A stretch of DNA of 64,000 nucleotides from Bacteroidota bacterium (GTDB taxonomy: Bacteria; Bacteroidota; Bacteroidia; Chitinophagales; Saprospiraceae). Below, one piece after another: positions 1 through 64,000 of this stretch; within the stretch, counting starts at the first letter, position 1, and each line of letters starts with the position of its first letter. Location of the stretch: assembly GCA_030147525.1 (NCBI GenBank), contig JASBVF010000003.1, positions 310,001 through 374,000 on the forward strand, given 5' to 3'. A model generated the notes under the pieces. The model saw only the letters and a list, made by a program, of their open reading frames with translations. It was not told where the DNA came from and made no database searches. The translations under genes were made by a program, and so were the position numbers.

Positions 1-1069
1 TATTTCCGAATTTAATCCGATCTGTTACGTTGTGATTAGAATTGAGGCGGACCGAAAAGCGCTGGTAGCGACTATCTTCTTTCGAACCGACAATACCGTG
101 CTGGTCGAAATAACCAAAGGAGGCGTAGTAGTTACTGCGCTCATTACCAGCGGTGAGGCTCAATTCGTGATTCTGGATCGGGGCATCGTAGTTGAAAACA
201 GCATCCTGCCAGTCGGTACCTTCACCTAAAGATGCGGGGTCTTCGAACAGAATACTTTGCCCGGCAGCCGCAGATGCTTCGTTCATCAAAACTGCGTATT
301 CACGGGCATTTAATAAATTCAGTTTACGCCAGGGGTTTTGCGTACCGTAGTAGGTTGCGTAGTTCACTTCCATGGTACCGGCCTTGCCTGTTTTGGTTGT
401 AACAAGTACTACACCATTAGCAGCACGGGCTCCGTAGATCGCCGCTGAAGCTGCGTCTTTTAACACTTCGATAGATTCGATATCATTTTGGTTCAGGTAG
501 TCAATACCGCCTTCAATTGGCACACCGTCCACGATGTACAGCGGATTTGAATCACCAATTGTAGTTGTACCCCTGATACGTACTGTAGCGCCGGCGCCAG
601 GCTGACCACTACTTGAAGTTACCCTCACACCTGAGGTACGGCCTTGCAGAGATTGTTCCAGTCGAACGACCGGCATGTCTTCAAGGTCTGCTGCTTTAAC
701 TTTTGAGATGGAGCCGGTTACCACACTTTTTTTCTGGACGCCGTATCCGACTACAATGATCTCATCCAAAAGTGTGGAGCCACTTTCCAGTTTGATGTTT
801 ATTTCAGTGCGTCCGTCAACTGATATTTCCCGGTCCTGGTATCCGGTGTATGTTATCACCAATACCGCATCAGGGGTTTCGTAGGTTAATTCGTAGGAGC
901 CATCAATGTCGGTAATCGTGCCAGTGTTGGCACCTTTAATGGCAATAGTAGCGCCGATCAAAGGATCGCCGTTGGAGGCATCTGTTACAATACCTCGGAC
1001 CGTGTTTTGTGCCTGAATGGACGTGAAGGCAGCCAAAACAAGCATAAAAATGTTAAGTAAAGATTTCAT
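1..1069 (-). CDS. SusC/RagA-type TonB-linked outer membrane receptor, N-terminal part
   Basis: The frame is open from the ATG at 1067-1069 to the left edge, giving about 356 residues of a family that usually has about 1,000. Residues 1-20 are a signal peptide ending IQAQ. Residues 22-105 form a CarboxypepD_reg-like β-sandwich (VRGIVTDASNGDPLIGATI). It is followed by a TonB-box-like stretch (LDEIIVVGYG) and the plug domain with SusC hallmarks LQGRTSGVRV and VLKDAASAAIYGARAANGV. The β-barrel lies outside the window. By family knowledge it imports oligosaccharides or peptides across the outer membrane with a SusD lipoprotein. No SusD is visible here; one would be expected further left. The gene follows the T9SS carbohydrate-binding-like gene by 154 bp on the same strand. 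Confidence 0.95.
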   Translation of the reverse strand, partial: MKSLLNIFMLVLAAFTSIQAQNTVRGIVTDASNGDPLIGATIAIKGANTGTITDIDGSYELTYETPDAVLVITYTGYQDREISVDGRTEINIKLESGSTLLDEIIVVGYGVQKKSVVTGSISKVKAADLEDMPVVRLEQSLQGRTSGVRVTSSSGQPGAGATVRIRGTTTIGDSNPLYIVDGVPIEGGIDYLNQNDIESIEVLKDAASAAIYGARAANGVVLVTTKTGKAGTMEVNYATYYGTQNPWRKLNLLNAREYAVLMNEASAAAGQSILFEDPASLGEGTDWQDAVFNYDAPIQNHELSLTAGNERSNYYASFGYFDQHGIVGSKEDSRYQRFSVRLNSNHNVTDRIKFGN

Positions 1070-1093
1070 GATATTGACTTAAAGGAGAGAGGA

Positions 1094-1199
1094 GCAACAC
1101 GGGAAGATTCCCGTGTTGCCAATTGTTATGAATGAAACTTATTCGACTGCTTGTGTTAGTTGTGGCTCATCTTCATATAACAAAAAGACGAGCCGCAAC
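1094..1199 (-). promoter_or_regulatory. Two hairpins between the T9SS gene and the SusC gene
   Basis: The 154-bp gap holds a perfect 12-bp stem (1094-1105 with 1108-1119, 2-nt loop) and a 15-bp imperfect stem (1159-1173 with 1185-1199). Neither has a clear T-run on the minus strand. They may stabilise or partly terminate the message between the two genes, which is inferred from position only. Confidence 0.5.
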
Positions 1200-1223
1200 C
1201 AATACTGTTTTCGATGAAGAAAA

Positions 1224-3092
1224 TTATTGTTTCACAATTTTCTTGGTCGCCATACGATTACCGGCTTGCAGGTAAACGAGGTACATACCTGTTCCCAACT
1301 CGCTCAGGTTCAGGCGTTGCTCTGTTACGTCAGCTCCCAGTGTAAGTTCTTTTACCAGAGTTCCGGTAGTGTTGTAAAGGCGCAGCATTTTGTTTTCACG
1401 AAGGTCCTTGTTGAAATAAACCATGGTGAAATCGCTGGCCATCGTCGGAGAAATGGAGAAAAGGGAAGCATCGAATACCGGATTGTTTACGCCTGTAGTC
1501 AAACAGGAAGTACAGGTATTCCACTCGAAACAAACAGTCGCATCGCCACTCACTTCAAGTACCCGATTAACAAACTGGCCGGATGGATCGGTAACGGTAC
1601 ATGGTGCACCATCCATGAATTGCTCATCGACAGACCAGTTGTCCAGCTGGAATTTGTATTCGTAAGTATTAGGCTGCAGATTGATCGTTGTTTCCCAGAC
1701 ACCATCACCGTCAGCATCGGTAAGCGGATTGGCATCACCAGCCCAGCCGTTGAAGCTACCTGAAACATAGACAGTTGTAAATGTACCTGTGTAACCGCTC
1801 ATGTCGACCTGGAAGGTAACATCGCCTGACATGTTGCCACCGCATTCAGTGTCTGTGGTGCAAATTTCAAAACAGGTAGCAATGGTTGTATCCTGCATAA
1901 CCGGCGGGAAGGAGCGGTCGTTGAAGTTGTCAGGGTCAGCACAATCCTGGCCGGCAATATTTTCCTTGCAGGAATAATCCGGGCAAGCACCATTTGTGAA
2001 AGTATAAAACGAAGAGAAGCCTTTCTGGCGCTCAAAGGTAGCAGTCCAAACGCCGTCTCCATCGTCATCATTCAACGGAAAATCACCGGGATTGCCGAAG
2101 TTTCCACCACCGGCAATGTAAAGGCCTTCTGGAGAAACAGTGATGTGCGAAGATCCAAGCTCTATCGTGATGTTGACCGCATCGCCGCAGGCGTAACAGC
2201 TGTTGTAGCAGCGTACAGGCAGCGTAGCATCTCCTGAAACGACCAGCCTGCGATTGACAAACTGACCGGACGGGTCAACTATCACACAGGTTTCAAAACC
2301 ATTAAATTGTTCCTGTGCAGCCCAGTTATCCAAAGTGAACTTGTATTCGTGCGTTCCGGTAGGAACAGTGAGAGTCGTAGTCCAGATACCATCGCCGTCG
2401 CTGTCATCCAGCGGGTTGGCATCGCCTGACCATCCGTTGAAGGAGCCACTAACGTAAGCTGTGGTAAATGGTTCAGCATAACCATTCATATCAACAGAGA
2501 AAGTGATGTCACCTTCTGTTGCACCGCCGCCTCCTTTTGTTACGAGGTCATCCCAGTAGTACGTAACATCAGCTGTTGGAGAAACGCCAAAATTGAAGAA
2601 TAGCGTAACCACGTCGTAAACATGGCCGGTTGCCGGCGCATTCGGGGCCTCGATCGAAGGATTGACAGCATCCACACAAACTTCTGTCCAGGTGTTGGTT
2701 TCTGTAACATCTACCAGGTTCAACCAATTTGGCCCACCGGTAGAAGATCCTTCCAATTTGATACCCACATTACCAGCAACAGGAAACCAGACTTTGATAC
2801 AAACCTGGCTGTTCTGGATCATATCTGCCGGAACCTGAAGCGCCGGATTAGGGAATGCACCAGCCCAGGTTTGCGCTCCGGCAGGCTTCACGTGATCAGC
2901 TACCATGCTACTGGTATTAATGCCGGTAGGGTCCGGGTTCGCTATCACATTGTTTACGCTTCCATCCAGTGTACTGCCGAAATACTGGTAAGTAGTGGTT
3001 GTGGAAGGAGATTCAAAATCGAGAATGGTAGTTTGAGCAAAAAGCCCTGAGACGGTGAGAACCACCGCCAGAAGAAGTAAAACTTTTTTCAT
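1224..3092 (-). CDS. Secreted T9SS protein with starch-binding-like repeats
   Basis: This predicted secreted protein has 622 residues. The start at 3092 is chosen because MKKVLLLLAVVLTVSGLFAQ is a clean signal peptide preceded by AAAGG; an upstream in-frame ATG at 3134 would bury it. An N-terminal β-sandwich region (residues 20-190) resembles carbohydrate-binding modules. It is followed by two near-duplicate modules (YVSGSFNGWSGDANPL and YVSGSFNGWAGDANPL, each with DGDGxW and YEYKF/HEYKF) and a divergent one between them (YIAGGGNFGNPGDFPL). These look like the AMPK/glycogen-binding β-sandwich. The last 80 residues are a type A T9SS sorting domain ending KKIVKQ. No catalytic domain is visible, so it is probably a surface glycan-binding protein. 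It is first in the operon with the SusC gene. Confidence 0.85.
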   Translation of the reverse strand: MKKVLLLLAVVLTVSGLFAQTTILDFESPSTTTTYQYFGSTLDGSVNNVIANPDPTGINTSSMVADHVKPAGAQTWAGAFPNPALQVPADMIQNSQVCIKVWFPVAGNVGIKLEGSSTGGPNWLNLVDVTETNTWTEVCVDAVNPSIEAPNAPATGHVYDVVTLFFNFGVSPTADVTYYWDDLVTKGGGGATEGDITFSVDMNGYAEPFTTAYVSGSFNGWSGDANPLDDSDGDGIWTTTLTVPTGTHEYKFTLDNWAAQEQFNGFETCVIVDPSGQFVNRRLVVSGDATLPVRCYNSCYACGDAVNITIELGSSHITVSPEGLYIAGGGNFGNPGDFPLNDDDGDGVWTATFERQKGFSSFYTFTNGACPDYSCKENIAGQDCADPDNFNDRSFPPVMQDTTIATCFEICTTDTECGGNMSGDVTFQVDMSGYTGTFTTVYVSGSFNGWAGDANPLTDADGDGVWETTINLQPNTYEYKFQLDNWSVDEQFMDGAPCTVTDPSGQFVNRVLEVSGDATVCFEWNTCTSCLTTGVNNPVFDASLFSISPTMASDFTMVYFNKDLRENKMLRLYNTTGTLVKELTLGADVTEQRLNLSELGTGMYLVYLQAGNRMATKKIVKQ

Positions 3093-3295
3093 GTTTACCT
3101 TTTTTAGTGATGAAATGACATAGAAATTTTCCAAATAGCTTGTTGGGTACGGCAGAAATCTGTTGCAATCGTTTCGTCAAATAAGTGTATCGACTAATAC
3201 AAAAACCACTGCAATCGAAAATTTGCCAGGGACACACTCTACTTATTGCCCCCTTCTTCTTCACAATTTATTTTTGAAAATTTCTGTAATAAAAG

Positions 3296-3328
3296 CAAAT
3301 GTATCGAGAGGCACTACCAATGACCAAA
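3296..3328 (-). promoter_or_regulatory. Predicted Bacteroidota promoter of the SusC operon
   Basis: On the minus strand TACATTTG (3296-3303) matches the -7 consensus TAnnTTTG, with TTTG (3325-3328) 21 bp upstream as the -33 box. The predicted leader to the start at 3092 is about 200 nt, long for this window. The promoter lies in the 377-bp divergent region between this operon and the regulator gene. Confidence 0.6.
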
Positions 3329-3469
3329 TTCCATAGCACGACATAAACACCACACCAATATTCACCTTTATCAGATCACTACTACAGTTACAATTTTCCT
3401 ACACACTTCACTACGACATTACTACAACAATGTCCAACATTTACTTAGATTCGCTGTTGATAAAATTTC

Positions 3470-6424
3470 ATGCTATCCGATGAATTCCAAACCATGAGAA
3501 TTTTGCCTAAACCAATGCGAAGCTCCTTAATATTAAAGTCCGCTTTTCTTGCTGTAGCTGCGCTTCTGACAATCCTCCCGCGGTTGGACACATTTGCGCA
3601 AGATATTAACCTGGGGCGCCCTCCTACTCAAAACTTCCCTAAAAAGATTTATCGTGCAGGTACACAAAACTGGGATATTAAACAAGCTTCCAACGGCGTC
3701 ATGTTTTTTGCGAATAATGACGGATTGCTGGAGTTCGATGGCGTGCATTGGCGGTTAATGAAACTAAGCAACGGCACTATTGTCCGCTCTGTTGCAGTTG
3801 CCGAAGATGGCAAAATCTATGCTGGCGGGCAGGGGGAAATGGGATACTTCTACCCCGATCAGCAAGGAAGGCTTGTTTATCATTCTATTAAGCACCTGGT
3901 TCCGGGCGAGTATCACAACTTCGAAGACGTTTGGGATATCATCATGCATGAAGAAGGGATTTTTTTCAGAACGAATAACCAGCTGTTCAGGCTCAAGGAT
4001 GAGAAAGTAGATGCTTTGATCAGTAATCGCCCTTTAATTTTTGTTGGTGTTTTAAATAAAAGAATCCTGATACAGGATGCCGCTCTCAATTTGATGACCC
4101 TGCAAAACGGCCGTCTTGAATCAGTAGAACTTTCCGACCAACCTATCAAGTTCAGTATTACTTCCATTCTGCCACTTTCACCTGACACACAGCTCATTAC
4201 CACTTTTAAACATGGTGTATACCATTTTACCAAAAATAAGCTGGGAAAATGGGTTACTCCTCACGACGCACAGCTGGAAACCAGCAGGATCTACTGCGCT
4301 GCGCTCCTGAATGATGGTAAACTGGCATTGGGTACTTCGCTAAACGGCCTCTATATCCTCGACCGGCAAAGACGCATCCTGCAACACCTTAACAAGGAAA
4401 AAGACCTTCAAAACAATACCGTGCTGAGCGCTTTTACGGACCGTACCGGCAACCTTTGGCTTGGTCTTGACAACGGGATTGACTACGTTCAGATTAATTC
4501 ACCGTTTACCTCCATTTACCCCGATGGAAAGTTGCAAGGCACCGGATACACCGCCGCGATTCATAAGAACGAGATTTTTTTTGGCACCAACACCGGACTC
4601 TACTACACCGATTGGAAAGATTACTACCCCCCATCTGAACTTCAACATTTTAAAATGGTTTCGAACACCTCCGGACAAGTGTGGGGTCTTACCACCACGG
4701 GAGATGAACTTTTAGCTGGTTTGCATGACGGCCCTTTCACTATCACGGATGGCGCAGCCATATCTTTGGGCAAATTGCCCGGGACCTGGACTTTCCTTCA
4801 ACTGAGTGAAAGGTTGGCGCTTGCCGGCCATTACAACGGGCTCAGCCTATTCAAAAAAGTACAGGGCAAGTGGCGTTTTGACTCAAATCTTGAGGGTATC
4901 GCTGAGAGCTGCCGGATTCTTGTCAAAGACGAGGTGGGTAACATCTGGGTATCACATCCCTACCGGGGCGTGTACAAAGTCGAAATCGACACTTCGAAAC
5001 AGTCTGTCGAGGTTGAATTTTACAATTCATCGAACGGCCTGCCCTCCGACCTGAATAACTACGTTTACATTCTTGGTGGTAAACCTGTTTTTACGACGGA
5101 AAAAGGGATTTTTAATTTCAACCATACAACCGGGAACTTTGAGCCCAACGAAAATTTTAACCGTATTTTTGGAAAAAATGACCGGGTAAAATATTTACGA
5201 CAGGATGTCAAGGGCAACATCTGGTATGTTGCAGGAAACGAAACCGGCGTCCTGTGGGTAGAAAATAAGGCACTGGAAAAAGACGTAAGACGAATGCCGA
5301 TTCAGGATCTGTCCGGAAAATTAGTTGGCGGATTCGAGTTTATTCTCCCTGTAAACGAGGACAATGTATTTTTTGCAACCGAGCAAGGCTTCATTCACTT
5401 TAAACCTGAAAGGTATCTCTCCGACACCACAAAGCCGGCACTTGTACTCCACTCAGTCAGCCTGGAAAGCCGGCTGGACAGCATACTCTTTGGTGGATAT
5501 TTCCCAGGAGGGACAGACAGTCAGCCCATACAGCTGCCACACGATCTGAATGCACTCCGTTTTCAATATTGTGCTACCGACTACTCGGGAATTGAGTTCA
5601 TTAAATATGCCCACTACCTCGAAGGGTCGGAAAGCGATTGGTCAGCGTGGGACGAACAGACTTCACTGGTGTTCAACAATCTCAGACCCGGAAGTTACAA
5701 GCTGCACCTGAAGGCTGTCAATAAAAACGGCATTGAAAGTGAAACGATCACCTGGTCGTTTGAAATAGTAGCCCCCTGGTATGCCAATAAACTGGCCTTT
5801 ACTTTATATGCCCTTCTGATAGCAGGAGGCGTTGGAGCAGTTATGTTTTCGCAGCGACGCCGTTTTGAGAAGGAAAAGGCCCACCTGCAATCCACCCACC
5901 AGGAAAAGGTAGCAGAACACAAACTCCGAGTGCAGGAATCCGAAGCAGTCATTACCAACCTTCGCAACGAAAAGTTAAAAGCTGAAGTCGATCACAAAAA
6001 CCGGGAACTCGCCACCGCAACAATGCACCTCGTGCAAAAAAGTGAACTGATGACTACCGTCAGGCAGTCATTGGAAAAGCTAAGAGCTAAAACCAAGGAT
6101 CAGCCTGAGCTTTTCAATGAAATAAAAAGGCTGATAAAAGCCATTGAGCAGGATACAAGCCTGGACGAAGACTGGGAGCACTTTTCACAGTACTTTGACG
6201 AAGTCCACAGCGATTTTCTGAAAAGACTGGGTGAGCAATTTCCGCAACTAAGTCCTAACGACTTTAAACTTTGCGCCTACCTGCGCATGAATCTTTCATC
6301 CAAAGAAATCGCCTCGTTGATGAATATCTCGGTAAGAGGAGTGGAAGCCAGCCGTTACAGGTTGCGGAAACGCCTCGAACTGGCCACCGATGTAAATCTG
6401 ACAGAATTTTTGATGAGATTATAA
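3470..6424 (+). CDS. Membrane-bound propeller/Y_Y_Y sensor with LuxR-type HTH
   Basis: This is a one-protein transmembrane transcription regulator of up to 984 residues. A signal/anchor segment precedes residue 45 (in-frame starts at 3494 and 3515 give a cleaner signal peptide than 3470). Residues about 60-680 carry two-component-regulator propeller repeats (GNLWLGLDNGIDYVQ, GNIWVSHPYRGVYKV). Residues 690-765 are a Y_Y_Y β-sandwich, 770-793 a membrane helix, 800-895 a coiled coil, and 925-984 a helix-turn-helix (SSKEIASLMNISVRGVEASR). There is no histidine kinase domain. Such proteins are known to sense a periplasmic ligand and control neighbouring Sus-type genes; divergence from the SusC operon supports this. 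The ligand is unknown. Upstream, TAGATTCG (3446-3453) is a one-mismatch -7 box. Confidence 0.88.
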   Translation: MLSDEFQTMRILPKPMRSSLILKSAFLAVAALLTILPRLDTFAQDINLGRPPTQNFPKKIYRAGTQNWDIKQASNGVMFFANNDGLLEFDGVHWRLMKLSNGTIVRSVAVAEDGKIYAGGQGEMGYFYPDQQGRLVYHSIKHLVPGEYHNFEDVWDIIMHEEGIFFRTNNQLFRLKDEKVDALISNRPLIFVGVLNKRILIQDAALNLMTLQNGRLESVELSDQPIKFSITSILPLSPDTQLITTFKHGVYHFTKNKLGKWVTPHDAQLETSRIYCAALLNDGKLALGTSLNGLYILDRQRRILQHLNKEKDLQNNTVLSAFTDRTGNLWLGLDNGIDYVQINSPFTSIYPDGKLQGTGYTAAIHKNEIFFGTNTGLYYTDWKDYYPPSELQHFKMVSNTSGQVWGLTTTGDELLAGLHDGPFTITDGAAISLGKLPGTWTFLQLSERLALAGHYNGLSLFKKVQGKWRFDSNLEGIAESCRILVKDEVGNIWVSHPYRGVYKVEIDTSKQSVEVEFYNSSNGLPSDLNNYVYILGGKPVFTTEKGIFNFNHTTGNFEPNENFNRIFGKNDRVKYLRQDVKGNIWYVAGNETGVLWVENKALEKDVRRMPIQDLSGKLVGGFEFILPVNEDNVFFATEQGFIHFKPERYLSDTTKPALVLHSVSLESRLDSILFGGYFPGGTDSQPIQLPHDLNALRFQYCATDYSGIEFIKYAHYLEGSESDWSAWDEQTSLVFNNLRPGSYKLHLKAVNKNGIESETITWSFEIVAPWYANKLAFTLYALLIAGGVGAVMFSQRRRFEKEKAHLQSTHQEKVAEHKLRVQESEAVITNLRNEKLKAEVDHKNRELATATMHLVQKSELMTTVRQSLEKLRAKTKDQPELFNEIKRLIKAIEQDTSLDEDWEHFSQYFDEVHSDFLKRLGEQFPQLSPNDFKLCAYLRMNLSSKEIASLMNISVRGVEASRYRLRKRLELATDVNLTEFLMRL

Positions 6425-6430
6425 ACAGGG

Positions 6431-7612
6431 TTACTCCTGCATCTTGAGTTCGAATTTCCCGTTCAGAAACTCAATCTCGAGGTTCCGGCGGTATTTGAAC
6501 CAGCTGATGATTTCAGCACCCAGGAACTCCTTGCGCCAGCCGGTTTCAAGGGAAGTGTCGAAGTACTCCTTGTCATTTTTCATTTTTTTCAAAACACCCC
6601 GTGGCATGACTATATTGTTGGAAATACCTGCCTGCAAACACTTGTATCGAACCAGCAAATCAAGCATTTCCATCATGATATCCTGCTTTGGGTTTTCGCT
6701 GTTGTCACGAGGAATTTGTTTCAGCACCTCCTTCTCTTCTTCCGTTGCAGATTGGTTGTACATGTCGACGAATATCTGACCGTAGCGATTGATCATGTTG
6801 TCGGGCAAGCGTCGGTTGTGTTTCAGCGCATCAAGGCCTGAATGCACAGCACGGACGATAGCACTGATGTATTTTCCTGGCAGAATCATTTCTTTGGAGT
6901 GATCCTTCCGGCGGGCCTCTTCGGTTCGCCAGAGCAGAAAACGAACCAGAAACAGCTGTTCTTTTTTACGCAAACTTTTGATCAGATTGCTGTCGAGCGC
7001 TTCCTTGTAGGGGTCCTGCTCGTAGGATTCCGGACTTTCGAGTACTTTAAATTCTTCCCGGGCCCATTCGAGCCGATTGAGCTTGCGGAGTCTTTCTTCC
7101 AAATTGTACCACAAATCACGAAGATAAATCACATCAAAAAGTGCGTATCGCAGCTGTTTTTTATCGAAAGGCCGCTTCTCCCAATTGGTTACGGTGTAAC
7201 CCTTGCTCAAACGGACACCAAGCTCATTTTCGACCAGCTTTGAAAAGCCGACCGGGTATTTATAGCCTGCAAAACCTGCAGCAATCTGTGTGTCAAATGA
7301 GTTGCGGGGGATAATTCCGTAGTGTGTATTGAACAGTCGGTAGTCGTTATCGCCCGCATGAACTATTTTGAGGACCCGCTCATCGACGAGCAGGTCGATA
7401 ACGGGCTGTATGTCTTTGACTTTCAATGGGTCGATGAGGAAATTCCCATGCTCCGTTCCGACCTGAATCAGGCAGATGGTCGTCAAAAAGCGTTTTTCAC
7501 CGATAAACTCAGTGTCAAAACACATCCATTCAATGTTGCGGTTTATTTCAGCAAATTCCTGAAGAGCAGCGGAATCTTCGATCAGTTGGAATTGGGCAGT
7601 CTCTGCCTGCAT
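6431..7612 (-). CDS. rnd: Ribonuclease D
   Basis: A 3'-5' exoribonuclease of 393 residues, in the usual size range, trimming tRNA and other stable RNA 3' ends. The DEDDy exonuclease fold is at the N-terminus: motif I CFDTEFIGE, motif II HAGDNDYRLF and motif III YALFDVIYL with the Y-x3-D pattern. An HRDC region follows (LFLVRFLLWRTEEARRKD) and a second helical domain fills the C-terminus. The start at 7612 (MQAETAQF) is preferred over an in-frame ATG at 7636 because the extra eight residues are not part of the fold. It is convergent with the regulator gene, stops 6 bp apart. Confidence 0.92.
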   Translation of the reverse strand: MQAETAQFQLIEDSAALQEFAEINRNIEWMCFDTEFIGEKRFLTTICLIQVGTEHGNFLIDPLKVKDIQPVIDLLVDERVLKIVHAGDNDYRLFNTHYGIIPRNSFDTQIAAGFAGYKYPVGFSKLVENELGVRLSKGYTVTNWEKRPFDKKQLRYALFDVIYLRDLWYNLEERLRKLNRLEWAREEFKVLESPESYEQDPYKEALDSNLIKSLRKKEQLFLVRFLLWRTEEARRKDHSKEMILPGKYISAIVRAVHSGLDALKHNRRLPDNMINRYGQIFVDMYNQSATEEEKEVLKQIPRDNSENPKQDIMMEMLDLLVRYKCLQAGISNNIVMPRGVLKKMKNDKEYFDTSLETGWRKEFLGAEIISWFKYRRNLEIEFLNGKFELKMQE

Positions 7613-7845
7613 AATGTGACGTGGGTTTAGGTACAAAAATTCAATAAAAGTCCTTCCTGGGAAATGAAGTTGCGGCGAAGATAGAGAATGGAACTTCCGA
7701 AAAGAAATATTAAGAAAAATGTGAGGATAAAAATTCGGGAGAAATGAAAATTGGTATCATTTTCCAAAGATGATTTGTGTGAAATCTTAAGTTTGCGAAA
7801 TGCTGTTTGGGCTTTTTCCTGCTTTCACGTACAATGCTGAACAGC

Positions 7846-7853
7846 TATTTTTG
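7846..7853 (+). promoter_or_regulatory. Predicted -7 box of the SDR gene
   Basis: TATTTTTG fits TAnnTTTG and lies 22 bp before the ATG at 7876. It rules out the longer reading starting at 7807, which would begin upstream of the promoter. No good -33 box is seen. Confidence 0.45.
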
Positions 7854-7875
7854 TTTTGAAATTAAATATCAGCGT

Positions 7876-8784
7876 ATGAAAACTCTATTGATTACCGGTG
7901 CTTCCGGCTTCCTCGGCTGGAACGTTTGCAGCCACCCTCAGCGGGGTTGGCGGTTGATCGGCACCTATTGCCAAAACTCCACCGGAATTGTTCCCAAAAC
8001 GGAAAATCTTAAACTGGACCTGACCGACAAAGACAGCATCTGGCGTGCGCTCAAAGAGGTAAAACCCGATGCCGTTTTTCATCTTGCCGCATTTTCCAAC
8101 ATCAGCTTTTGTGAAAAACATCCGGAAGAAACCCACGCACTGAACGTAACTGCCACCGCTCATCTGGCTGAAATGTGCGCCGACCGGCACGTACGGCTGG
8201 TTTTCACTTCCAGCGAGCAGGTTTTTGACGGCTCGAAAGGCCTCTACCGGGAAGGCGATGAGCCGACGCCCCGGAATCAATACGGCAAACAAAAACTGGA
8301 AGCCGAAGAGCGTATCGCTGAAATCTACCCGGAAGCTGCCATTGCCCGCATTGCCGTGCTCTACGGGAAGTCGGGCGAAGTATCGAAAAGTTTCCTGCAA
8401 CAATGGCTGGAGTCCTGGCAGACCTTCCTGCCGGTGACGGCTTTTCACGATGAAATCCGCTCGTTCCTGAGCGCCCGTTCCGCTGTGGAAGGGCTGTTCA
8501 CCTTGCTGGAACAGGACGCCTGCGGCATTTTTAACCTGGCCGGCGAAGCGCCGTTGTCGAGGTATGAATTTGCCTTGCTGGCCAAGGAAATTTTCAACCT
8601 GACTACAGGGAGCATCATCCCGAAATCGCAACAGGAAGTTGAAATGGCCGCCTATCGCCCGCCTAATCTGACACTCGACACCCGCAAGATCAGCAGTGCA
8701 GGATTTCAGCCAAGGCACCCGGCAGGCGAGCTAAAAGACTTAGCTAATGAAATCATTCTTCCGCCTGGTTTTTCTGAAAACTGA
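7876..8784 (+). CDS. RmlD-like SDR sugar-nucleotide reductase
   Basis: An NAD(P)-dependent extended short-chain dehydrogenase of 302 residues. The Rossmann glycine motif is TGASGFLG at residues 7-14. It continues with DLTD, the HLAAFSNISFCE segment, SSEQVFDG in place of the usual SSDYVFDG, and the catalytic YGKQK (Y-x3-K). The C-terminal half has the FNLAGEAPLSRYEFA pattern of dTDP-4-dehydrorhamnose reductases. The start at 7876 puts the glycine motif at the normal distance from the N-terminus. It is more divergent than the rfbD gene at 58370, so its substrate is uncertain. It stands alone and is convergent with the photolyase gene. Confidence 0.8.
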   Translation: MKTLLITGASGFLGWNVCSHPQRGWRLIGTYCQNSTGIVPKTENLKLDLTDKDSIWRALKEVKPDAVFHLAAFSNISFCEKHPEETHALNVTATAHLAEMCADRHVRLVFTSSEQVFDGSKGLYREGDEPTPRNQYGKQKLEAEERIAEIYPEAAIARIAVLYGKSGEVSKSFLQQWLESWQTFLPVTAFHDEIRSFLSARSAVEGLFTLLEQDACGIFNLAGEAPLSRYEFALLAKEIFNLTTGSIIPKSQQEVEMAAYRPPNLTLDTRKISSAGFQPRHPAGELKDLANEIILPPGFSEN

Positions 8785-8887
8785 GACAGGGTAAAATGCT
8801 TACAGTCTGCGAATGGGAGCTCAGCGACAAGCCATTCGCTGACCGTCACGTCAGATAGACCACGGCCCTGCCGGCCAGTTTTTCATC

Positions 8888-8920
8888 AAAAAAAAAAGGC
8901 GTGGCAAAGCTGCCACACCT
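8888..8920 (-). terminator. Rho-independent terminator of the photolyase gene
   Basis: On the minus strand a 10-bp stem (8911-8920 with 8897-8906, one G-T wobble, 4-nt loop) is followed by nine T residues. It lies 65 bp past the photolyase stop. Confidence 0.8.
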
Positions 8921-8985
8921 CTCACTTCATTCATAAAAATTATCGATCTATTCTTTCCAAAAGTCCGGCTTAACGGCCTCGTAGG

Positions 8986-10422
8986 CTAAGCCCATCGACG
9001 GGTACTTACCATTGCTTTGGGATAATCGGCGCCGAGTGTCAGGTGCATTTCCTGCTGTTCCTTTCCGGAAAGTGTATCGGGGCGATGAACTTTTTCCGGC
9101 GGCAGGTAGCTCAGTTCCGGCAACCAGTGTTTGACGTAGTCACCGGCCGGATCGTAGCGGCGTGCCTGGCTGAGAATGTTGAAGTAACGGTCCTCCCTCG
9201 GGTCGTTTCCAACCCCGGCGATGTAGTTCCAGTTGCACCAGTTGCTGGCAGTGTCGTAGTCTATCAGCACGCTTTCAAAATATTCTGCTCCCATTTGCCA
9301 GTTTACTTTCAGGTCGTTGACGAGGAAGCTGGCTACGTTTTGTCGCCCACGGTTCGACATGAAGCCCGTATTTTTAATCTCACGCATGTTGGCATCAATG
9401 AAAGGTACGCCTGTGCGGCCTTCCACCCAGAGTTGCAGCAATTTTCGATCGCTGCGAAGCCGTTTGTCAGGATCTTCCTTCATTCCGCCTTTGAAAAAGA
9501 TGTTGTTTCCATGTTTTTTAGCCATGAGCCGGAAAAAGTCTCGCCACAGCAATTCGAAGAAAATCCAGTAAGTGGACTTGTTTTCGCCCCTTTCCTCCTC
9601 GTATCTTTTCAGTTCCCAATAGATCATTTTTGGGGAAAGACAACCCTGAGCCAGCCAGGCAGAAAATTTAGTAGAATAATCGCCGCCCAGCAATTCATTC
9701 CGGGTGTCAAAATAGGTTTGCGCCCGGTCGGAATCCCAAAGGTAATATTTCAAGCGCTCCATACCGGCTGTTTCACCGCCCTGAAAATCAATGACAGCCC
9801 GGTGGTCATTCGCATACGGCTCATGCCCAAGCTGCCTCAGCGTCGGAATTTCACCTGGAACGATATCCGGATGGATCGGAGGAAGTTCTGAAGGTGCAGG
9901 AAGCGGTTTCCGTACTTTCACGACCCGCTCCACTTCTTTTCGGAATTGGGTAAAAATTTCCGGCGTCTGGGTGATGGGGAAAGGCAGATCGGCAGTGTAG
10001 TAGAGCATTTTGCCACGGGAGTAGCGCATTTCCTGACCGATGGACCAGAGCCTTTTTTCCAATGCATCCTGCACGTCGATTTCTTCCTGCGTTCGCTCCC
10101 GGTTACAAAACACCCAGCTGGTTTTGTACTGCTTGGCAATGCTCATAATTTCATCTTCAGGCTTTCCAAACCTGACGATCAGGTCATTACCGAGGCGTCT
10201 GAGGGAACGACGTAAATCCTCCACACTTTCGATGATGAATTTTGCACGGTATTTTCCGGTTTTCGGGAAGCCGTACCACTGCGTTGTTCCGGTAAAAACC
10301 CTTTCGTCAAACACATAAACCGGAATAATCTCACTGCAATGGCTGAGCGCTTCCGTGAGTGCTTCATTGTCATGCAGTCTCAGATCTTGCCTAAACCATA
10401 CAATTCCTCTTTTCTCTTCCAT
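8986..10422 (-). CDS. DASH-family cryptochrome/photolyase
   Basis: A blue-light flavoprotein of 478 residues. The N-terminal photolyase α/β domain starts with IVWFRQDLRLHDNEAL, the usual antenna-binding part. The C-terminal FAD domain contains FELLWRDFFRLMAKKHGN, GRTGVPFIDANMREI, TGFMSNRGRQNVASFL and the DASH-type YIAGVGNDPREDRYFN. This last block and the RQNVASFL motif are typical of CRY-DASH, which repairs cyclobutane dimers mainly in single-stranded DNA and may also signal. The length fits the family. It is a monocistronic gene with its own terminator. Confidence 0.93.
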   Translation of the reverse strand: MEEKRGIVWFRQDLRLHDNEALTEALSHCSEIIPVYVFDERVFTGTTQWYGFPKTGKYRAKFIIESVEDLRRSLRRLGNDLIVRFGKPEDEIMSIAKQYKTSWVFCNRERTQEEIDVQDALEKRLWSIGQEMRYSRGKMLYYTADLPFPITQTPEIFTQFRKEVERVVKVRKPLPAPSELPPIHPDIVPGEIPTLRQLGHEPYANDHRAVIDFQGGETAGMERLKYYLWDSDRAQTYFDTRNELLGGDYSTKFSAWLAQGCLSPKMIYWELKRYEEERGENKSTYWIFFELLWRDFFRLMAKKHGNNIFFKGGMKEDPDKRLRSDRKLLQLWVEGRTGVPFIDANMREIKNTGFMSNRGRQNVASFLVNDLKVNWQMGAEYFESVLIDYDTASNWCNWNYIAGVGNDPREDRYFNILSQARRYDPAGDYVKHWLPELSYLPPEKVHRPDTLSGKEQQEMHLTLGADYPKAMVSTRRWA

Positions 10423-10541
10423 ATAGTAGGATTATTTTATTGACAATTTCACACCCCGGAAAGCCATCAGACAGAGCGCAAAAGTTCAGGTGATTAATTC
10501 CAATGTGAAACACGCCAGTTTAAATCCAGTTTTCAATTTAT

Positions 10542-10571
10542 TTTGAAAATTCGCAAGCCTCGTTACTTTTG
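10542..10571 (+). promoter_or_regulatory. Predicted promoter of the metallo-hydrolase gene
   Basis: TTTG (10542-10545) and TACTTTTG (10564-10571) are separated by 18 bp, close to the Bacteroidota -33/-7 consensus. The predicted leader of about 41 nt is made almost entirely of an 8-bp repeat. Confidence 0.6.
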
Positions 10572-10579
10572 CCAGGATC

Positions 10580-10617
10580 ATTCAATCATTCAATCATTCT
10601 CTCATTCAATCATTCAA
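10580..10617 (+). repeat. 8-bp tandem repeat in a 5' leader
   Basis: Four full copies of an 8-bp unit (consensus ATTCAATC, one copy ATTCTCTC) and a partial copy run up to the ATG at 10619. They fill the leader between the predicted transcription start and the start codon. Confidence 0.8.
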
Positions 10618-10618
10618 C

Positions 10619-11461
10619 ATGACCCTAACCTTTATCTCAGACGGATTTTTCAAACTGGACGGCGGCGCCATGTTCGGCATCGTTCCTAAAAAGTTGTGGG
10701 AAAAACAAAACCCGCCCGACCAGAACAACCTCTGCACCTGGGCGTTGCGATGCCTGCTCATCGAAACCGGCAACCGGAAAATCCTCGTCGATACCGGCAT
10801 GGGTACCAAACAGGACGAAAAGTTCCGCTCCTACTTTGAGCCTCACGGGGAAGACTCACTGGAAAGCTCTCTGGTGAACGCCAACATTTCCCCTGAAGAA
10901 ATCACGGATGTATTCCTGACCCATCTGCACTTCGATCATTGTGGCGGAGCTGTAAAATTTGATAAAAACGGTAAACTTACTCCCACCTTCCCGAATGCTA
11001 ACTATTGGTCGAACGAGCGCCACTGGAATTGGGCCCTGAATCCCAACGACCGGGAAAAAGCTTCTTTTTTAGTTGAAAATTTCGTCCCCCTGCAAAAGGA
11101 GGGTAAGGTGAAATTCCTCGACGTGCAGCAGGATCTTCTCCCCTGGCTGCCGGGCTTGTCCGTTCACTTTTCCTACGGACATACCGAAGCCATGATGTCT
11201 TTACACATCGACACCGGCGACGACTACTACGTATACTGCGCCGACCTGATGCCTTCCGCTTTTCACATCAGCATGCCCTGGATTATGGCATACGACATCC
11301 GTCCTATGGTGACACTGGAAGAAAAAGAGTGGTTGCTCAGCAATGCTGTCGATAAAAACTGGAAACTGCTTTTTGAACACGATCCTGCAGGAGCTTGTGG
11401 CACCGTACATCGCGATGTGCGGGGCAGGATTGTTTTGAAAGAAAAGAGCATGGTGATTTAA
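10619..11461 (+). CDS. MBL-fold metallo-hydrolase
   Basis: A metallo-β-lactamase superfamily hydrolase of 280 residues without signal peptide, so cytoplasmic. The zinc motif H-x-H-x-D-H is THLHFDHCGG (His102, His104, Asp106, His107). Further ligands are likely in FSYGHTEAMM and YCADLMPS, and His in LFEHDPAG. The overall arrangement (RCLLIETGNRKILVDTG near residue 43) resembles the lactonase/quorum-quenching type MBL proteins. The true substrate cannot be read from the sequence. It is flanked by genes on the opposite strand and has its own promoter. Confidence 0.88.
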   Translation: MTLTFISDGFFKLDGGAMFGIVPKKLWEKQNPPDQNNLCTWALRCLLIETGNRKILVDTGMGTKQDEKFRSYFEPHGEDSLESSLVNANISPEEITDVFLTHLHFDHCGGAVKFDKNGKLTPTFPNANYWSNERHWNWALNPNDREKASFLVENFVPLQKEGKVKFLDVQQDLLPWLPGLSVHFSYGHTEAMMSLHIDTGDDYYVYCADLMPSAFHISMPWIMAYDIRPMVTLEEKEWLLSNAVDKNWKLLFEHDPAGACGTVHRDVRGRIVLKEKSMVI

Positions 11462-11530
11462 CAGGCTGGTAATCGTCTTCCCAAGCATTTAGAACTTAAA
11501 ACGCTATCACTGGCCTGTCGCTTGCGAACC

Positions 11531-12835
11531 TTACTGCTTGATGAACCTTGCCGTCATGACACCGCCGGGCCATTTTACCTGACAAAGATACAAACCAGGC
11601 TGCCAGCCTGCGAGATTCAGGTGCCGGGTGTTTTCACCCTGATGAACGACACGGCCGGATGCGTCGAATATTTGCAGTGAAAAGTATTGGACCTCGCCCG
11701 GTATTTCAAGCTTCAGCACCGAGGAAGCAGGGTTAGGATAAATTCGGAAATCTGCGTCCGACCCAGCCTCTTCAAGATCAGTGGTCACACAACTCAGCTC
11801 GTTGATGCGTTTCCAGATTTCATCATTCAACAACCAGGGTACAAAAAGCCCGCCTTCCGGAGAATTACCCATGCGCACGAAGATCAAACCTTCGCTGTTT
11901 GAAATATTCAGGAACTGGCCGTTTTTGCCCATGGCCGCAACCACATCATCCGGACCGTTGGGGTTTAGCGGGCCATTGAAAACGAATTGCGAGCCCGGCG
12001 CCAGATAGGATTCCTTGCCATTGAGCCACCAAAGAAAACCGTAGGATTTGTTCAGATCCTGCGACGAATTGAGCATGTCGTTGAGGTAGGAAGCGTCTGA
12101 AATTACGGGCGTATTGCCCCAGTAGCCGTTGTTTTGGATCAAAAGCCCGAAGCGTGCCATGCTTCTGGCATCCGAAAAGTAAACATTGTTGTAACCCACC
12201 GGCAGCCAGAGACCTTTCATGCCGGTTTTTGCTTTGATTTTAGCGTTGAAATACTGGTTATACGTTTGGCCGGAGGCCGACTCGATGACCTTGTCGAGCA
12301 AGGTGTAGGGCGCATTGTGGTAAGCCCAGCGGGTGCCGGCATCTGCCAGATATTGCAGACACGACGGAATTGTACAATCCACATCGCCGGTGCCGTCGTC
12401 GAGGCCGGTGGTCATGCTGAGTTGATGGCGAATGGTGATGAGGGCTTCTTTTTCGGGTGGTGCCGAAGTCCAGCCCAGGCCGAGATAGTCGCTGGTGGGA
12501 TCATCAATATCCAGCAAGCCCTCTTGCTGAGCAATGCCCGCCAGTACTGCCGTAGCCGACTTTCCGGCGGAAGCCCAATACCAGATACTATCCTGCTGAA
12601 ATGTTCCAAAGTACTTTTCCAGTACAATACGGCCGTTTTTTAAAACGATGAATGCCTTGGTGTTTTTTTCGTCCAGGTATTGGTAAAGGTTGCCAATTTC
12701 ATCCTCGCACCATCCAAGGGAATCGGGCGAAAGGGTTTCCCACACATTGCCGGTAAGGGGTGGGAAGTACAGGTTTTGCGCAGCGAGCGTTTGCGCAGCG
12801 AATAAAATGACGAAAAGTGCAGTGTTCTTCAGCAT
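11531..12835 (-). CDS. Secreted serine hydrolase (β-lactamase class C fold) with T9SS domain
   Basis: A 434-residue penicillin-binding-protein-like esterase or peptidase. The start at 12835 is chosen because MLKNTALFVILFAAQTLAAQ is a signal peptide; an in-frame ATG lies at 12871. The catalytic S-x-x-K is SAGK in YWASAGKSATAVLAG. The Y-x-N counterpart is probably YHNAPYTLLDKVI, and GFLWWLNG lies in the later part. The last 75 residues (FRIYPNPASSVLKLEI ... FIKQ) are a T9SS sorting domain, so it is exported and attached to or released from the surface. The substrate is unknown; family members act on short peptides, esters or β-lactams. Confidence 0.87.
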   Translation of the reverse strand: MLKNTALFVILFAAQTLAAQNLYFPPLTGNVWETLSPDSLGWCEDEIGNLYQYLDEKNTKAFIVLKNGRIVLEKYFGTFQQDSIWYWASAGKSATAVLAGIAQQEGLLDIDDPTSDYLGLGWTSAPPEKEALITIRHQLSMTTGLDDGTGDVDCTIPSCLQYLADAGTRWAYHNAPYTLLDKVIESASGQTYNQYFNAKIKAKTGMKGLWLPVGYNNVYFSDARSMARFGLLIQNNGYWGNTPVISDASYLNDMLNSSQDLNKSYGFLWWLNGKESYLAPGSQFVFNGPLNPNGPDDVVAAMGKNGQFLNISNSEGLIFVRMGNSPEGGLFVPWLLNDEIWKRINELSCVTTDLEEAGSDADFRIYPNPASSVLKLEIPGEVQYFSLQIFDASGRVVHQGENTRHLNLAGWQPGLYLCQVKWPGGVMTARFIKQ

Positions 12836-12927
12836 ATTGGCAGTTTTCGACTTGGACTTAAGGCAGCGCATCCGGTTTAAACAGGGGTAAAATTATTTTT
12901 TACTCCATGAAGACCGCCAACTCCACC

Positions 12928-14841
12928 TCATTCCTCCAGTGCTTCCTGGGCTTCCACCCACTCGGCCATGGCTGCTTCAAGGTTTTGCTTGGCCTGCTCG
13001 TATTCCTTCATCACCTTGTGGTGGTCGGGTCTTTGGTAAAAATCCGGCAGTGCCATGCGGGATTCGTAGTCGGAAATTTTCGCCTCCAGTTGTTCGACCT
13101 TTTTTTCGGCATTGGAAACGGCCCGCTGAAGTTGTTTTCTTTCTTCAAAACTCAGCTCTTTTGCTGCTTTGGCGTTACCCGAACCGTTGCTATTCCGGTT
13201 ATTCGTGCTCATTTCCACCTGGCGCATGTCGTCAAGCTTTCGCTTTTCGAGGAAATAATTGACGTCGCCGAGGTAGGTGTGTAATTTTTTATCCCTGAAT
13301 TCTACGGTCGTATCCGTCAGGCCGCCGAGGAAATCCCGGTCGTGGGAAACAACAAGCAAAGTGCCCGAGTAATCCGTGATAGCAGCCTTAAGCACCTCTT
13401 TTGAAAGCATGTCAAGGTGGTTCGTAGGCTCATCCAGCACCAGCAGGTTAATGGGGCGCAGCAACAGGCAGGCCAGTGCCAGCCTCGCTCTTTCCCCTCC
13501 CGAAAGCACAAATACCTTCTTGTCCTGGTCTTCCCCACTGAACATAAAAGCGCCGAGAATAGCCCGCAGCTTCGTGCGCATTTCCGGCGGCGAATGTTCC
13601 TCCATGGTTTCAAGCAGGGTCAGTTTCGGATCGAGGGCCTCTGCCTGATTCTGGGCGTAGTAGCCGATGTGAACGTTGTGACCCACCTTGATCTCGCCGT
13701 CGGTGGGTTGCAGGTGGTTGACGATCATCTTGGCCAGGGTTGTTTTTCCCTGTCCGTTCTGACCGACGAAGGCAATGCGGTCGCCCCGTTCGATCTGAAG
13801 GTCTACCTTGTTCAATACGTTGAGGTGGCCGTAGCTTTTGGTCACGTTTTTCACCTCCATGGCAATCTGGCCGGAGCGTGGAGGCTCCGGAAAACGGATA
13901 TTCATCACCGAGGTGTCGCCGTCTTCCACTTCGATGCGGTCCATCTTTTCCAGCTTTTTCTGCATAGATTGAGCAAGGGAAGTTTTGGAAGCTTTGGCCA
14001 TGAAGCGGCTGATCGTCCTTTCCATCTGGGCAATCTGCTTTTGCTGGTTGTTCATGGCCGACATCATCTTCTCCCGGCGTTCTTCCCGCATTTCCACATA
14101 GCGGGTGTAGTTGGCTTTGTAGTCGTAGAGTTTACCCAGCTCAATCTCAACCGTGCGCTTGGTGACATTGTCGAGGAACATTTTATCGTGCGAAATGACG
14201 ATGACCGAGCCTTCGTAAGTCATCAGAAACTCCTCCAGCCAGAGAATACTTTCAATGTCAAGGTGGTTGGTAGGCTCATCCAACAGCAGGTAATCGGGGC
14301 GCTGCAACAGCATTTTTGCCAGTTCGATACGCATCTGCCAGCCGCCGCTGAACTCATCCGTCAGGCGGTTGAAGTCACTGTTTTTAAAACCTAAACCCTT
14401 CAGTACTTTCTCTGCATCCGCCTCCATGTTGCCGCCGCCGATGATGTGAAAACGGTGATCGAGGTCCGACATTTCGTTGAGCAAATCCATGTAGGAATCA
14501 CTTTCGTAATCAGTGCGGTGAGCGAGTTCTTCATGGATTTCCGCAAGGCGGCGCTCGACGCCTTTGGCTTCGTCAAAGGCCGTTAGTGTTTCATCCATCA
14601 CTGTTTTGCCTTTCGGCAAACTCATTTCCTGATGCAGAAAACCCAGCGTGCTGTTGGTGGGGCGCTGAATGTTGCCATCGTCGGGGCGCAGATGGCCGGC
14701 GATGATCTTGAGGAGCGTTGATTTTCCTGCCCCGTTGCGGCCGACAAGACCGATCCGTTCCCGGTCGCCGATGGTGAAATTGATGCGATCGAGCAGGATG
14801 CGATCGCCGTACTGAACATAAATATTGGCAGCTGTGAGCAT
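12928..14841 (-). CDS. ABC-F family ATPase
   Basis: A soluble 637-residue protein with two ABC domains and no membrane domain, typical of ABC-F translation factors that act in the ribosomal E site. ABC1: Walker A GRNGAGKST (34-42), signature FSGGWQMR (164-171), Walker B LLLDEPTNHLD (185-195). The charged linker (240-320) is the tRNA-interacting region. ABC2: Walker A GQNGQGKTT (360-368), signature LSGGERAR, second DEPTNHLD. The C-terminal 90 residues (KAAKELSFEERKQLQRAVSN onwards) form a coiled coil as in Uup. It may be a housekeeping Uup/EttA-like protein; antibiotic protection cannot be judged. Confidence 0.93.
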   Translation of the reverse strand: MLTAANIYVQYGDRILLDRINFTIGDRERIGLVGRNGAGKSTLLKIIAGHLRPDDGNIQRPTNSTLGFLHQEMSLPKGKTVMDETLTAFDEAKGVERRLAEIHEELAHRTDYESDSYMDLLNEMSDLDHRFHIIGGGNMEADAEKVLKGLGFKNSDFNRLTDEFSGGWQMRIELAKMLLQRPDYLLLDEPTNHLDIESILWLEEFLMTYEGSVIVISHDKMFLDNVTKRTVEIELGKLYDYKANYTRYVEMREERREKMMSAMNNQQKQIAQMERTISRFMAKASKTSLAQSMQKKLEKMDRIEVEDGDTSVMNIRFPEPPRSGQIAMEVKNVTKSYGHLNVLNKVDLQIERGDRIAFVGQNGQGKTTLAKMIVNHLQPTDGEIKVGHNVHIGYYAQNQAEALDPKLTLLETMEEHSPPEMRTKLRAILGAFMFSGEDQDKKVFVLSGGERARLALACLLLRPINLLVLDEPTNHLDMLSKEVLKAAITDYSGTLLVVSHDRDFLGGLTDTTVEFRDKKLHTYLGDVNYFLEKRKLDDMRQVEMSTNNRNSNGSGNAKAAKELSFEERKQLQRAVSNAEKKVEQLEAKISDYESRMALPDFYQRPDHHKVMKEYEQAKQNLEAAMAEWVEAQEALEE

Positions 14842-14871
14842 TTAAAAAACTACTTTTTTGAAATAAGGGCG

Positions 14872-14879
14872 CAAAGGTA
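14872..14879 (-). promoter_or_regulatory. Predicted -7 box of the ABC-F gene
   Basis: TACCTTTG on the minus strand fits TAnnTTTG and lies 30 bp before the start at 14841. No clear -33 box. Confidence 0.45.
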
Positions 14880-14977
14880 CGCCGGGAAAGCGGAGATTGT
14901 AGAATAGAGGGAGAGAATTATTGGTCAGGGGACCGGGTTGCTGCCTGAGGGGCTGGATCAATTTGATTGACGATATC

Positions 14978-15065
14978 AGATTGACGGTTTAAGATTTTAG
15001 ATTTTTCCGGGACACATCCGGCGCCTTATGTCCCGGAATAATCAAAAATCTTAAACCGTCAATCT
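14978..15065. repeat. Compound palindrome with nested inner hairpin
   Basis: Outer arms of about 20 bp (14978-14997 with 15045-15065) carry the words AGATTGACGGTTTAAGATTT and its complement. An inner perfect 7-bp stem CCGGGAC/GTCCCGG (15007-15013 with 15030-15036) sits between them. The right arm continues as a short repeat of ATCTTAA (15062-15077). It lies just past the stop of the 15111-15365 gene and before the ABC-F promoter, so it may end one transcript. It has the look of a mobile intergenic repeat. Confidence 0.75.
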
Positions 15066-15110
15066 TAAATCTTAAATCAAAAAAAACAGATCCTATTTCA
15101 CACACGATTC

Positions 15111-15365
15111 TTAGCTCTCCGCCGCCTGACTGTTTTTCACTTTATAATATGTCCACAGCGCCCACAACAAAAACACCACCGGTGCGCCATGCATCGCCAG
15201 GTCGAACCAATCCATGGCTGCCATGCCGTTTGCACCGCCCAGCACCCAGCGTATTTTACCAAAAAGATGAGGCTCGGGGTAAAAAGGAGCAAGTCCCAGC
15301 GTCAGACTGCCCAGCAAGCCCAGGAAAACGTTGTGGCCGGCTTTTTTAAGATTTGTTTCTGTCAT
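15111..15365 (-). CDS. Small two-helix membrane protein
   Basis: An 84-residue protein with hydrophobic segments near residues 12-28 (VFLGLLGSLTLGLAPF) and 58-72 (APVVFLLWALWTYY). The conserved-looking block LTLGLAPFYPEPHLFGKIRW and WFDLAMHG recall a family of small Bacteroidota proteins that automatic pipelines often label RND transporter. That label is not supported by the size, and the function is unknown. A good -7 box lies 24 bp upstream, which supports a real gene. Confidence 0.75.
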   Translation of the reverse strand: MTETNLKKAGHNVFLGLLGSLTLGLAPFYPEPHLFGKIRWVLGGANGMAAMDWFDLAMHGAPVVFLLWALWTYYKVKNSQAAES

Positions 15366-15388
15366 GTTTTTTTAGAAAATTTTAGCCG

Positions 15389-15396
15389 CAAAAATA
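15389..15396 (-). promoter_or_regulatory. Predicted -7 box of the small membrane protein gene
   Basis: TATTTTTG on the minus strand, 23 bp before the start at 15365. Confidence 0.45.
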
Positions 15397-15483
15397 CTCC
15401 GGATAACACACCTGTAACGTGACTTAAATCCCAAAGGGTAAAAGTCATCCTCATTTTACGGGAATAATTCTGACGGGCTTCCA

Positions 15484-15491
15484 TAGATTTG
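15484..15491 (+). promoter_or_regulatory. Predicted -7 box of the YidE-type transporter gene
   Basis: TAGATTTG followed by C, 22 bp before the ATG at 15514. No convincing -33 box. Confidence 0.45.
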
Positions 15492-15513
15492 CACCCTCAA
15501 AAAAACAGGGCCA

Positions 15514-17193
15514 ATGAACCTCCACGATACGATCATTCAACTTTTACTATCCAATAAAATATTATTGCTTTTCCTCGTCATTGCGCTTGGCTACCTGATC
15601 GGCAAGGTGAAGGTATTCGGGTTTAGCTTTGGCGTGGCGGCGGTGTTGTTTGTCGGACTGGCTTTCGGAGCCATGCACCCCGACATGGCGCTGCCGGACA
15701 TGATTTATATGGTGGGGCTCGTACTGTTTGTTTACACCATCGGGCTACGGTCAGGGGCGAGTTTTTTTGCTTCTTTTAAAAAATCGGGGATCAGGGACAA
15801 CCTGTTGGTCATCAGTGTACTGATTCTTTCGGCAGGTCTTACGCTTGGGTTGGGGCAGCTGTTTTCCATCAAAAGCACCCTGCTCTCCGGGCTGTTCTGC
15901 GGCTCGCTGACCAACACACCGGCGCTTGCCTCTGTCATCGATGTTTTAAAACAAACCAAAACCGCACTGCCCGACGAACAGCTCCGCAAACTCATGGCAG
16001 AGCCGGTGGTTGGCTACTCCCTCTCCTACCCTGTCGGCGTGATGGGTGTGATTCTGCTGTTTCAGCTGGGCATGAGAATCTGGAAAGTTGACCTGAAAAA
16101 AGAGGCGGCCGCCACCGCTGAATTCACCGGCATCAGCACCGAAGCCCTCGACCACATCAACGTGGAAATCACCAACCCGGCACTGGACGGCAAAAACCTG
16201 CAGGAACTGGCCATTTTTGCCAATTTTCAGGACCTCACCGTCTCCCGCCATTTGCCGAAAGGCAAGACAAAAGTGGAGGTGCCCTCCGGCCAGACCATTA
16301 TCCGTCAGGGCGACGTGATGACCATTGTCGGGCCGGAATCGCAACTGGAACAGGCCCAGGCTATCCTCGGCATTCTCTCCAAAAAAGATCTTTCACTGGA
16401 TGCGGGCGAACTGGGCATGCGCCGCATTTTTGTCTCCCGGCGGGAAGTGATTGGGAAGCCCATCAGAGAGCTGGAATTGCATAAAAAATTCCGTGCCGTC
16501 ATCACCCGTATCCGCCGGGGCGACGTGGACCTGCCCTTCAGCGCCGAAATGCAACTGGAAGCGGGCGACCGGGTGCGGGTGATTGCGCCGAAAGAAAAAA
16601 TCCAGGAGATCAGCAAATACATGGGCGACAGCTACCAACGGCTTTCCGAGGTGGACTACATCAGTTTTTCGATCGGGATAGCGCTGGGTCTGCTGTTGGG
16701 GATGATCCCGATTCCGCTGCCGGGCGGCACCACTTTCAAGCTGGGCTTCGCCGCCGGTCCGTTGATCGTTGCGCTCTGGCTGGGCAAACTTGGCCGCAGC
16801 GGTAATTTCATCTGGATCATGTCCTACAATGCCAACTTTACGCTTCGCCAGATCGGCGCCGTGCTCTTCCTGGCGGGTATCGGACTGAAGGCAGGCTATT
16901 CGTTTTTCTCCACCTTCCAAACCGCTGGTTTTCAAATGATTGCGCTGGGCGCCGTGGTCACGATTTTCACCGCAGGCATCACGATGCTGGTGGCAAGACT
17001 TGTTTTCAAAATGCCATTTTCGCTCCTGATGGGCATGCTGTCGGCGCTTCACACACAACCTGCCTGTCTGGCTTTCGCCAATGAAAAAGACGACACCGGC
17101 GCTGCCAATATCAGCTACGCAACGGTTTTCCCGACGGCCATGGTGGTGAAAATTTTGCTGGCGCAAGTCATCCTGATGCTGGGAGGATCGTAG
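15514..17193 (+). CDS. AspT/YidE/YbjL-type transporter with two RCK_C (TrkA-C) domains
   Basis: An inner-membrane permease of 559 residues, the normal size. Hydrophobic helices occupy residues 10-190, with the duplicated-domain motif GLFCGSLTNTPALASVIDVL. Two soluble TrkA-C type ligand-binding domains follow (about 205-290 and 295-375), each ending in a G-D-x-(M/R)-x-(I/V)-(V/I) strand (GDVMTIVGPE, GDRVRVIAPK). A second membrane half (380-559) repeats the motif as GMLSALHTQPACLAFA. Relatives include the aspartate:alanine exchanger AspT and E. coli YidE/YbjL. The substrate here is unknown. A 21-bp repeat array begins 75 bp after the stop. Confidence 0.9.
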   Translation: MNLHDTIIQLLLSNKILLLFLVIALGYLIGKVKVFGFSFGVAAVLFVGLAFGAMHPDMALPDMIYMVGLVLFVYTIGLRSGASFFASFKKSGIRDNLLVISVLILSAGLTLGLGQLFSIKSTLLSGLFCGSLTNTPALASVIDVLKQTKTALPDEQLRKLMAEPVVGYSLSYPVGVMGVILLFQLGMRIWKVDLKKEAAATAEFTGISTEALDHINVEITNPALDGKNLQELAIFANFQDLTVSRHLPKGKTKVEVPSGQTIIRQGDVMTIVGPESQLEQAQAILGILSKKDLSLDAGELGMRRIFVSRREVIGKPIRELELHKKFRAVITRIRRGDVDLPFSAEMQLEAGDRVRVIAPKEKIQEISKYMGDSYQRLSEVDYISFSIGIALGLLLGMIPIPLPGGTTFKLGFAAGPLIVALWLGKLGRSGNFIWIMSYNANFTLRQIGAVLFLAGIGLKAGYSFFSTFQTAGFQMIALGAVVTIFTAGITMLVARLVFKMPFSLLMGMLSALHTQPACLAFANEKDDTGAANISYATVFPTAMVVKILLAQVILMLGGS

Positions 17194-17267
17194 TTAAATG
17201 ACTGGTGTTTTTCGGCTGAAAAGACCGTATTCCCGCTAAAACGATGCGTATTTTCGCAAAAAAAACC

Positions 17268-17489
17268 TGACTGTTCGAGCGAAAAACCTGACTCTTCGAG
17301 CAAAAAGTTTGACTCTTCAGTCAAAAAACCTGACTGTTGAAGCAAATAATCTGACTGTTGAAGCAAAAAGTTTGACTCTTCAGTCAAAAAATCTGACTGT
17401 TGAAGCAAAAAATCTGATTTTTTTCATGAAGAGTCTGATTTTTTGCTTGAAGAGTCAGGTTTTTTGACTGAAGAGTCAGGTTTTTTTTA
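17268..17489. repeat. 21-bp tandem array that reverses orientation
   Basis: Eight units start at 17268, 17289, 17310, 17331, 17352, 17373, 17394 and 17415, each beginning TGACT or TGATT and separated by exactly 21 bp. Three units in the opposite orientation follow, with AGTC at 17432, 17453 and 17474, again 21 bp apart. Units are not identical: the middle alternates CTTCAGTC, GTTGAAGC and CTTCGAGC. The arms 17373-17414 and 17437-17478 can pair as a stem of about 42 bp (one wobble, two mismatches) around a 22-nt loop. There are no spacers, so it is not CRISPR. The 17194-17559 gap holds nothing else recognisable. Confidence 0.9.
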
Positions 17490-17559
17490 TGAAAATACGG
17501 ATCATTTTGGCGAAAATTGAAGCGTCGAACGTGAAACCATCCTTAACCCATCAGGTAGT

Positions 17560-18246
17560 ATGAAAAAGAACAACTCACGTCAGTATCGCTTTCTCATCTC
17601 CCTTCTTCTATTACAACTTTGCCTTCAGGGGGCCGGGCAAAGCGATCAACAGAGATTGCCAAACCCAGATTCCGGGCCGGCCACACAACAACAGGATCAG
17701 TCCTCTGTCAATAGCATAGGCAAACACCGCTGGCTCCTATCCGGTACTGCTGGAGTCGTGGACAATACTGGCTTCCTGTTCGATGTAACCTTCCAATACT
17801 CCCCCCTGCCCCATTTTTATGTTGCAGCGGGCGCAACACGCATTGGCCGCCAGGCCCGTAACAAACCGTCAGATTTTGAACCCGGTTTACTGGATGGGCT
17901 CTCGTTCGGCGTTTCAACCGCCGAAACAGCCAAAACCCTGAACCTGCTCCTTGGCATCCAATCCGGCTCTGTCGGAAAAAAAGCTTCACTGGCCTTCGAA
18001 GCAGGCATTTCTGCCGGCAGCTGTGAACTGGTAGAATTTACTCCACGACCAAATTCCGGAGGTTCATTTGACCTTGGAGGGAATTACTCGGTCCGCAAGG
18101 AAAGCTCCTTCACCAAAGGTTTGGAACTGCGGGGAAAAGTAAGATGGCGTTTAGGCAAATTATTCGGGATCGGAACGGGCGTTGCCGGGCGTATTTCAAA
18201 AAACTACCCTTTCATTGGCATCCTGCTCAACATGAACCTTGGGTAG
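17560..18246 (+). CDS. Exported hypothetical protein, possible small outer-membrane barrel
   Basis: A 228-residue protein with a signal peptide (RFLISLLLLQLCLQGAGQ). A short Gln/Pro/Ser-rich linker is followed by alternating polar and hydrophobic strands with frequent Gly and aromatic residues (FDVTFQYSPLPHFYVAAGAT, LSFGVST, LLLGIQSGSV, LELRGKVRWRLGKLFGIGTG) ending in NMNLG. This pattern fits an outer-membrane β-barrel. I do not recognise a family. It follows the 21-bp array and precedes the transhydrogenase operon by 304 bp. Confidence 0.7.
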   Translation: MKKNNSRQYRFLISLLLLQLCLQGAGQSDQQRLPNPDSGPATQQQDQSSVNSIGKHRWLLSGTAGVVDNTGFLFDVTFQYSPLPHFYVAAGATRIGRQARNKPSDFEPGLLDGLSFGVSTAETAKTLNLLLGIQSGSVGKKASLAFEAGISAGSCELVEFTPRPNSGGSFDLGGNYSVRKESSFTKGLELRGKVRWRLGKLFGIGTGVAGRISKNYPFIGILLNMNLG

Positions 18247-18550
18247 CTTATTGAAATTTTATGAAAATAAACAACCGAGAATGTAGGTCCCGTACAATTG
18301 AATAAACTCACCCTCCTGCCACTCACCAAAAAAGATGACCATTCTCTCCTCCGTTCCTGACAAATCTCATCTTTAAAAAATCAGGTACGTGAATACCTTA
18401 CCGCCGCTTTGGCAGGTGAAACATGTAAGCAGCCTGTTGACCAAAGTTGATTTTGAAATTTTATGAAAATAAGAGAGTACATTTTTAATATTCTCTTAAT
18501 TTCAGCCCTCAATATTTCATTGCTTCAAATTATTGAAACAAAAAAACAAC
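18247..18550. other. Intergenic region with a 20-bp direct repeat
   Basis: No gene is seen. TTGAAATTTTATGAAAATAA occurs identically at 18251-18270 and 18453-18472, 202 bp apart. Nothing between them looks like an ORF or tRNA, and no TAnnTTTG box was found upstream of pntAA. Confidence 0.7.
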
Positions 18551-19678
18551 ATGATACTTGGCATTTTAAAAGAACCCGCATCAGAAAACAGAGTCTCCGT
18601 CACTCCCGACACGGCAGCAGCTTTCCTGAAATTAGGGATTGCTGAAATCCTTCTTGAAAAAGGCGCCGGCACTCGTGCAGGCCTGACCGACGAGGCCTAC
18701 ACGCAGCAAGGCGTCAAGCTGGTTTCGGAAGATGAAGTCCTGCAAAAGGCGAACATCGTGACGAGAATCCACCCGCTGGAAGCGGAACAAACGAAAAAAC
18801 TGACAGCCGGCCAGCTGGTCATCGGGCAGTTTAATCCAATGACCAACAAAGAAGTTGTTCAACCGCTGAACGCTGCAAAAGCCACTGCTTTCAGCCTCGA
18901 CATGCTGCCCCGCACCACCCGTGCACAGGCGATGGATGTGCTTTCTTCCATGGCGACCGTTGCCGGCTACAAAGCCATCCTCACTGCAGCGACACACTTG
19001 CCCAGTTTTTTCCCGATGTTCATGACGGCAGCCGGTACGATCAAACCTGCCAAAGTGCTCATCATCGGCGCAGGTGTGGCAGGCTTGCAGGCCATTGCCA
19101 CTGCCAAACGACTCGGCGCCGTGGTAGAAGCTTTCGACGTGCGGGCAGCCGCCAGGGAGGAAGTTTTGAGCCTTGGCGCTAAATTCGTGGAGGTAGAGGG
19201 CGCACAGGAAAGCGCCGCAGCCGGTGGCTATGCCATTCAGCAGTCGGAAGAGTACCTGAAAAAACAAGCGGAGGCCGTCCACAAACACGCCCAGCAGGCG
19301 GATGTCATCATCTGCACGGCTCAGATTCCGGGTCGCAAGGCGCCGGTCATCATTCAGAAAGATACGGTGGATGTTATGAAACCCGGCGCTGTCATTGTCG
19401 ATCTGGCAGCTTCCAGCGGCGGCAACTGTGCCGTGACGCAGGACGGCAAGACCATCTACCACAACGGCGTCTGCGTCATCGGCGACTCGAACCTGCCTTC
19501 CAGCCTGCCGAAGGATGCCAGTGCCATGTTTAGCAAAAACATCCTGAATTTCCTGAAACTCTTTTTTGAAAAAGGACAATACAAACTCAACCTGGAAGAC
19601 GACATCGTCGCTGCCTCCTGTATTGCACACGAAGGGGAAGTGGTCAGCGAGCGGTTGAAATCCGTTTTGCAGGCTTGA
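18551..19678 (+). CDS. pntAA: NAD(P) transhydrogenase α subunit, part 1
   Basis: The soluble NAD(H)-binding domain (dI) of proton-translocating transhydrogenase, 375 residues. The start at 18551 (MILGILKEP) matches the family start; an in-frame ATG lies 18 bp earlier. Visible motifs are ENRVSVTPDT near the N-terminus, LDMLPRTTRAQAMDVLSS, the Rossmann motif GAGVAGLQAIATAKRLGA with FDVRAAAREE, and IICTAQIPGRKAP. The α subunit is split, as in Rhodospirillum rubrum: the membrane part is the next gene. The complex couples hydride transfer between NADH and NADP+ to proton entry, supplying NADPH. Confidence 0.95.
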   Translation: MILGILKEPASENRVSVTPDTAAAFLKLGIAEILLEKGAGTRAGLTDEAYTQQGVKLVSEDEVLQKANIVTRIHPLEAEQTKKLTAGQLVIGQFNPMTNKEVVQPLNAAKATAFSLDMLPRTTRAQAMDVLSSMATVAGYKAILTAATHLPSFFPMFMTAAGTIKPAKVLIIGAGVAGLQAIATAKRLGAVVEAFDVRAAAREEVLSLGAKFVEVEGAQESAAAGGYAIQQSEEYLKKQAEAVHKHAQQADVIICTAQIPGRKAPVIIQKDTVDVMKPGAVIVDLAASSGGNCAVTQDGKTIYHNGVCVIGDSNLPSSLPKDASAMFSKNILNFLKLFFEKGQYKLNLEDDIVAASCIAHEGEVVSERLKSVLQA

Positions 19679-19740
19679 GGCTTTATTGCCTTTTACGAAC
19701 CGGAAAGTTCATCATTCAACGTTCATAATTCATCATTGAT

Positions 19741-20049
19741 ATGCAAGCCTTTTCAGATTTTTTTCTTCAAAATCAGGACATGATCTTCCTCATAGTTCTG
19801 GCTATTTTTCTTGGAACGGAAGTCATTAAAAACGTTCCGGCCCTGTTGCACACCCCGCTGATGTCAGGCTCGAATGCCATATCGGGCGTGGTGATCATGG
19901 GGTCTATTATTGTAATTGGCCACGCCAGGCCGGATGATTACCTGACGCTCAGCCTTGGCTTTCTGGCGGTGGTGCTCGGTACGCTCAACGTCGTGGGCGG
20001 CTTTGCCGTCACGGGCCGGATGCTCGCCATGTTTAAAAAGAAAAAATGA
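19741..20049 (+). CDS. pntAB: NAD(P) transhydrogenase α subunit, part 2 (membrane)
   Basis: A 102-residue membrane protein with three or four helices (FLIVLAIFLGTEVI, ISGVVIMGSIIVIG, LTLSLGFLAVVLGTLNVVGG) and the family ending GRMLAMFKKKK. This is the short dII fragment of the split α subunit. It is 62 bp after pntAA and 87 bp before pntB. It has its own start, so the split is natural and not a frameshift. AT-rich repeated words (TTCATCATTCAA, TTCATAATTCATCATT) fill the 30 bp before the start. Confidence 0.93.
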   Translation: MQAFSDFFLQNQDMIFLIVLAIFLGTEVIKNVPALLHTPLMSGSNAISGVVIMGSIIVIGHARPDDYLTLSLGFLAVVLGTLNVVGGFAVTGRMLAMFKKKK

Positions 20050-20058
20050 ATATGTATG

Positions 20059-20121
20059 GTGATTAGTGCTTGGTAATTGGTGATTGGGCGGTCCAATCAC
20101 CAATTACCAAGCACTAATCAC
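20059..20121. repeat. Perfect 29-bp palindrome inside the pnt operon
   Basis: Arms 20059-20087 and 20093-20121 are exact reverse complements with a 5-nt loop GCGGT. It starts 9 bp after the pntAB stop and ends 15 bp before the pntB start, with no T-run. In RNA it would be a very stable hairpin. It could protect the upstream message or reduce pntB expression. The repetitive wording (GGTAATTGGTGATTGG) suggests a dispersed intergenic element. Confidence 0.95.
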
Positions 20122-20136
20122 TGAAAACGAATAACC

Positions 20137-21528
20137 ATGTCAGAATTTTTGCTCGAACTATTTTATATCGTGGGCTGCGTTACCTTCATCATTGGTTTGA
20201 AGATGCTCAGCAGCCCCGACAAAGCCCGGGAGGGTAATACAATCGCCGCTGCGGGTATGATTCTCGCTATTATCGGCACCATCCTGTTTCACAAAACAGA
20301 AACCGGAGAAGGCATTTCCAACCACGCCTGGATCGTAGCCGGACTTGCCGTCGGTACCATCATCGGTTACCTGATGGCCACCCGTGTGCAGATGACGTCT
20401 ATGCCACAGATGGTGTCCTTTTTTAACGGCACCGGCGGCGCAACTTCTGCGTTGATTGCCTGCATGGAGTTTTTTGCCAGCGACTCCGGCGACTGGGGAT
20501 TCCTCCTCGTCGCTTACCTGGGTATCGTCATCGGTACGGTCACTTTTTCCGGTTCCATGGTCGCCTACGGCAAACTGGACGACAAGATCAAAGACATCGG
20601 CGGCCGCTTCCTGACTTATTTAAACTGGCTGTTCCTGGCGGTCATCATCATACTCATGGGACTGGGCGTCTTTTCACCTGACACATTGGGACAAACGACC
20701 GGCTGGATTCTGCTGGCGCTGTCGCTGTTTTACGGTGTCCTGTTCGTCATGCCGATCGGTGGCGCCGACATGCCGGTGGTCATTGCCCTGCTGAACTCGC
20801 TTTCCGGTATAGCCGGTGCGTTTGGTGGTTTGATTTACGGTAACCGGATCATGCTCATCGGTGGTATCCTCGTCGGAGCTTCCGGTCTGATCCTCACCTT
20901 CCTGATGTGCAAGGCCATGAACCGTTCCCTGCTCAATGTTTTGATTGGCGGCTTCGGCGGAGGCGCAGCGGGTGGAGGCGCAGCTGCCGGCGATCAGGTG
21001 GCCAAGGAAATTTCGCACAACGACACAGCCATCCTCTGCGCTTATGCCAGTAAGGTTTGCATCGTGCCGGGTTACGGTCTGGCAGTGGCGCAGGCGCAGC
21101 ACGTTTGCCACGACTTTGAAAAAAGACTATCTGATCAGGGTGTGGAAGTTTATTACGCCATTCACCCGGTGGCTGGCCGTATGCCTGGCCACATGAACGT
21201 ACTGCTGGCGGAAGCTGACGTACCCTACCCTAAGCTGGTGGAGATGGACGATGCCAACGAAATGATGGCACAAACCGACGTCTGCATCATCGTCGGCGCC
21301 AACGACGTAGTGAACCCGGCAGCAGAGAACGATCCGGGCAGCCCGATTTACGGAATGCCGGTTATTAAAGTCTGGGAAGCTAAGAATGTGGTAGTCATGA
21401 AACGAAGCATGCGGCCCGGTTATGCCGGTATTGAAAACCCGCTTTTCTTCCACGAAAGGACCAAAATGCTGTTCGGAGATGCAAAAGATACTCTCGGTAA
21501 ACTTGTATCTGAGATAAAAACGCTTTAA
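20137..21528 (+). CDS. pntB: NAD(P) transhydrogenase β subunit
   Basis: 463 residues, the usual length. The first 280 residues are membrane helices of the dII domain (FLLELFYIVGCVTFIIGLKM, GIVIGTVTFSGSMVAYGKL). After a Gly/Ala-rich hinge (GGFGGGAAGGGAAA) comes the NADP(H)-binding dIII domain with GYGLAVAQAQH, IHPVAGRMPGHMNVLLAEA, IIVGANDVVNPAAE and KRSMRPGYAGIENPLF. It completes the transhydrogenase with pntAA and pntAB. Confidence 0.96.
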   Translation: MSEFLLELFYIVGCVTFIIGLKMLSSPDKAREGNTIAAAGMILAIIGTILFHKTETGEGISNHAWIVAGLAVGTIIGYLMATRVQMTSMPQMVSFFNGTGGATSALIACMEFFASDSGDWGFLLVAYLGIVIGTVTFSGSMVAYGKLDDKIKDIGGRFLTYLNWLFLAVIIILMGLGVFSPDTLGQTTGWILLALSLFYGVLFVMPIGGADMPVVIALLNSLSGIAGAFGGLIYGNRIMLIGGILVGASGLILTFLMCKAMNRSLLNVLIGGFGGGAAGGGAAAGDQVAKEISHNDTAILCAYASKVCIVPGYGLAVAQAQHVCHDFEKRLSDQGVEVYYAIHPVAGRMPGHMNVLLAEADVPYPKLVEMDDANEMMAQTDVCIIVGANDVVNPAAENDPGSPIYGMPVIKVWEAKNVVVMKRSMRPGYAGIENPLFFHERTKMLFGDAKDTLGKLVSEIKTL

Positions 21529-21587
21529 ATTAGCGCTATTACTAAAGGCGGCATCCTTAAAATGCAGCCAACAACTTCTCCTCCATA

Positions 21588-21642
21588 CGTCAGGATTTTC
21601 CAAATCAATTGCCTGCCTTGCGAAAATCCTGACGTTTTTTTT
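21588..21642 (+). terminator. Terminator of the pnt operon
   Basis: A perfect 13-bp stem (21588-21600 with 21622-21634) with a 21-nt loop is followed by eight T residues (21635-21642). Confidence 0.85.
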
Positions 21643-21656
21643 GGAGTTTATAAGTG

Positions 21657-21690
21657 GAAGGGTTGAAGGGGTTAAGCCTTTCAACCCTTC
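21657..21690. terminator. Hairpin at the convergent pntB/lrp junction
   Basis: Perfect 11-bp arms (21657-21667 with 21680-21690) lie directly after the stop of the Lrp-type gene on the minus strand. No strong T-run, so termination is only probable. Confidence 0.55.
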
Positions 21691-21696
21691 TGCTTT

Positions 21697-22164
21697 TCAC
21701 CCCTCTAAAAACAACTTGGTCGAATACTTCACCTCCGTCATCACAAACGAACTTTGCACCCGCCCGATGTTTTCCAGTGCTGCCAGTTTTTTAGCAACAA
21801 AATGCTGGTAAGCGGCCATGTCTTTCACCACCACCTTCAACAAATAATCATAACTGCCGGCGATGTGGTAACATTCGTTCACCTCCGGCAGAGAGCTTAC
21901 CGCCTCTTCAAACCGGGTCAGAAACTCGGTGAAATGCTCCTTCAGCGACACGTTGGTGAAAGCGACAAGGCTTAGCCCTACCCTGTTTTTATCCAACAAT
22001 GCGACGTAGTTTCTGATAAAACCTTCCCGCTCCATGCGCTTGATGCGTTCAAAAATGGGCGTGGTAGTCATGCCAAGCTGGGCGGCAATTTCCTTGGTGG
22101 TCATCTTGGCATCTTCCTGCAACAAATGAAGAATGCGCAGATCTGTGGCGTCGAGTAAACTCAT
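21697..22164 (-). CDS. Lrp/AsnC-family transcription regulator
   Basis: 155 residues, typical for the family. The N-terminal winged HTH is at residues 5-60 (LRILHLLQEDAKMTTKEIAA, IFERIKRMEREGFIRNYVAL). The C-terminal RAM/AsnC ligand domain contains VNECYHIAGSYDYLLKVVVKD. It is divergent from the Cys/Met-metabolism PLP enzyme across a 151-bp gap. By analogy with MdeR/MdeA of Pseudomonas putida it probably controls that gene and senses an amino acid such as methionine; this is inference. Confidence 0.92.
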   Translation of the reverse strand: MSLLDATDLRILHLLQEDAKMTTKEIAAQLGMTTTPIFERIKRMEREGFIRNYVALLDKNRVGLSLVAFTNVSLKEHFTEFLTRFEEAVSSLPEVNECYHIAGSYDYLLKVVVKDMAAYQHFVAKKLAALENIGRVQSSFVMTEVKYSTKLFLEG

Positions 22165-22293
22165 GCGGCAGAATATTTTTCTTTAAAACAAGTAAAAAAA
22201 GAGAGCAAATAGCCATTCATTCTTTTCAGAGCCCTAAGTAAAGAATCATTTTCCCCAAATGACGGATATCATTCTTCTTTTTTCTGTAAAACT

Positions 22294-22301
22294 TAAATTT
22301 G
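22294..22301 (+). promoter_or_regulatory. Predicted -7 box of the PLP enzyme gene
   Basis: TAAATTTG lies 14 bp before the ATG at 22316. It makes the longer reading from 22259 unlikely and implies a leader of fewer than 10 nt. Confidence 0.5.
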
Positions 22302-22315
22302 TAGAAAAATTAAAG

Positions 22316-23617
22316 ATGAAAAATCGTCCATTCCATCCCGAAAGTTTAATGATGTCTTACGGCTACAAGCCTGAATTATCGGAAGGCTCCATCAAATGTC
22401 CCATATTCCAGACTTCGACCTTTGTTTTTAAAAATGCGGAAGAGGGCAAAGCCTTTTTCGAAGTAGCCTACGGGCTGCGGGAAAAAAGAGAGAAGGAAAC
22501 CCTGGGCCTCATCTACAGCCGCCTCAACAATCCTGACATGGAAATCCTGGAAGACCGGCTGACGCTGTGGGACGAAGCGGAAGCCTGTGCAGTGTTCGAG
22601 AGCGGCATGTCAGCCATCACGACGACCCTGCTCGAGTTCCTGAAACCGGGCGACTTGCTGTTGTTCTCCAATCCGCTGTACGGCGGCACGGTACATTTTA
22701 TCGAACATTTTCTGCCGGAGCACGGGATTGAAGTGCTTGGCTTTCCGGCCGGTTTAACCAAAAAAGAAATGATTGAGCTGGTGGAAAAAACAGGCAAAGC
22801 CAACCGCCTCGCCATGATTTACCTCGAAACGCCTGCCAATCCGACCAACGATCTTTTTGACATTGAACTTTGCAGAGAAGTCGCCGAACATTTTGCAACC
22901 GCTGACCGCCGTCCGTTGGTCGCTGTGGACAATACTTACATGGGTCCGCTTTGGCAGCACCCGCTGAAGCACGGCGCCGATCTCGTTCTCTATTCAGCCA
23001 CCAAATACATTGGCGGACACAGCGACGTGATCGCCGGCGCAGTGCTTGGTTCAACCGAACTCATTCAACGCCTGAAAGTACTGCGTACCTTCCTTGGCAG
23101 CATGATCAGCCCGTGGACGGGGTGGCTGCTGTTGCGCAGCCTCGAAACGCTTAAAATCAGAATGGAAAAACAGGCTGCCAATGCCCGGATCGTTGCGGAG
23201 TATTTGGCTGACCACCCAAAGGTGCACAATGTCCACTACCTCGGACTGCTCCGTCCGGAAGATGGAGATGCCTACCGCATTTATCAAAAACAATACACTT
23301 CGCCGGGCGCTATGCTGTCCTTTGAAATCAAAGGTGGCGAGAAAGAAGCCTTTGCCTTTCTCAACCATTTAAAGCTGATCAAACTGGCAGTGAGCCTTGG
23401 CAGCACGGAGTCGCTGGCACAGCATCCTGCTTCCATGACCCATGCCGGCGTTGATCCGGAGGAGAAACTACTCTACGGCATCACGGATTCGCTGGTCCGG
23501 TTGTCCATCGGTGTCGAGCATCCGGATGATTTGCTGTGGGATATCGAGCAGTCACTGGAACAGGTGCCCGTGCGACAGGAGAAAGAGATAAAAGGCGTGG
23601 CAAAGCAGGCAGCGTAA
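22316..23617 (+). CDS. Cys/Met metabolism PLP-dependent enzyme (CGS/MGL family)
   Basis: A 433-residue type I PLP enzyme of the cystathionine γ-synthase/methionine γ-lyase group. The cofactor lysine is in LYSATKYIGGHSDVIAGA. Phosphate and substrate motifs are ESGMSAITTTL and NPLYGGTVHFIEHF. ETPANPTND and VDNTYMGPLWQHPL hold the ring-stacking and Asp residues. SLGSTESLAQHPASMTHA binds the substrate carboxylate. Methionine γ-lyases of the Pseudomonas type have Cys after LYG; here it is Gly, so the exact reaction (γ-lyase, β-lyase or synthase) is open. The start at 22316 (MKNRPFHPES) is supported by the -7 box. Confidence 0.9.
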   Translation: MKNRPFHPESLMMSYGYKPELSEGSIKCPIFQTSTFVFKNAEEGKAFFEVAYGLREKREKETLGLIYSRLNNPDMEILEDRLTLWDEAEACAVFESGMSAITTTLLEFLKPGDLLLFSNPLYGGTVHFIEHFLPEHGIEVLGFPAGLTKKEMIELVEKTGKANRLAMIYLETPANPTNDLFDIELCREVAEHFATADRRPLVAVDNTYMGPLWQHPLKHGADLVLYSATKYIGGHSDVIAGAVLGSTELIQRLKVLRTFLGSMISPWTGWLLLRSLETLKIRMEKQAANARIVAEYLADHPKVHNVHYLGLLRPEDGDAYRIYQKQYTSPGAMLSFEIKGGEKEAFAFLNHLKLIKLAVSLGSTESLAQHPASMTHAGVDPEEKLLYGITDSLVRLSIGVEHPDDLLWDIEQSLEQVPVRQEKEIKGVAKQAA

Positions 23618-23623
23618 ACAGAA

Positions 23624-23665
23624 CGAGGCTGTATCCATATTTTTTCACCAACAGATACAGCCTCG
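23624..23665. terminator. Bidirectional hairpin at a convergent junction
   Basis: Perfect 12-bp arms (23624-23635 with 23654-23665), loop 18 nt with a T-rich stretch, between the stops at 23617 and 23679. No T-run outside the stem. Confidence 0.6.
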
Positions 23666-23678
23666 ATTCACATTCGTT

Positions 23679-24389
23679 TTATTCCTGCACTTTTTTATAC
23701 TTCAGTGTATTCCCACGGGCCATGTAGGTCAATTCCAGGTCCGTTTCCGTCAATACATTGATACTGAAACAGCGGTCATCTTCCGTGGAAATGTAAGCGC
23801 CATTCGGCGCAGGATTGCCGCCGCATTCATCCAGTATCACCATTTGAGTTTGGGAAGTAGCATTGGGCATTCCTTCGTACTCATCGATCCAAAACGTTTC
23901 ACGAACCCGCACGAAACTTTTGGGGTCATCCACGCTTTGCCAATAGCCGTAGAGCTTGAGATGAGTGCCCAGTTCTGTGCCTGCGATGTTGTCACAACTG
24001 CTTTTCAGCAGTTTGTCCTCACCTACAAACAGGGTATCGCCTTTTAACATCCACATTTCCTGCGACTCCTGCATGTCGTACTCGATGGCAGTGACGAGGT
24101 TTACCTTCAATGTATCCCCTGACCAGACGCCTGTGATGCGGGACTGATAGCTGGTGTAATAGGCATTTCCTTCGTCGTGAACAGTACCGGACTGCATGCC
24201 TGTGACGCTTCCGTCTTCGGCGGTGTTGATCAAAACGGTGATATCGGCAGTTTCCGAGGACATGGTAAAACATTGCTCACCGGCCGGTTTTGGTGCCGCA
24301 GCTGTGGTGTCGTCCGTTTTGTTGCCAGACCCTGGGTCGCAGGCAGTTAGGAGAAAAACGGTAAATAGTAAAAGTTGAAGTAATTTCAT
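23679..24389 (-). CDS. Hypothetical lipoprotein
   Basis: 236 residues. The signal peptide ends in a lipobox (VFLLTAC, Cys17) followed by an Asp/Gly/Thr linker, so it is lipidated. The rest is mostly β with repeated turn motifs (AEDGSVTGMQSGTVHDEGNA, GVWSGDTLKVNLVTA, MLKGDTLFVGED). Paired cysteines (ECGG, DRCFSIN, SSCDNI) may form disulfides. No family recognised. Stand-alone gene. Confidence 0.78.
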   Translation of the reverse strand: MKLLQLLLFTVFLLTACDPGSGNKTDDTTAAAPKPAGEQCFTMSSETADITVLINTAEDGSVTGMQSGTVHDEGNAYYTSYQSRITGVWSGDTLKVNLVTAIEYDMQESQEMWMLKGDTLFVGEDKLLKSSCDNIAGTELGTHLKLYGYWQSVDDPKSFVRVRETFWIDEYEGMPNATSQTQMVILDECGGNPAPNGAYISTEDDRCFSINVLTETDLELTYMARGNTLKYKKVQE

Positions 24390-24516
24390 TTTAGATTGTT
24401 TTTGAAATGAATTGAATTTTGAGAGAGCGAAAATACGTTTCTGGATGATTAATTGTGCCGCTTTTTGTAAAGTGATATTCTTCTTCGCTTTTTTCGTTCA
24501 AATACATTGATTGCTA

Positions 24517-24551
24517 TAAAAAAAGGTGGCAACGTAATCACGCTACCACCT
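24517..24551 (-). terminator. Terminator of the HYR giant gene
   Basis: On the minus strand an imperfect 12-bp stem (24540-24551 with 24524-24535, two mismatches) is followed by seven T residues, 29 bp past the stop at 24580. Confidence 0.8.
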
Positions 24552-24579
24552 CTTTGAACCTGGCAGGTTTTAATGGGGG

Positions 24580-27500
24580 TTATTTCACTAAAACAAATCG
24601 TTTGGTTACTGCGCTGTGGCCTTTAGCTCTAAGGGTCAGAAAATAAAGACCATCATTCAGGTTGGACAAGTCAATCGTTACCGGTCCGTCGGGCAACACA
24701 TCAAATTGCTGTCGCAGCAAGGTTTCACCAAGGTTATTAACGATGGTAATTTGTGCTGGAATACCGGTCAGTTTTTGACTGAATACGGAAACAGATTCGC
24801 TGGCCGGGTTTGGCCACAAATTCAAATCCTTCAAATCCAGCTGAAAGTTAACCTCGCTGATCTCGCTGTAGAAAAATGTTCCATCCCTGAAAAACGCCTT
24901 GATGCGGTAGTAATTTGTTCCAGGATTCGGATGCCTGTCAGCGTCCCTGTATTCCCTGTCCTTTGTACCGCTGTATCGATGCTGTACTTCGAACAACGGC
25001 TCGAAGTCAAAGCCATTCTTTGAACGCTCGACCACGAAGTAGTCGTTTTTATACTCAGTATTGGTAACCCAGAGGAGTTTTACCAGGTGTTCAGCCGGTG
25101 TAGCGTTAAGGCCAAGTCTGTCATTGCCAAGGGCGAGAAGGCTTTGACCTCCGTTCAGGAATAGGCCACAGTTCGGGTTCGCAAACCAGGTAGTCCAGTC
25201 TGAATCAATTTTGTCTTCAGCGATAAAAATACCGGTCATGCTGTTCTGGTTGTTCGATTTACCCTTCGAATCGATTTTTTTCAATGAATAAACATTGCCG
25301 GTGAAATTGGAGCCTTCCTCTACGGAAAAATCGTCTTCAACCCAAAAGCTAACGGTAAACGGGCCATCGGGACCGATGGAATTGTTTTTATCAATCTCCA
25401 CCTTCTTCTGCACTTTTACTTCTGCATTTCCCTGAAATATGATGGACGCTCCGTCTTTGGTTGTGATATCCTCCGCATAGAGTACACTGATGCTGGCATC
25501 GACGTAGAGCGTGGCATTTTCTTTCACTTCAATTTTGTCGTAAACATTGTCCAAACCGCTGATCGTCATGGAAGTACCGCTATTGACGGTAAGATCGGGG
25601 CTGGAGTTATTAGACAAATTATTGAATTGGAAAACTGGCAAAATCACGCTTGCTGACCCGTAAGCCGGGTTATTCGGATAAGGATATGAATTGCCGCCGT
25701 TGATAGTGCTGGCACTCAGGTCGATGTCGGGGGCCTGCACGAAACCAGTGACAGCGGAACTGTTTCTGATTTTCGCTTTTTTGGTGGGATGGGCCACCCC
25801 GACGCCGCCATTGACTGTACTTTCTTTCAAATCAACTTCTTTCGCACTGAACATGGTGTAAGCAGATAGCGTCGTATACGGATCTATGTTGATAGAAATG
25901 CTGCCTGTCACGGTGCAGCCTCCACCCGTCACTGTTACGGTATAAAGTCCATTAGCATCGATGATGATTTCAGCATCATTCGATCCGTTACTCCAGCTGT
26001 AAGTGACGGGCTGCACTTCATTCAAATTAAGCACATCCACATTGAGCACACTGAGACCCTGGCAGCCGTAAGGAACGGTGCCGCTGCCGAGTGAAATAAC
26101 AGGCGCAGGATTTACGGTAACCGTAAAATCACAATTACTTGAATTTCCACTATCGTCATAAGCAGTACAATACACAACAGTCGTCTCCCCTACTTCAAAG
26201 TTACTGCCCGATGCAGGGGAGCATGTGATGTCAGGTGTACCTCCACAATTATCCTGTGCTGAAATATCCCATGTAACCACCGAGGCTCCGCAAGGGACTA
26301 TGATATTTGCCGGGCAGGTAAGGGTTGGAGCAGTAACGTCATCACCCGTCAGGACAACTTCGCAGGTGGCTGTATTGCCGTTGCCGTCATCGGCAGTCAC
26401 GGTTACGGTGTGCGTCATGTTTTCACCAGATAAAAGCTGTGCCCCAGAAGCGGGCAATTGCGTCCAGGTGGTGGTAGTTGAACAATTGTCTGTAGCTGTG
26501 GCACCGTCCGTAAGGTCGGGCACTGACAGTTTGCAGTCGGCATCCAAGGCTATTGTTTGGGCTCCTTCACAGGTTGGCACCGGAGCAATTGCGTCATCAC
26601 CCGTCAGGACTACTTCGCAGGTAGCTGTATTGCCGTTGCCGTCATTGGCAGTCACGGTTACGGTGTGCGTCATATTTTCACCAGATAAAAGCTGTGCCCC
26701 CGAAGCGGGCAACTGCGTCCAGGTGGTGGTAATTGAACAATTGTCCGTGGCTGTAGCACCGTCCGTAAGGTCGGGCACTGTCAGTTCGCAGTCGGCATCC
26801 AAGGCTATTGTCTGGGCTGCTTCACAGGTCGGTACCGGAGCAGTTGCGTCATCACCCGTCAGGACTACTTCACAGGTGGCTGTATTGCCGTTGCCGTCAT
26901 CGGCAGTCACTGTTACGGTATGGGTCGTGCCTTCTCCGGAGGAGAGAATGTCTCCTGAAGCAGGGGACTGCGACCAGGTAAAGGAAGTTGAACAATTGTC
27001 GGTAGCTGTAGCGCCATCTGTAAGGTTGGGTACTGTCAGTTGGCAGCCAGCGTCAAGAGCTATGGTTTGGGCTCCTTCACAAGTTGGCACCGGAGCAATT
27101 GCGTCATCACCCGTCAGGACTACTTCACAGGTGGCTGTATTGCCGTTGCCGTCATCGGCAGTCACTGTTACGGTGTGCGTCGTGCCTTCTCCGGAGGAGA
27201 GAATGTCTCCTGAAGCAGGGGACTGCGACCAGGTGAAGGAAGTTGAGCAATTGTCTGTAGCAGTAGCATCGTCCGTTAGGTTAGGTACTGTCAGTTGACA
27301 GTCGGCATCCAAGGCGATAGTCTGGGCTGCTTCGCAGGTGGGTTCCGGGCTTTCATTATCTGATACCGTCACCGTGAACGAACAAGTATTGGTAGTCCCG
27401 TTCAAAGCCGTCACTACGAATGTATTGAGCGTTGCACCGACCTCAAAGACTGATCCGCTGGAAAGTCCTGCTGTTTGGTTGAATGAAGAACCGGAGCAGT

Positions 27501-30500
27501 TGTCGCCGGAAGTTATTTCATAAGAAACCTCCGCTCCGCAAACACCGGGATCATTGTCAACTACGATGTCGTTAGGGCAGGTGATTACCGGATCCTCAGT
27601 ATCATTTACCGTCACTGTGAAGGAACAAGTGTTGGTATTCCCGTTTGAAGCCGTAACTACGAATGTGTTGAGCGTTGAACCGACCTCAAATATAGCGCCG
27701 CTGGCCTCTCCAACTGTCTGATCCAGCACCACATCAGTACAATTACTGCCGGCAGTTACTTCAAAGATTACCATCGCTCCGCAAACACCGGGATCAGTAT
27801 CAACAACAATGTTTCCCGGACAGGTGATGGATGGCGTCGAATTATTCAACACCTCAAAGCTGACTGCACAGGAAGTATTTGAATTATTGTGAATGTCAGT
27901 AACGGTGAGGTTAACGGTTTGCGTTCCGGTTGTTACAATCGTGCCTGCTTCGGGATTTTGCGTCACACTCAGGATTCCGCAATTGTCATTGACAACAGCC
28001 CCCGTAAAGTCAGGTATGGTCGCTTCGCAATTGTTGTCCAGGTTCAGATTTGCCTGCGTTGGACAAGTGATGGATGGCGCTTCATCGTCGGTAACAGTTA
28101 CATCGAAACTGCAGGTGCTCGAATTACCATTTGCACTGGTTATTTCAAAAGTATTGGTCGTAGTACCTACCGGAAAAGTACTACCAGACGAAAGACCAGC
28201 AGTTTGATCGGCCACTGAAGTTCCCCACGTTATAAGGACCTCACCATTTCCGGAATTGACTCCTGCAGTGTTGGTTTGGTTAGTTCCGGTATTATAGGAA
28301 CCGCCGCCACCGCCGCCAATGTTATAGATTCCGGCGCTGCCGCCGGTGTAACCACCTCCGCCGCCGCCGCCCTGGAAGCTGCCACCGCCGCCGCCAAAGC
28401 CGCCGTCGTTACCGTAAAAACCGGTTCCTCCCGAACCGCCTTTCATGATACCTCCCAATGCTAAGTTATAATACGACTGGCCATTGGAGTTCCAGCCTCC
28501 GCCGCCGGCCCCCGCCGTGCTACTATTTCCACCTTCTCCAATCGAAGGAGCACTACTTCCTCCGGCGCCAGCCGAAGTTGTTGCCTGGCCATCATGGCCG
28601 GGAGCGTTTTCATCAAAACTGCCGCCGCCGCCGCCGGCTGCAATAATTAAGGGGACGTAGCCGGCGTCTCTGATAACAAAGGAGCCACCACCGCCACCGC
28701 CGCCGTAGAATATGTTAGTATTGCCCGGCTTTCCTTCTTCCCCAACAATAATGGTTAGGGTTTCACCCGGTGTAACGGGAAATTCTCCGGCAGTGTATGC
28801 TCCATCTCCTCCGGGACTGCTAGTACCGCCATTTGCGTAACCCTTTCCACCCGAAGCGCCGTAACTTTCAATATGAAGACTGGTAACTCCCGGAGGAACA
28901 GTAAAACTCTGGGCAGCGCCGGTGTATTCAAACAACTGATTCACAGGCACCAGCGGTGAGCCGTTGTAAGATACTTCCGGAAGGGAATACGTCACTGCGG
29001 CATTGCACGCACCCGGATCATTGCTGACCGTAACAGATGCCGGACAGGTAATTTCAGGAATGGCATCATCAGAAATCGTTACATTGAAAGTACAGGTTCG
29101 TGAATGACCCGCAGCATCTGTAGCTGTGACTTCCACCGGAGTGGTACCCGGAAGGAAAAAACTCCCGGAGGGCGGGACGGCAACACTGGTTACGCCCGGA
29201 CAATTGTCCGTCGATGCCGGCAGAGTGAACGAGACATTCGCACCTGATTCATTTCCGACAATGGACAATACAATGTCATCCGGACACTCAGCAACAGGTG
29301 GTTGCAGGTCAACCACCGTCACGGTAAAACTACAGTCTTTCGTATTGTTAGAATTATCCCGTGCTCTGTAAACCACGGTAGAAACACCCACCGGAAAAGC
29401 ACTTCCACTGCTCAGGCCGGACACCTTGTAAAGATATTGCAAGTGACAATTATCAGTTCCCGTAACATTATAATTTACCACTCTATTACAAGAATTGTAT
29501 GAATTGGAAACATAGATATTGTTCGGGCAGGTAATGTTTGGTTTTATTTCATCTTTGACCACTACGTACGCTACACATTGATCCGTTGCTCCAAAATTAT
29601 CCGTCACAGTCAATACAACGGCCTGTGATTGAAATAAATGACTACAGTTAAATGTACTTGGAGATACAGACAAAGATGGTGAAGGGCCGTCAGGATCGTA
29701 GCTGTTATTATTAACCCAGGAAGGATAAATCGATCCTGTACTGTTTGCACCTAAATTGACAACTGTATTTTTACATTGAGCAACCGGAGGCTGGTTATAA
29801 ACGCAGGTTGTACTTACGTAACCGTGCTCGGTGGGATTAGTGGACCCACCATTTGTGCGAAGATTATTGTATCCCATGGAAGCAATAAAACTTCCACCTC
29901 CTCCACCTCTTCCGGTGGTGCCGCCACCGCCGCCGCCGGAATAACCGCCACCGCCGCCTGCAGCTCCGGCTCCGGCTCCACCACCTGCAAAACCGAATCC
30001 GCCATTTCTGAAATTAAAGGATATGCAGCCTTCAGAATTGCCACCGCTTCCTCCCAATCCTGCGGAAATATTCGCTTTCTGACCCTCACCAACGCCATAC
30101 TGGCCACCGAAGCCGGTACAGGTCAAACCTTCTCCATTTCCATAAACTCCTCCACCGCCTGCTGAAACTTCCAATCCACTTGCTCCACCTGCCTGGCCTC
30201 CGTATCCTCCGCTTCCTCCCGCACCCGGGCCTATATCACCATTGCCTCCGCTTCCCGATGTTGACCAGGCAACTCCACCACGGCCCGATTCACTGTCAAC
30301 ACAGCCAAAGCCTGCCATACCCTGATAGGCTCCACCACCGCCACCGGCAACCAGTAGCAAGTTCCAGGTTGAAGATGATGGCGCCCGGTACAATACGGCC
30401 GTGCCGCCACCGCCACCGCCGTATTCCAACCCAAACCCGGCAAAGCCCTGGGAATTACCGCTTGCTCCGCGTAATCCCACGATGGTCCGAATTGTTGATC

Positions 30501-30849
30501 CTGCGGGAATTTTACCGGAGCCTGAACCTACATTGAAAGTTGACTTTACTGTTGCTCCATCTCCACCGTACTTCAGGCAATACACTAAATTTCCAAAAAA
30601 GTAATCATACACCTGTGCATACCCACCATCTGCCCCTTTGGCCGTAATGGTGATACTGACCAGATTGGCAGGTAAAACATAGTCGGTGTAGCCTGGGCTG
30701 GAATTAAAAATGTTACATGCCGACTGCCCCCATGCCAACTGATGAGAAAAAATTACGATCAGCAACAGGAATACGCTGGAAAGAAAAGTCCCTGGCTGAA
30801 TGAGGTTCTTTTTGAAAGAAGGACGCTGAAGTTCATGTCTGTTTTTCAT
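24580..30849 (-). CDS. Giant secreted HYR/glycine-rich protein with T9SS domain
   Basis: 2,089 residues. The signal peptide is FLSSVFLLLIVIFSHQLAWG (about residues 23-42). Residues 48-345 are a glycine-rich domain (runs of five or more Gly, LLLVAGGGGGAY) like those of ALK/LTK and other surface proteins. Then come twelve HYR-type modules (PxITCPxDIVVxxDPGxC ... CSFTVTV). The fourth is interrupted by a second glycine-rich domain (about 640-880). Modules 8-11 are near-identical 85-residue repeats (about 1163-1503). Residues 1667-1900 look like a β-solenoid or polymer-forming region. The last 85 residues (LNLWPNPASESVSVF ... RFVLVK) are a T9SS sorting domain. The role is probably adhesion or matrix. 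Confidence 0.9.
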   Translation of the reverse strand: MKNRHELQRPSFKKNLIQPGTFLSSVFLLLIVIFSHQLAWGQSACNIFNSSPGYTDYVLPANLVSITITAKGADGGYAQVYDYFFGNLVYCLKYGGDGATVKSTFNVGSGSGKIPAGSTIRTIVGLRGASGNSQGFAGFGLEYGGGGGGTAVLYRAPSSSTWNLLLVAGGGGGAYQGMAGFGCVDSESGRGGVAWSTSGSGGNGDIGPGAGGSGGYGGQAGGASGLEVSAGGGGVYGNGEGLTCTGFGGQYGVGEGQKANISAGLGGSGGNSEGCISFNFRNGGFGFAGGGAGAGAAGGGGGYSGGGGGGTTGRGGGGGSFIASMGYNNLRTNGGSTNPTEHGYVSTTCVYNQPPVAQCKNTVVNLGANSTGSIYPSWVNNNSYDPDGPSPSLSVSPSTFNCSHLFQSQAVVLTVTDNFGATDQCVAYVVVKDEIKPNITCPNNIYVSNSYNSCNRVVNYNVTGTDNCHLQYLYKVSGLSSGSAFPVGVSTVVYRARDNSNNTKDCSFTVTVVDLQPPVAECPDDIVLSIVGNESGANVSFTLPASTDNCPGVTSVAVPPSGSFFLPGTTPVEVTATDAAGHSRTCTFNVTISDDAIPEITCPASVTVSNDPGACNAAVTYSLPEVSYNGSPLVPVNQLFEYTGAAQSFTVPPGVTSLHIESYGASGGKGYANGGTSSPGGDGAYTAGEFPVTPGETLTIIVGEEGKPGNTNIFYGGGGGGGSFVIRDAGYVPLIIAAGGGGGSFDENAPGHDGQATTSAGAGGSSAPSIGEGGNSSTAGAGGGGWNSNGQSYYNLALGGIMKGGSGGTGFYGNDGGFGGGGGSFQGGGGGGGYTGGSAGIYNIGGGGGGSYNTGTNQTNTAGVNSGNGEVLITWGTSVADQTAGLSSGSTFPVGTTTNTFEITSANGNSSTCSFDVTVTDDEAPSITCPTQANLNLDNNCEATIPDFTGAVVNDNCGILSVTQNPEAGTIVTTGTQTVNLTVTDIHNNSNTSCAVSFEVLNNSTPSITCPGNIVVDTDPGVCGAMVIFEVTAGSNCTDVVLDQTVGEASGAIFEVGSTLNTFVVTASNGNTNTCSFTVTVNDTEDPVITCPNDIVVDNDPGVCGAEVSYEITSGDNCSGSSFNQTAGLSSGSVFEVGATLNTFVVTALNGTTNTCSFTVTVSDNESPEPTCEAAQTIALDADCQLTVPNLTDDATATDNCSTSFTWSQSPASGDILSSGEGTTHTVTVTADDGNGNTATCEVVLTGDDAIAPVPTCEGAQTIALDAGCQLTVPNLTDGATATDNCSTSFTWSQSPASGDILSSGEGTTHTVTVTADDGNGNTATCEVVLTGDDATAPVPTCEAAQTIALDADCELTVPDLTDGATATDNCSITTTWTQLPASGAQLLSGENMTHTVTVTANDGNGNTATCEVVLTGDDAIAPVPTCEGAQTIALDADCKLSVPDLTDGATATDNCSTTTTWTQLPASGAQLLSGENMTHTVTVTADDGNGNTATCEVVLTGDDVTAPTLTCPANIIVPCGASVVTWDISAQDNCGGTPDITCSPASGSNFEVGETTVVYCTAYDDSGNSSNCDFTVTVNPAPVISLGSGTVPYGCQGLSVLNVDVLNLNEVQPVTYSWSNGSNDAEIIIDANGLYTVTVTGGGCTVTGSISINIDPYTTLSAYTMFSAKEVDLKESTVNGGVGVAHPTKKAKIRNSSAVTGFVQAPDIDLSASTINGGNSYPYPNNPAYGSASVILPVFQFNNLSNNSSPDLTVNSGTSMTISGLDNVYDKIEVKENATLYVDASISVLYAEDITTKDGASIIFQGNAEVKVQKKVEIDKNNSIGPDGPFTVSFWVEDDFSVEEGSNFTGNVYSLKKIDSKGKSNNQNSMTGIFIAEDKIDSDWTTWFANPNCGLFLNGGQSLLALGNDRLGLNATPAEHLVKLLWVTNTEYKNDYFVVERSKNGFDFEPLFEVQHRYSGTKDREYRDADRHPNPGTNYYRIKAFFRDGTFFYSEISEVNFQLDLKDLNLWPNPASESVSVFSQKLTGIPAQITIVNNLGETLLRQQFDVLPDGPVTIDLSNLNDGLYFLTLRAKGHSAVTKRFVLVK
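26341..27360 (-). repeat. Four 255-bp tandem repeats in the HYR gene
   Basis: The same marker (ATCACCCGTC on the plus strand) recurs at 26341, 26596, 26851 and 27106, exactly 255 bp apart, so each unit codes 85 residues. The two units with higher coordinates share SFTWSQSPASGDILSSGEG and the two with lower coordinates share TTTWTQLPASGAQLLSGEN. This suggests duplication in pairs or gene conversion. Confidence 0.92.
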
Positions 30850-31517
30850 GTCAATTTTTTAATCAGATTGAATAATGGAAAGAATGTTATCTGGTCAAGG
30901 TTGGCTGTCACCATTTGAAAATGTACACCTCACCCCGACTATTTGTCAATTTTTAAATGATCGCCATGAAAACACGAAGAACTGTTCGATGCGGCAGGCA
31001 TAATGCTACTGCGAACGAAGAGTCAGGCGCTTTTGGCGCACATGATGACAACAGCACATTTCATGCACTGTCCGTCCCGGACCATGTATGTAAATCTTTA
31101 GAAAGGAATTTAATCTGAAGAATGCTCTAAGAGCAAACGCTATCAGCAGGCTTTGTGGAGGAATTTATTGTGCCTGAATGGGAATGATCAGACGTATTTT
31201 AATGAACACAAGCACAATTAAATACATTATTTTGACAAAATGAAATTTTAACGTTGTTAATTTGAATTTAATTTAAAAAGATAAAATTAAATTGTCCTTT
31301 GAATTGCTTTTAAAATTACTCCCTTTTTCTGCCATCCTACTTTGGCAATAACCTACGATATACAGACCTTTCGTTCACCAATCTCGCTGTCGACAAACCA
31401 ACTGCACTCATCAGCAAAATAAAACTTACAAATTCCCTACCTTTCGCTCTTCGTAGCTACAACTGCCTGGTTTGACGCTTGTAATCAGCCAACAATTACT
31501 ATCCAACCATCCGCAAC
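30850..31517. other. Gene-free region between the HYR and YfcC genes
   Basis: A 668-bp divergent gap. I see no ORF with coding character, no tRNA and no TAnnTTTG box on either strand. It is AT-rich between about 31190 and 31320. The promoters of both flanking genes should lie here but are not recognisable. Confidence 0.6.
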
Positions 31518-33023
31518 ATGAATTTCAAAAAACTTTTCGTCGTTCCCTCACCATACACCGTCATCGCCATTGTCATTTTACTGGCTGCAGCTGCCACCTG
31601 GTTGTTGCCCGCCGGGGCTTATCAACAAGTTAAGTATGACGGTGATGCCCAACAATTCATCGTTTCGGGAGGTGAAACAGGCCGCACGCTGCCCGCCACG
31701 CAGGAATCGCTGACAGAGCTGGGCATCAGTATTCCCCTGGAAAAATTTACAAGCGGCAGCATTTACAAACCCATCGCCGTGCCCGGTACTTACAGCGAAC
31801 TGGAGGCCAAACCCCAGGGCGCCGTGGAAATAGTGCAGTCCCCCGTCAAAGGAATTTACGAGGCGATGGACGTGATCCTGTTTGTACTCATCATCGGCGG
31901 ATTCATTGGCGTTTTCAAGGCGTCAGGCATGTTCGAGGCGGGCATTCAATGGCTGGCCCGCAAGCTGAAAGGCCGTGAAAGCTGGCTGATCATCATCGTC
32001 ACCACCCTCATTGCCATTGGCGGTACGACCTTCGGAATGGCGGAAGAAACACTGGCATTTTACCCCATACTCGTTCCCGTTTTCCTGGCGGCAGGTTACG
32101 ACGCTTTGGTTCCCGTGGCAGTAATCTACACGGGATCGTCCATCGGTACCATGTTTTCGACTGTCAACCCATTTTCTGTCATCATCGCCTCCGATGCCGC
32201 CGGGGTCAACTGGACGAACGGGCTGGAAATGCGGCTGGTGTTGCTCCTGCTGGGCACGGCCATTTGTATCTGGTACATCCTGCGCTATGCGTCCCGTGTC
32301 AAGGCGGATCCAAGCCGTTCCATGCTTTTTGGAAAAACCATTAACCCGCCTGCCGCTGCTCCCCTGCCGGGTGCCGAAACGGAAAGCAATGTGATGACCC
32401 GGAAAAAATGGTTGCTGGCCGCCCTTTTCGCTACGACTTTCATCATCATGATCGTCGGCGTTTCCCGCCTTCACTGGTGGTTCCTGGAGATGACGACGCT
32501 GTTTCTCGTGGCAGCTATTGTGACGGGTTTTGTGATGTGGAAAGGTGAAAAAAAGTTTATTGACGCTTTTATCAGCAGCGCTGAAGAGATGCTGGGCGTG
32601 GCGATTATCATCGGTCTCGCCCGTGGTGTTACCATCGTTTTAAATGACGGACAGGTAAGCGACACACTGCTTTTTTACGCTTCCAACCTGGTGCAGGGCA
32701 TGCCACCGGTGGCTTTCATCGGATCACTGGTGATGGTTTTCATTGTACTGACCTTTTTCATCTCCTCCTCGAGTGGTATGGCGGTACTCACGATGCCGAT
32801 CATGGGGCCTTTGGCTAACGTGGCCGGCGTCCCTGCCGAACAGGTGGTCAATGCTTATCTCGTAGGATTCGGATTGATGAGCTTCATCACGCCGACGGGC
32901 CTGGTTTTACCTTCACTGGTGATGGTGGATGTGAGTTTCGGCACCTGGTTGAAATTCATCATGCCGTTGCTGGGAATTTTGCTGGCGTTTTCATTGGTAT
33001 TTTTGATGTTAAACGTGATTTGA
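31518..33023 (+). CDS. YfcC-family membrane transporter
   Basis: A 501-residue inner-membrane protein with about twelve hydrophobic helices. It starts with FKKLFVVPSPYTVIAIVILL and the TWLLPAGAY motif of the family. IGGFIGVFKASGMFEAGI, GGTTFGMAEETLAFYPILVP and YTGSSIGTMFSTVNPFSVII are the conserved transport segments, and SSSSGMAVLTMPIMGPLANV lies near the end. The family is related to C4-dicarboxylate and arginine/ornithine carriers (DcuC/ArcD). The substrate is probably an amino acid or organic acid. An insert of about 90 residues (30-120) after helix 1 is extracytoplasmic. Confidence 0.87.
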   Translation: MNFKKLFVVPSPYTVIAIVILLAAAATWLLPAGAYQQVKYDGDAQQFIVSGGETGRTLPATQESLTELGISIPLEKFTSGSIYKPIAVPGTYSELEAKPQGAVEIVQSPVKGIYEAMDVILFVLIIGGFIGVFKASGMFEAGIQWLARKLKGRESWLIIIVTTLIAIGGTTFGMAEETLAFYPILVPVFLAAGYDALVPVAVIYTGSSIGTMFSTVNPFSVIIASDAAGVNWTNGLEMRLVLLLLGTAICIWYILRYASRVKADPSRSMLFGKTINPPAAAPLPGAETESNVMTRKKWLLAALFATTFIIMIVGVSRLHWWFLEMTTLFLVAAIVTGFVMWKGEKKFIDAFISSAEEMLGVAIIIGLARGVTIVLNDGQVSDTLLFYASNLVQGMPPVAFIGSLVMVFIVLTFFISSSSGMAVLTMPIMGPLANVAGVPAEQVVNAYLVGFGLMSFITPTGLVLPSLVMVDVSFGTWLKFIMPLLGILLAFSLVFLMLNVI

Positions 33024-33026
33024 GGA

Positions 33027-33066
33027 GTTGGCAGTTCGGCGGTGTCCCAATTGCCGAACTGCCAAC
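33027..33066. terminator. Palindrome at a convergent junction
   Basis: Perfect 14-bp arms GTTGGCAGTTCGGC (33027-33040) and its complement (33053-33066), loop 12 nt. It begins 4 bp after the YfcC stop and ends 14 bp from the stop of the opposite gene. There is no T-run; it looks like another dispersed palindrome doing terminator duty. Confidence 0.6.
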
Positions 33067-33079
33067 CACAGAACTCTCC

Positions 33080-33637
33080 TTACTCCACCTTCCCGTGCAC
33101 CACGTTCAGGATCGAAGACATGGCAGGCGCCAGATTTTCGATGTTGGTTCTTTTCGGCATGTAAATGTCGAGGTAACGTTCTTCCTTTTGCAGTTCGCCG
33201 TTTTTCAGAAAAGAAACTCCCGGCTTGCCATCCATTACCAACAACCGAATACCGGGGAAATCACCCGGTTTGTTGTCTGGTAACAGCATCATGCCCCCGT
33301 TGTCAGGGTTCAGGTTTTTCAGATTAACCTGCGTTTTGAGCACATCGCCCTCTACGTCATTTTGAATAATCAGGTTGTAATTGTCGTCGATGGAAACCGT
33401 GACCCGGCCCCGCCCCGGCATCTGACCTCTCGTGTCGTCGTACTCCTTTTGAACCTTCTTCACCGTTGCCTGCACCCTTGCCAGGTGGTTGGCTTCGTCC
33501 ACGGCATTGGCTTTGAGGCCTTCAAGACCGGATTGGGTTTGTGTTTCAGCGGCAGTCTCCGCTGTGTTGGCTGGCTCGTTGCCACAAGCCTGAAGTAAAA
33601 ACAGAAAAGATCCTAAAAAAATGAATTTCTGAATCAT
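33080..33637 (-). CDS. Hypothetical lipoprotein
   Basis: 185 residues from the start at 33637, chosen because MIQKFIFLGSFLFLLQACGN is a lipoprotein signal with the Cys in LLQAC; an in-frame ATG lies upstream at 33724. After an Ala/Thr/Glu linker there is a short coiled coil (ANHLARVQATVKKVQKEYDD) and a compact β domain (RVTVSIDDNYNLIIQNDVEG, LLVMDGKPGVSFLKNGE). No family recognised. It follows the CRTAC1-type gene on the same strand with a 117-bp gap. Confidence 0.75.
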   Translation of the reverse strand: MIQKFIFLGSFLFLLQACGNEPANTAETAAETQTQSGLEGLKANAVDEANHLARVQATVKKVQKEYDDTRGQMPGRGRVTVSIDDNYNLIIQNDVEGDVLKTQVNLKNLNPDNGGMMLLPDNKPGDFPGIRLLVMDGKPGVSFLKNGELQKEERYLDIYMPKRTNIENLAPAMSSILNVVHGKVE

Positions 33638-33667
33638 AAAAAATACGTTGGTTAAATTGATTGAAAA

Positions 33668-33740
33668 GCCACGGATTGAGAGGGTTTTCATGGATGATTT
33701 CACATCCAGTCCAATCCCGGGCAATCCGTGGCCGTTTTTT
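33668..33740. terminator. Inverted repeat between two lipoprotein genes
   Basis: Perfect 11-bp arms (33668-33678 with 33722-33732) flank 43 bp. T-runs follow on the plus strand (33735-33740). It starts 22 bp after the CRTAC1-type stop on the minus strand and lies in the leader of the gene at 33637. Confidence 0.5.
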
Positions 33741-33754
33741 TAGTTTTATGAAAA

Positions 33755-36700
33755 TTAATCTTTGATAAAGCCCTGTAACACATCGTCGTTATTCGCCACG
33801 AGGTACAGCGATTTGCCATTGGCGAGTTTTAACGTAGCCATATCCCTGGCAGCTTTGGTGGCCCAAAAACCGGACTCCCTGCCTGGAACCGGGGTAAAAT
33901 TCCCCTTGCCATCGCCCGTCAGCAGCAGGCCGTTGGAAGCATCGTAACGCCCCGTCTCGACATCCGGCGAGTAGCTGTTACCTGCCAGCAGCAGGTCCGG
34001 ATGTCCGTCGCCGTTGAAGTCATCGGTGAGGATTTGATTCACCGGCGCCAGCTGTGCCTGCGTTGGGAGCGGCTTGGCAACAAATTTCCCACCCTGGTTT
34101 TCAAAGTAAGTCGTGGCAAAGGTTTTTGCTTCAAACTGTTGCGCAGCATCGAGTTCACTTTTTGAAAAAACTTCCTCCATCGTGGCTTTGCCGTAGGCGC
34201 CGTAGCGCACAAATTTCTTTTTCAAAGGCGGCATTTGTTTGATCATCATGTCTCTGAGTGGCAGCGGGTAAAGTTTGCCGCTGTTGTAGTACGCCAGTAC
34301 CGGGTCGAGGCTTCCATTGCCGTCAAAATCTTTTGAAAATAAACGAAGTGGCTCGTTTTCGGAAGCCTGCAGGCGGGAATTCAGGCCGAGGTTACCGGCA
34401 ACCAGGTCCATATCGCCGTCGCCATCGAAGTCGGCAGCCCGGATGCAATTCCACCAGCCACTGGTATTTTGCAGGCCGAACGCAGCTGTTGCGTCTTCCA
34501 GTTTGCCATTGTTATTTTTAAAAACCGTCACCGGCAACCATTCGCCCACGGCCAGCAATTCCTCAACGCCGTCGCCATCGAGGTCAGCCCAGAGCAGGTC
34601 GTTAACCATGCCGATCTGGTTCAGACCCGGTGCAACCTGAGCACAGACGTCGGTAAATTTTCCGCCGTTGTTTTGCAGCAGGCAGGTTTGCGGCGCCGTA
34701 GGATACAGGCCCGGGTTTACCAGCCCGCCCACGAACAGATCGAGGTCACCGTCCTTGTCGTAGTCATGCGCCACCACGCAGGAACCGCTTGCCGTGATGG
34801 CAGGCAGCGTGCCCGCCTGAGCTTTTGTGAAATTTCCCTTGCCGTCATTGAGGTATAGGCGATCCTGGTAATTGGCCGAACCGGCATCGTAAGTGCTTCC
34901 GCCGCTGGCAACGTAGAGGTCGGCATCACCGTCTCCATCCGCATCAAAAAACACGCAGCCCATATCCTCATAGGGCGCATCGGGCAGCCAGGTCGCAGCG
35001 GACGCTGCCTTGAAAGTGCTGTTTGCGTTTTGAATAAAAAGCGCACCAGCCTGATTCCTTGCGCCCCCGATGAAAAAGTCAGTCAGGCCATCGCCATTGA
35101 CGTCGCCGGTAGCGATGTTGGGTCCGAGGTCCGAAAATTTATGGGGCAACAGCCGTTCCCGGTTGAAATCGATGAACTCATCTTCCTGATGGCGGAAATC
35201 GATCCCGAGATTTTTTGCAGCTTGAAAAATTGGAGCCGGTGAAGCCGGTTCAGACCATTTACCGGCCTTCGAGTCCCCGTGATTCAGCACCAGTCGCTGG
35301 TTAGCGGGCACATTTTCCAACACCTGAATCCGCCCGTCGGAGGGCCATTGTATTTCCAGTTTTTCAACAGTAGCGGCATCGCCCAGGCCAAAGTGAAGCA
35401 AATGCTCCGACGAGGAGAAAAATCCCCGGGTTGGGGTGAGCTCCTGGTATTGCACCTGTCCTCCGTCGAAGGTAATCCGAACCCTGGCTCCGGTGCCGGC
35501 CGGGTTTTTACCACTACCGTTCAGTTTCACCTGCAGCCAGTTGCCGGACTGTTTTTCGGAAGATTTATTGCGGTAAACGAGTACGTCTCCGTGAATTTGA
35601 TTCACCAGCAAGTCAAGATCGCCATCCAGATCGAGATCTGCATAGGCGCTACCGTTAGAGTAGGAGGATTGAACCATTCCCCAATCGTTGCTGACGTTTT
35701 TAAAATTCAGCCCGTCCTCATTTTTAAACATATAATTCTGAAGCGGCGTGGAAGGAATGAGTTGGAGATAATCATCTATCGTGGCGCCATTGGCAGTGGC
35801 GATACCTCCTTTTTTCATCACGGAGTCCACTGTGTAATTCAGGTAATCGAGGTTGGAAATATCCCGCCGGTAGCCATTGGTGATGTATAAATCCTTAAGG
35901 CCATCATTGTCAAAATCAGCCAGCAGCGGGCTCCAGCTCCAGTCCGTGTTCCACACGCCGGAGAGCACGCCAATGTCACTGAAAGGCGCCCCATCATCTC
36001 CGGGAGCAGCGCCGGTGTTGACTTGCAGCACGTTGCGCATGATCTGGTGACCGTATTTAAAGCGCACGAGGTTGTTGTAACGATCAAGGATCATGGTGGT
36101 CATCAGCTCTTTTTGCCGCTGATTATCCTCTGCGATCATGTCAAGCGCCACTACATCAATCAGACCATCGTTGTTGAAATCCGCTATATCAACTCCCATC
36201 GTGTGGTTACTCATGTGTCGGAAATAGCGATCGGTTTGCACCGAGAAAGAGCCGTTTTTATTATTGATGTACAGCAGATCCGGCTCGATGTAATCATTAC
36301 CGACAAAAATATCCGGGAAGCCATCCCGGTTAAAATCAGAGACCGTTACGCTCAATCCCCATGCCCGGTTGCTGATCCCTGCCTGTTTACTGACGTTGAC
36401 AAATTTGCCGTTGCCTTCGTTTCTGAAGAGCTTGTCGGACTCCCACTCGTCCCTGGGGTCTTTATTCCGAATGTACTCATCGCCTTCCTGACGTGCGCTG
36501 ATTCGGTTCACTTCCTTGAAATCGACCGGGTGATTTAGGATATAAACATCCAGATCGCCGTCGAGGTCGTAGTCGAAGAAGTTAGCGTGATTGGACGCCG
36601 ACCGGTCGTCGAGTCCGAATTCGGCAGCCCTTTCAGTAAAAGTCATGTTGCCATTGTTCACGAAAAGCAGGTTGGCCCTGTCCGCCGTCGGTTGCATGCC

Positions 36701-37144
36701 GGAGCGGCAGACGTAGATATCCTGAAAGCCATCCGCATTGATATCGACGATGGTGATACCGGTTTTGATGCCGGCAGGAGCTGCTACTCCGGCCTTTTCG
36801 GTAATGTCTTCAAATTGAAAATTTCCTTTGTTTAAATACAGGCGGTTGGGTTCCTGCGTAGCTGAAAAGTAGAGGTCGGGCAGCCCGTCATTGTTAATGT
36901 CAAGAATAGCTACGCCACCACCGTTGTAGAGGTAAGAGTTGATGAGAATGTTGTTCTCGAACGTTTCCGTGATAGTATTGGAAAACTGCACGCTGGTTTT
37001 ATCAGGCGGCAGCAATTCAAAGCGGGCATCAGCCGGCACGACTGGCTGTGCCGGAACAGCCGTCTTTTCGTCCTGAATCGAATCACAGGACCAGAACGAC
37101 AAAAAGACAAGGCCTAACAGAAAAATACATTTAAAATTTCGCAT
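33755..37144 (-). CDS. CRTAC1-like FG-GAP/VCBS lipoprotein with ASPIC/UnbV domain
   Basis: 1,129 residues. The lipobox is LSFWSC (Cys20), so it is membrane-anchored and probably at the cell surface. Many FG-GAP/VCBS propeller repeats with Ca2+-binding D-x-D-x-D-G loops follow (DINNDGLPDLYFSA, DYDLDGDLDVYI, DFNRDGFPDIFVGNDY, DFDGDGDMDLVAGNLG, DFNGDGHPDLLLAG). An ASPIC/UnbV domain lies near residues 548-625 (RVRITFDGGQVQYQEL, HFGLGDAATVEKLEIQWPS). A second propeller set follows. Such proteins are common in Bacteroidota near Sus genes and are presumed to bind glycans or ligands. Monocistronic. Confidence 0.9.
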   Translation of the reverse strand: MRNFKCIFLLGLVFLSFWSCDSIQDEKTAVPAQPVVPADARFELLPPDKTSVQFSNTITETFENNILINSYLYNGGGVAILDINNDGLPDLYFSATQEPNRLYLNKGNFQFEDITEKAGVAAPAGIKTGITIVDINADGFQDIYVCRSGMQPTADRANLLFVNNGNMTFTERAAEFGLDDRSASNHANFFDYDLDGDLDVYILNHPVDFKEVNRISARQEGDEYIRNKDPRDEWESDKLFRNEGNGKFVNVSKQAGISNRAWGLSVTVSDFNRDGFPDIFVGNDYIEPDLLYINNKNGSFSVQTDRYFRHMSNHTMGVDIADFNNDGLIDVVALDMIAEDNQRQKELMTTMILDRYNNLVRFKYGHQIMRNVLQVNTGAAPGDDGAPFSDIGVLSGVWNTDWSWSPLLADFDNDGLKDLYITNGYRRDISNLDYLNYTVDSVMKKGGIATANGATIDDYLQLIPSTPLQNYMFKNEDGLNFKNVSNDWGMVQSSYSNGSAYADLDLDGDLDLLVNQIHGDVLVYRNKSSEKQSGNWLQVKLNGSGKNPAGTGARVRITFDGGQVQYQELTPTRGFFSSSEHLLHFGLGDAATVEKLEIQWPSDGRIQVLENVPANQRLVLNHGDSKAGKWSEPASPAPIFQAAKNLGIDFRHQEDEFIDFNRERLLPHKFSDLGPNIATGDVNGDGLTDFFIGGARNQAGALFIQNANSTFKAASAATWLPDAPYEDMGCVFFDADGDGDADLYVASGGSTYDAGSANYQDRLYLNDGKGNFTKAQAGTLPAITASGSCVVAHDYDKDGDLDLFVGGLVNPGLYPTAPQTCLLQNNGGKFTDVCAQVAPGLNQIGMVNDLLWADLDGDGVEELLAVGEWLPVTVFKNNNGKLEDATAAFGLQNTSGWWNCIRAADFDGDGDMDLVAGNLGLNSRLQASENEPLRLFSKDFDGNGSLDPVLAYYNSGKLYPLPLRDMMIKQMPPLKKKFVRYGAYGKATMEEVFSKSELDAAQQFEAKTFATTYFENQGGKFVAKPLPTQAQLAPVNQILTDDFNGDGHPDLLLAGNSYSPDVETGRYDASNGLLLTGDGKGNFTPVPGRESGFWATKAARDMATLKLANGKSLYLVANNDDVLQGFIKD

Positions 37145-37258
37145 GGGATAATGAGTTGTATAGCGGTTATTGGAAACTTCTAATTACATGTGGTTAGCTG
37201 AACCCGGTAGTTTGACTTTGTTTTAATCAAATAAAGTACCCTTACGGAAAAATCGCCG

Positions 37259-37266
37259 CAAAGTTA
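37259..37266 (-). promoter_or_regulatory. Predicted -7 box of the CRTAC1-type gene
   Basis: TAACTTTG on the minus strand, 114 bp before the start at 37144. The rest of the 402-bp divergent gap holds the PiT-type promoter and nothing else recognised. Confidence 0.45.
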
Positions 37267-37483
37267 ACTTTTACTACTATGTATTTAAACCCAACGACTT
37301 AGGTTTGTGTGATGACCGCTTTTGATACAATGAAACGCTGGAACTGAAAATGATGATCTCATGTCCCTGTTTACCCTTGAAAATAGTAAGCTGCATTTCA
37401 AAAGACTACCCGGAATCTAACCGCCGCCTGAATGCTCCGCATGTTAACTTTAGGTAAATTCTCACCTGCTCAATCATACCGGT

Positions 37484-37514
37484 TTTGTTTAGTATACCCC
37501 GCAGGATACCTTTG
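37484..37514 (+). promoter_or_regulatory. Predicted promoter of the PiT-like/UspA operon
   Basis: TTTG (37484-37487), a 19-bp spacer, then TACCTTTG (37507-37514): a full match to the Bacteroidota consensus. It lies 32 bp before the ATG at 37547. Confidence 0.7.
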
Positions 37515-37546
37515 GCCGATCAATGAAATTCTGAACAATCGATCTT

Positions 37547-38575
37547 ATGGATTTATCAATCGTGGTGATGTGGGTGGGCTTTTTACTGGCTGCTTATTCC
37601 GTAGTTGGAAATGATGTCATCCAAACATTGGGAACCTTTCTGACCTCCAACGAAAAACGGATTCCCTGGTACATTCTCTGGCTTTACGGCGCCGGCATTT
37701 TGGGAATTACACTCGTCATCGGGTACATGGCCAATGACATTTCCTACGGCAGGCTGCAAAAATTCACACCGCCTGAGGTCTATCACTGGTACTATCTTTT
37801 GCCGCCGATCGTATTGCTGACGATCACCCGGTTCGGCATTCCGGTGAGCACGACCTTTATGATCCTGACGTTGTTTTCCCTTTCGGGTGTGCCTGCCAAC
37901 CTGAACGAAATGATGTCCAGCGTTTTCGATGTCAACTCAGTACTCGGAGGAATGATCCAAAAGTCCATCATGGGCTACCTCATTGCCTTTTTTGCAGCCA
38001 TTGCCATCTATCTCTCCATCACACGGCTGGTTGAAAAACGCTTCATCGATTCACCGCCTCCCAAAACAAACCAACTCATCTGGACCATATTACAATGGTT
38101 TTCTACCGGCTGGCTTTGGTATCAATGGTTAATTCAGGACCTGGCCAATATTTACATTTACCTCCGGGGCGGGTACAATCTCAGCATGACGAAATTTGGC
38201 ATTTCACTGGTTATATTGTTGGGTTTGCTGGGCTACATTTTCTACTCAAAGGGTGGCGCCATTCAGGAAGTTGTCAGAAAAAAAACCAATACCGACGACA
38301 TTCGCTCCGCAACGATCATCGATTTCCTTTACGGACTTGTTTTATACGTCTTCAAAGATGATTATTTTGGGCTTTGGGGCGGCAAATTGCCCATGAGCAC
38401 CACCTGGGTTTTCATCGGTTTACTGGCTGGGCGTGAAATCGCCATCCGTTTGATGCTGGAAAAAAAGGTCAGTAAAAAAATTCAACGGATGATCTTTGCC
38501 GACCTTGGCAAAGTTTTCCTGGGGCTGGTGGTCAGTGTGGTGTTGGTTTTTATCATCAAAAAAATCGGAAGCTAA
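37547..38575 (+). CDS. Divergent PiT-family (inorganic phosphate transporter-like) permease
   Basis: A 342-residue inner-membrane protein with about nine helices. Two PiT hallmarks appear in repeated halves: VGNDVIQTLGTF (residues 20-31) with GIPVSTTFMILT near residue 103, and QDLANIYIYLRGGY with LPMSTTWVFIGLLAGREIAI. Typical PiT proteins carry GANDVANAxG and PVSTTH; here the second GND motif is QDLAN and both His positions are changed. The substrate may therefore not be phosphate. It is followed 32 bp later by the universal stress protein gene, probably in one operon. Confidence 0.75.
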   Translation: MDLSIVVMWVGFLLAAYSVVGNDVIQTLGTFLTSNEKRIPWYILWLYGAGILGITLVIGYMANDISYGRLQKFTPPEVYHWYYLLPPIVLLTITRFGIPVSTTFMILTLFSLSGVPANLNEMMSSVFDVNSVLGGMIQKSIMGYLIAFFAAIAIYLSITRLVEKRFIDSPPPKTNQLIWTILQWFSTGWLWYQWLIQDLANIYIYLRGGYNLSMTKFGISLVILLGLLGYIFYSKGGAIQEVVRKKTNTDDIRSATIIDFLYGLVLYVFKDDYFGLWGGKLPMSTTWVFIGLLAGREIAIRLMLEKKVSKKIQRMIFADLGKVFLGLVVSVVLVFIIKKIGS

Positions 38576-38607
38576 ACAGGCTCTTTTCTTTTTAAAACAA
38601 GGCACCA

Positions 38608-39465
38608 ATGAAAAAAATACTCTTCCCCACCGACTTCTCAAATGCAGCCAATCAGGCATTTATTTATGCTTTAAAAATTGCGCAAAAACTTCAGGCTGAA
38701 GTCGTTACGCTCCATGTTTACCAGAAGCCGGATGTCTCAGCTCTTCACCTCCCGGACGTATTGAAGGAGGTTTACGACTCGCTTGATCTTGAGGCGTTTG
38801 AAAACTACCGGGATGAAATTCCTCTGCTCCGCAAAATCGCTGAAAACCACAACCTGTCCAACATCCGTATTTCCAACATCCTTGAAATTGGTGAAACGAT
38901 CTCCACCATCCTGAAAACTACCGCCGACATCAACGCAGACATGATCGTGATGGGAACAAAAGGTGCAGGCTGGTTGAAAGAAATTTTCATGGGAAGCACG
39001 GCTGCAGAAATCCTGGAAAGAGCAAACTGCCCCGTTCTGGCTGTGCCGGAAGGTGCCTCCTTTGACGGCTCAATCAATAAAATCGCCGTCACTTCCAACT
39101 ACACCGACGAAGATCAAAAAACGCTACTGAAGGTGCTTGACTGGGCGGTCCTTTTCGATGCCCAAGTTTACTGTGTGCATGTTGACTCTTCCCACACGGA
39201 ATCCATCACCCGCAGAATGGAGAATTTTAAGCAAACAACAGGCGCCAGTGATCGGGTAAAATACGTGGTGCTGAATGAATTTGAAATGGAAAAGGCTATC
39301 GTTCATTTCGTGGAAGATGAGCACATCGACATACTCGCTATGCTGACCCACAAGCGCAGCTTTTTCGCAGAATTGTTTAACTACAGTCACGCCAAAGCCA
39401 TGTCCTATCATACAAAAGTGCCGATTCTTTCCATTCAATCGCATACGCTGACCAGCGCAGGATGA
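38608..39465 (+). CDS. Tandem-domain universal stress protein
   Basis: 285 residues with two UspA domains, cytoplasmic. The first (1-150) starts KKILFPTDFSNAANQAFIYA and keeps the ATP-binding G-x2-G-x9-G-S motif in MGTKGAGWLKEIFMGSTA. The second (150-278) starts IAVTSNYTDEDQKTLLKVLD and has lost it (TLLKVLD to LTHKRSFFAELFNYSHAKAM). Its coupling to a transporter gene suggests a regulatory or stress role for that transporter. Confidence 0.92.
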   Translation: MKKILFPTDFSNAANQAFIYALKIAQKLQAEVVTLHVYQKPDVSALHLPDVLKEVYDSLDLEAFENYRDEIPLLRKIAENHNLSNIRISNILEIGETISTILKTTADINADMIVMGTKGAGWLKEIFMGSTAAEILERANCPVLAVPEGASFDGSINKIAVTSNYTDEDQKTLLKVLDWAVLFDAQVYCVHVDSSHTESITRRMENFKQTTGASDRVKYVVLNEFEMEKAIVHFVEDEHIDILAMLTHKRSFFAELFNYSHAKAMSYHTKVPILSIQSHTLTSAG

Positions 39466-39498
39466 GGAACTTAGCTCGAATTATTCAAAAAAAATGAC

Positions 39499-39540
39499 CG
39501 GAAATTGCGGCGTAAATGCAGCATTTCCGGACTTTTTTTA
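39499..39540 (+). terminator. Terminator after the UspA gene
   Basis: Stem CCGGAAAT/ATTTCCGG (39499-39506 with 39524-39531) followed by seven T residues (39534-39540). Confidence 0.8.
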
Positions 39541-39664
39541 CTTGTCCGGAAAGGTCATATTAGATTTTTTCATGTTTTTGGCTTCTTATTTGCATGAGGA
39601 TTTTGTGTAATAACATCCCATGCCGGAATTTTTGAGCTAATTACACCGAAACGAGTTACAAATC

Positions 39665-40615
39665 ATGAAAAAATCGATCTTACCACTATTCTTGCTGCTT
39701 ACCGTTCTGAGCCTGAAGGCGCAGTACTTTGAGGTTGGTGCTACGACCGGTGCTTCCAATTACATTGGCGACCTGAGCGAACAGCGGCTTTCCTCCGAAA
39801 ACTTTCACGGAATGATCGGCATTTTTGGTCGTTACAATGCCACGAAGTATTTATCCATTAAATCAAGCCTCATCAAAGGCAGTATTAGTGGCAGTGACGA
39901 ATCTGCCCGAAGCGCCGAGCTTCGTGAACGCAACCTCAGTTTCCGTTCTGACATTTTCGAACTTTCTGTTACGAGTGAAGTCAACTTCAGCCCGTATAAC
40001 ATCCGGGATCAGAAAACCGGGGTCCCTTATTTTTTCACAGGATTTGCAGTTACCCATTTCAACCCCCAGGCACAAATGCGGGGTGCGTGGTATGATCTGC
40101 AACCGTTGAAAACGGAAGGCAAGGCTTACAGTCGCACGACAGTGGCTATTCCATTCGGTTTGGGAATGAAGTTTAATCTGAGCTACAAATTGAACTTTGG
40201 CCTCGAAGTAGGCGCCCGCAGAACCTTTACCGATTACCTTGACGACGTCAGCACTTACTACCCTGACGTGATTGATCTTCGCCGATACGCTCCAACAACG
40301 GCAGCACTTGCTTACCGAACGCCGGAACTTACCGGTGAATTTGGTGAAAACCCAATGGGCATCGACCGGGGAGATTCGAATAACAACGATTGGTACTTAT
40401 TCGCCGGTCTGACGGTTTCAGTGAACCTGACCGATAAGTACGGACTGGATTTTGATCCGCAATACGAAACGTTCAAGGAGCATCTGAAAAAACCGGAGAA
40501 GAAAAAGAACAAGAAAATCAGCAAGCGGAAAAAGAAGGCCAAATTCCAACAGAAACTACGCTTGCTGAAAAAGAAACAGCAAATGGAGCCGCAAGTGAAA
40601 AAGCGGACTCAGTGA
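39665..40615 (+). CDS. PorG-like outer-membrane protein (DUF6089) with basic tail
   Basis: 316 residues. Signal peptide KKSILPLFLLLTVLSLKAQY. The first 260 residues are a β-barrel of the DUF6089 type (FEVGATTGASNYIGDLSE, YFFTGFAVTHFNPQAQMRG, FGLGMKFNLSYKLNFGLEVG, RRTFTDYLDDVSTYY). The family includes PorG of the T9SS of Porphyromonas. After the barrel there is a strongly basic tail of about 45 residues (KKPEKKKNKKISKRKKKAKF and onward), which would face the periplasm if the barrel ends as usual. That tail is not part of the known family core. Stand-alone gene between two terminators. Confidence 0.85.
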   Translation: MKKSILPLFLLLTVLSLKAQYFEVGATTGASNYIGDLSEQRLSSENFHGMIGIFGRYNATKYLSIKSSLIKGSISGSDESARSAELRERNLSFRSDIFELSVTSEVNFSPYNIRDQKTGVPYFFTGFAVTHFNPQAQMRGAWYDLQPLKTEGKAYSRTTVAIPFGLGMKFNLSYKLNFGLEVGARRTFTDYLDDVSTYYPDVIDLRRYAPTTAALAYRTPELTGEFGENPMGIDRGDSNNNDWYLFAGLTVSVNLTDKYGLDFDPQYETFKEHLKKPEKKKNKKISKRKKKAKFQQKLRLLKKKQQMEPQVKKRTQ

Positions 40616-40635
40616 AAAATTTCTAAACCGTTTTT

Positions 40636-40682
40636 AAAAAAAAATCCCGCAATACCTTTTCGGAGGCTGCGGGATTTTTTTT
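40636..40682. terminator. Bidirectional terminator
   Basis: AAAATCCCGCA/TGCGGGATTTT (40641-40651 with 40668-40678), A-run before and T-run after. It serves the PorG-like gene on the plus strand and the SRPBCC gene on the minus strand. Confidence 0.9.
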
Positions 40683-40696
40683 GTGAAACGACTTCG

Positions 40697-41155
40697 TTAC
40701 TTCATGACGCCGAACAACTCATTCAGTCGCCCGGTACGGTATTCGAAAATTTCTCTCACCTTTTTACCTACCATTATTTTTTCCATCACCATACCAAGCG
40801 GTCCTAACGGCAACCGGTAATCCAAGATGTCCAGCATTTCCACACCACCGGGTATTTCTTTGAAATGATGCTGATGATGCCAGATTTGGTAAGGTCCCAT
40901 TCGCTGTTCGTCTACGAAAAAAGCCTTTTCCCGAACGTGGGTGATTTCCGTCACCCATTTCATCGGAATGCCAAGCAGCGGTCTGACGGTGTACTCGATA
41001 AACATGCCGGGATACATTTCTGAAGGTAACTCAGTGGTAGGCACAAGATTCAGCTCTTTCGGCGTAATAACCGCCAGGTTTTTAGGAGAAGAGAAGAATC
41101 CCCATGCCTCGTCGAGGCTGATGGGAAGACGTAAAGTTGATCTTAAATGATGCAT
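40697..41155 (-). CDS. SRPBCC-fold protein
   Basis: 152 residues with the START/Bet v 1-like (SRPBCC) pattern: PISLDEAWGFFSSPKNLAVI at the N-terminus, EYTVRPLLGIPMKWVTEITH, FVDEQRMGPYQIWHHQHHF and a C-terminal helix with FEYRTGRLNELF. Related domains bind hydrophobic ligands; similar sequences are also found fused to sugar epimerases and labelled cell division inhibitor. The ligand is unknown. It follows the cytochrome gene by 47 bp and may be the last gene of that operon. Confidence 0.85.
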   Translation of the reverse strand: MHHLRSTLRLPISLDEAWGFFSSPKNLAVITPKELNLVPTTELPSEMYPGMFIEYTVRPLLGIPMKWVTEITHVREKAFFVDEQRMGPYQIWHHQHHFKEIPGGVEMLDILDYRLPLGPLGMVMEKIMVGKKVREIFEYRTGRLNELFGVMK

Positions 41156-41202
41156 GCTAAAAATTTTGGGAGGTTAACATGCTTTCCCGGAAATAGTTTG
41201 CA

Positions 41203-41607
41203 TTATTCGCACTCCTCCAGCGCTTTACGTACGTCAAGGTGTTTCACGATTTCGAAATCGTTGCCCCAGGCTGTGTTGATGTAATTGATGATGTTGGTGA
41301 TTTCAAACTCTGTAAGTTGGGGAATACCAGCCATTTCAGTGTTGTAGGTGCGCCCGTTCACGACCAATTCGCCTTTGATGCCCTGGTTTATAATGCAAGG
41401 GAGTTTTTCCGGATACAACCCAATGTAATCAGCACCGGCCAAAGGAGGAATGATACCCGGAAGCCCGGTGCCGTCTTCCATGTGGCAGTTTGCACAAAAA
41501 TTTTCATACAAAATCTCTCCGTGTTCGTAAGTCTTGATGTCGCAGGCAGCATAAAGCACAGCCAACAGCACCAGCAACCCTCCTAAAATATTGCTACTTC
41601 TTTTCAT
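41203..41607 (-). CDS. Mono-haem cytochrome c lipoprotein
   Basis: 134 residues. Signal peptide with lipobox LYAAC (Cys22), so membrane-anchored in the periplasm. The haem-binding C-x-x-C-H is CANCH in ENFCANCHMEDGTGLPG. The axial Met is likely in NTEMAGIPQLTEFEI, followed by the C-terminal helix IINYINTAWG. Its start overlaps the end of the SCO gene by 14 bp, so the two are co-transcribed. It probably carries electrons to an oxidase or denitrification enzyme. Confidence 0.9.
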   Translation of the reverse strand: MKRSSNILGGLLVLLAVLYAACDIKTYEHGEILYENFCANCHMEDGTGLPGIIPPLAGADYIGLYPEKLPCIINQGIKGELVVNGRTYNTEMAGIPQLTEFEITNIINYINTAWGNDFEIVKHLDVRKALEECE

Positions 41608-42202
41608 TCAGTAAACTTTCAATGTCTTTCATAAAACGGTCTACATCGGCCGGATCGGTGCCGTCGCAAAATGAACGTATATGCCTGTTTTCATCCACTA
41701 AAATGAAACGCCCGCTGTGATCGTAGCCGCCCGGCGCTTCCGGATCTTCCATGGCAATGCTGAAATAGTCATCTGCTATTTCATAAATTTCATCCTGATC
41801 GCCGGTAACGAAATGCCATTTCGACCCCTCCACACCGAGGTTGTGAGCGTAATGTTTCAACGCAGCTACGGTGTCACGTTTAGGATCAACAGTATGAGCC
41901 AACAGCAGGACACCATCCTCATTTTGGAAATGTTCGTACAGCCGGAGCATCTGCTTCGTGGTCTTCGGGCAAATGGTCGGACAGGAAATAAAGAAAAAAT
42001 CAGCCACATAAACTTTGCCGGCAAAAGTAGCATTGGTGACGACCTGGCTGTCCTGGTTTACAAATGAAAAGTCCGGAATGGTGTGATAAACAGTGTCTCC
42101 GTTGATCACCTCCCTTTCACCCAGAATGGGAAGTGTGTGCGAAGGTTGTTCACAACTTGCAAAGGCAGTCAGCGCAACCAGAATTACAACTAAATACTTC
42201 AT
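41594..42202 (-). CDS. SCO1/SenC-family copper chaperone lipoprotein
   Basis: 202 residues from the start at 42202 (MKYLVVILVALTAFASCEQP, lipobox FASC). The thioredoxin fold holds the copper-binding C-x3-C in FFISCPTICPKTT, the DPKRDT motif, and the third ligand His in GYDHSGRFILVDENRHI. SCO proteins deliver Cu to the CuA site of cytochrome c oxidase or act in redox control. Gene order lipoprotein-SCO-cytochrome c points to respiratory assembly. An in-frame ATG at 42229 overlaps the previous gene and lacks a signal. Confidence 0.92.
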   Translation of the reverse strand: MKYLVVILVALTAFASCEQPSHTLPILGEREVINGDTVYHTIPDFSFVNQDSQVVTNATFAGKVYVADFFFISCPTICPKTTKQMLRLYEHFQNEDGVLLLAHTVDPKRDTVAALKHYAHNLGVEGSKWHFVTGDQDEIYEIADDYFSIAMEDPEAPGGYDHSGRFILVDENRHIRSFCDGTDPADVDRFMKDIESLLNEKK

Positions 42203-42225
42203 AGTCAGAATTTTGTGGGATTTTA

Positions 42226-42663
42226 TCACTTCTTTTTCAAATCGTTCAACATACTATTACCTGCGTCGATACTCATCAACATGTCATCTCTCACCTTTTC
42301 AATTTTTGACTTTTCTTCGTTGAGATATTCCATGATTTCCTGATGAGATTTGGAAGCTCTAAGCTTGGCCGGAGATTTAAAATTATTCATCCATACCATC
42401 ATGCCGTCGTGTGCTTCTTCCAGTTGCTTCAATAATGCCGTGAGTTTTTGTTGTTGCATGGAGTCCAGTGAAGTGTTCTCCTTCTTAATAGCCCGGAGTT
42501 TTCTTTGCAGCCTGTTGATCTCGGAAGTCTTCGGCATGACGTCATCATGAATGACAAAAATCTCCTTTTTAAGCTCCTCTTCCGACTGATGTTCAGCGTT
42601 TTGGCAGTTGATAAATAAAAGAACTGGTGTTAAGACAAGAAAGGCGATTATAAGTTTTTTCAT
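42226..42663 (-). CDS. Small helical lipoprotein
   Basis: 145 residues. Signal peptide with Cys in LLFINC (Cys20). The mature part is almost entirely charged helix with heptad spacing (TSEINRLQRKLRAIKKENTS, LTALLKQLEEAHDGMMVWMN, EYLNEEKSKIEKVRDDML). Similar Bacteroidota proteins are often called viral A-type inclusion protein, a misleading name based on coiled coil. First gene of the SCO/cytochrome cluster, 23 bp before SCO. A role in the same respiratory system is inferred from context only. Confidence 0.8.
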   Translation of the reverse strand: MKKLIIAFLVLTPVLLFINCQNAEHQSEEELKKEIFVIHDDVMPKTSEINRLQRKLRAIKKENTSLDSMQQQKLTALLKQLEEAHDGMMVWMNNFKSPAKLRASKSHQEIMEYLNEEKSKIEKVRDDMLMSIDAGNSMLNDLKKK

Positions 42664-42797
42664 GTTAGTTTATTCGCTTGATTTTTTACCTGGAAATGAT
42701 TTTTGCTCCACTTAAACAGTATGCAATCGGGTAAAGTTGATATCCCAACGGGCTATTGCTTTTCACCTTTGAATGAGTGCACCTCCTTCGCTATCGG

Positions 42798-44030
42798 CTA
42801 AAAAACATTTCCTTTTTTTTGTTGCTTCACAATGCGTTTTTCGTAAGCCCGGTACACTTTTCCGGCTATGGTAAGGTTATCGAAATGTACATGAATGAAT
42901 TGCCTGGCTTTTCGACCCATCTCCCAAAGTGACATGGGGTTTTTCATACAATATTCAAGGTGCCGGATGAATTGCCCGGCATTTTTTGCAATAAATAAGT
43001 GTTCCCGGCTTCGTGCCGGAATACCCTCTGCTCCGACAGGCGTCGTGATCACAACCCGACTTAGCGCCATGCCTTCCAGCACCTTGATTTTTATGCCGCT
43101 TCCTGAAAACAGGGGCGCTACCAGAATTGCATGCTGATTGATAAATGATTTGGCATCATCTACTTCTCCGTGGACGAATACGTTCAGTCCGGCTTTTCGG
43201 GTGAGCCATTCTGGGGTGTTTTTACCGGCAATGTGAAAATGCAGGTTTGGATATTTTTTGGAAATGGCAGGCCAGACATGGTCCAGGAACCAGACTACCC
43301 CACCCTGGTTTGGCATCCAATCCAGCGCTCCAATGAAGGCGAGCGTAATTTCATTGTTTTTAAAACACTGAGGATCAGGTTCGTATTCCGCCAGATCGAT
43401 CCCGACCGGCGCAACAACGGCATCGTTTCGAAAACCCAGTTTTTTAAAAACCTTGAGATCACGTTCCGTAATTGCAACCATCAGGTCATAATCACGAAGT
43501 TTCTTTATTTCAAAAGCCTGCAAGGATTTATTCTGGTACTGCAAATACCATTTTTTGAAAACGTTGGAAGTAGTTTCGGCAACACGCTGCCATATCTCGT
43601 GTTCGACGTTGTGCGCCCGCATGGCGATGACAGCCTTTGAATGCGCACGAATAACAGGGATGTAGTGTGCCATGTAGAGAGTTTCGAGCTGCACCACATC
43701 ATAGGCATGGGTCGTGAGAACGGATTTCAGCTTTTCAGCATAGACTTCCGAATTGAAGCGGGACAAAATGTAGGATTCTCCTTTCAATAAACTCTTCAGC
43801 GCACCACTCCAGGTTATTTGATTATCAACCTCTACGGAAAAGATGTTTCTATAAAAATTCAGTTCCACCGGAAGCCCGGCCGGGTCAAAAAAGTGCTTGG
43901 AAGTATTCAAAACCAGCAGATCAATCTCGCAACCTTTCGCTTTGAGCGAACGGGCAAGATAGGAAATAGCAATTGGCTCACCTTCCTTCAAGGGGTAAGG
44001 AAATTTTTTTGAAAGGAGTAGTATTTTCAT
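42798..44030 (-). CDS. Glycosyltransferase family 4
   Basis: A 410-residue GT-B fold transferase, cytoplasmic. The N-terminal half begins with the acceptor domain (KILLLSKKFPYPLKEGEPIA, the GT4 glycine loop altered). The C-terminal nucleotide-sugar domain contains VAPVGIDLAEYEP, LAFIGALDWMPNQGGVVWFL, FHIAGKNTPEWL and the E-x7-E region in APLFSGSGIKIKVLEGMALS. Sugar and acceptor are unknown. It is not in an obvious polysaccharide cluster. A -7 box lies 9 bp before the start, so the mRNA may be nearly leaderless. Confidence 0.9.
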   Translation of the reverse strand: MKILLLSKKFPYPLKEGEPIAISYLARSLKAKGCEIDLLVLNTSKHFFDPAGLPVELNFYRNIFSVEVDNQITWSGALKSLLKGESYILSRFNSEVYAEKLKSVLTTHAYDVVQLETLYMAHYIPVIRAHSKAVIAMRAHNVEHEIWQRVAETTSNVFKKWYLQYQNKSLQAFEIKKLRDYDLMVAITERDLKVFKKLGFRNDAVVAPVGIDLAEYEPDPQCFKNNEITLAFIGALDWMPNQGGVVWFLDHVWPAISKKYPNLHFHIAGKNTPEWLTRKAGLNVFVHGEVDDAKSFINQHAILVAPLFSGSGIKIKVLEGMALSRVVITTPVGAEGIPARSREHLFIAKNAGQFIRHLEYCMKNPMSLWEMGRKARQFIHVHFDNLTIAGKVYRAYEKRIVKQQKKGNVF

Positions 44031-44038
44031 AGGAAGGG

Positions 44039-44046
44039 CAAATGTA
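44039..44046 (-). promoter_or_regulatory. Predicted -7 box of the glycosyltransferase gene
   Basis: TACATTTG followed by C on the minus strand, only 8 bp before the start at 44030. The predicted leader is 0-3 nt. Confidence 0.45.
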
Positions 44047-44093
44047 AAAAGGTCAGCCGACTATTATCCGTGATTGCGTTTTTCACTAAAAAT

Positions 44094-44462
44094 TTAACTA
44101 ACGGTTTCGATTACCTCTTCCGAAGCAGACCACGGAGGTGACACAATACAGATGAAGCTGAGCCTTTGTTTGCCTATGTTTTCAATCCATTGCAAAGCAT
44201 TGGCAGGTATGAAAACGGTATCGCCGGTCCGCACAAAAAAGCTGTCCTCATCGATATACATCTTCCCTTCCCCTTCGAGAATAAAATAGACCTCACTGCT
44301 TTTAACCAAACGATGAGGAAGCGATGCTTTTCCAGTTGGCAGTGATGCATGTGCCAGGCTGTAGTTCAGTTCAATTGAATCATTCGCAGGGTGCAGAAGC
44401 TCTTTGATTTTAGTCAGGTCACCCGCAGGAAATGACGGTACGCTATCGATGCTTTTAACCAT
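44094..44462 (-). CDS. Cupin-domain protein
   Basis: 122 residues, a single cupin barrel. Motif 1 is HRLVKSSEVYFILEGEG with fewer His than in metal cupins; motif 2 is VRTGDTVFIPANALQWIENIG. Cytoplasmic. The small size and lack of other domains leave the role open (isomerase, binding or regulatory). It lies 63 bp upstream of the glycosyltransferase on the same strand. Confidence 0.85.
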   Translation of the reverse strand: MVKSIDSVPSFPAGDLTKIKELLHPANDSIELNYSLAHASLPTGKASLPHRLVKSSEVYFILEGEGKMYIDEDSFFVRTGDTVFIPANALQWIENIGKQRLSFICIVSPPWSASEEVIETVS

Positions 44463-44537
44463 TCAACAAGAGTACTTTGTTATAATAATGAAAAAATTTA
44501 CGTATAAATACGTATAAAAAAATTACGGGATAGTGCT

Positions 44538-44569
44538 ATTGTGCTTTCTAACTTGATGCTTTAACTTTG
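44538..44569 (+). promoter_or_regulatory. Orphan promoter facing a gene-free region
   Basis: ATTG (44538-44541), a 20-bp spacer, then TAACTTTG followed by C (44562-44569) match the -33/-7 consensus. No protein gene lies downstream on this strand before the terminator at 44852-44890. Confidence 0.5.
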
Positions 44570-44575
44570 CATTAA

Positions 44576-44890
44576 CTGCTCGTCAAAATTTTCCTCTGTT
44601 TTGTAATTACATATTTGCCTGACCATTGTTTCTATTTGAAGCAACCAATCGTAAACCTAAGACTACTTTCCTGAACAATGTAAGCACTTTTTAATCATGT
44701 ACTGACCTACTTGTTAAGGTCGTGCTATGAATGATTGCACATAAACTTAATCGTTACTCTGACGATCATCCGATCACGGGTAGCTAGTATTGACTAAAGA
44801 TACAGGGATTAATAAATCAGCTTTCTGGTTAAGACTCAGTTTAGGTTCGAAGAAGGGAGAAGAAAGCTTCTCCCCTTCGAGCTTGTTTTT
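44576..44890 (+). ncRNA. Candidate small RNA gene
   Basis: About 315 nt without an ORF, bounded by the promoter at 44538-44569 and a hairpin with T-run at 44852-44890. Possible structure: TTAAG/CTTAA (44714-44718 with 44746-44750) enclosing GTGC/GCAC (44722-44725 with 44737-44740), and a long-range AACCTAA/TTAGGTT pairing (44654-44660 with 44841-44847). I do not recognise 6S, tmRNA, SRP or RNase P signatures. Function unknown. Confidence 0.35.
44852..44890 (+). terminator. Hairpin with T-run ending the gene-free region
   Basis: Stem of about 11 bp with one bulge (44852-44862 with 44867-44878, loop AAAG), then T residues at 44886-44890 on the plus strand. No coding gene precedes it on this strand. 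Confidence 0.55.
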
Positions 44891-44905
44891 CCGGAAATCC
44901 AAATG

Positions 44906-44945
44906 AAAATGCCCCGGCAAAGTTTGACTTGCCGGGGCATTTTTT
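44906..44945. terminator. Strong bidirectional terminator
   Basis: Perfect 15-bp arms AAAATGCCCCGGCAA (44906-44920) and its complement (44929-44943), 8-nt loop, with A- and T-runs. It lies 120 bp past the stop of the thioredoxin-like gene on the minus strand. Confidence 0.92.
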
Positions 44946-45065
44946 ATTTAAGCAGCAGACAAACGGAACTGATTTTCAGGTGTTTCGGAGGATAGCCGTA
45001 AAATCAATAGTATGATTTCCCGAACAACTGACTTGCCTCCATCATGCTGCTCATCACCCAGGTTT

Positions 45066-46211
45066 TTAGAGCAGTTTTTGCAGCGTCTCTTCAATCTGCT
45101 CAGCGCCACGAAGATTGACAGCAGCAATTTTGCCCTCTTTATCAATCATAAAAGTACGAGGAATGCTATTCACACCATACTCACGGGCTGGGGCACACTC
45201 CCATTTCTTCAGGTCGCTAACATGGTAATTCCACACCAACCCATCCTGTTGGATCGCCTCTTTCCAGCGTTGTTTCTGCTGCTCGAGTGCTTCTCTGATC
45301 TTTGCGGAATCGTTCTGGTACATTGCCATTTGCCGAGAGTCAATACCGTCAAGTGAAACGCTGTAAACCGTAAAACCCTGGTCTTTGTACTTGTTGTAAA
45401 TCCGGACAACATTCGGGTTTTCCATCCGGCAGGGGCGGCACCAACTGGCCCAAAAGTCCAGTAAAACCACTTTCCCTTTCAAATCTGACAATGCATACTC
45501 TTTACCCGCAGGGCTTGGAAGTTTAATTTCAGGAGCAGGCTGACGACTGGCTTCGTCGATGAACTGATAGTTATTGCCACCAGGATTAATTGCCGCTTTC
45601 TGGACCGAAGCCAGAAACTCCCGGTAGTCAGCAACATAGCTGCTGGTCGGATAAGTATCAGCGAGTCGCTTCTCTGATTTTTGATGGACATCAATTAATG
45701 CAGGATTGCCCCCAATCGCCTGAACGGCAACGAGTACTGCCGTGAATGGGTTGGCAGTAGTATCAACAAAATTCCGGACGTCTTCTGCTGACATTTTTCT
45801 TGCAATCAGCTGCTGCATGACGTTGCGATACACCACGGAACTTTTGGAACCATCCACCTCGTACTCAAATCTGTTCAGATTCCCGAGATCGCCGGAAACC
45901 TTAACATGATTTTCTGAACCATCCAATACCAGATTGACTTTCTGCTCTCCAATCCGAAGCCGGTAAAGTCCTTCTGATAGTTTTTCAGGCAGATTCAGCT
46001 TGAATTCGCCACTGCCGTCGGCATCCGCCTTGCCTTTTACCAGGTTGGCGCTGTTGGGATTTACACCGATCTGGTCCAGATACACCTGCATATTGCCGGC
46101 ATTTTTCAGCTCGCCAGACACGGTGAAACCGCCGGAGTTACTGTCCTGGGAACAACGTATTCCAAATACAGCAACGATAAATGTTAGAATGAGAATTGCA
46201 TTATTTTTCAT
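45066..46211 (-). CDS. TlpA/ResA-type thioredoxin lipoprotein with N-terminal DUF4369-like domain
   Basis: 381 residues. Signal peptide with a probable lipobox FGIRC (Cys20). Residues 25-120 form a DUF4369-like β domain (FTVSGELKNAGNMQVYLDQI). A helical middle follows, and residues 230-381 are an AhpC/TSA-Redoxin fold with C-x-x-C in LLDFWASWCRPCRMENPNVV and the cis-Pro segment VNSIPRTFMIDKEG. It acts in the periplasm as a disulfide reductase, for example in cytochrome maturation. The start at 46211 (MKNNAILIL) is chosen over an ATG two codons earlier. A single gene. Confidence 0.9.
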   Translation of the reverse strand: MKNNAILILTFIVAVFGIRCSQDSNSGGFTVSGELKNAGNMQVYLDQIGVNPNSANLVKGKADADGSGEFKLNLPEKLSEGLYRLRIGEQKVNLVLDGSENHVKVSGDLGNLNRFEYEVDGSKSSVVYRNVMQQLIARKMSAEDVRNFVDTTANPFTAVLVAVQAIGGNPALIDVHQKSEKRLADTYPTSSYVADYREFLASVQKAAINPGGNNYQFIDEASRQPAPEIKLPSPAGKEYALSDLKGKVVLLDFWASWCRPCRMENPNVVRIYNKYKDQGFTVYSVSLDGIDSRQMAMYQNDSAKIREALEQQKQRWKEAIQQDGLVWNYHVSDLKKWECAPAREYGVNSIPRTFMIDKEGKIAAVNLRGAEQIEETLQKLL

Positions 46212-46304
46212 GCTCAAAAAAGGATTTTATTTTAGATTTTAATTGACTTTTTAGTTGTTTAATATTGAAATCAATGCGTGAGGAAAAAACCTTGGTCATC
46301 AATT

Positions 46305-48542
46305 TTACCGGCTGTTCAATTTCCCGCCGAGTGTATCTTCATAGTTTCTTTTCCAGTCGTTTATATTTCCAAAATTTTCTTCATCTATGACCACATCCGA
46401 TCCAAAAACTTCGCCAAGTTTCGTGAAAGAAACGTTGTTATTAATTAAATAGTTTTGGAACTCGTCGTCCTTGTCCGCTGCTATCGTGACCACGACACGG
46501 CTCTGGCTTTCACCAAACAGAAAACAATCTTTACGGAAGGTATCCACCGTCTCAACATTGAAACCAAAACCGTTGACCAGGGCGCTTTCAAGGAGTGCCG
46601 TGAACAAACCGCCTTCCGAAACACCGTGGGCTGAACGAAGGAAGTTTTTACGAATCAGTTTTTTAATCAGTTTTTGCAATTCAAACTCTTCGTGCAGGTC
46701 GAAATAAGGCGCAGGAGAGACTGTTATGCCATGAATTACCCGGAGGTACTCAGAACTGCCGAGGTCGTTGTAGCAATTGCCCAACATGTAAATTATATCT
46801 CCTTCCTCCTTGAAATTCATGGAAGTTTGGTGCTCGATATCATCAAGAACTCCGAGCATTCCGATCATTGGAGTCGGGTAAACAGGTTCCGCTTTCTCAC
46901 CGTTTTTCGACTGGTTATAAAAACTGACGTTGTTGCCTGTCACCGGTGTATGGAATTTCTTGCAGGCATCTCCGATCCCTTTGATGGCATAAACAAACTG
47001 ATAAAAAACCTCCGGATCGTGAGGGTTGCCAAAATTCAGACAGTTCGTAGCAGCGACGGGCACTGCTCCCGAACAGATTATATTTCTCGATGCCTCTGCC
47101 ACGGCAATCATCCCGCCGACATACGGATCGGCGTGAACATAAGTCGAGTTGCAGTCAACTGTTACCGCCAGGCTTTTGGAAGAACCTTTGGTTCGAAGCA
47201 ATGCTGCATCGGAAGGAGCGTCAGCGCCCGGATCGTTGGCACGGACTACGCTGTCAAACTGCTCGTAAATCCAGCGCCTCGAAACAAGGTTTGGGGAAGA
47301 AAACAGCTTCTTGGCTGTTTCAACCAAATCCTTCGGCGTATGGATGTGATGCAGGTTGAGCTTTGAAATTTTGCTCAGGTAGGCCGGCTTCTTGAACTCC
47401 CTGTCGTAAACGGGGGCTCCGCCTCCCAAAACCAACGACTCAGCAGCAATTTCAGCCACTTTTTCCTCCTTAAAAAAACACTCCAGCTTTCCGGTTTCGG
47501 TTACTTCTCCGATTTGCACGCATTCCAGGTCCCATTTTTCAAAAACATCCAGCAATTGCTGCTCCTGACCCGCATGTGCTACGACCAACAAGCGCTCCTG
47601 ACTTTCCGACAATAGGATTTCCCAGGGTAGCATGTTTTCTTGCCGGGCAGGCACCCGGTCAAGCTCGATACGCATTCCTGCCCCTGAACGGCCACACATT
47701 TTTGCGGATGAACAGGCGACACCCCCGGTTCCAAGATCCTGCATACCGACAATGGCGCCGGTTTTGATCGCCTCGAGGGTGGCTTCCAGCATTAATTTCT
47801 CCTGAAAGGGGTCCCCAGCATGAATGGCTGACAAACTATTCCGACGCTCTTCCTGCAAATCGGCGGAGTCAAAAGACGCTCCATGAATTTCATCCTTACC
47901 TGCACGTGGACCGACTAGGAAAACCGGATTGCCGGGACCTTCAGCGACTGCCGAAACAGTTTCTCCTGCCCTGGCTATTCCCACTGACAGGGTATTCACC
48001 AAAATGTTTTGATTATAACAATCATTGAAATACACCTCGCCTCCTACAGTCGGCACGCCAAGACTCTTCCCAAAATCACCGATTACCTTGATCACACCTT
48101 TGACGAGGTCATTCGTATGTTTTTCGTCAGGATGACCAAAGCGCAAGGAATTCAATGCCGCAATTGGACGAGCACCCATTGTGAAAATACCCCGATGAAC
48201 ACTACCGACGCCCGCAGCAGCCCCGAGGTGAGGCTCGGTCGAAGCCGGCTGATTATGAGCTTCAATCTTGAATGCGCACGCAATATTGTCTCCGATATCA
48301 ACCAGCCCGGCATTCTCTTCACCTGCTTTCACCAACAGGCGCTTCCCCTCACGAGGTAGCGTTTTTAACCACTTGATCGAATTTTTATAGGAACAATGCT
48401 CAGACCACATCACCGAAAAAACGCTCAGCTCCGTAAAATTTGGCATACGCCCCAACACTTCCTGGATTTTCTCAAACTCCTTGGGAGTCAGGCCAAGTTT
48501 TGTAGCAGTTTTTACGGAAATTTCCGGTTCTGGCATTTGCAT
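46305..48542 (-). CDS. purL: Phosphoribosylformylglycinamidine synthase subunit PurL
   Basis: The 745-residue small type of PurL, which works with separate PurS and PurQ (not in the window). It converts FGAR, glutamine and ATP to FGAM in purine synthesis. Motifs: SVMWSEHCSYKNSIKWL with the catalytic His, KIEAHNQPASTEPHLGAAAG, TVGGEVYFNDCYNQN, GKDEIHGASFDSADL, GMQDLGTGGVACSSAKM, NCLNFGNPHDPEVFYQF, TGNNVSFYNQS and SAHGVSEGGLFTALLES. All ATP-binding repeats appear intact. Monocistronic, with a -7 box 27 bp upstream. Confidence 0.97.
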   Translation of the reverse strand: MQMPEPEISVKTATKLGLTPKEFEKIQEVLGRMPNFTELSVFSVMWSEHCSYKNSIKWLKTLPREGKRLLVKAGEENAGLVDIGDNIACAFKIEAHNQPASTEPHLGAAAGVGSVHRGIFTMGARPIAALNSLRFGHPDEKHTNDLVKGVIKVIGDFGKSLGVPTVGGEVYFNDCYNQNILVNTLSVGIARAGETVSAVAEGPGNPVFLVGPRAGKDEIHGASFDSADLQEERRNSLSAIHAGDPFQEKLMLEATLEAIKTGAIVGMQDLGTGGVACSSAKMCGRSGAGMRIELDRVPARQENMLPWEILLSESQERLLVVAHAGQEQQLLDVFEKWDLECVQIGEVTETGKLECFFKEEKVAEIAAESLVLGGGAPVYDREFKKPAYLSKISKLNLHHIHTPKDLVETAKKLFSSPNLVSRRWIYEQFDSVVRANDPGADAPSDAALLRTKGSSKSLAVTVDCNSTYVHADPYVGGMIAVAEASRNIICSGAVPVAATNCLNFGNPHDPEVFYQFVYAIKGIGDACKKFHTPVTGNNVSFYNQSKNGEKAEPVYPTPMIGMLGVLDDIEHQTSMNFKEEGDIIYMLGNCYNDLGSSEYLRVIHGITVSPAPYFDLHEEFELQKLIKKLIRKNFLRSAHGVSEGGLFTALLESALVNGFGFNVETVDTFRKDCFLFGESQSRVVVTIAADKDDEFQNYLINNNVSFTKLGEVFGSDVVIDEENFGNINDWKRNYEDTLGGKLNSR

Positions 48543-48568
48543 GGAAAGTGAGAGTTTAAAAAGAGGCG

Positions 48569-48576
48569 CAAAGATA
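48569..48576 (-). promoter_or_regulatory. Predicted -7 box of purL
   Basis: TATCTTTG followed by C on the minus strand, 26 bp before the start at 48542. No PurR-like operator or purine riboswitch was recognised in the leader. Confidence 0.45.
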
Positions 48577-48738
48577 AAAGGTTAGCAGAAGAATTGAGAC
48601 TAATGTGTCAATATACCTGACCGTCGAAATTTAACTGCGTTTGATCCAAGTATGATTGCACAGCGCTTTTCAGCTGTTTAATCTTGCAGCGCCGCTTTTT
48701 TCCGGGCGCAATCTTTTATTCACCAAAATTAATCACGC

Positions 48739-50292
48739 ATGAAATCGATCAAAAATATTTTCTCATTCCTCTTTTTCGCTGCTGTTTTCTTCGCTGCGGG
48801 CTGTAAAAAAGATGTCAAAGTACCCACCGATGCACTTGCCTACGTTCCGGGTTCCTCGTCCATGGTGACAGCCATAAACATTAAAAACCTGATGCAAAAA
48901 GCTGATTTTGAATCGGTTAAACAAATGGACTTTTATCAGGAAATGATAGCTGAAACGGCCGGTAACGATCCTGAAATTTCCCGCATCCTCCTGAACCCTG
49001 AAGCCTCCGGTATCGACCTGGACCAAAAGATGTACCTGGCCACCGATATCGACCAGGAAAATCCTGAGTTGATGGTTACCTACCTGTTTTGCACCCTTAA
49101 AAATGCGGAGGACTTTGGCCGTTTTTTCCAAAAAGAATCAAATGCCATCCAGGAAGAAAACGGTATCAAAATGATTGGTGGAAACACCAACAACCTCCTC
49201 GCCTGGAACAATGAACTTGCGATTTTTGCTTTCAGCAACTCCAGTCAAATTGAGCTGCCGGAGCAAGTCACAGCCTTGTTCAAAGCTGATCCGGCAGCCG
49301 GCATCGCACAAAATACCGACCTGAGAAAGGCTATCACTGGGAATCATGACTTCACCAGTTGGATGTCAACAGACCAACTTGCGGAAAATGACGCCGCAGG
49401 AATGGCTCTTAACCTCATCGACGTCGATCAGGATGCCCTGAAAGGAAATTACATCCACAGCTATGGCAACTTTGAAAATGGGCGCATCACCGGCCGTTCC
49501 GAGTTTTTTATCAACAAAGACCTGGGAGAAGGTTTCATCGGCCGTTTTTTCAAAAAAGAAGTGAAAGCCGACTTTTCGGATATTGTTCCGGCTGAGGGAT
49601 TGACTTTCGCAGCAGCAGGCGCTATGGATTTGCGAGGCATCGACCAATTCCTGAGCGAACGCCCTCAGACGAAGGATTACGCAGACTTCGTCCTGAATGA
49701 CATGGGGCTGAAACGCAAGGATTTGCTTGAAATTTTTGGCGGGGACATGGTCGTCGCTGCTTATCAGGGTGCCGATGTGCTCAACAACCCGAAAATGTTG
49801 GTGGCAACCGACCTGAAGAGCACTAAAAAAGCCCAGCAATTGATTGATCTTGCCGAAAAGCAGGGTAAGCTCAAAAAAATCGAAGCCGGTTACTATAAAA
49901 TCGTTTCCATCGGCAACGAAGATTTCTCCATCACTCGCAGTCGTGGAATGGGCCGGCTTTTAATCAAAAATGAAAAGTTGATTTTCTCAACCAACATTGA
50001 CCTGCTGGATAAAATCAAAAACGGGAATTTTGAAAAAACCGAAAAGGATACCTGGAAGGATATGAACAGCCAAACTTTATCTGTTTGGATGGACTTTGAG
50101 AAGGCCGGAGATATGCTTGGCGGCCCGCAAGGCGACTGGTTCAAAGAAATGAAATTCAATGTAAATGGTAAAGGTGCTGATTTCGTGCTCCAAACCAATG
50201 ATGCCAATACCAACAGCCTTCACACCATCTTTCAGATGATCAACGAAACATACAAACAGCAAAAAACGAATGGTGGAGAAAAAGCTTTGTGA
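48739..50292 (+). CDS. DUF4836-type lipoprotein
   Basis: 517 residues. Signal peptide with lipobox FFAAGC (Cys22). The mature protein begins ALAYVPGSSSMVTAINIKNL and has two similar α/β halves, each with a short helix repeat (GRFFQKESNAIQ, QLIDLAEKQGKL) and long strands. The family is found in Bacteroidota and has no known function. A one-mismatch promoter (ATTG, 20 bp, TAATCTTG at 48679-48686) lies upstream. It is followed by a shared terminator with tRNA-Met. Confidence 0.85.
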   Translation: MKSIKNIFSFLFFAAVFFAAGCKKDVKVPTDALAYVPGSSSMVTAINIKNLMQKADFESVKQMDFYQEMIAETAGNDPEISRILLNPEASGIDLDQKMYLATDIDQENPELMVTYLFCTLKNAEDFGRFFQKESNAIQEENGIKMIGGNTNNLLAWNNELAIFAFSNSSQIELPEQVTALFKADPAAGIAQNTDLRKAITGNHDFTSWMSTDQLAENDAAGMALNLIDVDQDALKGNYIHSYGNFENGRITGRSEFFINKDLGEGFIGRFFKKEVKADFSDIVPAEGLTFAAAGAMDLRGIDQFLSERPQTKDYADFVLNDMGLKRKDLLEIFGGDMVVAAYQGADVLNNPKMLVATDLKSTKKAQQLIDLAEKQGKLKKIEAGYYKIVSIGNEDFSITRSRGMGRLLIKNEKLIFSTNIDLLDKIKNGNFEKTEKDTWKDMNSQTLSVWMDFEKAGDMLGGPQGDWFKEMKFNVNGKGADFVLQTNDANTNSLHTIFQMINETYKQQKTNGGEKAL

Positions 50293-50333
50293 TGAATCAG
50301 GGCTACTTTTGAAGCCTCAGACCGGTTAAAATG

Positions 50334-50372
50334 AAAAAAGCCTGAACGTCATTTCGACTTCAGGCTTTTTTT
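50334..50372. terminator. Bidirectional terminator
   Basis: AAAAAAGCCTGAA/TTCAGGCTTTTTTT (50334-50346 with 50359-50372). It ends the DUF4836 gene on the plus strand and the tRNA on the minus strand, 2 bp from the tRNA 3' end. Confidence 0.9.
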
Positions 50373-50373
50373 G

Positions 50374-50447
50374 TAGCGCGAGGCGGGCTTGAACCGCCGA
50401 CCTTGTGATTATGAATCACACGCTCTAACCAGCTGAGCTACCGCGCC
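50374..50447 (-). tRNA. tRNA-Met (CAT)
   Basis: 74 nt on the minus strand. The acceptor stem GGCGCGG pairs with TCGCGCT (G-T at both ends), D-arm GCTCAGCTGGTTAGAGC, anticodon stem TGTGA/TCACA around loop TTCATAA, variable loop AGGTC, T-arm GGCGG TTCAAGC CCGCC, discriminator A; CCA is not encoded. The anticodon CAT (plus strand 50411-50413) could be elongator Met or lysidine-modified Ile2. The absence of GGG/CCC in the anticodon stem excludes initiator tRNA. Confidence 0.95.
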
Positions 50448-50466
50448 ATTTTTTCAAAAGCGGGTG

Positions 50467-50474
50467 CAAATATA
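50467..50474 (-). promoter_or_regulatory. Predicted -7 box of tRNA-Met
   Basis: TATATTTG followed by C on the minus strand, 20 bp before the mature 5' end. Confidence 0.45.
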
Positions 50475-50520
50475 GAGCAAATCTTTTTTAAAAAGCGTTC
50501 CTTGTGGAAAAGTTTTTTTT

Positions 50521-52008
50521 TCATGACTTCAATCTTCTCAATCCGGCCTTCGCCTGCTGGTGCAGTCCGGCCTTGTGGTCGTCTGGTGAAAGACTGAGAC
50601 AGAGTTTGTATGCATCCCTTGCTCCGGCGTATTTTTTCTGGGCTTCCAACACATGCCCTTTCTCAAGTGCAGCACGGCAGGCATAATAGTAAGTGCTGTT
50701 TTTCCCGGCATCGATTGTCTTTTGATAATAACTGATAGCCTCGCCGTATTTTTTCATTTTGTGAGTGATGCGGCCCATCCGGTAAGTAAACTCCAGCTGA
50801 TTTCGCTGGGCGAGGTAATCGGATGCTTTCCTGTCCTTCAATAAATCGAATGCCTGCTGAAAGCGCCCGCCGTCGAACAATATTCTTGCTTTGAGCAAAT
50901 CCAGCACCGGCACCTCACCCGATCTCGCCTCCGCATCGGCGCTTCGGTCGCTGCCGACAACTTTGTAACCTTTCGACTTACACAGCTCCATGTATTTTGT
51001 AAAATCGGAACGATCGCCATGAACGAGGCTGTGCCAGGCTAGTTTTTGATAAGCATCCTTGATAAAATTCCGGCCTTTGAAATTATTCACAAACCTCAGC
51101 AGGTACTTATCCGCATCGTCGTCCAGTCGCTGCAATTTTGTCAAACCCAGCATGTAGTCAAGGTAGTAAAACGGGTGAAATTGCGCTCCTTTCGGCCGGT
51201 TTTCCAAAAAAGCAATGGCTTCGTCGCCACGATCTGTTCGCATCGCTACGTTGGCCATGATAAAACAATCCATCGGACTTTTGGAGGGCTTCAGGTTGGC
51301 GGTGTTGATGACTTTCCAGGCAGCCTCCATGTCATTGTCGAGGTGAAGCAACAGGTAGGTGTAGTACACATAAATTTCCTGCTCGTAAATGAAATCATTT
51401 TTCCGGGCATACTCTATCACTTCCTCCAATTCGCTTTTTCCTTCATCGATCGTGCCTTCCATGCTGCTGAGCCAGCTGACAGCCCATTTGTAATTGTCGG
51501 GAATGGTGCCGACCATCGCATGCAAGATGCCCAAATTCTTTTTGTTGGGCATGAAATCGGGGAACTTCTCCACGTTCCTCGTCAGCAGCTTGAAAGACTT
51601 GTTGGTTTCAAAAAAGGCTGTTGAATACTGCTCAAACTTCAACCTTGCCAGCGCCCACTGCAAGCGGATATCCGCCTGGAGAAATAGGTAGTAAGGGGAA
51701 TTCTGATCGCCTTCCGTTTCGATTCTGCCGATTCTTGCATCCTTGTTCTTTTCCAGTTTTTTAAACTCCGCCTCATCTTCGTTGATGTACACCCTGAAAA
51801 AGTCGAGGTAATTTTCAACATGAAGAATCATCAGGTTATCCGGGTCTTTCGTGCGAATATTGGCAAGTGATTTTTCCGCCTCGCTGAAACGAAGGCTGAT
51901 CGCTTTTTCGTAAGCATCTTTAAGGGCAGGCGTCCACTCGAAGCGCTTTTGGGAAAGCGCAGGAAAGGTGAGCAACAATAAAAAGAGACTAAATGTAAAT
52001 CTGGCCAT
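50521..52008 (-). CDS. Exported TPR-repeat protein
   Basis: 495 residues from the start at 52008 (MARFTFSLFLLLLTFPALSQ, a signal peptide). The rest is helical with TPR-like pairs: AYEKAISLRFSEAEKSLANI, MGRITHKMKKYGEAISYYQK, ALEKGHVLEAQKKYAGARDA and AYKLCLSLSPDDHKAGLHQQ. The protein is probably periplasmic and acts as a scaffold; the partner is unknown. Its last codons lie 74 bp from the tRNA gene. Stand-alone gene. Confidence 0.85.
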   Translation of the reverse strand: MARFTFSLFLLLLTFPALSQKRFEWTPALKDAYEKAISLRFSEAEKSLANIRTKDPDNLMILHVENYLDFFRVYINEDEAEFKKLEKNKDARIGRIETEGDQNSPYYLFLQADIRLQWALARLKFEQYSTAFFETNKSFKLLTRNVEKFPDFMPNKKNLGILHAMVGTIPDNYKWAVSWLSSMEGTIDEGKSELEEVIEYARKNDFIYEQEIYVYYTYLLLHLDNDMEAAWKVINTANLKPSKSPMDCFIMANVAMRTDRGDEAIAFLENRPKGAQFHPFYYLDYMLGLTKLQRLDDDADKYLLRFVNNFKGRNFIKDAYQKLAWHSLVHGDRSDFTKYMELCKSKGYKVVGSDRSADAEARSGEVPVLDLLKARILFDGGRFQQAFDLLKDRKASDYLAQRNQLEFTYRMGRITHKMKKYGEAISYYQKTIDAGKNSTYYYACRAALEKGHVLEAQKKYAGARDAYKLCLSLSPDDHKAGLHQQAKAGLRRLKS

Positions 52009-52050
52009 TTTGGAGGGTATCAAATTTTAAACTAAGGATGGAGAATGGCA

Positions 52051-52096
52051 GAAACACGGCAGGACGCCCTGCTTTCGAACGCCCCTGCCCTGTTTC
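52051..52096 (-). terminator. Hairpin after hemL
   Basis: Arms of 13 bp with one mismatch (52051-52063 with 52084-52096), 13 bp past the hemL stop, no T-run. Weak or Rho-assisted terminator. Confidence 0.45.
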
Positions 52097-52108
52097 AAAT
52101 CCTGGTAT

Positions 52109-53419
52109 TTAACGCTCAAAAACTACGTCCATTGCCTCGCACATCATAGCCGCCGCAAGGTCGAGATCTTCCTCGCTGTGGGCAGCAGAAACAAACCCAA
52201 CCTCATAGCCTGAGGGTCCGAGGTAAACGCCCCGCTTAAGCAATTCACGGTGAAGTACTTTAAAATGGCTCATACTGCCTGCGTCGATTCCTTCTGCTGT
52301 GCGAATAGTATTTTTTGAAAAAGCGATCCAGAAAATGGAGCCTGCAGAAGGGAAAGTCACTTCGTAACCTTTCACCGTGCAGTAACTTGTTATTTTTGAT
52401 AAAAAGGCTTCCGTTTTTGCGGCCAGTTTTTCATAAAATCCTTCCTTCAATAATTCTATCACTGCGGCTTTTCCTGCCGCCATCGCAACGGGGTTACCCG
52501 AAAGCGTACCTGCCTGGTAAACTGGCCCATCTGGCGATACATTGGACATGATTGCACGGCTTGCACCATAAGCGCCCACCGGCATTCCTCCTCCAATGAT
52601 TTTACCGTAAGTCACAATGTCGGGTTGAATTCCATAATGTCCGGCAGCACCTTCAAAGCCCACCCGGAAGCCGGAAATAACTTCGTCGAAAATCAGCAGA
52701 ACTCCGTACTCAGTACATTTTTCACGAAGGAAACCAAGAAATTCCTTTGCCTGCAGAAGCAGACCATTGTTAGCAGGGATCGGCTCGATAATGACACAGG
52801 CGATTTCGTGGGCCTGCTTGCGCAAAGTTTCCTCCAGCAGTTCGGGATCATTTAACGGTAAAACGAGCGTTTCCCTGACGAACCCTTCTGGAATACCGGC
52901 AGAGGTACTTTCGCCAAATGTTACCAATCCTGAACCAGCCTTGACCAGCAAAGCATCCACGTGACCGTGATAACAACCTTCGAATTTCAACACTTTACTC
53001 TTGCCTGTAACGCCTCTCGCTAACCGGATAGCCGACATCACAGCTTCCGTACCACTGCTGACGAAACGGATCTTCTCCAAATATCTGTTGTTGTTCAAAA
53101 TCAGCTCCGCCAACTCATTTTCAAGCCGGGTTGGTGCGCCGAAGGAAGTGCCGTTCGCTGCCGTTTCCGTGATGGCATCGATGACCGGCTTCGGGGCGTG
53201 CCCTAAAATCAGCGGCCCCCACGAGCAACAGAAATCTATGAACTCGTTACCGTCCTCATCAGTCACCCGGCAACCTTCTCCTTTTTTAAAAAAGAGCGGC
53301 GTGCCCTCAACTGACTTGAATGCCCGCACCGGCGAATTGACGCCGCCGGGAAAATATTGCTTCGCCTGCTCAAACAGAGCGGCGGATTTTGTTCGGTTTA
53401 TTTGCTGTAATGTTTCCAT
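52109..53419 (-). CDS. hemL: Glutamate-1-semialdehyde 2,1-aminomutase
   Basis: A 436-residue PLP enzyme that makes 5-aminolaevulinate in the C5 haem pathway. Motifs: FPGGVNSPVRAFKSVEGTPL, IDFCCSWGPLILGHAPKPVI, RFVSSGTEAVMSAIRLARGV, KFEGCYHGHVDALLVKAGSG, IFDEVISGFRVGFEG and the cofactor Lys in TYGKIIGGGMPVGAYG. The length and all motifs are normal. The -7 box lies only 5 bp before the ATG, so the mRNA may be leaderless. Confidence 0.97.
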   Translation of the reverse strand: METLQQINRTKSAALFEQAKQYFPGGVNSPVRAFKSVEGTPLFFKKGEGCRVTDEDGNEFIDFCCSWGPLILGHAPKPVIDAITETAANGTSFGAPTRLENELAELILNNNRYLEKIRFVSSGTEAVMSAIRLARGVTGKSKVLKFEGCYHGHVDALLVKAGSGLVTFGESTSAGIPEGFVRETLVLPLNDPELLEETLRKQAHEIACVIIEPIPANNGLLLQAKEFLGFLREKCTEYGVLLIFDEVISGFRVGFEGAAGHYGIQPDIVTYGKIIGGGMPVGAYGASRAIMSNVSPDGPVYQAGTLSGNPVAMAAGKAAVIELLKEGFYEKLAAKTEAFLSKITSYCTVKGYEVTFPSAGSIFWIAFSKNTIRTAEGIDAGSMSHFKVLHRELLKRGVYLGPSGYEVGFVSAAHSEEDLDLAAAMMCEAMDVVFER

Positions 53420-53423
53420 GCTG

Positions 53424-53431
53424 CAAAAGTA
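53424..53431 (-). promoter_or_regulatory. Predicted -7 box of hemL
   Basis: TACTTTTG followed by C on the minus strand, 4 bp before the start codon at 53417-53419. Transcription would begin at or next to the ATG. Confidence 0.45.
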
Positions 53432-53491
53432 AAGATTCCGTTTTCCAGTATTGTAAGTGATGAGTAAAATTAGGTGAAGGACTATCGAAGA

Positions 53492-54073
53492 TCAGAGCAC
53501 TGAGAACAGCACTACGCCAATAATAATGATAATGGCAAAAATCAGGATGTATTGAAACGCTCCCCATTGACTGCGGTATTCGTTGTACAATAAATCCACG
53601 CAGTCTTTCCATTTCAGTCCACGAACGTAAGGTTCAAACCCCATGAAGAAATACTTTCTGCCTTGCTTGGATTGGTTGCCGTGCTTTTTTAAAATGAAAA
53701 ATGCGGCGTTCAGGAAGGCTAATTCATACAACTCACTGCGACCGGGATGACGGTCGCTGCCGCCTTGTTCGATGATGATTTTGTTGGTACCGTCGAGTAA
53801 TCGCCACCTGCCTCTTGACACATTTCCATCAACCGATTGCAGGTATTCACCACCGTCGTTGAAAAAGTGAAGCACCGACTCCTGAAACCCGGGATCGTCT
53901 CGTACTTCCAGCCAAGGCTTACCGCCGGGCATGACGTAATATTTTTGTTCCCGTAAATCTTCACCCAATTGCCAGATTTCAGGCAGAATCATATCGAGAT
54001 ACTGGTCCAGCGTTTCCCGTACCGGCAAATTAACCTCAAAGGTTTCTTCGATGTTGTCAAACGGATTATTCAT
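53492..54073 (-). CDS. Hypothetical C-tail-anchored protein
   Basis: 193 residues, no signal peptide. A soluble α/β region (residues 1-165; RETLDQYLDMILPEIWQLGE, GRWRLLDGTNKIIIEQGGSD) ends in a single very hydrophobic helix (YILIFAIIIIIGVVLFSVL), so it is likely anchored by its C-terminus with the domain in the cytoplasm. No family recognised. It has its own -7 box and is between hemL and rnr on the same strand. Confidence 0.75.
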   Translation of the reverse strand: MNNPFDNIEETFEVNLPVRETLDQYLDMILPEIWQLGEDLREQKYYVMPGGKPWLEVRDDPGFQESVLHFFNDGGEYLQSVDGNVSRGRWRLLDGTNKIIIEQGGSDRHPGRSELYELAFLNAAFFILKKHGNQSKQGRKYFFMGFEPYVRGLKWKDCVDLLYNEYRSQWGAFQYILIFAIIIIIGVVLFSVL

Positions 54074-54096
54074 GTATGATCGATTAAGTCGCCTGA

Positions 54097-54104
54097 CAAA
54101 GATA
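54097..54104 (-). promoter_or_regulatory. Predicted -7 box of the tail-anchored protein gene
   Basis: TATCTTTG on the minus strand, 23 bp before the start at 54073. Confidence 0.45.
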
Positions 54105-54127
54105 GGAGTTTCCCGGAAGTTTGCAGT

Positions 54128-54156
54128 CCTTCACCCCGGAGCGTGTCCGGGATGAA
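54128..54156 (-). terminator. Hairpin after rnr
   Basis: A 12-bp stem with one mismatch (54128-54139 with 54145-54156), 5-nt loop, 10 bp past the rnr stop, without a T-run. Confidence 0.5.
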
Positions 54157-54166
54157 GCTTACGACT

Positions 54167-56323
54167 TTATTCTTCCACCAATTCCATCTCAATTTGCCGT
54201 TTTGCAAGGTCGGTTGACAGGATTTTTACCTTAACCGTATCCCCCATTTTCAGCACTTTACCGGTACGGTTGCCCGTCGCACGCAGCCGGCCGTCGCCAA
54301 CGTCGAAGGACTCCTGCATCGTTTCAAAGCCAACCATGCCTTCGCATTTGTTGCCTTCAATCTCTACGAAAATGCCCCGGTCAATCATGCCGGAAACCAG
54401 CCCGGTGAACGTCTCGCCCACATGTTTTTCCATAAATTCCACCTGCTTGTATTTGATACTTTCCCGCTCGGCGGTCATGGCTTTGCGCTCTTGCAGCGAA
54501 ATGTGACGGCATTGCTCCTGCAGGCGGTCCTTGTCGATTCGCATCGTGCGGTCGCCCAGGTTCATTTCCAGAATCCGGTGCGAAAGTACATCCGAGTAAC
54601 GCCTGATCGGCGAGGTAAAATGAGAGTAGTATTCAAATCCAAGGCCGTAATGCCCAATATTCTCCGTGGAATATTCTGCTTTGGCCATGGTGCGGATTGC
54701 AATGGGTTGCAACAATTTCAGGGCGCCGTCGTGCTCTGCTTCTTTTACCAGTTTGTTGAATGATCGTGCGATTTCCTGTGGCGTATTGATCTGCATTTGA
54801 AAACCAAGCTCTTTGGCAAAACGTGCCAGTTCGATCACTTTGTCAGGATTCGGATAATCGTGGATACGATACACGAACGGGATTTCCATTTCGTTCTCCG
54901 CTTTTTTATGGATAAACGTGGCGACTTCCCGGTTAGCCAGCAGCATGAAATCTTCAACGAGCATGTGTGCATCCATGCGCTCTTTTACATAAGCTTCCAC
55001 CGGCACCCCATCCTCATCCAACCGGAAACGAACTTCTTCGGTATCGAAGTCGATTGCTCCGTTTTTGAAACGGTCTGCTCTCATTTTCTTGGCCAGCTTA
55101 TTCAGCACACGGAGTTCTTTTGCAAAATCTCCCTTTCCACTATCCAGTCGCTCCTGCGCTTCTTCATAAGCAAACCGACGATCCGAGTGGATGATGGATT
55201 TACCAAACCAGCGGCCCACGAGCTTTTGTTTTTTATCAAACTCAAAAACTGCAGAAAAGGTCAGTTTATCCTCCTTCGGGCGAAGGGAACACAAGCCATT
55301 CGACAGTCGTTCCGGTAGCATCGGAAGCACCCTGTCCACCAGGTAAACAGAAGTGGAACGGAGATAAGCTTCCTTGTCCAGTTCGGTTCCCTGTTTCACG
55401 TAATGCGTAACATCGGCTATGTGAATTCCGACTTCCAGGTTTCCGTTGTCAAGGTACTGGAAGGAAATCGCATCATCAAAGTCCTTAGCATCCTCAGGGT
55501 CGATGGTAAACGTGGTAACCTGACGCATGTCACGCCGGCGGTGAATCTCATACACCGGTATTTCCTCCGGAAATGCTTCCGATTCTTCCAGTACTTCTTT
55601 AGGAAACTCAAGGTCGAAACCATTGTTGATGAGGATGACCTTCATTTCAAGGTCACTGCCATCGGCGCCCAATACCGTAGTGATGACACCTCTCGGGCGT
55701 TGCCCTTGTTTTTTGTGCCATTGTTTGACTTTCACAACCACCCGGTCGCCGTCTTTGGCATCCTTCAGTTGTTCAGGATCCACCTGAATGTCCACCGGCA
55801 TATCGAGGCGGGACGGCGCCACGATGGCAAGATTGCGTCGCAGCATCAGCGTTCCGACAAAAGTATCGGAAGCTCGCTCCACCACTTTCACTACCTCGCC
55901 TTCCGGACGTTTGCGGCCTCTCGGCGTCCATACTGCAATCTGAACCATATCGCCGTGCAGCGCTGAGCCAAGATTTTTTGCAGCCACATAAACGTCATCA
56001 TCTTCACCTTCACATTCAATGTAGGCAGCGCCAGTGCGGGTCATGTCCACATAGCCTTCCATCAGCTTTTTGGGTCCGAAGGACGAAGACCCCCGCTTAA
56101 GTTTGAATTTAAAATCTTCCAACGCCATTACCTGGTTGGATTCGGAAAGCTTAACCAGAGCGTGCAGGATGGAATCCTTGTTGTTGGCGACGCCCAGTTT
56201 TTTACTGATTTGTTTTGGGTTAAAACGGGTTTTGGGATTGTCTTTAAAAAGCTTCATGATTTCACGCTGAAGCTGACCAGAAGTCAATTTCTTCTCCTTG
56301 GTCTTAGGTTTTTTCTTATGCAT
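54167..56323 (-). CDS. rnr: Ribonuclease R
   Basis: A 718-residue processive 3'-5' exoribonuclease that degrades structured RNA. Order: basic N-terminus with a winged-helix segment (residues 15-75, FNPKQISKKLGVANNKDSIL), cold-shock domains (about 85-235), RNB catalytic domain with the metal-binding aspartates in IDPEDAKDFDDAISF, the conserved YSHFTSPIRRYSDVLSHRIL, and a C-terminal S1 domain (GETFTGLVSGMIDRGIFVEI). Length is usual. No frameshift. Start MHKKKPKTKEKK is plausible given the basic tail common in RNase R. Confidence 0.97.
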   Translation of the reverse strand: MHKKKPKTKEKKLTSGQLQREIMKLFKDNPKTRFNPKQISKKLGVANNKDSILHALVKLSESNQVMALEDFKFKLKRGSSSFGPKKLMEGYVDMTRTGAAYIECEGEDDDVYVAAKNLGSALHGDMVQIAVWTPRGRKRPEGEVVKVVERASDTFVGTLMLRRNLAIVAPSRLDMPVDIQVDPEQLKDAKDGDRVVVKVKQWHKKQGQRPRGVITTVLGADGSDLEMKVILINNGFDLEFPKEVLEESEAFPEEIPVYEIHRRRDMRQVTTFTIDPEDAKDFDDAISFQYLDNGNLEVGIHIADVTHYVKQGTELDKEAYLRSTSVYLVDRVLPMLPERLSNGLCSLRPKEDKLTFSAVFEFDKKQKLVGRWFGKSIIHSDRRFAYEEAQERLDSGKGDFAKELRVLNKLAKKMRADRFKNGAIDFDTEEVRFRLDEDGVPVEAYVKERMDAHMLVEDFMLLANREVATFIHKKAENEMEIPFVYRIHDYPNPDKVIELARFAKELGFQMQINTPQEIARSFNKLVKEAEHDGALKLLQPIAIRTMAKAEYSTENIGHYGLGFEYYSHFTSPIRRYSDVLSHRILEMNLGDRTMRIDKDRLQEQCRHISLQERKAMTAERESIKYKQVEFMEKHVGETFTGLVSGMIDRGIFVEIEGNKCEGMVGFETMQESFDVGDGRLRATGNRTGKVLKMGDTVKVKILSTDLAKRQIEMELVEE

Positions 56324-56500
56324 TGTTTCTGTTAAAATAAATAAATAATAGTTGGTAAATAATCGTACGGCAGGATGATGGACGGGCAGATCTTGTCGGC
56401 GAAGATAATGGAAAAACGTTTAGTCACCTAAAAAGTTCCATGCCGGCAAATTTTGCTCGCCGCTGAATTTTATTAACCTTCATAACGCTGCCCTCTCACT

Positions 56501-56710
56501 TCACTCATTATCATAACTGCCGTCAACATATTTCGATGTACTTTTCTCATCGGCCTTCAGCACGACCAGCACCTGCAACATAACCAGAACAGGCACCACC
56601 AGGCCCATGATGGCAAGCCCCCAATTGGTTTTTGAAAAAACGAGAAAAATCGTCAGCAACATCAAAACCATAAAAATAAGCATCGTCGTAATCTTGTAAT
56701 TCATCATCAT
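56501..56710 (-). CDS. Small membrane protein
   Basis: 69 residues with two hydrophobic helices (ITTMLIFMVLMLLTIFLVFS and WGLAIMGLVVPVLVMLQVLV) and a polar tail. No family recognised, no clear promoter. It lies between rnr and the 21-bp array. It could be real, judged by composition, but the evidence is limited. Confidence 0.55.
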   Translation of the reverse strand: MMMNYKITTMLIFMVLMLLTIFLVFSKTNWGLAIMGLVVPVLVMLQVLVVLKADEKSTSKYVDGSYDNE

Positions 56711-56807
56711 GTTTTTATTTCTCTTCCACAGCTAATCATTAAAACTGCAGAAAATGGCCGGATCTATTAAAATTTTCATCAAAACAGGGCGATTCCCGTA
56801 AGGAACC

Positions 56808-56957
56808 ACGCAATCTATCACAGCTTACACGCAATCTATCGCAGCTTACACGCAATCTATCGCAGCTTACACGCAATTTATCGCAGCTTACACGCAATCT
56901 ATCACAGCTTACACGCAATTTATCGCAGCTTACACGCAATCTATCACAGCTTACACG
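56808..56957. repeat. 21-bp tandem array, seven units
   Basis: Units start at 56808, 56829, 56850, 56871, 56892, 56913 and 56934, exactly 21 bp apart, consensus ACGCAATCTATCGCAGCTTA followed by C; a partial eighth starts at 56955. Only two positions vary (TCT/TTT and CGC/CAC). It is in the divergent gap between the 56710 and 57143 genes (432 bp), with no spacers. Confidence 0.93.
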
Positions 56958-57117
56958 TCCGCAAAAGGCACAACTGACTCCAAACTTTCAAGAAACACAC
57001 CTGCTAAACGAAGAACTCCTCCCTCTTTTAAAGGAACAGACTAATCGTTTCCACTTTTGAAACAGTTTTCTTTTGAAACATGACTCTACAGTTTGTGTTC
57101 AAAAATCGCAGCTTTGA

Positions 57118-57125
57118 TACATTTG
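57118..57125 (+). promoter_or_regulatory. Predicted -7 box of the NlpC/P60 gene
   Basis: TACATTTG followed by C, with a possible TTTG at 57092-57095 (22-bp spacer). It lies 17 bp before the ATG at 57143 and inside the longer reading from 57080, which is therefore unlikely. Confidence 0.55.
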
Positions 57126-57142
57126 CACAAATATTTTCCAAC

Positions 57143-58348
57143 ATGAAAGTGCTACTTTCCTTTCTTACGCTGATCGTTTTCATCCTGAGTGCCTGCCAGG
57201 ATAACGCCGACTTCATCCCGGCCCGTCAAATTATCGAAAATACCCGTCTGAAATATGCTCCGGACAAGCGGGTCGCTTTGTTTCAGATCGACACAACTTT
57301 CACCGAAAGGCCGCTGGTTTTAAAGGGTGAAACCAATCTGCCGGCCGCCAAAGCGGAACTGCTCGAAAAGCTGACGGCAAGCGGCATCGCCTTCGCTGAC
57401 AGCATCGAGGTACTTCCCTCGACGGCGCTCCGGGGACGGTATTTCGGCGTGGCGAATGTCTCCGTTTGCAATATCCGCTCGAATCCGAAACACTCCGCTG
57501 AACTGGCTACGCAGGCGCTGTTGGGCACTCCGCTGCGGGTGTATAAAAAGGAAGGCAGTTTTTACCTGGTGCAAACGCCCGATGATTACTTCGGCTGGCT
57601 GGATGCAGGCGGATTTGAATTGATGGACTCTGTGAAATACCAAAACTGGATGCAATCGGACCGGGCCGTCGTCACGCAGGATTATGTTTTTGCCTACGAG
57701 CAGGCTGATGAGACTTCGCCCAAAGTCACGGACCTGCTGGCCGGCAACATTTTAAAAATCCTTAAACCTGCAAGCGGTTTCACCCAAATACAACTCCCCG
57801 ACAGCCGCACCGGATTTGTGAAATCTGCCCACCTGATGCCCCTCGAAGAATGGCTCAACACCCGTCAGCCCGACGCTGAACACATCCTCGCTACCGCAAA
57901 AGAAATGATGGGACGGCCTTACCTCTGGGGCGGCACCTCCGGCAAGGGAATGGATTGCAGTGGTTTCACCAAAATGGCATTTTACCTGAATGGCATTCAA
58001 CTTCCACGTGATGCCAGTCAGCAAGTGCACACTGGCGAGGCCGTCGAAACGGATACGACCCTGAAAAACATGCTGCCCGGCGACCTGCTTTTCTTTGGCC
58101 GCAAAGCTACTCCTGAGCAAAAAGAGAAAATCACCCACGTCGCCATTTATCTCGGCGACGGCAAGATTATTCACGCCTCCGAGCGGGTGGAAATTGAAAG
58201 TATGCGCCGGGAAGACCCCACTTTTGCGGAGTATCGCCTGACTTCCTTTGTCAGAAGTAAAAGGATGATTGGTTCGGAAGGAAAAAACGGGGTGGTAATG
58301 CTGAAGGATTCACCGTTTTACGGCAGCGAAGCAGGCATCAGAGACTGA
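57143..58348 (+). CDS. NlpC/P60 (C40) peptidase lipoprotein with SH3-like domains
   Basis: 401 residues. Lipobox FILSAC (Cys18). Residues 110-170 and 185-245 are bacterial SH3-like domains (FGVANVSVCNIRSNPKHSAE, YFGWLDAGGFELM). The C40 catalytic domain occupies 260-380: catalytic Cys in GGTSGKGMDCSGFTKMAF, His in KITHVAIYLGDGKIIHAS. It cleaves peptidoglycan stem peptides, probably γ-D-Glu-diamino acid bonds. The start at 57143 is set by the lipoprotein signal and the promoter. Confidence 0.93.
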   Translation: MKVLLSFLTLIVFILSACQDNADFIPARQIIENTRLKYAPDKRVALFQIDTTFTERPLVLKGETNLPAAKAELLEKLTASGIAFADSIEVLPSTALRGRYFGVANVSVCNIRSNPKHSAELATQALLGTPLRVYKKEGSFYLVQTPDDYFGWLDAGGFELMDSVKYQNWMQSDRAVVTQDYVFAYEQADETSPKVTDLLAGNILKILKPASGFTQIQLPDSRTGFVKSAHLMPLEEWLNTRQPDAEHILATAKEMMGRPYLWGGTSGKGMDCSGFTKMAFYLNGIQLPRDASQQVHTGEAVETDTTLKNMLPGDLLFFGRKATPEQKEKITHVAIYLGDGKIIHASERVEIESMRREDPTFAEYRLTSFVRSKRMIGSEGKNGVVMLKDSPFYGSEAGIRD

Positions 58349-58369
58349 GCCTGCCCCACTTTTCCCGGT

Positions 58370-59260
58370 TTAAGGCAACAAACTCAGACAATCTTTAAGG
58401 CTTGCCCGCCAGTGTGGTATCTCTACATCAAAAGTAGCCTTGATTTTTTGTTTGTTTAAAACGCTGTACGGCGGTCGTTTCGCAGCTGTGGGATAATCTT
58501 TTGTCTCGATGGGACGTACTTTAACGCTGATATTCCTCAGGTTGAAAATTGCGACAGCAAAATCGTACCAACTCGTCACCCCCTCATTGCTGTAGTGGTA
58601 AATGCCCTTGAGTAAAAACTTTTCGACCTCCTTGTTCTCTGCTTTCTGAAGTATGGTCAGTATCACTTTTGCAAGATCACGTGCATAGGTCGGCGTTCCG
58701 ATCTGATCATAGATGACACCCAGTTCCGGCCTTTCAGTACCGAGCCGAAGCATGGTTTTCACGAAATTATTTCCGAAGGAAGAATACACCCAGGAAGTCC
58801 GGATGACCATGGCGCCATTGGTGTGGTTTTTCAGTACAGCCTCGTCGCCTTCCAGTTTGGTTCTGGCGTAAACGCCGTTTGGATTGGTGATGTCCGTTTC
58901 CATGAGGGGCGTATTCTGGCTGTTATGGTAAACGTAATCCGTTGAAAGCTGGATAAAATTAGCATTGATTTTTGCACAGGCCTTTGAAAGGTTGGCAGGA
59001 CCGACCGTGTTGACTCTCCAGGCGAGGCTGCTTTCCTCTTCAGCTTTATCGACTGCTGTATATGCTGCGCAATTGATACAATATTGAAAGGAATTCTTTT
59101 CAAAAAACTCCTGAACGGCTTTTTCATTCGTGATGTCCAGTTCTTCAATGTCTACAAAAACGAAACTGAACTGGTGGAATTCTGCGGCAAGTGTTTGCAA
59201 CTCCTGCCCTACCTGACCTTTGCTGCCGGTGACAAGGATGATTGGTTTTTCTTGATTCAT
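58370..59260 (-). CDS. rfbD: dTDP-4-dehydrorhamnose reductase
   Basis: 296 residues. Extended SDR with glycine motif VTGSKGQVGQELQ, the block INCAAYTAVDKAEEE, QLSTDYVYH, catalytic Y-x3-K in GVYARTKLEGDEAV, and RTSWVYSSFGNNFVKTML, all typical for RmlD. It reduces dTDP-4-keto-L-rhamnose to dTDP-L-rhamnose. rfbC lies 61 bp upstream on the same strand; rfbA and rfbB are not in the window. Confidence 0.95.
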   Translation of the reverse strand: MNQEKPIILVTGSKGQVGQELQTLAAEFHQFSFVFVDIEELDITNEKAVQEFFEKNSFQYCINCAAYTAVDKAEEESSLAWRVNTVGPANLSKACAKINANFIQLSTDYVYHNSQNTPLMETDITNPNGVYARTKLEGDEAVLKNHTNGAMVIRTSWVYSSFGNNFVKTMLRLGTERPELGVIYDQIGTPTYARDLAKVILTILQKAENKEVEKFLLKGIYHYSNEGVTSWYDFAVAIFNLRNISVKVRPIETKDYPTAAKRPPYSVLNKQKIKATFDVEIPHWRASLKDCLSLLP

Positions 59261-59321
59261 GATGTTTTAAAAGGTTTCAGTTTCAAAGGATTTTATTGGT
59301 TGCTTAAAAGCTCCAAGGTAC

Positions 59322-59864
59322 TCATAAATGCTGTCCGAAAGAAGGCCAGTTTCGATCCCGTTCTGCAATCGTCGCTTTTGAGAGATCAATTTTCCAATCC
59401 AGTTTCAATTGAGGGCAATCCGGACGAATACCGGCTTCGTGCTGTTTTGAATAAAAATTATCGCACTTGTAAAAGAACTCCGCCGTCTCACTCAGCACAA
59501 CGTAACCGTGCGCAAAACCACGGGGAATGAACAATTGCATTTTATTTTCACCACTGAGGATGCAGCTGTACGTTTTTCCGTAAGTCGGCGAATCCTTTCG
59601 GATATCGACCACCACGTCAAGCACTTCGCCCTGCAGCACCCGCACGAGTTTTGCCTGCGCAAAATCTCCTGTCTGGTAATGAAGCCCCCGCAAAACGCCA
59701 AAAGACGAGAACGCCTGATTGTCCTGCACGAAATTTACATCAATTCCCGCCTGTTCCCTGAAGGTCTTGGCGTTGTAACTTTCAAAAAAGTAGCCTCTGT
59801 CGTCTCCGTAAACGTTTGGTTCAAAAAGAAGCAGCCCGTGAATATCTGTTTTTAAAAATGGCAT
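59322..59864 (-). CDS. rfbC: dTDP-4-dehydrorhamnose 3,5-epimerase
   Basis: 180 residues from the start at 59864 (MPFLKTDIHGLLLFEPNVYG), which fits the family length. An upstream ATG at 59912 adds 16 residues without homology. Cupin-like epimerase with VYGDDRGYFFESYN, FVQDNQAFSSFGVLRGLHYQ (catalytic His), VLDVVVDIRKDSPTYGK and IPRGFAHGYVVLSETAEFFY. It acts just before rfbD in rhamnose synthesis. Confidence 0.95.
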   Translation of the reverse strand: MPFLKTDIHGLLLFEPNVYGDDRGYFFESYNAKTFREQAGIDVNFVQDNQAFSSFGVLRGLHYQTGDFAQAKLVRVLQGEVLDVVVDIRKDSPTYGKTYSCILSGENKMQLFIPRGFAHGYVVLSETAEFFYKCDNFYSKQHEAGIRPDCPQLKLDWKIDLSKATIAERDRNWPSFGQHL

Positions 59865-59926
59865 TTCTCTAAATTCAAAATGAATGATTGAGGTCCGTTT
59901 AACAAAAAACAATCCAATCGTCGCTG

Positions 59927-61228
59927 CTATTTTTCCCGGAAAAAGATCGTGATAGGTACGCCGCTAAAATTAAAATGATCCCGAAGCCTGTTTTCAAGGT
60001 AGTTTTTATAGCTGTCTTTCACGTGCTTGGGATGGTTACAGTAAAAAACGAAAGCCGGATAAGGCGTCGGCAGTTGCGTCATGTATTTGATGCTGACAAA
60101 ACGGCCACGGTGAGAAGGCGGAGGATAGCGGTCTATCTCCGGTTGCATCGTATCGTTCAGCAGAGATGTTTTAATCTTGCGTGAACGGTTTTCATAAACC
60201 TCCAATCCTACTTCCACAGCTTTGAAAATCCGTTGCTTTTCAAGCACGGAGGTGAAAACGATGGGAATATCATTGAAAGGTGCAATCTTGGCTTTGATGG
60301 CATTTTCAAAATCACGGGCGGTGTTCGTCTCTTTCTCCACCAAATCCCATTTGTTGACGAGGATGACAATGCCTTTGTGCCTTTTTTGCATCAGGCGAAG
60401 AATACTTAAATCCTGTTGTTCGATACCCGTCTGCGCATCGATCATCAGAATACAAATGTCAGCTTCTTCGATCGCCCTGATGGCTCGCATCACCGAGTAA
60501 AACTCCAGGTCTTCGTGCACTTTTGCCTTTTTCCGGATACCTGCCGTGTCGATCAGCAAAAACTCTTTGTCAAACTTGGAGTATTTCGAGTGAACGGTGT
60601 CCCGTGTCGTCCCGGCGATGTCGGTAACGATGTTCCGCTCTTCGCCAAGCAGTGCGTTGACCAGGGAAGACTTACCCACGTTAGGTTGACCAACGATGGC
60701 GAATTTCGGCAGATCGCTTACAACTTCCGGTTCTTCGGTAATGTATTCTGTAACAGCATCCAGCATGTCGCCGGTACCGCTGCCGGTCAGCGATGAAATG
60801 AAAAATGTTTCATCGAAACCAAGGCTGTAAAACTCATTGGCTTCCAGGTACCGCTCGCTGTTGTCCACCTTGTTTACGACGAGGAGGACCGGACGGTCAG
60901 AGCGGCGCAGCATTTTTGCCACGTCCTCGTCCAGGTCGGTGATACCGGTGGTTACATCGACCAGGAAGATGATAACGGTAGCTTCCGTAATCGCAATTTT
61001 CACCTGAGAGCGGATGGCTGATTCAAAAATATCATCCGAACTGCTGACAAATCCTCCGGTGTCGATCACCGTGAAGTGCTTTCCGTTCCACTCGCAGGAA
61101 CCGTACTGTCTGTCACGAGTCACGCCGCTGACATCGTCAACGATGGCTTGCCGCTCGCCGATGAGACGGTTAAAAATGGTTGACTTACCTACATTCGGCC
61201 TGCCGACTATTGCTACTATATTTCCCAT
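59927..61228 (-). CDS. der: GTPase Der (EngA)
   Basis: 433 residues, a ribosome-assembly GTPase for the 50S subunit. Two G domains: the first with GRPNVGKST (residues 8-16), DTGGF and NKVD; the second with GQPNVGKSS, DTAGI and NKWD. The C-terminal KH-like domain has KYMTQLPTPYPAFVFYCNHP and ENRLRDHFNFSGVPITIFFR. Complete. Clustered with era, as often seen. Confidence 0.97.
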   Translation of the reverse strand: MGNIVAIVGRPNVGKSTIFNRLIGERQAIVDDVSGVTRDRQYGSCEWNGKHFTVIDTGGFVSSSDDIFESAIRSQVKIAITEATVIIFLVDVTTGITDLDEDVAKMLRRSDRPVLLVVNKVDNSERYLEANEFYSLGFDETFFISSLTGSGTGDMLDAVTEYITEEPEVVSDLPKFAIVGQPNVGKSSLVNALLGEERNIVTDIAGTTRDTVHSKYSKFDKEFLLIDTAGIRKKAKVHEDLEFYSVMRAIRAIEEADICILMIDAQTGIEQQDLSILRLMQKRHKGIVILVNKWDLVEKETNTARDFENAIKAKIAPFNDIPIVFTSVLEKQRIFKAVEVGLEVYENRSRKIKTSLLNDTMQPEIDRYPPPSHRGRFVSIKYMTQLPTPYPAFVFYCNHPKHVKDSYKNYLENRLRDHFNFSGVPITIFFREK

Positions 61229-61292
61229 TTTTTATTTTTCAATTTTCTGAAATGGCTGTCTGTTAAATTTGATGACAACCACCTGTTGGGCG

Positions 61293-61300
61293 CAAATCTA
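61293..61300 (-). promoter_or_regulatory. Predicted -7 box of der
   Basis: TAGATTTG followed by C on the minus strand, 64 bp before the der start and 25 bp before the era stop. Confidence 0.45.
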
Positions 61301-61324
61301 TCAATCCTTCGCCAACAACTGTGA

Positions 61325-62218
61325 TCACTCGTATCCAAAATGCTTTAACATCCGGTCATCGTCCCGCCATTTGTCACGGACCTTGACGTGGAGGTCAAGA
61401 AAAACTTTATTTTCCAGCCAGGCTTCGAGGGACTTGCGTGCCTCGGTGCCCAGCTTTTTGATGGCGCTGCCTTTTTTGCCCAGTAAAATCATTTTCTGGG
61501 TTTCACGGGAGACAAAAATCAGTGCCTGAATTTCGATGAGCGGCACGCCTTTGCTCGTTTGCCTTTCCTTAAACGACTCAATCGCCACTTCGGTCGAGTA
61601 CGGTATTTCCTGATGGTACAGTTCGAGAATTTTCTCCCGGATAATTTCACTTACAAAAAACCGCTCAGGGCGATCGGTGAGTTGGTCTTTCGGATAATAC
61701 TCAGGCCCTTCAGGAAGGTGCGCCTGAATCTGCTCCAGCAGTTTGTCGGTATTTAGTTTGTGGAGTGCCGCAATGGGCAAGGTTTCAGTGAATGGCACCT
61801 GTTCGTTCCACCACTGTATCAGCTCCAGCACTTTTTCAGGCTGGGCAAGGTCGGTTTTGTTTATGACCAGAAACTTAGGGCCCTCGAAGTTTTTCAACTG
61901 GTTGATCACCGGATCATCCGCATCGTACTTCTCTTCTACATCCGTTACAAAAAGCATCAGGTCCGCATCCTCAAATGCCGACTGAGCGAAGCGGTTCATG
62001 GCCTCCTGCATTTTATATGCCGGGTTCCGGATAATGCCGGGCGTGTCAGAAAAAACAATTTGAAAATCTTCGCCGCTCAGAATTCCCAGTATTCGATGAC
62101 GGGTGGTCTGAGGCTTGGAAGTGATGATGGACATTTTTTCGCCGACGAGGGCGTTCATCAGCGTGCTTTTGCCTACGTTTGGACGGCCTACTATGTTTAC
62201 GAAACCAGATTTATGCAC
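61325..62218 (-). CDS. era: GTPase Era
   Basis: 297 residues. G domain with GRPNVGKSTLMNALVG (residues 11-26), DTPGI, NKTD; switch region TTRHRILGI. The C-terminal KH domain has IQALIFVSRETQKMILLGKK followed by the GSAIKKLGTEARKSLE loop, and ends FLDLHVKVRDKWRDD. It binds the 3' end of 16S rRNA in 30S maturation. It lies 96 bp upstream of der and 26 bp downstream of the membrane-protein gene. Confidence 0.97.
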   Translation of the reverse strand: MHKSGFVNIVGRPNVGKSTLMNALVGEKMSIITSKPQTTRHRILGILSGEDFQIVFSDTPGIIRNPAYKMQEAMNRFAQSAFEDADLMLFVTDVEEKYDADDPVINQLKNFEGPKFLVINKTDLAQPEKVLELIQWWNEQVPFTETLPIAALHKLNTDKLLEQIQAHLPEGPEYYPKDQLTDRPERFFVSEIIREKILELYHQEIPYSTEVAIESFKERQTSKGVPLIEIQALIFVSRETQKMILLGKKGSAIKKLGTEARKSLEAWLENKVFLDLHVKVRDKWRDDDRMLKHFGYE

Positions 62219-62244
62219 TTTTTAAAAAATTGGTGAAAAAAAAT

Positions 62245-62733
62245 TCAAACAGTCAAATCCCGGCCATATTGCCGGAACTGCTCCTGAAGTTGATCAAATT
62301 TAAACCCGGCAATGACTGCTTTTATCAGAAAATAGAGGATGACGAGTTTTAGTAAAATTCCTCTGAACAATGACCCCGGCAAAATAACTGCGTAAAAAAG
62401 ATGGTAAATAATAAATAAACCCAAGCCTGCTGAAAGTGCCGCTTTCGGATTATTTTTTACCAACCAGGCTACCGAACAGTAAAGCAGCAACATGACAATT
62501 CCTTCAATCACAACGGCTGTCATGTCAGTATGCTCCAATCCGCTAGAGTCTTTCATGATCCGGTAAGCGCCAATGGCAATGCCAAGAATCGCAAAACCAG
62601 CCAAAACAATAAGAGCTGTCCTGCCGTTCCGGATGTCTTTTAACACATCGTAGGACTCAATGTTGAGTTTGCGGAGAGCCGCCTCCTCTTCCGGGGACGA
62701 TTCCCGTTTGAAATCATCATCTAAAATATCCAT
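62245..62733 (-). CDS. Hypothetical membrane protein
   Basis: 162 residues. A charged N-terminus (DDDFKRESSPEEEAALRKLN) is followed by four hydrophobic helices (ALIVLAGFAILGIAIGAYRI, VVIEGIVMLLLYCSVAWLVK, LSAGLGLFIIYHLFYAVILP, ILLKLVILYFLIKAVIAGF) and a polar tail. No family recognised. It lies between glgB and era with short gaps (24 and 26 bp) on the same strand and is probably co-transcribed. Confidence 0.8.
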   Translation of the reverse strand: MDILDDDFKRESSPEEEAALRKLNIESYDVLKDIRNGRTALIVLAGFAILGIAIGAYRIMKDSSGLEHTDMTAVVIEGIVMLLLYCSVAWLVKNNPKAALSAGLGLFIIYHLFYAVILPGSLFRGILLKLVILYFLIKAVIAGFKFDQLQEQFRQYGRDLTV

Positions 62734-62757
62734 GTTCTCAGGTGGGTTTCTGTGGAA

Positions 62758-64000
62758 TTACTTTTTTGCTTTTGCCTTTTTGGGCGCAGCCGCTTTTTTT
62801 GCCTTCTTAGCAACAGGTTCCAGGATGATGGTGGAAAGCGGCGGTATCGTCAAAGCGATCGATTGTTTGAAACCATGCTTCTCTTCCTTTTCGGATTTGA
62901 CAGGCTTGGCATTGACGACTCCCTTGCCACCGTATTTCTTATCATCACTGTTCAATACTTCCTTCCACTCGCCGGAAAGCGGAACGCCAAACCGGTAATT
63001 TTCCCTTGCCACCGGAGTAAAATTGCAGGCGACCACTATTTGATCCTCCGGCTTTTCTCCTTTCCGGACGTAGGTAATGATGCTGTTTTGATAATCAGCA
63101 TGCTCGATCCAGGCAAAGCCTTCGTCTTCGAATTGCTTTTCGTACAGCGCTTTGGATGATTGGTAGTAGCGGTTCAAATCCTTCATCCATGCCTGCACGC
63201 CCTGGTGGAAATCATGTTTCAACAGCCACCACTCCAGGCCCCGTTCGATGTTCCACTCGGTGGTTTGACCGAACTCTCCCCCCATAAACAGCAGGTTCGT
63301 ACCGGGGTGCGTCCACATGTAGCCGTACATGGCCCGAAGCCCGGCGAAACGGGTCCATTCATCGCCCGGCATCCGGTCGATGAGCGGGCCTTTACCGTGC
63401 ACTACCTCATCGTGCGATAGCGGCAGCATGAATTTTTCAGTAAAAGCATAAATCAGGCTGAAGGTCAGCTCATGGTGGTGATTTTTGCGGAATAATGGAT
63501 CCTGCTGCATGTAGCGCAGGGTGTCGTGCATCCATCCCATCATCCATTTTTGGTCAAAGCCAAGACCGCCTTCTGACACGGGTTTGGAAACACCGTCCCA
63601 AGCCGTGCTTTCCTCAGCGATCGTGACCACGTCAGGATATTCACGATGCACCATTTCATTGAATTCCTTTAAAAATGAAATGGCTTCCAGGTTTTCCTTG
63701 CCACCGTACTCATTGGGCAACCACTCGCCGTCTTTCCGGGAATAATCGAGGTAAAGCATGGAAGCCACCGCATCCACCCGGAGACCATCGCAGTGAAACT
63801 CATCCAGCCAGTACAGCGCATTGGAAATCAGGAAGCTGCGCACTTCCCACCGGCCATAGTTGAACACAGCGCTTTTCCAGTCAGGGTGAAAACCCTTGCG
63901 GGTGTCGGCATGATCGTAAAGGTGCGTGCCGTCAAAATCCGCCAGACCATGCGCATCGTAAGGAAAATGCGAAGGCACCCAGTCGAGAAGAACCCCGATC
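62758..64000 (-). CDS. glgB: 1,4-α-glucan branching enzyme, C-terminal part
   Basis: The frame is open through the right edge, giving about 413 residues of a protein of about 650. It belongs to GH13: region I ends in [20 protein letters not shown], the nucleophile Asp in [14 protein letters not shown], the acid Glu in [13 protein letters not shown], and [10 protein letters not shown] for the third catalytic residue; then [15 protein letters not shown]. The C-terminal β domain ends in ILEPVAK followed by an Ala/Lys-rich tail ([16 protein letters not shown]) that is unusual for GlgB. It makes α-1,6 branches in glycogen. Confidence 0.95.

Follow-up and report, generated by a model that had tools for sequence, protein, structure and literature searches.

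A row of 21-bp units that keeps its phase through a reversal of direction lies between two genes at positions 17226–17517 of a 64,000-nucleotide window (the whole stretch of DNA analysed here) from a Bacteroidota genome. Intergenic arrays with the same period, mostly of unrelated sequence, recur in the same genome, in a congener and in other classes of the phylum. Our analyses establish the period, how rarely the phase shifts, the absence of a coding signal, the clustering of conserved columns within units, and the recurrence of both the period and the direction switch. The 21-bp step is common to the arrays and the sequence mostly is not, which suggests that the spacing itself matters.

Architecture and surroundings of the array

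The original prediction described a 21-bp tandem array with an orientation switch. Tandem Repeats Finder, a unit pattern compared with shuffled sequence and the self-match at lag 21 agree that the array is real (Table 1). Of the eight forward and three reverse units proposed, all three reverse and seven forward units are clear; the eighth forward unit is present only in degenerate form in the unit print-out. The ends had been placed at 17268–17489, and the phase reaches one to two degenerate units further out, to 17226–17517. Tandem Repeats Finder reports period 21 at 17260–17417 and at 17416–17493, and in the former interval the 63-bp higher-order period scores above 21. Allowing up to two mismatches, the unit pattern occurs seven times forward and twice in reverse in the window, where shuffles predict 0.10, and a genome-wide search with the pattern adds the third reverse unit (17419–17436, two mismatches). 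The self-match at lag 21 is unbroken throughout the element, direction switch included. Positions 17229–17517 match their own reverse complement end to end (a 71% self-hit by blastn), and 17195–17560 is predicted to fold far more stably than shuffles on both strands (z of −11 and −14). The GC content of the array is 35%.

Table 1. Features of the window that bear on the 21-bp arrays
Feature	Position	Strand	Evidence
Permease gene (upstream), Asp-Al_Ex and TrkA_C domains	15514..17193	+	Pfam PF06826, PF02080
Whole phase-locked element	17226..17517	.	Self-match at lag 21, no phase break
Left degenerate flank, keeping the 21-bp phase and pairing with right flank in predicted fold	17226..17259	.	
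Whole-element inverted repeat, 103/144 opposed positions Watson–Crick (~72% paired)	17229..17517	.	
Eight forward 21-bp units, consensus AAAAAAtCTGACTgTTcaagC, eighth degenerate, 63-bp higher-order repeat within	17260..17427	+	Tandem Repeats Finder, unit pattern
Three reverse units, 21-bp phase unchanged	17424..17486	-	Tandem Repeats Finder, unit pattern
Right degenerate flank, in 21-bp phase	17487..17517	.	
Gene for a 228-aa protein without Pfam match (downstream)	17560..18246	+	
Second intergenic 21-bp array, unit CACGCAATCTATCRCAGCTTA, 7.2 copies, unrelated to the first	56807..56957	.	

The element fills 80% of the 366-bp gap between the permease gene and the gene for the 228-aa protein and is wholly intergenic, as the repeats of the BrickBuilt family (see below) always are. 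A search of the whole window against Rfam at gathering thresholds returned one tRNA only and nothing at the element. A promoter and terminator scan found no promoter-like site, and its sole terminator-like site lies within the upstream permease gene and not in the array. The second array of the window is built of near-uniform units and flanked by divergent genes; no similar DNA was found in 39 other genomes. The window also encodes a T9SS sorting domain (TIGR04183), which would suit a Bacteroidota host, and contains a 255-bp repeat at 26337–27339 (Tandem Repeats Finder, 3.9 copies, 88% match).

It had been proposed that TGACTsTT units be sought elsewhere in the genome and its relatives, and neither pattern search nor blastn uncovered a further array of that unit in the genome. 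The seven exact matches to the unit pattern in the whole genome all fall inside the array, and matches elsewhere with one or two mismatches occur singly and do not outnumber those of the reversed control (98 versus 118 in all). Aligned to its own genome by blastn, the array shows no second full-length place and no common leader or tail; the sole other match below an E value of 0.1 covers 43 bases on contig C31, where no array was seen. The permease orthologue is present in 6 of 13 congeners, and in none of these six was an array seen within 700 bp downstream of it. When 60 genomes, including its own, were searched by blastn, only short hits with E values of 0.002 or more appeared outside its own genome among the matches listed.

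Arrays of the same period in the genome and the phylum

We sampled 1.264 Mb of the 7.08-Mb genome (the window and 60 stretches of 20 kb) with an ungapped periodicity detector, which favours in-phase arrays, and with crude gene calls (longest open frames of at least 100 aa). Among 27 intergenic arrays with a lag of 9 or more, the fundamental lag was 21 in eight, two of which (L110 and L172) have fewer than three copies, and 42 in one. The corresponding counts in 400 kb of a congener, G004, were 3 and 4 of 14, including one array that overlaps a called frame by 46%. For lags of 17–50, a range that omits the doubled 8-bp repeats at lag 16, 16 of the 24 intergenic arrays of these two genomes lie at 21 or 42 (binomial P = 1e-14 assuming uniform lags and independent arrays, assumptions that are only partly true). 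Shuffled intergenic DNA yielded 0 and 0.2 segments per shuffle at lags 12–63 (five shuffles). There was no comparable excess of intergenic arrays at 15, 18, 24, 27 or 30 in the same two samples, and helical spacings other than 21 (for example, 31–32 or 52–53) were not enriched in the own-genome, congener and family samples. One further array location was scored as coding solely through masked bases that were taken as an open frame.

The period is sparse among other relatives. None of 11 arrays in 395 kb from six other congeners has a fundamental lag of 21 or 42, and one of these genomes has a 22-bp array; in 400 kb from nine genomes of other genera of the family, two of five arrays lie at lag 21 or 42, both short. 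Counted as segments, lag 21 occurs twice in the six congeners and five times in the family sample, beside lag 14 (and, in the family, 28 and 35), and these segments have the look of 7-bp repeats. In 100 kb from five genomes of the order, there was no lag-21 segment. Intergenic arrays of period 22 lie at L198:11174–11380 (congener G008, palindromic units) and L147:5291–5445 (G004).

Several other repeats came to light in these samples. The 21/42-bp arrays at L118:13063–13372 and L183:10398–10724, both on contig C31 of the own genome and ~157 kb apart, share one unit family, and a related unit occurs in G004 (L163:18667–18805). For array A3, one weak 27-base match was found among 39 other genomes. 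Two-copy repeats with GGGATGAAAAC at L166:9948–10016 and 11242–11315 of the own genome resemble CRISPR repeats, and a period-66 repeat with 41 copies in G004 (L152:10833–13571) has the appearance of a CRISPR array. The genes beside 17 of 18 arrays are mixed in orientation (10 tandem, 4 divergent and 3 convergent); by inspection, this roughly mirrors the make-up of all gaps (194, 106 and 30, respectively).

Across 395 genomes of the phylum, we searched for three TGACTNTT words separated by any gap of 5–30 bases (spacings of 13–38), so that no spacing was prescribed. Matches in nine of the 12 genomes hit were 7-, 9- or 14-bp repeats or irregular in spacing; the three arrays with longer units, in the own genome and in two genomes of other classes (G218 and G249), all step at exactly 21. 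The reversed word, searched in the same way as a control, matched 47 of the 395 genomes, and the matches of 37 of these were examined. Among the matches listed, most were 7- or 13-bp repeats, and seven were, by eye, regular arrays with units of at least 15, counted irrespective of their position relative to genes. The period is 21 in two of them (one in G206, one more in G218), 20 in three (G247:C45, G298:C106 and G306:C1, the last consisting of 10-bp halves), 17 in the array of G282 and 29 in that of G186. A period of 21 is therefore favoured across the phylum (5 of 10 arrays over both searches), not exclusive.

One 40-kb piece each of G218 and G249, picked for holding a TGACTNTT match, was examined for intergenic arrays. 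The period is 21 bp in three of the six found in G218 (9.3, 2.8 and 21.7 copies) and in both of the two found in G249 (7 and 10 units). The longest (L261:13653–14108 in G218) runs for 12 units in one direction and continues in reversed units with the phase unchanged. A dispersed ~170-bp repeat (L264 in G218), which is likely to be a separate element, adjoins this large 21-bp array; of the 50 matches listed in that genome, 47 lie in the repeat, some as adjacent pieces. A search of the GTDB collection with a pattern of fixed 21-bp spacing returned 23 loci. Two of them, L079 (U1) and L085 (U2), are 21-bp arrays with more than five copies, both from Bacteroidota and both with a direction switch; their period is not independent evidence because the pattern prescribed it. 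In four others (L077, L082, L092 and L099), the step of 21 holds for about three units, with L077 and L092 looking heptad-coding by eye, and the remaining loci comprise two units by design, chance matches or 7-bp repeats. The expectation that other 21-bp arrays exist was thus confirmed for the same genome, the congener and other classes of the phylum, mostly with unrelated sequence.

Units diverge widely within most arrays, and their mean pairwise identity ranges from 0.47 to 0.95. When 17 array rows, extended by 150 bp at either end, were examined at lags 17–25 and 38–46, 15 showed only 21 and/or 42; B4b and U2 showed lags 22 and 43 as well, and the printed units of U1 contain one further one-base shift. 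Conserved columns neighbour each other, as a core and a linker (combined z of 4.4 at lag 1 over 12 rows), and follow no 3-base rhythm (z of −0.5 at lag 3 in the same rows). Over the 17 rows, we found neither a 7-bp sub-period (identity at lag 7 close to the permuted background, with a mean z of 0.2, and 0.3 for the first array) nor a consistent signal of a half-turn sub-period of 10–11 bp. Curvature from A-tracts fails as an explanation of the class because, among the arrays compared by eye, regular A5–6 tracts occur in the first array only. Unit profiles exceed z = 3 in 11 of 171 pairs, and the other 160 do not. The related profiles are those of A3, A3b, A6 and B7 (across two species), of B1 with B6 and A7, of the halves of B4, and of the first array (A1) with U1 and U2, the latter two having been selected by motif. 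A whole-array inverted repeat, reached by 0 of 40 column-permuted controls, is present in 8 of 25 arrays, one of them a 22-bp array for which this control is ill-fitted. The claim that phase rather than exact sequence is kept gains from the recurrence of one period across mostly unrelated arrays, and loses from periods such as 20 and 22, which also occur in relatives.

Explanations of the 21-bp period

We lean, tentatively and with somewhat less than even confidence, towards reading these scattered, non-coding intergenic arrays of Bacteroidota, with their strongly favoured 21-bp period, as rows of sites for DNA-binding proteins set one footprint, or two helical turns, apart. A protein would bind one site per approximately two turns of B-DNA, and bound copies would align along a single helical face and act co-operatively. 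Growth of the array might proceed by in-phase slippage or unequal crossing-over, which would yield the 42- and 63-bp higher-order repeats, and the direction of the array may flip at times by template switching within quasi-palindromic units, which would produce the orientation switch. An effect on neighbouring genes, through insulation or local DNA architecture, is a guess; here we infer protein binding, selection on phase and any such effect from the pattern of the arrays. Rows of protein sites account for the favoured period, the rare shifts and the clustered conservation. Most units bear no relation to those of other arrays (11 of 171 profile pairs above z = 3), so that one sequence-specific binder cannot serve all arrays, and the reading needs different binders, or one that is loosely specific, for different units. 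Its odds are lowered because the control word also gave periods of 20 (three arrays), 17 and 29 beside two at 21. The absence of 21/42 arrays from the samples of the six congeners and their scarcity or absence in the family and order samples also count against it, as do the failure of the second array of the window to match DNA in 39 genomes, the single weak match of A3, the lack of enrichment at helical spacings other than 21 and the detector's preference for in-phase arrays.

The main rival supposes that the arrays are neutral minisatellites: a replication or repair step would duplicate ~20–21 nucleotides and slippage would multiply them in phase, with neither selection nor a binder. We rate it only slightly less probable than rows of protein sites, and the control-word result raised its odds a little. 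Such a bias accounts for unrelated sequences of the same length, for the patchy distribution and for the neighbouring periods (20 beside 21 in the phylum, and 22 in two congeners); the 42- and 63-bp higher-order repeats are typical of slippage, and the mixed gene orientation beside arrays fits as well. It does not easily account for the clustering of conserved columns or for the few off-phase shifts in arrays that have diverged to an identity of 0.47, when indels should accumulate in neutral DNA, and we know of no enzyme with a ruler of ~20–21 nucleotides. Improbable, in our estimate, is an element of the BrickBuilt type, a MITE that carries a minisatellite and is spread by an IS transposase acting on terminal inverted repeats. 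The intergenic position, 35% GC, tandem units, mutually inverted ends and predicted long stem-loop of the first array would suit such an element, as would the presence of the A3 unit family at two genomic places. It is weakened because the first array is single-copy in the genome (one full-length place at blastn level, with no common leader or tail seen); moreover, the unit is 21 bp and not 23, and in 17 of 25 arrays any inverted repeat stays within the range of permuted controls.

Two further readings of the first array are disfavoured. That the element acts as RNA, a giant hairpin serving as a terminator, a stabiliser or a source of double-stranded RNA, seems slightly more improbable still than a mobile element: the very stable folds predicted on both strands and the whole-array dyads in 8 of 25 arrays point towards it, yet G–U oppositions do not outnumber A–C oppositions (37 versus 40 in seven dyads; 9 versus 15 in the first array), in 10 of 20 arrays neither strand gives a fold beyond z = −2 (30 shuffles for each), the genes that flank arrays run in every relative orientation, and the first array has neither a terminator-like site nor an Rfam match at gathering thresholds. 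It is very unlikely that the arrays are, or once were, coding heptapeptide repeats, with 21 bp equal to seven codons. The length is divisible by three, at least one frame is stop-free in 13 of 20 arrays, the eight forward units of the first array, taken alone, leave one frame without a stop, and the translations are heptad-like. Nevertheless, seven of the 20 arrays (A1, that is the first array, A3, A3b, B2, B4, U1 and U2) have every one of their six frames interrupted when read from end to end, with at least two stops in every frame of the first array; stop-free frames are not in excess over column-permuted arrays (a weak test, as permuted arrays are nearly as often open); and a synonymous excess is nominal in A3b and A4 only, where the frames concerned contain 6 and 8 stops. 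The missing 3-base rhythm and the lack of a like excess at 15, 18, 24, 27 and 30 in the two genome samples point the same way. A translated gene at the array, which the original prediction had named as its own refutation, is thus indicated by no coding signal in the sequence.

More broadly, the arrays may represent a 'satellite' class of Bacteroidota in which the period of two helical turns is selected and the sequence is not: phased nucleoprotein scaffolds, often with a direction switch, that would arise repeatedly with new units. We regard this class as unlikely, though far from negligible, its odds having been lowered by the result of the control-word search. If phase is kept rather than sequence, the arrays would parallel, in bacteria, the phased satellite DNA known elsewhere, and they could lead to a DNA-binding architecture of Bacteroidota that has yet to be named; if a mutational bias is responsible instead, they indicate that some step of replication or repair prefers ~20–21 nucleotides. 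Rows of protein sites and mutational bias predict different outcomes of strain comparisons and binding assays, and the question is therefore testable.

Comparison with known repeat systems

Plasmid iterons and centromere repeats are direct repeats of ~17–22 bp, bound by protein on one helical face and placed beside a rep or par gene. The immediate neighbours of the first array are ordinary chromosomal genes, those of the Asp-Al_Ex permease and the Pfam-less protein, with no replication or partition gene, and we rejected an array of this kind. A CRISPR array was likewise rejected, given that there are no spacers at 17226–17517 and that the flanking genes are the permease gene and that of the 228-aa protein. 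Among the papers listed in the literature searched, none describes intergenic arrays of Bacteroidota locked to a 21-bp phase, although print beyond that search may hold one; passages sought in PMC5771137 and PMC4060949 yielded nothing relevant to such arrays.

REP palindromes of the GTAG and CGTC families are described as short extragenic palindromes that can cluster directly or in inverted orientation (PMC3733652). REP sequences form one family, dispersed many times over and tagged at one end, whereas here each locus mostly has its own unit in a strict period. A REP or BIME origin was rejected, exact unit matches being confined to one array and those with one or two mismatches not exceeding the reversed control. 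Heptamer direct repeats (TAACTGA and others) occur in Beggiatoaceae, Cyanobacteria and some Bacteroidetes, where they are mostly intergenic and patchy (PMC4679880). The 21-bp arrays resemble them in being intergenic and patchy and in the long arrays of some Bacteroidetes, and 21 is three times seven, but an origin from 7-bp repeats was rejected as the 21-bp arrays have no 7-bp sub-period.

Two systems of Porphyromonas gingivalis come from the same phylum, and both appear in one paper (Klein et al. 2015, PMC4596501). The 464/PgRS repeats are 41-bp direct repeats within MITE-like elements; they too are tandem repeats in Bacteroidota, but they differ from the present arrays in unit length and in being part of such elements. 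BrickBuilt is an exclusively intergenic 23-bp minisatellite-MITE with predicted long stem-loops, found at 19 places in strain ATCC 33277 with a common leader and tail and IS-like terminal inverted repeats. Its repeat number at one locus varies between strains, bidirectional promoter activity counts among its properties, and the paper reports no BLASTn match beyond P. gingivalis. The present element departs from it in its period of 21, against a 23-bp unit of one sequence, and in having one full-length genomic place, its other matches being short. The original statement that no known element type fits was nonetheless too strong: BrickBuilt is close, and the closest known system, sharing with the array a Bacteroidota host, an intergenic position, spacer-free tandem units of approximately two helical turns and predicted long stem-loops.
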